Source: Nitrospirae bacterium CG2_30_53_67
GTDB taxonomy: Bacteria; CG2-30-53-67
Direction of reading: 5' to 3'
Length of the DNA stretch: 12,239 nucleotides
Assembly (NCBI GenBank): GCA_001873285.1
Contig: MNYV01000137.1
Coordinates: 1-12,239 of the forward strand
In this document: piece by piece, positions 1 to 12,239 of the stretch
Layout: every line of letters starts with the position of its first letter
Position numbering within the stretch: position 1 is the stretch's first letter
Program-made: the position numbers and the translations under genes
Notes under the pieces: model-generated
The model's database searches: none
The model's input: the letters and a program-made list of their open reading frames with translations, nothing else
Told to the model about the DNA's origin: nothing

Positions 1-17
1 GTGATCCGGGTTGGTGA
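1..17 (+). CDS. Possible last codons of nuoC (3' fragment)
   Basis: In the canonical operon the gene before nuoD is nuoC, so its 3' end is expected here. Too little sequence is present to identify it. Frame 3 reads D-P-G-W and stops with TGA at 15-17. Frame 1 stays open to a TAG at 55-57, but its codons over 19-45 are AT-rich and Ile/Ser-rich, unlike the other genes. I prefer the short reading, which leaves 18-63 as an intergenic leader holding a two-copy 7-base repeat (TATCATC, 23-36) and the nuoD ribosome binding site. The call rests on position only. Confidence 0.3.
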
Positions 18-63
18 AAAAATATCATCTATCATCATAGAACACGCTCGAGGGTAGGAGCCT

Positions 64-1233
64 TTGGAAACAAAAGAGATGAAGATCAATATGGGACCCC
101 AGCACCCCAGTACGCATGGGGTCTTGAGGCTGGTGCTCGACGTGGACGGGGAAAGGGTCGTCAAGGCCGAGCCCAAGGTCGGCTATCTGCACCGCGGTAT
201 TGAGAAGCTCGGTGAGAACGGATCTTTCCAGCAGGTGATCACCCATATTGACCGCCTGGACTATATCTCGGCCATCACCAATGAGTTCGCCTACTGCCGG
301 ACTGTGGAGAAACTGCTCGGGATCACCATTCCTGAACGCGCGGAATATATCCGGACCATTGTGGCCGAGATGCAGAGGCTCTCGTCCCATCTCCTTTGGC
401 TGGCCACCCACGCCCTGGATATCGGGGCCATGACCGTCTTCCTCTATACCTTCCGTGAAAGAGAGACCATCCTCGACCTGTTTGAGGAACTGACCGGCGC
501 GAGGCTGAACAACAACTATATGCGGATCGGCGGGGTCAGCCGTGATCTCTCTTCGTTTTTTATCGAAACCCTGTACAAGTTCTGCGATGAATTTCCCGGC
601 CGGATCAAGGAATACGACACCCTGATTCGGGAGAACCGGATATGGATCGGACGGACCAAGGGCGTGGCCGCGATCTCGGCCGAAGAGGCGGTGAATTACG
701 GGCTCTCCGGGCCTTCGCTCCGAGGCTCCGGGGTCAACTGGGATATTCGGAAGGCCGAGCCTTACGGCGCCTATGACAAGGTCGACTGGGTCGTCCCCCT
801 CGGAGAGAACGGGGACGTCTATGACCGGTATTGGATCCGGGTCGAGGAGATGCATCAGAGCGCTAACATCATCCGTCAATGCCTGGACCGGATCCCAAGC
901 GGTCCGATCCTGGTGGATGACCCCAAGATCGTTCCCCCCTCCAAGGAGAAAATAAACGCTGAGATCGAATCCCTGATCCATCATTTCAAGTTGATGACCG
1001 AGGGGTTTAAGGCGCCGGAGGGGGAGGTCTACTGCGCCACTGAGGTCCCCAAAGGAGAACTGGGTTTTTATATCGTGAGTGACGGGTCATCCAGGCCATA
1101 CCGCATGAAGATCCGGGCCCCTTCCTTTGTCAATCTGGGGGCATTCAACCGTCTGGTCAGCGGTGGGTTCATCGCCGACGTCATTGCCGTGATCGGGACC
1201 ATTGATATCGTGCTGGGGGAATGCGACCGATAA
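64..1233 (+). CDS. nuoD: NADH-quinone oxidoreductase subunit D (49 kDa subunit)
   Basis: NuoD forms, with NuoH and NuoB, the quinone-reduction pocket where the iron-sulfur chain ends. The 389-residue product has the family's N-terminal signature GPQHPSTHG at residues 11-19, including the quinone-site histidines H14 and H18, then HRGIEK near 44-49. It ends with the typical tail ADVIAVIGTIDIVLGECDR. It is related to the large subunit of [NiFe] hydrogenases but has no nickel-binding CxxC pairs, as expected for complex I. I chose TTG at 64 because TAGGAG at 55-60 lies just upstream, though the spacing is short, and because family members usually have about nine residues before the GPQHP motif. 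ATG at 79 is the alternative. The gene is followed by a 63-base gap carrying a heptamer repeat. Confidence 0.97.
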   Translation: METKEMKINMGPQHPSTHGVLRLVLDVDGERVVKAEPKVGYLHRGIEKLGENGSFQQVITHIDRLDYISAITNEFAYCRTVEKLLGITIPERAEYIRTIVAEMQRLSSHLLWLATHALDIGAMTVFLYTFRERETILDLFEELTGARLNNNYMRIGGVSRDLSSFFIETLYKFCDEFPGRIKEYDTLIRENRIWIGRTKGVAAISAEEAVNYGLSGPSLRGSGVNWDIRKAEPYGAYDKVDWVVPLGENGDVYDRYWIRVEEMHQSANIIRQCLDRIPSGPILVDDPKIVPPSKEKINAEIESLIHHFKLMTEGFKAPEGEVYCATEVPKGELGFYIVSDGSSRPYRMKIRAPSFVNLGAFNRLVSGGFIADVIAVIGTIDIVLGECDR

Positions 1234-1248
1234 CACGGGCAAGGGAAT

Positions 1249-1276
1249 TTCAAATCTCAAATTTCAAATTTGAGAT
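1249..1276. repeat. Heptamer tandem repeat forming a palindrome (nuoD/nuoE gap)
   Basis: Four 7-base units follow in phase: TTCAAAT, CTCAAAT, TTCAAAT, TTGAGAT. The last unit turns the array into a perfect inverted repeat: arms 1254-1264 (ATCTCAAATTT) and 1266-1276 around a single central C at 1265. It is AT-rich in a GC-rich operon. It is the same family as the array at 3052-3107 but in the opposite orientation. A UUU/AAA-rich hairpin with almost no loop would be weak as a terminator, and no T-run follows. Confidence 0.85.
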
Positions 1277-1296
1277 ATAGAAAACAGAAAACAGGA

Positions 1297-1788
1297 ATGG
1301 GAAACGAAGCATTGGTGAACACGGCCTTCTCGGAAGAAACCCTCAAGCGGATTGAAGAGGTCATGACGCGCTATCCCACGCGGCAGGCCGCGGCGCTGCC
1401 GGTTCTCTACCTCGCGCAAAAGGAATTCGGCTACATCAACGAAGAGGCGCTTTCCGCCGCGGCCCTCGCCCTTCACATTTCCAGGGCCGAGGTCTACGGC
1501 CTGGCCACCTACTACTCCATGTTCAGCACCGGGCCGATGGGCCGGAACGTGATCCACCTCTGCGACAACCTGGCCTGCACCCTGCTCGGCGCCGAGTCTC
1601 TCCGATCCTATCTTGAGAGGAAGCTTGGGATCAAGATGGGGGAGACCACGCCGGACGGCCGGTTCACCTTGAAAAATGCAGAGTGCCTGGGCGCCTGCGG
1701 GCAGGCCCCGGTCATGCTGGTAAATGACGATTTTTATGAGGCCTTAACAGAAAGCACGATTGACGAGGTGCTGGAGAAATACCTATAA
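1297..1788 (+). CDS. nuoE: NADH-quinone oxidoreductase subunit E (24 kDa, [2Fe-2S] N1a)
   Basis: NuoE binds the off-pathway [2Fe-2S] cluster N1a next to the FMN of NuoF in the NADH-dehydrogenase module. From ATG 1297 the protein is 163 residues, normal for the family. The thioredoxin-like fold's ligands are visible as C89-x4-C94 (CDNLAC) and C130-x3-C134 (CLGAC). The N-terminal helical part includes the usual RQAAALPVLYLAQKEFGYI segment. The frame stays open upstream to a TTG at 1270, but that codon lies inside the heptamer repeat and has no ribosome binding site. ATG 1297 is preceded directly by CAGGA, so its own Shine-Dalgarno spacing is poor; GTG 1315 is another possible start. The stop codon directly abuts the nuoF start, implying translational coupling. 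Confidence 0.95.
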   Translation: MGNEALVNTAFSEETLKRIEEVMTRYPTRQAAALPVLYLAQKEFGYINEEALSAAALALHISRAEVYGLATYYSMFSTGPMGRNVIHLCDNLACTLLGAESLRSYLERKLGIKMGETTPDGRFTLKNAECLGACGQAPVMLVNDDFYEALTESTIDEVLEKYL

Positions 1789-3051
1789 ATGGAAACCATC
1801 CTTTTGAACCGCATACACCTCGAAAACTCCCGTTCCATCTCCGTCTATATGGCGCATGAAGGCTATGAGGCGCTGAAAAAGGCCCTGTCCATGCCTCCCG
1901 CAGAGGTCGTCAATGAGGTCAAGCGCGCAAATCTCCGGGGACGGGGCGGAGCGGGGTTTCCCGCGGCCATGAAATGGGGATTCGCGGCTGCGGACCCGAA
2001 GAAACCCAAATACCTTCTGTGCAATGCCGACGAAGGGGAGCCCGGTACCTGTAAGGACCGGCAGATTATGGAAGGGGACCCGCATGAACTGATCGAGGGG
2101 ATGATCATCGCCGGGTATGCCTTCGGCGCCGAATACGGCTATATCTACCTCCGGGCCGAGTATCCCCGGCTGGGGGGGATCCTCGATCAGGCGATCTCCG
2201 AGGCAGAGGAAAAAGGTTTCCTGGGAAAAGACATCTGTCATTCAGGGTTTAATTTTACGATCCGGGTCCACCGCGGGGCCGGGGCCTACATCTGCGGGGA
2301 GGAGACCGCCCTGATCGAGTCCCTGGAAGGGAAGCGCGGCCAGTCCCGCATCAAACCCCCCTTCCCGGTCAATGTGGGCGCCTTCGGGCTCCCCACGGTA
2401 ATCAACAATGTGGAAACCCTGGCCAATGTTCCCCACATCATACTCAAAGGGGGGGACTGGTTCGCCGGTATCGGCCCGGCCAAATGTCCGGGAACAAGAA
2501 TCATCTCTCTTTCCGGTCATGTGAACCGTCCGGGGTATTACGAACTCCCCATGGGCGTAAGCTTCCGTGAGGTGATTTATGAACACGGCGGCGGCATCCG
2601 GGACGGAAAGGAGCTCAAGGCCTTCATCCCCGGGGGGGCGTCCTCGCCCTGCCTGACCCCCAATCATCTCAACGTGGGCATGGATTACGACTCCGTATCC
2701 GCGGCCGGGAGCATGCTCGGCTCTTCCGCGCTCATGGTCATGGACCAGGATACCTGCATGGTCAAAGTGGCCGGACGTCTGATGAGGTTTTTTGTCCATG
2801 AATCCTGCGGGAGATGCACCCCGTGCCGTGAAGGAACCGACTGGCTCCTCAGTATCCTGGACCGGATCGAGGCCGGAGGGGGCAAGGAAGGAGACATCGA
2901 ACTCCTGCGCGACATCTGCGACAACATCGCAGGAAAGACCTTCTGCCCCCTGGGGGAGGGAGCGCTCGGACCTGTGCGGGGCACGCTGAAGTATTTTGAG
3001 GAAGAGTACCGGGAGCATATCCGGATCAAGGGATGCACTTTGAAGATTTAA
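1789..3051 (+). CDS. nuoF: NADH-quinone oxidoreductase subunit F (51 kDa, NADH/FMN, N3)
   Basis: NuoF is the entry point for electrons: it oxidises NADH at FMN and passes electrons through [4Fe-4S] cluster N3. The 420-residue protein shows the glycine-rich nucleotide loop GRGGAGFPAAMKW (51-63), the flavin/NADH motif CNADEGEPGTCKDR (78-91), and GAGAYICGEETALIESLEG starting near 163. The N3 ligands are C340, C343 and C346 (SCGRCTPCREGT) plus C386 (FCPLGE). There is no N-terminal ferredoxin-like or C-terminal extension of the kind found in hydrogenase-linked HndC/HoxF homologues, which fits a true complex I subunit. ATG 1789 follows the nuoE TAA with no gap. The 3' end runs into a heptamer array that starts on the base after the stop codon. 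Confidence 0.97.
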   Translation: METILLNRIHLENSRSISVYMAHEGYEALKKALSMPPAEVVNEVKRANLRGRGGAGFPAAMKWGFAAADPKKPKYLLCNADEGEPGTCKDRQIMEGDPHELIEGMIIAGYAFGAEYGYIYLRAEYPRLGGILDQAISEAEEKGFLGKDICHSGFNFTIRVHRGAGAYICGEETALIESLEGKRGQSRIKPPFPVNVGAFGLPTVINNVETLANVPHIILKGGDWFAGIGPAKCPGTRIISLSGHVNRPGYYELPMGVSFREVIYEHGGGIRDGKELKAFIPGGASSPCLTPNHLNVGMDYDSVSAAGSMLGSSALMVMDQDTCMVKVAGRLMRFFVHESCGRCTPCREGTDWLLSILDRIEAGGGKEGDIELLRDICDNIAGKTFCPLGEGALGPVRGTLKYFEEEYREHIRIKGCTLKI

Positions 3052-3107
3052 GATTTGAAATTTGAAATTGGAAATTGGAAATTGGAAATTGGAAATTTGA
3101 GATTGGG
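3052..3107. repeat. Heptamer tandem array (nuoF/nuoG gap)
   Basis: Seven consecutive 7-base units start on the base after the nuoF stop: GATTTGA, AATTTGA, four copies of AATTGGA, then AATTTGA, followed by a degenerate eighth (GATTGGG). The unit is the reverse complement of the one at 1249-1276, so the two junctions carry one family in opposite orientations. The four identical central units suggest recent expansion by slippage or copying. The array occupies most of the 67-base gap and leaves nuoG with only a weak, distant Shine-Dalgarno candidate (GGG at 3105-3107). Confidence 0.9.
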
Positions 3108-3118
3108 AATCCATTCTT

Positions 3119-5620
3119 ATGATCAAGATCAGAATGAATGATCGTGAATTTGAAGTCGAGCCGGGACTCACGGTGATCCAGGCTGCGGACCGTGTGGGGA
3201 TCTATATCCCGAGGTTTTGTTATCTGGAGAAACTCTCCCCCCTGGGCGGATGCAGGATGTGCCTGATCTCCCTGAAAGGGATCGGAAAACTCCAGACGGC
3301 CTGTACCACGCCCGTCCGAGAAGATATGGTGGTGATCACCGAGTCCGAGGAGATCCGCAAGGCCAGGAGAGCCATGCTGGAGTTCCAACTGCTCAATCAC
3401 CCGCTCGACTGCTTCTACTGCGACAAGGCCACGGAGTGCGACCTTCAGAATCTGACCTATGAGTTCGGGGACATCCGGCGCCGGCATGATTTTCCGAGGC
3501 GAAAGGGGATCATCCTCTATGAAAACCCCCTGATCGAGAGGAATCTTGAGCGCTGCGTGCATTGTGAGCGCTGTATCCGGGCCTGCAAGGAGATCCAGGG
3601 GGCGCATGCCCTGAGCGCCACACGCCGAGGCAGGCGGACCGAGGTCCGCGAAGTCCCCGGAGGAGGGGAGTGCGAGCACTGCGGTCATTGCATTGACGTC
3701 TGCCCGGTCGGCGCCAACCTGGACCGCCTTTTTACCTACGGCGGCCGTCCCGCCCAGATGGAAAAGGGCAAGACGATATGCGCCTACTGCGGATGCGGAT
3801 GCACCCTGACCATGAATACACGGGGGGGAAAGATCATGCGGGTACGGGGAGGCACAGATGAGGGCGTGAACCGGGGGAGCCTCTGCGCCAGAGGGCGGTT
3901 TGGATGGGGCATGGTGCATCACCCGGACCGGCTCACCCGACCGAGGATCAAGAAGCAGGGGAAACTCGTGGAGGTGGACTGGGATGAGGCCCTTCTCTTT
4001 ACGGCCACCCGCCTGCAGAAGATCATCAAGGAAAAGGGCGGCGCTGCGGTGGGAGGCCTGGGGTCAGCCCGAGCCTCGGACGAAGCCAACTACCTGTTCC
4101 AGCGTTTCATGAGGCGAGTGATCGGAAGCAACCATATCGACAGCAGCGCCAGGCTGCATTACACGGCCGGGTTGATCGGACGTCTGAGTCTGAAAACAGA
4201 GGCGCGCGAGGCCGCTCTGGAAGACGTGCGAAATGCCTCAAAGGTATTGATCATCGGCGCAGATCCTGTAGAGACCAACCCGATCCTTGGCTTAGCTGTC
4301 AAAAAGATGCTATGGAAGGGCGGGATCGCGGTGCTTGCAGACCCGAGGATCACACGAACGGGCAGGATCGCAACCCGCCACATCCGGATACGCCCCGGCG
4401 CCGAGGTCCCCCTGATCCTCGGGCTCGGCCTTGAGATCCTGAAAGAACCCTCGCTTTTTAGGTTCAGCAGGGAAGAGGTCATGAGAATCTGCGGTATCCT
4501 CTCCCCGGAGATGGATGAGATCCTCTCCGTCCTGACCGGTCCTGAAACGCAGAAGAGCGTGGTCCTGATGGGCCGGGGGGTGCTGCAGGCCCCCTTCGGG
4601 GCAACCGCCGTTTCCGTGCTCCTCCGGGCCGCCGCCAAGGCCGGAGCGTCTTACCTCTTTACCATGGACCACAACAATGAACGGGGGAGCTGTGAGATGG
4701 GGGCGCTGCCCGACCGCCTTCCCGGCCTGGTTCCGCTTTCGGAGAGAGAGCGGTTTGAAAAGGTCTGGGGGGACCGGATACCGGCTGAGCCCGGTCTTTC
4801 CGCTTATGACATGCTCCATGCCGCCAAAGAGGGGACCCTGAACGCCCTGTACATCATGGGAGAGAACCCCATGTTTGATTTCCCGGATACGAAATTCGTG
4901 GAGGAGGGCTTAAACTCTCTTCAGTTCCTTGTGGTGCAGGATCTTTTCATGACCCGTACGGCCTCCATGGCCGATGTGGTCCTGCCGGCCGCAAGCTTTG
5001 CTGAAAAATCCGGAACGTTCACCAATCTCGAAGGGAGTGTCCAGTCCTTTGCTCCGCTGATCTCTCCCCCAGGGGACGCCATGCCGGACAGCCGGATCAT
5101 CGTGGAGCTTTCACGAAAGATGGGCAAGGGGTTTCCCTTCAAGAGCCTCTCGGAGGTCCGGGATGAGATCCATGCCCTGGTTCCGGTCCAGGGCTGGAAA
5201 AGGAAGATCCCGGTGGATGGAATGGATCTCCCCTATCCCGGCGCTGATGTGAAGTGGGGGCCGGCGGATGATCCCGAATTTCCTTTTCTTCTGCTTGTGA
5301 ACTCTTCCCTGTACCGGAACGGCTCCATGTCCAACCTGGCCGCGGGACTCGTACGCGGCCAGGACAAGGCCGGTGTCTTCCTGAATCCGCTGGACGCAGA
5401 GGAGCTCAAGATCGAGGAAGGGGACAAGATCATCCTGACTTCCCGCCATGGGGAGATTCACGCCGAGGCCGGCCTATGCCATTCGCTCTCCAGGGGGACG
5501 ATTCAGATGCCTGAAGGGTTTGTGAATGCCGGCCCCAAGGGTCTCCTTTCCCATGATCTGGACCCGGTAACCAGGACCCCCATGGGCCGTTATGTGCAGG
5601 CTAAGATAAGGAAGCTATGA
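3119..5620 (+). CDS. nuoG: NADH-quinone oxidoreductase subunit G, formate-dehydrogenase-like variant
   Basis: NuoG relays electrons from NuoF/NuoE towards NuoI. The 833-residue product begins with a [2Fe-2S] domain (C34, C45, C48, C62; N1b), then the His-Cys3 motif of N5 (H94, C98, C101, C107). Next come two complete ferredoxin motifs, C146/149/152/156 and C185/188/191/195. E. coli and Thermus NuoG keep only enough Cys for one cluster (N4) here, so a second [4Fe-4S] is likely. C221, C224, C228 and C256 match N7 at the start of the molybdopterin-oxidoreductase domain, and RFGW with HHPDRLTRP is formate-dehydrogenase-like. The segment aligning with the FdhA metal ligand reads [10 protein letters not shown], with H347 in place of Cys/Sec, so formate oxidation is unlikely. 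The final 110 or so residues form the dinucleotide-binding-type domain. It stops one base before nuoH. Confidence 0.93.
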
Positions 5621-5621
5621 G

Positions 5622-6635
5622 ATGGGATCCGATCTCGTAAAGATGGTCAAGTTTCTCTGGGGATACAGCATCCTTCAGATTGTGATCGTCATGGGGTTTA
5701 CCCTCATTATGGTTCCTTTCTTGACGTGGGTTGAACGGAAGGTCATCGGGCATATGCAGGTCCGTCTGGGACCCATGCGCGTGGGGTTCCACGGTATCCT
5801 GCAGGGAATCGCCGACGGGTTGAAACTCCTGCTCAAGGAGAACATCGTCCCTTCGGGCGCGGACCGGCCGATTTTCATGCTGGCGCCGATCCTATCCCTG
5901 GTCCCGGCCCTGATCGCCTTTTGTGTCATCCCCTTTGACACGTGGTTTTATATCACCGACATCAATATCGCGGTGCTCTATATCCTGGCCGTATCGTCCG
6001 TGGGGACTTACGGGATCATCCTGGCGGGGTGGTCTTCCAACAGCAAGTATGCCCTCCTGGGAGCGCTCCGCTCCGCGGCCCAGGTGATCAGTTACGAACT
6101 CGCCATCGGTATGGCCCTGGTCGGCCCGCTCATGCTCGCGGGGACGTTCAGCTTGGTCGGGATCACCGAGGCCCAGTCAAGACACTGGTTCCTTGTCCCG
6201 CAGATCACGGCCTTCTTCATCTATTATGTGGCTATGCTCGCCGAGACCAACCGCTCCCCCTTTGATCTCCCGGAGGCCGAGACCGAACTGGTGGCCGGGT
6301 TCCACGTGGAGTACAGCGGCATGCGGTTCGCCTATTTTTTCATTGCGGAATATGCCAATATGATGCTCGTCTCCTCCATGGCCACGGTGGTCTTTCTCGG
6401 AGGCTGGAATCCTCCTTTCCAGGACTGGGAGGCCATGCATGTCCTGAAGGTTATTCCCGGGGTCTTCTGGTTCTTCGGGAAGATGATGATGCTCCTTTTT
6501 AGCTTTATCTGGGTGAGGTCCACGTTCCCCCGTTTCAGGTATGACCAACTCATGAGACTGGGGTGGAAATTCCTGATCCCGCTGGCCCTCGCGAACATCG
6601 TTGTCACCGGGATCGTGCTTGCAATTACCGGGTAG
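5622..6635 (+). CDS. nuoH: NADH-quinone oxidoreductase subunit H (ND1-like membrane subunit)
   Basis: NuoH anchors the peripheral arm to the membrane, forms much of the quinone cavity and begins the proton-transfer axis. The 337-residue protein is hydrophobic with about eight predicted transmembrane helices. Family signatures are present: [16 protein letters not shown] (36-51, with the conserved E38) leading into [16 protein letters not shown], and [20 protein letters not shown] (207-226) followed by FHVEYSG, the acidic loop near the quinone. ATG 5622 starts one base after the nuoG stop and has AAGGAAG at 5608-5614, seven bases upstream and inside nuoG, so the two genes are probably translationally coupled. 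Length and motifs are normal. Confidence 0.97.
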
Positions 6636-6649
6636 TTACTGTATAAAAT

Positions 6650-6655
6650 GGGAGG
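6650..6655 (+). promoter_or_regulatory. Strong ribosome binding site deciding the nuoI TTG start
   Basis: GGGAGG lies six bases before TTG 6662, close to optimal spacing. The ATG at 6648 that overlaps it is out of frame with nuoI, so the TTG is the best supported start. Confidence 0.75.
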
Positions 6656-6661
6656 CTTGAC

Positions 6662-7159
6662 TTGTCCGGAAGGTTGAAAAGATTTATCCGAACCATTACC
6701 TTGATCGATCTCTTGAAGGGATTGGCCCTGACCGGAAGCGTCTGGGTGAGAAGCATCATCACCCCCAGCCGGGTCCTGGTCACTCGGCCTTATCCGGAGG
6801 TGAAACGCCCGGCGTTTCCTGCGTTCAAAGGACACCATGCCCTGCTTCGAGGCGAGGACGGGGCCATCCGATGTGTGGGATGCGGAATCTGCGCCGGCGT
6901 CTGCCCGGCCAAGGCCATCAGTGTCTACACCGAGGAAGGGGATCATCACGAGAAGGTCGTGACCGGCTACGAGATCAATGCCTTCCGGTGCATCTATTGC
7001 GGTCTCTGTCAGGAGGCCTGCCCCAAAGACGCCATCGTCCTGACTCGGCTCTACGAGATGGCCGACTATGACGACCGGGGCCTCTATATATGGAAGATGG
7101 ACAGGCTGCTCAAGGTCGGGGACAAGAAACCGCTGTTCCGAGACCAGATCGATCTTTAA
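6662..7159 (+). CDS. nuoI: NADH-quinone oxidoreductase subunit I (2x[4Fe-4S], N6a/N6b)
   Basis: NuoI carries electrons from NuoG to cluster N2 in NuoB through two [4Fe-4S] clusters. The 165-residue protein has two classic ferredoxin motifs: C71/C74/C77 with C81 followed by P, and C110/C113/C116 with C120 followed by P. The amphipathic N-terminal helix (RFIRTITLIDLLKGLALTGS) lies along the membrane in family members. The start is TTG 6662, fixed by an upstream GGGAGG; TTG 6674 is in frame but lacks such a site. The TAA stop at 7157-7159 directly abuts the foldback element at 7160-7321 and may double as its left target-site copy. Confidence 0.96.
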   Translation: MSGRLKRFIRTITLIDLLKGLALTGSVWVRSIITPSRVLVTRPYPEVKRPAFPAFKGHHALLRGEDGAIRCVGCGICAGVCPAKAISVYTEEGDHHEKVVTGYEINAFRCIYCGLCQEACPKDAIVLTRLYEMADYDDRGLYIWKMDRLLKVGDKKPLFRDQIDL

Positions 7160-7321
7160 GTGGTCCTGTTCGTAAATATGGTGACGTACCGAGAGGGTCG
7201 TAGGGCGGTCTCATCCCCGCGCGCGACTGAGGCGTACCCCTCTGGTACGCCGCAAGGAGCGGAACGCCGATGAGACCGCCATACGGCACTCGAATGCCAC
7301 CGTATTTACGAATAGGGCCAC
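7160..7321. mobile_element. MITE-like 162-base foldback element (nuoI/nuoJ gap)
   Basis: The two 24-base ends (7160-7183 and 7298-7321) are inverted copies with 21 of 24 positions matching by hand count, starting GTGG and ending CCAC. Further in, a perfect 12-base pair GGCGGTCTCATC (7204-7215) / GATGAGACCGCC (7269-7280) continues the stem. The tip is a perfect 8-base hairpin GGCGTACC (7231-7238) / GGTACGCC (7244-7251) with a five-base loop. No open frame of useful size lies inside. TAA precedes it (7157-7159, the nuoI stop) and TAA follows it (7322-7324), a possible 3-base target duplication. This is the expected form of a non-autonomous element mobilised in trans, but the transposase family is unknown to me. 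Confidence 0.75.
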
Positions 7322-7334
7322 TAAGGGGGATGGG

Positions 7335-7844
7335 ATGTTCGCCTCGCTCTTTTTTGATTATCTCTTTGTTATGATCCTAACATCGGCTGTGCTGATGATC
7401 ACCCGGAAGCATATCGTGCACGCCGTGCTCTACATGCTGCTGATGTTCTTCCATATTGCCGGGCTCTATATCCTGCTGGAAGCGGAATTCCTGGCCGCGG
7501 TCCAGCTCATCGTTTATGCCGGGGCCATTCTGGTCCTCTATCTCTTTGTGATCATGCTGGTCAACATCAGGAAGCTTGAAACACTCAGGGAGCAGCTTTT
7601 CGGCCATCTCCCCTTTGCCTTGGTGAGTGCGGGCCTCCTCTGCGCCGGCGTGGTCGGCATCCTGATGCAGGAGACCGTGCTCAAAGAGCCTTCTTCCTCG
7701 GTTCAGGCAGCAACTCAAATGAGCAATCCGGAGCTTCTGGGGCAGGCGCTCTATACCCAGTATCTTTTCCCATTCGAAGCGGCGTCCTTGATCCTTCTGG
7801 TTGCCCTGGTGGGAGCGGTCCTGATCGCGAGCAGGAAGATATAG
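7335..7844 (+). CDS. nuoJ: NADH-quinone oxidoreductase subunit J (ND6-like)
   Basis: NuoJ is a small membrane subunit next to NuoK; its third helix contains a pi-bulge involved in coupling quinone reduction to pumping. The 169-residue protein is hydrophobic with about five transmembrane segments. It has the family core AEFLAAVQLIVYAGAILVLY, with Y61 matching the conserved Tyr of E. coli NuoJ. Family members commonly end in a last helix like LILLVALVGAVLIASRK, seen here at the C terminus. ATG 7335 has AAGGGGG at 7323-7329 at good spacing. That ribosome binding site lies just outside the foldback element, so insertion did not remove it. A 170-base gap with hairpins separates it from nuoK. Confidence 0.95.
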   Translation: MFASLFFDYLFVMILTSAVLMITRKHIVHAVLYMLLMFFHIAGLYILLEAEFLAAVQLIVYAGAILVLYLFVIMLVNIRKLETLREQLFGHLPFALVSAGLLCAGVVGILMQETVLKEPSSSVQAATQMSNPELLGQALYTQYLFPFEAASLILLVALVGAVLIASRKI

Positions 7845-7884
7845 AGCTTATTTTATAAACAGCGACAGAAGTCGTAATCAGTTT

Positions 7885-7976
7885 GTCATTGTCCGGTCCC
7901 CCGATCGGGGTCGGAGGACAGGCCCGACCGGACAATCCAGTATTTTCTGGATTCCCCGATCAAGTCGGGGAATGAC
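7885..7976. repeat. Paired inverted hairpin repeat, GTCATT/AATCCAG type (nuoJ/nuoK gap)
   Basis: Two hairpin units sit in mirror orientation. Unit 1 (7885-7940) reads GTCATT, a stem GTCCGGTC (7891-7898) / GACCGGAC (7926-7933), then AATCCAG; it also contains the palindrome CCCCGATCGGGG. After six bases, unit 2 (7947-7976) reads CTGGATT, then CCCCGA / TCGGGG around a TCAAG loop, then AATGAC. Its full perfect stem is ATTCCCCGA (7951-7959) / TCGGGGAAT (7965-7973). The caps are shared while the stems differ. Repeats with GTCATTCCC...GGGAATCCAG form are, from memory, common between genes in Desulfobacterota and related genomes. No T-run follows, so a terminator role is not supported. Confidence 0.8.
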
Positions 7977-8014
7977 ATTGTTGATTTATGACGTTCTGTA
8001 TAGAAGGTATGAAC

Positions 8015-8320
8015 ATGACGATCACATTGGAACACTACATTCTCCTGGGGACACTCCTCTTTCTGATCGGAGTGGCCGGTTTCCTGATCCGGAGAAATAT
8101 CTTTCTGATGTTCATGTCCATCGAGTTGATGATGAACGGCGTCAATATCTGTTTTGTCTCCTTTGCCCGGTATTACCATGATATGGCCGGCCAGGTCTTT
8201 GTCCTGTTCGTCATGACCGTGGCCGCAGCCGAGGCCGCCGTGGGGCTGGCCATCATCCTGCTGCTCTACCGGAATCGTGAGACCCTGAATGCGGACGAAT
8301 TTCATCTGATGAAGCATTAG
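8015..8320 (+). CDS. nuoK: NADH-quinone oxidoreductase subunit K (ND4L-like)
   Basis: NuoK is the three-helix membrane subunit that lies between NuoJ and NuoN and carries part of the central charged axis. From ATG 8015 the protein is 101 residues, the usual size, beginning MTITLEHYILLG as in the family. The two membrane glutamates essential in E. coli (E36 and E72) correspond to E37 (FMSIELMMNGVN) and E73 (AAAEAAVGLAI). The frame also has ATGs at 7988 and 8009, but AGAAGG at 8002-8007 sits seven bases before 8015 and overlaps the 5' region of the longer forms, so 8015 is the better start. The following 223 bases hold the octamer repeats. Confidence 0.95.
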   Translation: MTITLEHYILLGTLLFLIGVAGFLIRRNIFLMFMSIELMMNGVNICFVSFARYYHDMAGQVFVLFVMTVAAAEAAVGLAIILLLYRNRETLNADEFHLMKH

Positions 8321-8367
8321 TGAAAGTACGTGAAAGAGAAGGATACAAGATTCAAGGATGAAGAACA

Positions 8368-8415
8368 AAGGGGCCAAGGGGCCAAGGGGCCCAGGGTTCC
8401 AGGGGTCGAGTGAAA
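8368..8415 (+). repeat. Octamer array, copy A (nuoK/nuoL gap)
   Basis: Five in-phase 8-base units are followed by a distinct closing octamer: AAGGGGCC three times, CAGGGTTC, CAGGGGTC, then GAGTGAAA. The same layout (five RAGGGGYC-like units plus GAGTGAAA) recurs after nuoM at 12139-12186, and an inverted version lies at 8478-8517. Bases 8321-8367 and 8416-8477 show no gene. Confidence 0.85.
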
Positions 8416-8477
8416 GGAAGAAAACAAAAGGCTCTGGGGACCCAAGGGTTTGTAAGGTGGTTATTGGTATTTAGGTA

Positions 8478-8517
8478 TTTCACTTGAACCCTTGACCCCT
8501 AGACCCCTCGAATCCTT
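8478..8517 (-). repeat. Octamer array, inverted copy A' (nuoK/nuoL gap)
   Basis: Read on the minus strand this is AAGGATTC, GAGGGGTC, TAGGGGTC, AAGGGTTC, then the closing octamer AAGTGAAA: four units plus cap, in the same phase as copy A. Aligned from the cap it matches copy A at about 30 of 40 positions by hand count, so the transcript could fold A against A' with G-U pairs adding strength. Confidence 0.8.
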
Positions 8518-8530
8518 TTTAGAGGTTTTT

Positions 8531-8538
8531 GGAGGAGG
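8531..8538 (+). promoter_or_regulatory. Ribosome binding site deciding the nuoL TTG start
   Basis: GGAGGAGG lies five bases before TTG 8544. The longer reading from TTG 8529 would put this site inside the coding region, so 8544 is preferred. Confidence 0.75.
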
Positions 8539-8543
8539 AACGC

Positions 8544-10490
8544 TTGGAACACGCGCCGACCTGGTTGCATATATTGATTCCATTACTTCCACTGCTTGCG
8601 TTTGTGGTGAACGGCCTCTTCGGCAAGTGGCTGAAGACCCGCGCAGCCGCCGTCTCCATCGGCGCCGTGGCGGGGTCCTGCGTCCTCTCCCTCATCACCC
8701 TGGGCCGGGTCCTTTCCGGTGAGACCTTCTACGGCACGGTCTATGAATGGATCTCCTCGGGCGATTTCAGGGCGAGCATCGGGTTCAACATCGACCCCCT
8801 CACCGCAGCGATGATCGCCATGGTCACCTTGGTGGCCTCATTGATCCACATCTATTCCATCGGCTACATGCACGGGGACAAAGGGTTTGCGCGGTTCTTC
8901 GCCTACCTCTCCCTCTTCACCTTCTCCATGCTCATCCTGGTTATGGCCGACAATTTTCTGCTCCTCTATGTGGGCTGGGAGGCGGTCGGGCTCTGTTCCT
9001 ATCTGCTCATCGGGTTCTGGTATGAAAAGAAGTCGGCCTCGGACGCAGGAAAAAAGGCCTTTGTGGTGAATCGGATCGGCGACTTCGGGTTCGGCCTCGG
9101 GATCATGCTGATCTTTTACACCTTCAGGACCCTGGACTATCACGAGGTCTTCGGCGCGGTCCAGACCATCGTCGGTCAGACCCTCTCCATCCCCCTCTAT
9201 GTCACGACCATCCAGGCGGACCTTACGACCGTGATCTGCCTGCTCCTCTTTGTCGGGGCCGTTGGAAAGTCCGCGCAGTTCCCGCTCCACGTCTGGCTCC
9301 CGGACGCCATGGAAGGCCCTACGCCGGTCTCGGCCCTGATCCATGCCGCGACCATGGTCACGGCCGGGGTTTACATGGTGGCGCGGGCCAACCCGCTCTT
9401 TTCCGAATCTTCAACGGCGCTGATGGTGGTGGGATGCGTGGGCGGGTTCACCGCCTTTTTCGCTGCGACCATCGGCCTCGCCCAGAATGATATCAAACGG
9501 GTCCTGGCCTACTCCACGGTCAGCCAGCTCGGCTACATGTTCCTGGCCCTGGGGATCGGCGCCTATACGGCCGCGATCTTTCATCTTCTGACCCACGCCT
9601 TTTTCAAGGCCCTCCTCTTCCTCGGTTCCGGTTCGGTGATCCACGCCATGTCCGGGGAGCAGGATATGCGCAAGATGGGCGGGCTCAGGGACAAAATTCC
9701 CTGGACCTATGGGACCTTCGTCGTAGCCGCGCTGGCCATATCCGGGATCCCGCCGCTTGCCGGTTTCTTCAGCAAGGATGAGATCCTCTGGCAGGCCTAC
9801 TCCCACGGCACGAACTACGGTGCGGTTCTTTACCTGCTCGGCGCCTCCGCCGCTCTGATGACCGCCTTTTACATGTTCCGCCTGGTCTTTATGACCTTCC
9901 ACGGGAAGTCCCGTGTGGAGACCAAGGCCGCGCGTCACCTCCATGAATCCCCCTGGAGCATGGTGGGGCCTCTGGTGGCGCTCGCCGTCTTTTCCGCCAT
10001 CGCAGGGTTTGCCGGTCTGCCCGAGGCGTGGGGCGGGGGCAACTGGATCCACCACTTCCTGGGCCCTGTATTCGGGCACGGCCATGAAGCCGCCGGGGGC
10101 GCCACCCATCTTGAACGCATGATGGCAGGGGTCTCTGTGGTCATCGCCCTGGCCGGGATCGGGCTGGCCGCGTTTATGTATCTCGTGAGCCCCTGGCTTC
10201 CCGGGAAACTGGCATCAGGCCTGGGCGGCCTCTACAGGGCCGTTCTGAACAAGTGGTACATGGATGAGATCTATGATTTTCTTTTTGTGAATCCCGGCAA
10301 ACGCTTTGCGACCTTTCTGTGGGAGTTCGTGGACGCCTGGGTGATCGACGGAATCGTGAACGGGACGGCCGGGACGTCCAACTTTTTCGGGGAGCGGATC
10401 CGCAAGTTCCATACCGGCCACGTGGAAAACTATGCCTTGTTCATGGTGACCGGCGTGGTGATCATCCTGGGATTCTATCTCTTTGCATAA
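8544..10490 (+). CDS. nuoL: NADH-quinone oxidoreductase subunit L (ND5-like antiporter subunit)
   Basis: NuoL is the distal antiporter-like proton pump of complex I and carries the long lateral helix along the membrane arm. From TTG 8544 the protein is 648 residues, slightly longer than the 613 of E. coli, and is hydrophobic throughout. The core motifs are LLLYVGWEAVGLCSYLLIGF, with E146 corresponding to E. coli E144, and VGAVGKSAQFPLHVWLPDAM, with K242 matching the conserved TM7 Lys. These are followed by EGPTPVSALIHAATMVTAGV. LTHAFFKALLFLGSGSVIHA carries the later conserved Lys. A hydrophilic His/Gly-rich stretch (GPVFGHGHEAAGG) precedes the C-terminal helices. The closing part (NKWYMDEIYDFLFVNPGKR) is typical of NuoL and distinguishes it from Mrp antiporters. 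Confidence 0.96.
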   Translation: MEHAPTWLHILIPLLPLLAFVVNGLFGKWLKTRAAAVSIGAVAGSCVLSLITLGRVLSGETFYGTVYEWISSGDFRASIGFNIDPLTAAMIAMVTLVASLIHIYSIGYMHGDKGFARFFAYLSLFTFSMLILVMADNFLLLYVGWEAVGLCSYLLIGFWYEKKSASDAGKKAFVVNRIGDFGFGLGIMLIFYTFRTLDYHEVFGAVQTIVGQTLSIPLYVTTIQADLTTVICLLLFVGAVGKSAQFPLHVWLPDAMEGPTPVSALIHAATMVTAGVYMVARANPLFSESSTALMVVGCVGGFTAFFAATIGLAQNDIKRVLAYSTVSQLGYMFLALGIGAYTAAIFHLLTHAFFKALLFLGSGSVIHAMSGEQDMRKMGGLRDKIPWTYGTFVVAALAISGIPPLAGFFSKDEILWQAYSHGTNYGAVLYLLGASAALMTAFYMFRLVFMTFHGKSRVETKAARHLHESPWSMVGPLVALAVFSAIAGFAGLPEAWGGGNWIHHFLGPVFGHGHEAAGGATHLERMMAGVSVVIALAGIGLAAFMYLVSPWLPGKLASGLGGLYRAVLNKWYMDEIYDFLFVNPGKRFATFLWEFVDAWVIDGIVNGTAGTSNFFGERIRKFHTGHVENYALFMVTGVVIILGFYLFA

Positions 10491-10503
10491 TGAAAGAAAA
10501 GAT

Positions 10504-10607
10504 TCAGCCACGAATTGACACGAATTGGCACCGATGAAGACAAAGACAATAAAACACCAGGATACATATTTATGATATTCGTAATATTCGTGCCCATTCG
10601 TGGCTGA
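10504..10607. repeat. Decamer array in inverted arrangement (nuoL/nuoM gap)
   Basis: A perfect 12-base inverted pair bounds the element: TCAGCCACGAAT (10504-10515) and ATTCGTGGCTGA (10596-10607). Inside the left arm are 10-base units CACGAATTGA, CACGAATTGG and the diverged CACCGATGAA (10509-10538). Inside the right arm, read on the minus strand, are CACGAATGGG, CACGAATATT and ACGAATATCA (10602 back to 10573). The centre is AT-rich without further order. It ends 18 bases before the nuoM start and spares its ribosome binding site. Confidence 0.8.
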
Positions 10608-10625
10608 TTATTGTATGGAGCATCA

Positions 10626-12134
10626 ATGACGGAACATATCCTCAGCCTGATCACGTTCTTTCCTCTCTTCGGCGTGCTGCTGATTCTCCTCACGCCAAAG
10701 CGCAGCGCAGAGGCGATCCGCCGGGAGGCCTTCCTGACCTCCGTGATCACCTTTGGACTTTCACTCTATCCGGTCATCCGCTTCGACCGGGGCACCTACC
10801 TCATGCAGTTTACGGAATCAGTCCCATGGATTCCTACATGGGGGATCCATTACTCGGTGGGTGTGGACGGGATCAGCCTCCTCTTGGTTTTTCTGACCAC
10901 CCTGCTCAGCATGGTCGCCGTGCTTTCCTCATGGACCGCCGTCACTCTGCGCGTCAAGGGGTATATGATCGCCCTCCTGGTCCTCGAAACGGCCATGCTG
11001 GGGGTCTTTGTCTCCACCGACCTCTTTCTTTTCTATGTCTTCTGGGAGCTGGAGTTGATCCCCATGTTCCTGCTGATCGGCATCTGGGGCGGGGGCCGCA
11101 AGCTCTATGCGGCGATCAAGTTCTTCCTTTACACCCTGTCCGGGTCGGTCCTCATGCTGATTGCGATCCTTACCCTCTATATCCACAGTGGGGACCCGCA
11201 GAGTTTTGATATTCAGGCCATCACGCAGGCGGCATCCGGCTTCAGCCCGAAGATGCAGTTCTGGGTCTTCTGGGCGCTGTTCCTCGGGTTTGCCTTCAAG
11301 GTTCCCATGTTCCCCTTCCACACCTGGCTTCCGGACGCCCACGTGGAGGCGCCCACGGCCGGTTCCGTGATCCTGGCCGGTGTCCTCCTGAAGATGGGGA
11401 CCTACGGGTTTCTCCGGTTCGCCATTCCCATGTGCCCGGAGATGGCGCTCAGACCGGAGACTGTGAAGATCATGATGATCCTCGCCTCCACGGCCATCAT
11501 CTACGGGGCGCTGGTCGCCATGATGCAGAGGGACATGAAAAAGCTGGTCGCCTATTCTTCGGTCTCGCACATGGGATATGTGATGCTCGGGATTTTTGCC
11601 TATAATCTTCAGGGCGTATCCGGCGGGATCCTGCAGATGTTCAACCACGGGATCGTTACCGGCGCCCTGTTCCTGATCGTGGGTCTGATCTATGAGCGGC
11701 GGCACACCCGCATGATCGCCGATTTCGGGGGGATCGCCCGGGTCATGCCCATTTATGCGGCACTGTTTTCGATCTTCACCCTGGCCTCCATCGGGCTCCC
11801 CGGGACCAACGGATTCATCGGCGAGTTTCTGATCCTGGTCGGGGCCTTTACGTCCCATTACCGGATCGCGGCCGTGGTGGGGGCCTTCGGCATCATCCTG
11901 GGGGCGGCGTATATGCTCTGGCTCTATCAGCGGGTGATCTTCAACCCCATGGTCATCAAGGAGAACGAGAAGCTCACCGACCTCAGCCTCCGGGAGGTCG
12001 TGACGCTTCTGCCTCTTCTGGTCCTGGTTTTCTGGATCGGTTTTTATCCGGACCCGTTTTTAAATATGCTCAATGCCTCGGTGCAGCACCTGATCGAGCC
12101 GTTGCAGGCCTTTCAGGCAGCGACGGGGCCGTAA
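10626..12134 (+). CDS. nuoM: NADH-quinone oxidoreductase subunit M (ND4-like antiporter subunit)
   Basis: NuoM is the second antiporter-like proton pump, sitting between NuoL and NuoN. From ATG 10626 the protein is 502 residues, close to the 509 of E. coli. Key features are FYVFWELELIPMFLLIG, with E141 matching the essential E144 of E. coli; GFAFKVPMFPFHTWLPDAHV, with K225 matching TM7 Lys234; and EAPTAGSVILAGVLLKMGTY, with K256 matching Lys265. MKKLVAYSSVSHMGYVMLG and the GLPGTNGFIGEFLILVG motif are also standard. The frame opens at TTG 10611, but TATGGAG at 10614-10620 lies five bases before ATG 10626, which is therefore preferred. After the stop an octamer array begins at once; nuoN is expected beyond the window. 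Confidence 0.97.
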   Translation: MTEHILSLITFFPLFGVLLILLTPKRSAEAIRREAFLTSVITFGLSLYPVIRFDRGTYLMQFTESVPWIPTWGIHYSVGVDGISLLLVFLTTLLSMVAVLSSWTAVTLRVKGYMIALLVLETAMLGVFVSTDLFLFYVFWELELIPMFLLIGIWGGGRKLYAAIKFFLYTLSGSVLMLIAILTLYIHSGDPQSFDIQAITQAASGFSPKMQFWVFWALFLGFAFKVPMFPFHTWLPDAHVEAPTAGSVILAGVLLKMGTYGFLRFAIPMCPEMALRPETVKIMMILASTAIIYGALVAMMQRDMKKLVAYSSVSHMGYVMLGIFAYNLQGVSGGILQMFNHGIVTGALFLIVGLIYERRHTRMIADFGGIARVMPIYAALFSIFTLASIGLPGTNGFIGEFLILVGAFTSHYRIAAVVGAFGIILGAAYMLWLYQRVIFNPMVIKENEKLTDLSLREVVTLLPLLVLVFWIGFYPDPFLNMLNASVQHLIEPLQAFQAATGP

Positions 12135-12138
12135 TAAG

Positions 12139-12239
12139 AAGGGGCCGAGGGGTCAAGGGGTCAAGGGGTCGAGGGTCCGAGTGAAAAGCGGAGAGAAATA
12201 GAGTATCCAAGGGGCCAAGGATTAAAGGGGCCGAGGGAA
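12139..12239 (+). repeat. Octamer array, copy B, running past the window end
   Basis: Beginning four bases after the nuoM stop: AAGGGGCC, GAGGGGTC, AAGGGGTC, AAGGGGTC, GAGGGTCC, then the cap GAGTGAAA (12179-12186), exactly the layout of copy A at 8368-8415. After a 22-base purine-rich stretch a second run starts at 12209: AAGGGGCC, AAGGATTA, AAGGGGCC, GAGGGAA, and is cut by the window edge. By analogy with copy A, an inverted partner may follow before nuoN. No gene is seen in this region. Confidence 0.85.

Follow-up and report, generated by a model that had tools for sequence, protein, structure and literature searches.

The nuo operon and its octamer arrays

The analysed stretch of 12,239 nucleotides (hereafter the window) is a single contig (C137) of the 2.36-Mb draft genome of Nitrospirae bacterium CG2_30_53_67 and carries the nuo (complex I) operon from nuoD to nuoM, the gene names deriving from its reading frames together with matches found in relatives. 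The original prediction described three tandem arrays in this window, of five, five and four RAGGGGYC-like octamers, each followed in phase by a closing octamer, the cap; direct sequence reading confirmed all three. Copy A consists of AAGGGGCC AAGGGGCC AAGGGGCC CAGGGTTC CAGGGGTC (8368-8407) followed by GAGTGAAA at 8408-8415. The inverted copy, read on the minus strand from 8517 down to 8486, consists of AAGGATTC GAGGGGTC TAGGGGTC AAGGGTTC followed by AAGTGAAA at 8485-8478, and copy B of AAGGGGCC GAGGGGTC AAGGGGTC AAGGGGTC GAGGGTCC (12139-12178) followed by GAGTGAAA at 12179-12186. The stretches 8368-8415 and 8478-8517 form a single inverted element in the nuoK-nuoL spacer, and copy B belongs to a second element 3' of nuoM, whose tandem layout of arm, linker and arm recurs in other genomic copies. 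The features of both elements are as follows.

8368..8407, plus strand: left arm of the nuoK-nuoL element, five octamers (four in the ortholog of the sister species, G001)
8408..8415, plus strand: cap GAGTGAAA, inner edge of the left arm (in-phase NAGTG after 86/109 arrays)
8416..8477, no strand: interior of the nuoK-nuoL element, no recognised S23 remnant
8478..8485, minus strand: cap AAGTGAAA, inner edge of the right arm (sequence reading)
8486..8517, minus strand: right arm, four octamers (sequence reading)
8518..8543, minus strand: putative decayed outer end TTTAGAGGTTTTTGGAGGAGGAACG (better copies TTTACCCACTAAATGGGAGAAGAACC), from by-eye comparison with other copies
12139..12178, plus strand: left arm of the second element, 3' of nuoM, five octamers (no array here in G003 and G004)
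12179..12186, plus strand: cap GAGTGAAA of the second element (sequence reading)
12209..12239, plus strand: further forward array of the second element, AAGGGGCC AAGGATTA AAGGGGCC GAGGGAA, cut by the contig end (sequence reading)

Both window copies lack an S23 remnant, in agreement with the absence of any PF05635 match on the contig, and retain an outer end only in decayed form. A decayed outer end TTTTTGGAGGAGGAACG (8529-8547) lies directly 5' of the nuoL start and may supply the nuoL ribosome-binding site. Comparison of orthologous sites revealed the nuoK-nuoL element in this genome and in the sister species and its absence from genomes G003 and G004, which also have no array downstream of nuoM. 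The nuoD-nuoE spacer of the sister species holds an octamer element of ~200 bp with 12 units, whereas the window has a 39-bp spacer without such an element.

Further repeats were observed in the nuo spacers, which look like repeated targets of repeat elements. The nuoL-nuoM spacer contains an insertion of ~120 bp at 10484-10610, composed of 10-mer units (CACGAATTGA CACGAATTGG ... inverted CCATTCGTGGCTGA) and absent from the sister species, where the spacer is uninterrupted (CTCTTTGCATAATGGAGCATCAATGAC); it represents another inverted-repeat mobile element. Heptamer arrays are located in the nuoD-nuoE spacer (AATTTCA, 1246-1271) and in the nuoF-nuoG spacer (TTGGAAA, 3039-3110), the latter exceeding its counterpart in the sister species by ~27 bp, or roughly four units. 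Long palindromic insertions occupy the nuoI-nuoJ spacer (7160-7334; 178 bp vs 14 bp in the sister species) and the nuoJ-nuoK spacer (7845-7987; 146 bp vs 77 bp) and belong to yet other repeat families. The more distant genomes G006 and G007 (loci L312 and L313) have heptamer arrays of their own (GCTGAA/TCAGCTT type) in nuoK-nuoL, inverted in G006, which also carries heptamer arrays in the nuoL-nuoM spacer.

A dispersed element with capped inverted arms

For the genome-wide analysis, 40 further genome stretches were read, of which 20 had been picked for array bodies, 20 regardless of arrays, and none by the cap; arrays of two or more units were counted (n = 109 in this genome). Three tandem units (≤3 mismatches) gave 441 matches in the genome vs 0 for the reversed pattern. 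The octamer arrays are thus real, though some units deviate from the proposed RAGGGGYC and the consensus NAGG[GA]NNC fits better. NAGTG was found in the next in-phase octamer after 86/109 arrays in this genome, 33/50 in the sister species and 18/33 in sister genera, vs 1/109, 1/50 and 0/33 in the octamer directly before the array. Most arrays are therefore capped in phase, as had been predicted, whereas the exact closing octamer RAGTGAAA follows only 27 of the 109; since the final bases of the cap differ with the downstream sequence (AAGTGAAG, AAGTGTTT, CAGTGTTT, AAGTGGTT), the conserved core is AGTG.

The unit number is constrained, with a mode of four (59/109 arrays) and two to three units in a further 43, and expanded arrays of 9-14 units exist in some copies; the five octamers of the window arrays are not the norm, as is also seen from the four in the nuoK-nuoL copy of the sister species. 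Inverted pairs, raised as a possible rule in the original prediction, are indeed the rule: an inward-facing inverted partner lies within 400 bp of 97/109 arrays, and right and left arms including their caps are complementary. Almost all arrays are intergenic, with only 3/82 lying mostly within a long reading frame, though such frames account for 83% of the sequence read. Genes adjoining an array are co-directional in 43/65 cases.

The array clusters share outer edges that face inward, GRTTCATCTCCAAAAGAGTGGGTGAAAACAT on one side and GGTTCTTCTCCCATTTAGTGGGTAAA on the other. These terminal inverted repeats, just inside of which the arrays sit, occurred 105 and 83 times, respectively, and the reversed patterns gave 0 matches. 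Target duplications were analysed for 40 end pairs (about 38 distinct elements), with small shifts allowed and permuted flanks as control: 12/40 pairs matched in 8/8 and 11/40 in 7/8 positions, compared to 0.3% and 4.9% with permuted flanks. The duplications, of a constant length of 8 bp and seen in family copies other than those of the window, are AT-rich, and the flanks of the tested elements are 82% AT. Terminal inverted repeats and target duplications together identify DNA-transposed, MITE-like elements, about 150-400 bp in length. At least about 80 copies are spread over this genome (~2.4 Mb), and the window arrays are old ones among them.

Several copies hold broken pieces of an S23/IVP gene (PF05635, four-helix bundle) between the arms; the S23 fragment starts at the left cap (AAGTGAAGTGCTC...) and has its stop codon within the right array. 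The cap thus adjoins an internal region that in other copies holds the S23 gene. A conserved cap had been taken to imply a defined boundary; such a boundary exists in that the cap is the inner edge of a mobile-element arm, but its conservation within this genome reflects in part the common descent of the copies. The suggested role of the cap itself in priming, cleavage or protein binding is conjectural. Contigs of this genome break within the S23 gene, as would be expected if several near-identical full copies existed, and no complete element with an intact S23 gene was observed. No known RNA family in Rfam matched the array element. No parent transposon was found for the element ends, with the IS1595 family being the one tested: the genome itself has no PF12762 match, and the IS1595 copy of the sister species lacks similar ends. 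Taken together, the evidence gives good support for each capped array being an arm of a small IVS/S23-type mobile element, which here moves between genes as a MITE.

S23 genes of other phyla

The first S23 loci seen in other genomes suggested flanking inverted arrays of short units. A fresh set of 80 S23 loci, selected by protein only and independent of arrays, was drawn from Planctomycetota, Chloroflexi, Omnitrophota, Bacteroidota, Cyanobacteria, Acidobacteria, Verrucomicrobia, Firmicutes, candidate phyla and others, and placements of the same geometry elsewhere in the same loci served as control for flank similarity. The median inverted flank similarity was 19.5 at S23 genes vs 9 in the control (p = 8e-48), with 57/78 loci above the 99th percentile of the control and about a quarter not exceeding it. 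A period of 7 was best in 137/156 S23 flanks vs 13/79 controls, the units sometimes being 8-mers, and the run length had its mode at five (59/146 scoring flanks). By strict unit calling, cores of four and five units made up 73/105 arrays. On either side of the gene, the AG-rich strand mostly pointed inward (68/75 and 67/76 arrays). An identical unit was found inverted across the S23 gene in 47/72 loci, compared to 4/72 in direct orientation. The next unit on the gene-proximal side retained an in-phase AG in 33/103 cases, whereas the distal neighbour was not unit-like, and in several loci the S23 start codon is at or near the gene-side end of the array. No 23S motif was found near any of the 80 loci. 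Unit sequence tracked S23 relatedness (matrix correlation 0.26, reached in 0/500 permutations; 0.18 for pairs <80% identity), a correlation to which shared ancestry and base composition may contribute. S23 genes are thus generally bounded by inverted arrays of 7-mers, sometimes 8-mers, in many phyla.

In the unrelated genome G016, gene-less arrays of the 7-mer of its S23 element occur at scattered chromosomal places; most have four units, and some end in TAGTGAA. For such counts the reversed-pattern control is uninformative because the repeats read nearly alike backwards. In genome G061, inspection by eye revealed no clear target duplications next to the S23 copies, among them four with 96-99% identity; lineages may thus differ in how their elements move. 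In the same genome (L342, 1264-1801), gene-less derivatives of the element, ~200 bp each, follow an S23 gene in tandem and have the junction AATACAAGAC/GTTAAGCGC in common. Genome G015 (L347-L352) has short S23-like genes in divergent pairs, in many copies per genome.

Possible recognition of the arms and relation to known elements

The fold of S23/IVP proteins has been solved, and to our knowledge their function is not known. We propose that the complete element type comprises a central S23 gene (IVP, PF05635) between two inverted arms, each of which consists of about four near-identical units of 7 or 8 nucleotides with the AG-rich strand inward; the cap (NAGTG in the present family) is a partly decayed unit that closes the arm next to the gene. 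Outer terminal inverted repeats are a further part of the arms in this genus, where the element has moved by DNA transposition into AT-rich intergenic sites with an 8-bp target duplication. The majority of copies, those of the nuo operon among them, lack the gene and persist as MITE-like remnants.

The arms may be recognised unit by unit, most likely by an S23 protein pentamer set against about five units, and four units plus the decayed fifth may be what the pentamer reads. The Xanthomonas S23 protein is a toroidal homopentamer (PMC4990558), and the S23 structures 2GSC and 2RLD contain five chains each. Number, polarity and period of the units are kept, as recognition unit by unit would have it, whereas their order is barely matched between the arms compared to permuted order (p = 0.03), which suggests that pairing is not strongly selected. 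Recognition of the arms by the S23 protein is possible rather than probable. At the RNA level, pairing between the two arms may give a hairpin open to cleavage by RNase III, as happens to the intervening sequence (IVS) in the 23S rRNA of Coxiella. Processing of the present copies by this enzyme is possible at best, to a similar or slightly lower degree. The two activities are mutually compatible, and an arm bound by S23 or cut by RNase III is no more than plausible.

The Coxiella IVS has GACAGAT heptamers, a degenerate GACAGAA before the S23 start and a 28-bp stem, which corresponds to the length of four heptamers; RNase III excises it and makes its 5' cut at the first heptamer repeat (PMC4990558). 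An S23 gene between complementary ends and heptamers of which the last is degenerate before the S23 start are features shared with the S23-bearing elements described here. Complementary inverted ends are present in this family as in IVSs, and an S23 frame between the ends is represented by fragments in several family copies and by none in the window copies. In contrast to rRNA IVSs, which reside in 23S rRNA helices, the window copies lie in the nuo operon and the tested S23 loci outside rRNA, the elements are dispersed, and in this genus they have terminal repeats and target duplications.

That the arms are kept solely for a transcript hairpin, which RNase III would cut to separate the operon cistrons, is a minority reading that we nevertheless take seriously. 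The inward-facing complementarity of arms and caps, the cutting of the Coxiella IVS stems by RNase III (PMC4990558) and the mostly co-directional adjoining genes would all fit. However, in-register pairing is only marginally above that with permuted unit order, a weak result on which strict base pairing of the arms was rejected; the predicted RNA fold of the nuoK-nuoL window copy is unremarkable (z = -1.48); and period, polarity and unit number are stricter than pairing requires.

Somewhat less probable still is an ordinary MITE, in which a lost DNA transposon would have left the arrays as its sub-terminal transposase-binding repeats, with S23 a chance passenger. Like MITEs, the family is short, has many copies and lies between genes. 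Such an origin also agrees with the 8-bp target duplications and the terminal inverted repeats found in this genus, the latter decayed in the window copy, and with the position of the arrays just inside the ends. The recurrence of similarly built arms at S23 genes in many phyla argues against it, as does the finding that sister genera keep capped arrays although the terminal repeat was not found there within 3 mismatches; the lack of a parent transposon, for which the IS1595 family was tested and does not fit, points in the same direction. A difference from MITEs is that the inner arms are capped tandem arrays tied to S23 in other phyla.

A role of the arrays as ribosome-binding or regulatory sites is improbable: AAGGGG resembles a Shine-Dalgarno sequence and several S23 genes start near the gene-side array end, but the downstream arm mirrors the upstream one, cap included, without a start codon that it could serve, and units in many genomes are not Shine-Dalgarno-like. 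Octamers grown by replication slippage, or G-quadruplex repeats, without further meaning are largely refuted, since phase, one-sided cap, inverted partners and limited unit number are kept genome-wide, as the original prediction had argued from the cap, units prefer positions, and equivalents without G runs occur in other genomes; the arrays of 9-14 units (12 in nuoD-nuoE of G001) and the one-unit difference of the nuoK-nuoL copy between species are what slippage can claim.

The preferred reading, arms of an IVS/S23-type element, may also bear on other dispersed repeats. TAACTGA-type heptamer arrays in Beggiatoaceae, cyanobacteria and Bacteroidetes, with seemingly horizontal spread and no known mechanism, resemble the arms in being intergenic tandem 7-mers with few units per set; the paper describing them mentions neither S23 nor intervening sequences (PMC4679880). 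REP/BIME and REPIN sequences with RAYT (PMC2817692, PMC3116915) are likewise dispersed, inverted, intergenic and non-autonomous, but a REP is one short palindrome with a GTAG-type tag, associated with a tyrosine transposase, whereas the present elements have tandem-unit arms tied to S23, and target duplications.

S23 genes, IVS elements, MITEs and heptamer arrays are each already known. In open-access papers, no report was found that links non-rRNA S23 genes to inverted capped arrays, and the Coxiella heptamers were the one precedent found for a link between S23 and heptamers; the general rule of an S23 gene between inverted capped arms therefore looks new. It is conceivable, if speculative, that S23/IVP is the repeat-recognising part of widespread, overlooked non-rRNA mobile elements, each pentamer subunit reading one 7/8-nucleotide unit in capped arms that have about five, and that many dispersed heptamer and octamer arrays are gene-less remnants of these. 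The rule joins the question of S23 function to that of the origin of heptamer arrays, both of which are open to simple binding and RNA-processing assays. S23-flanking arms would account for a class of puzzling short repeats found dispersed in the genomes of bacteria, and the findings suggest that rRNA intervening sequences form one part of a broader class, whose members also insert into operons, nuo among them.
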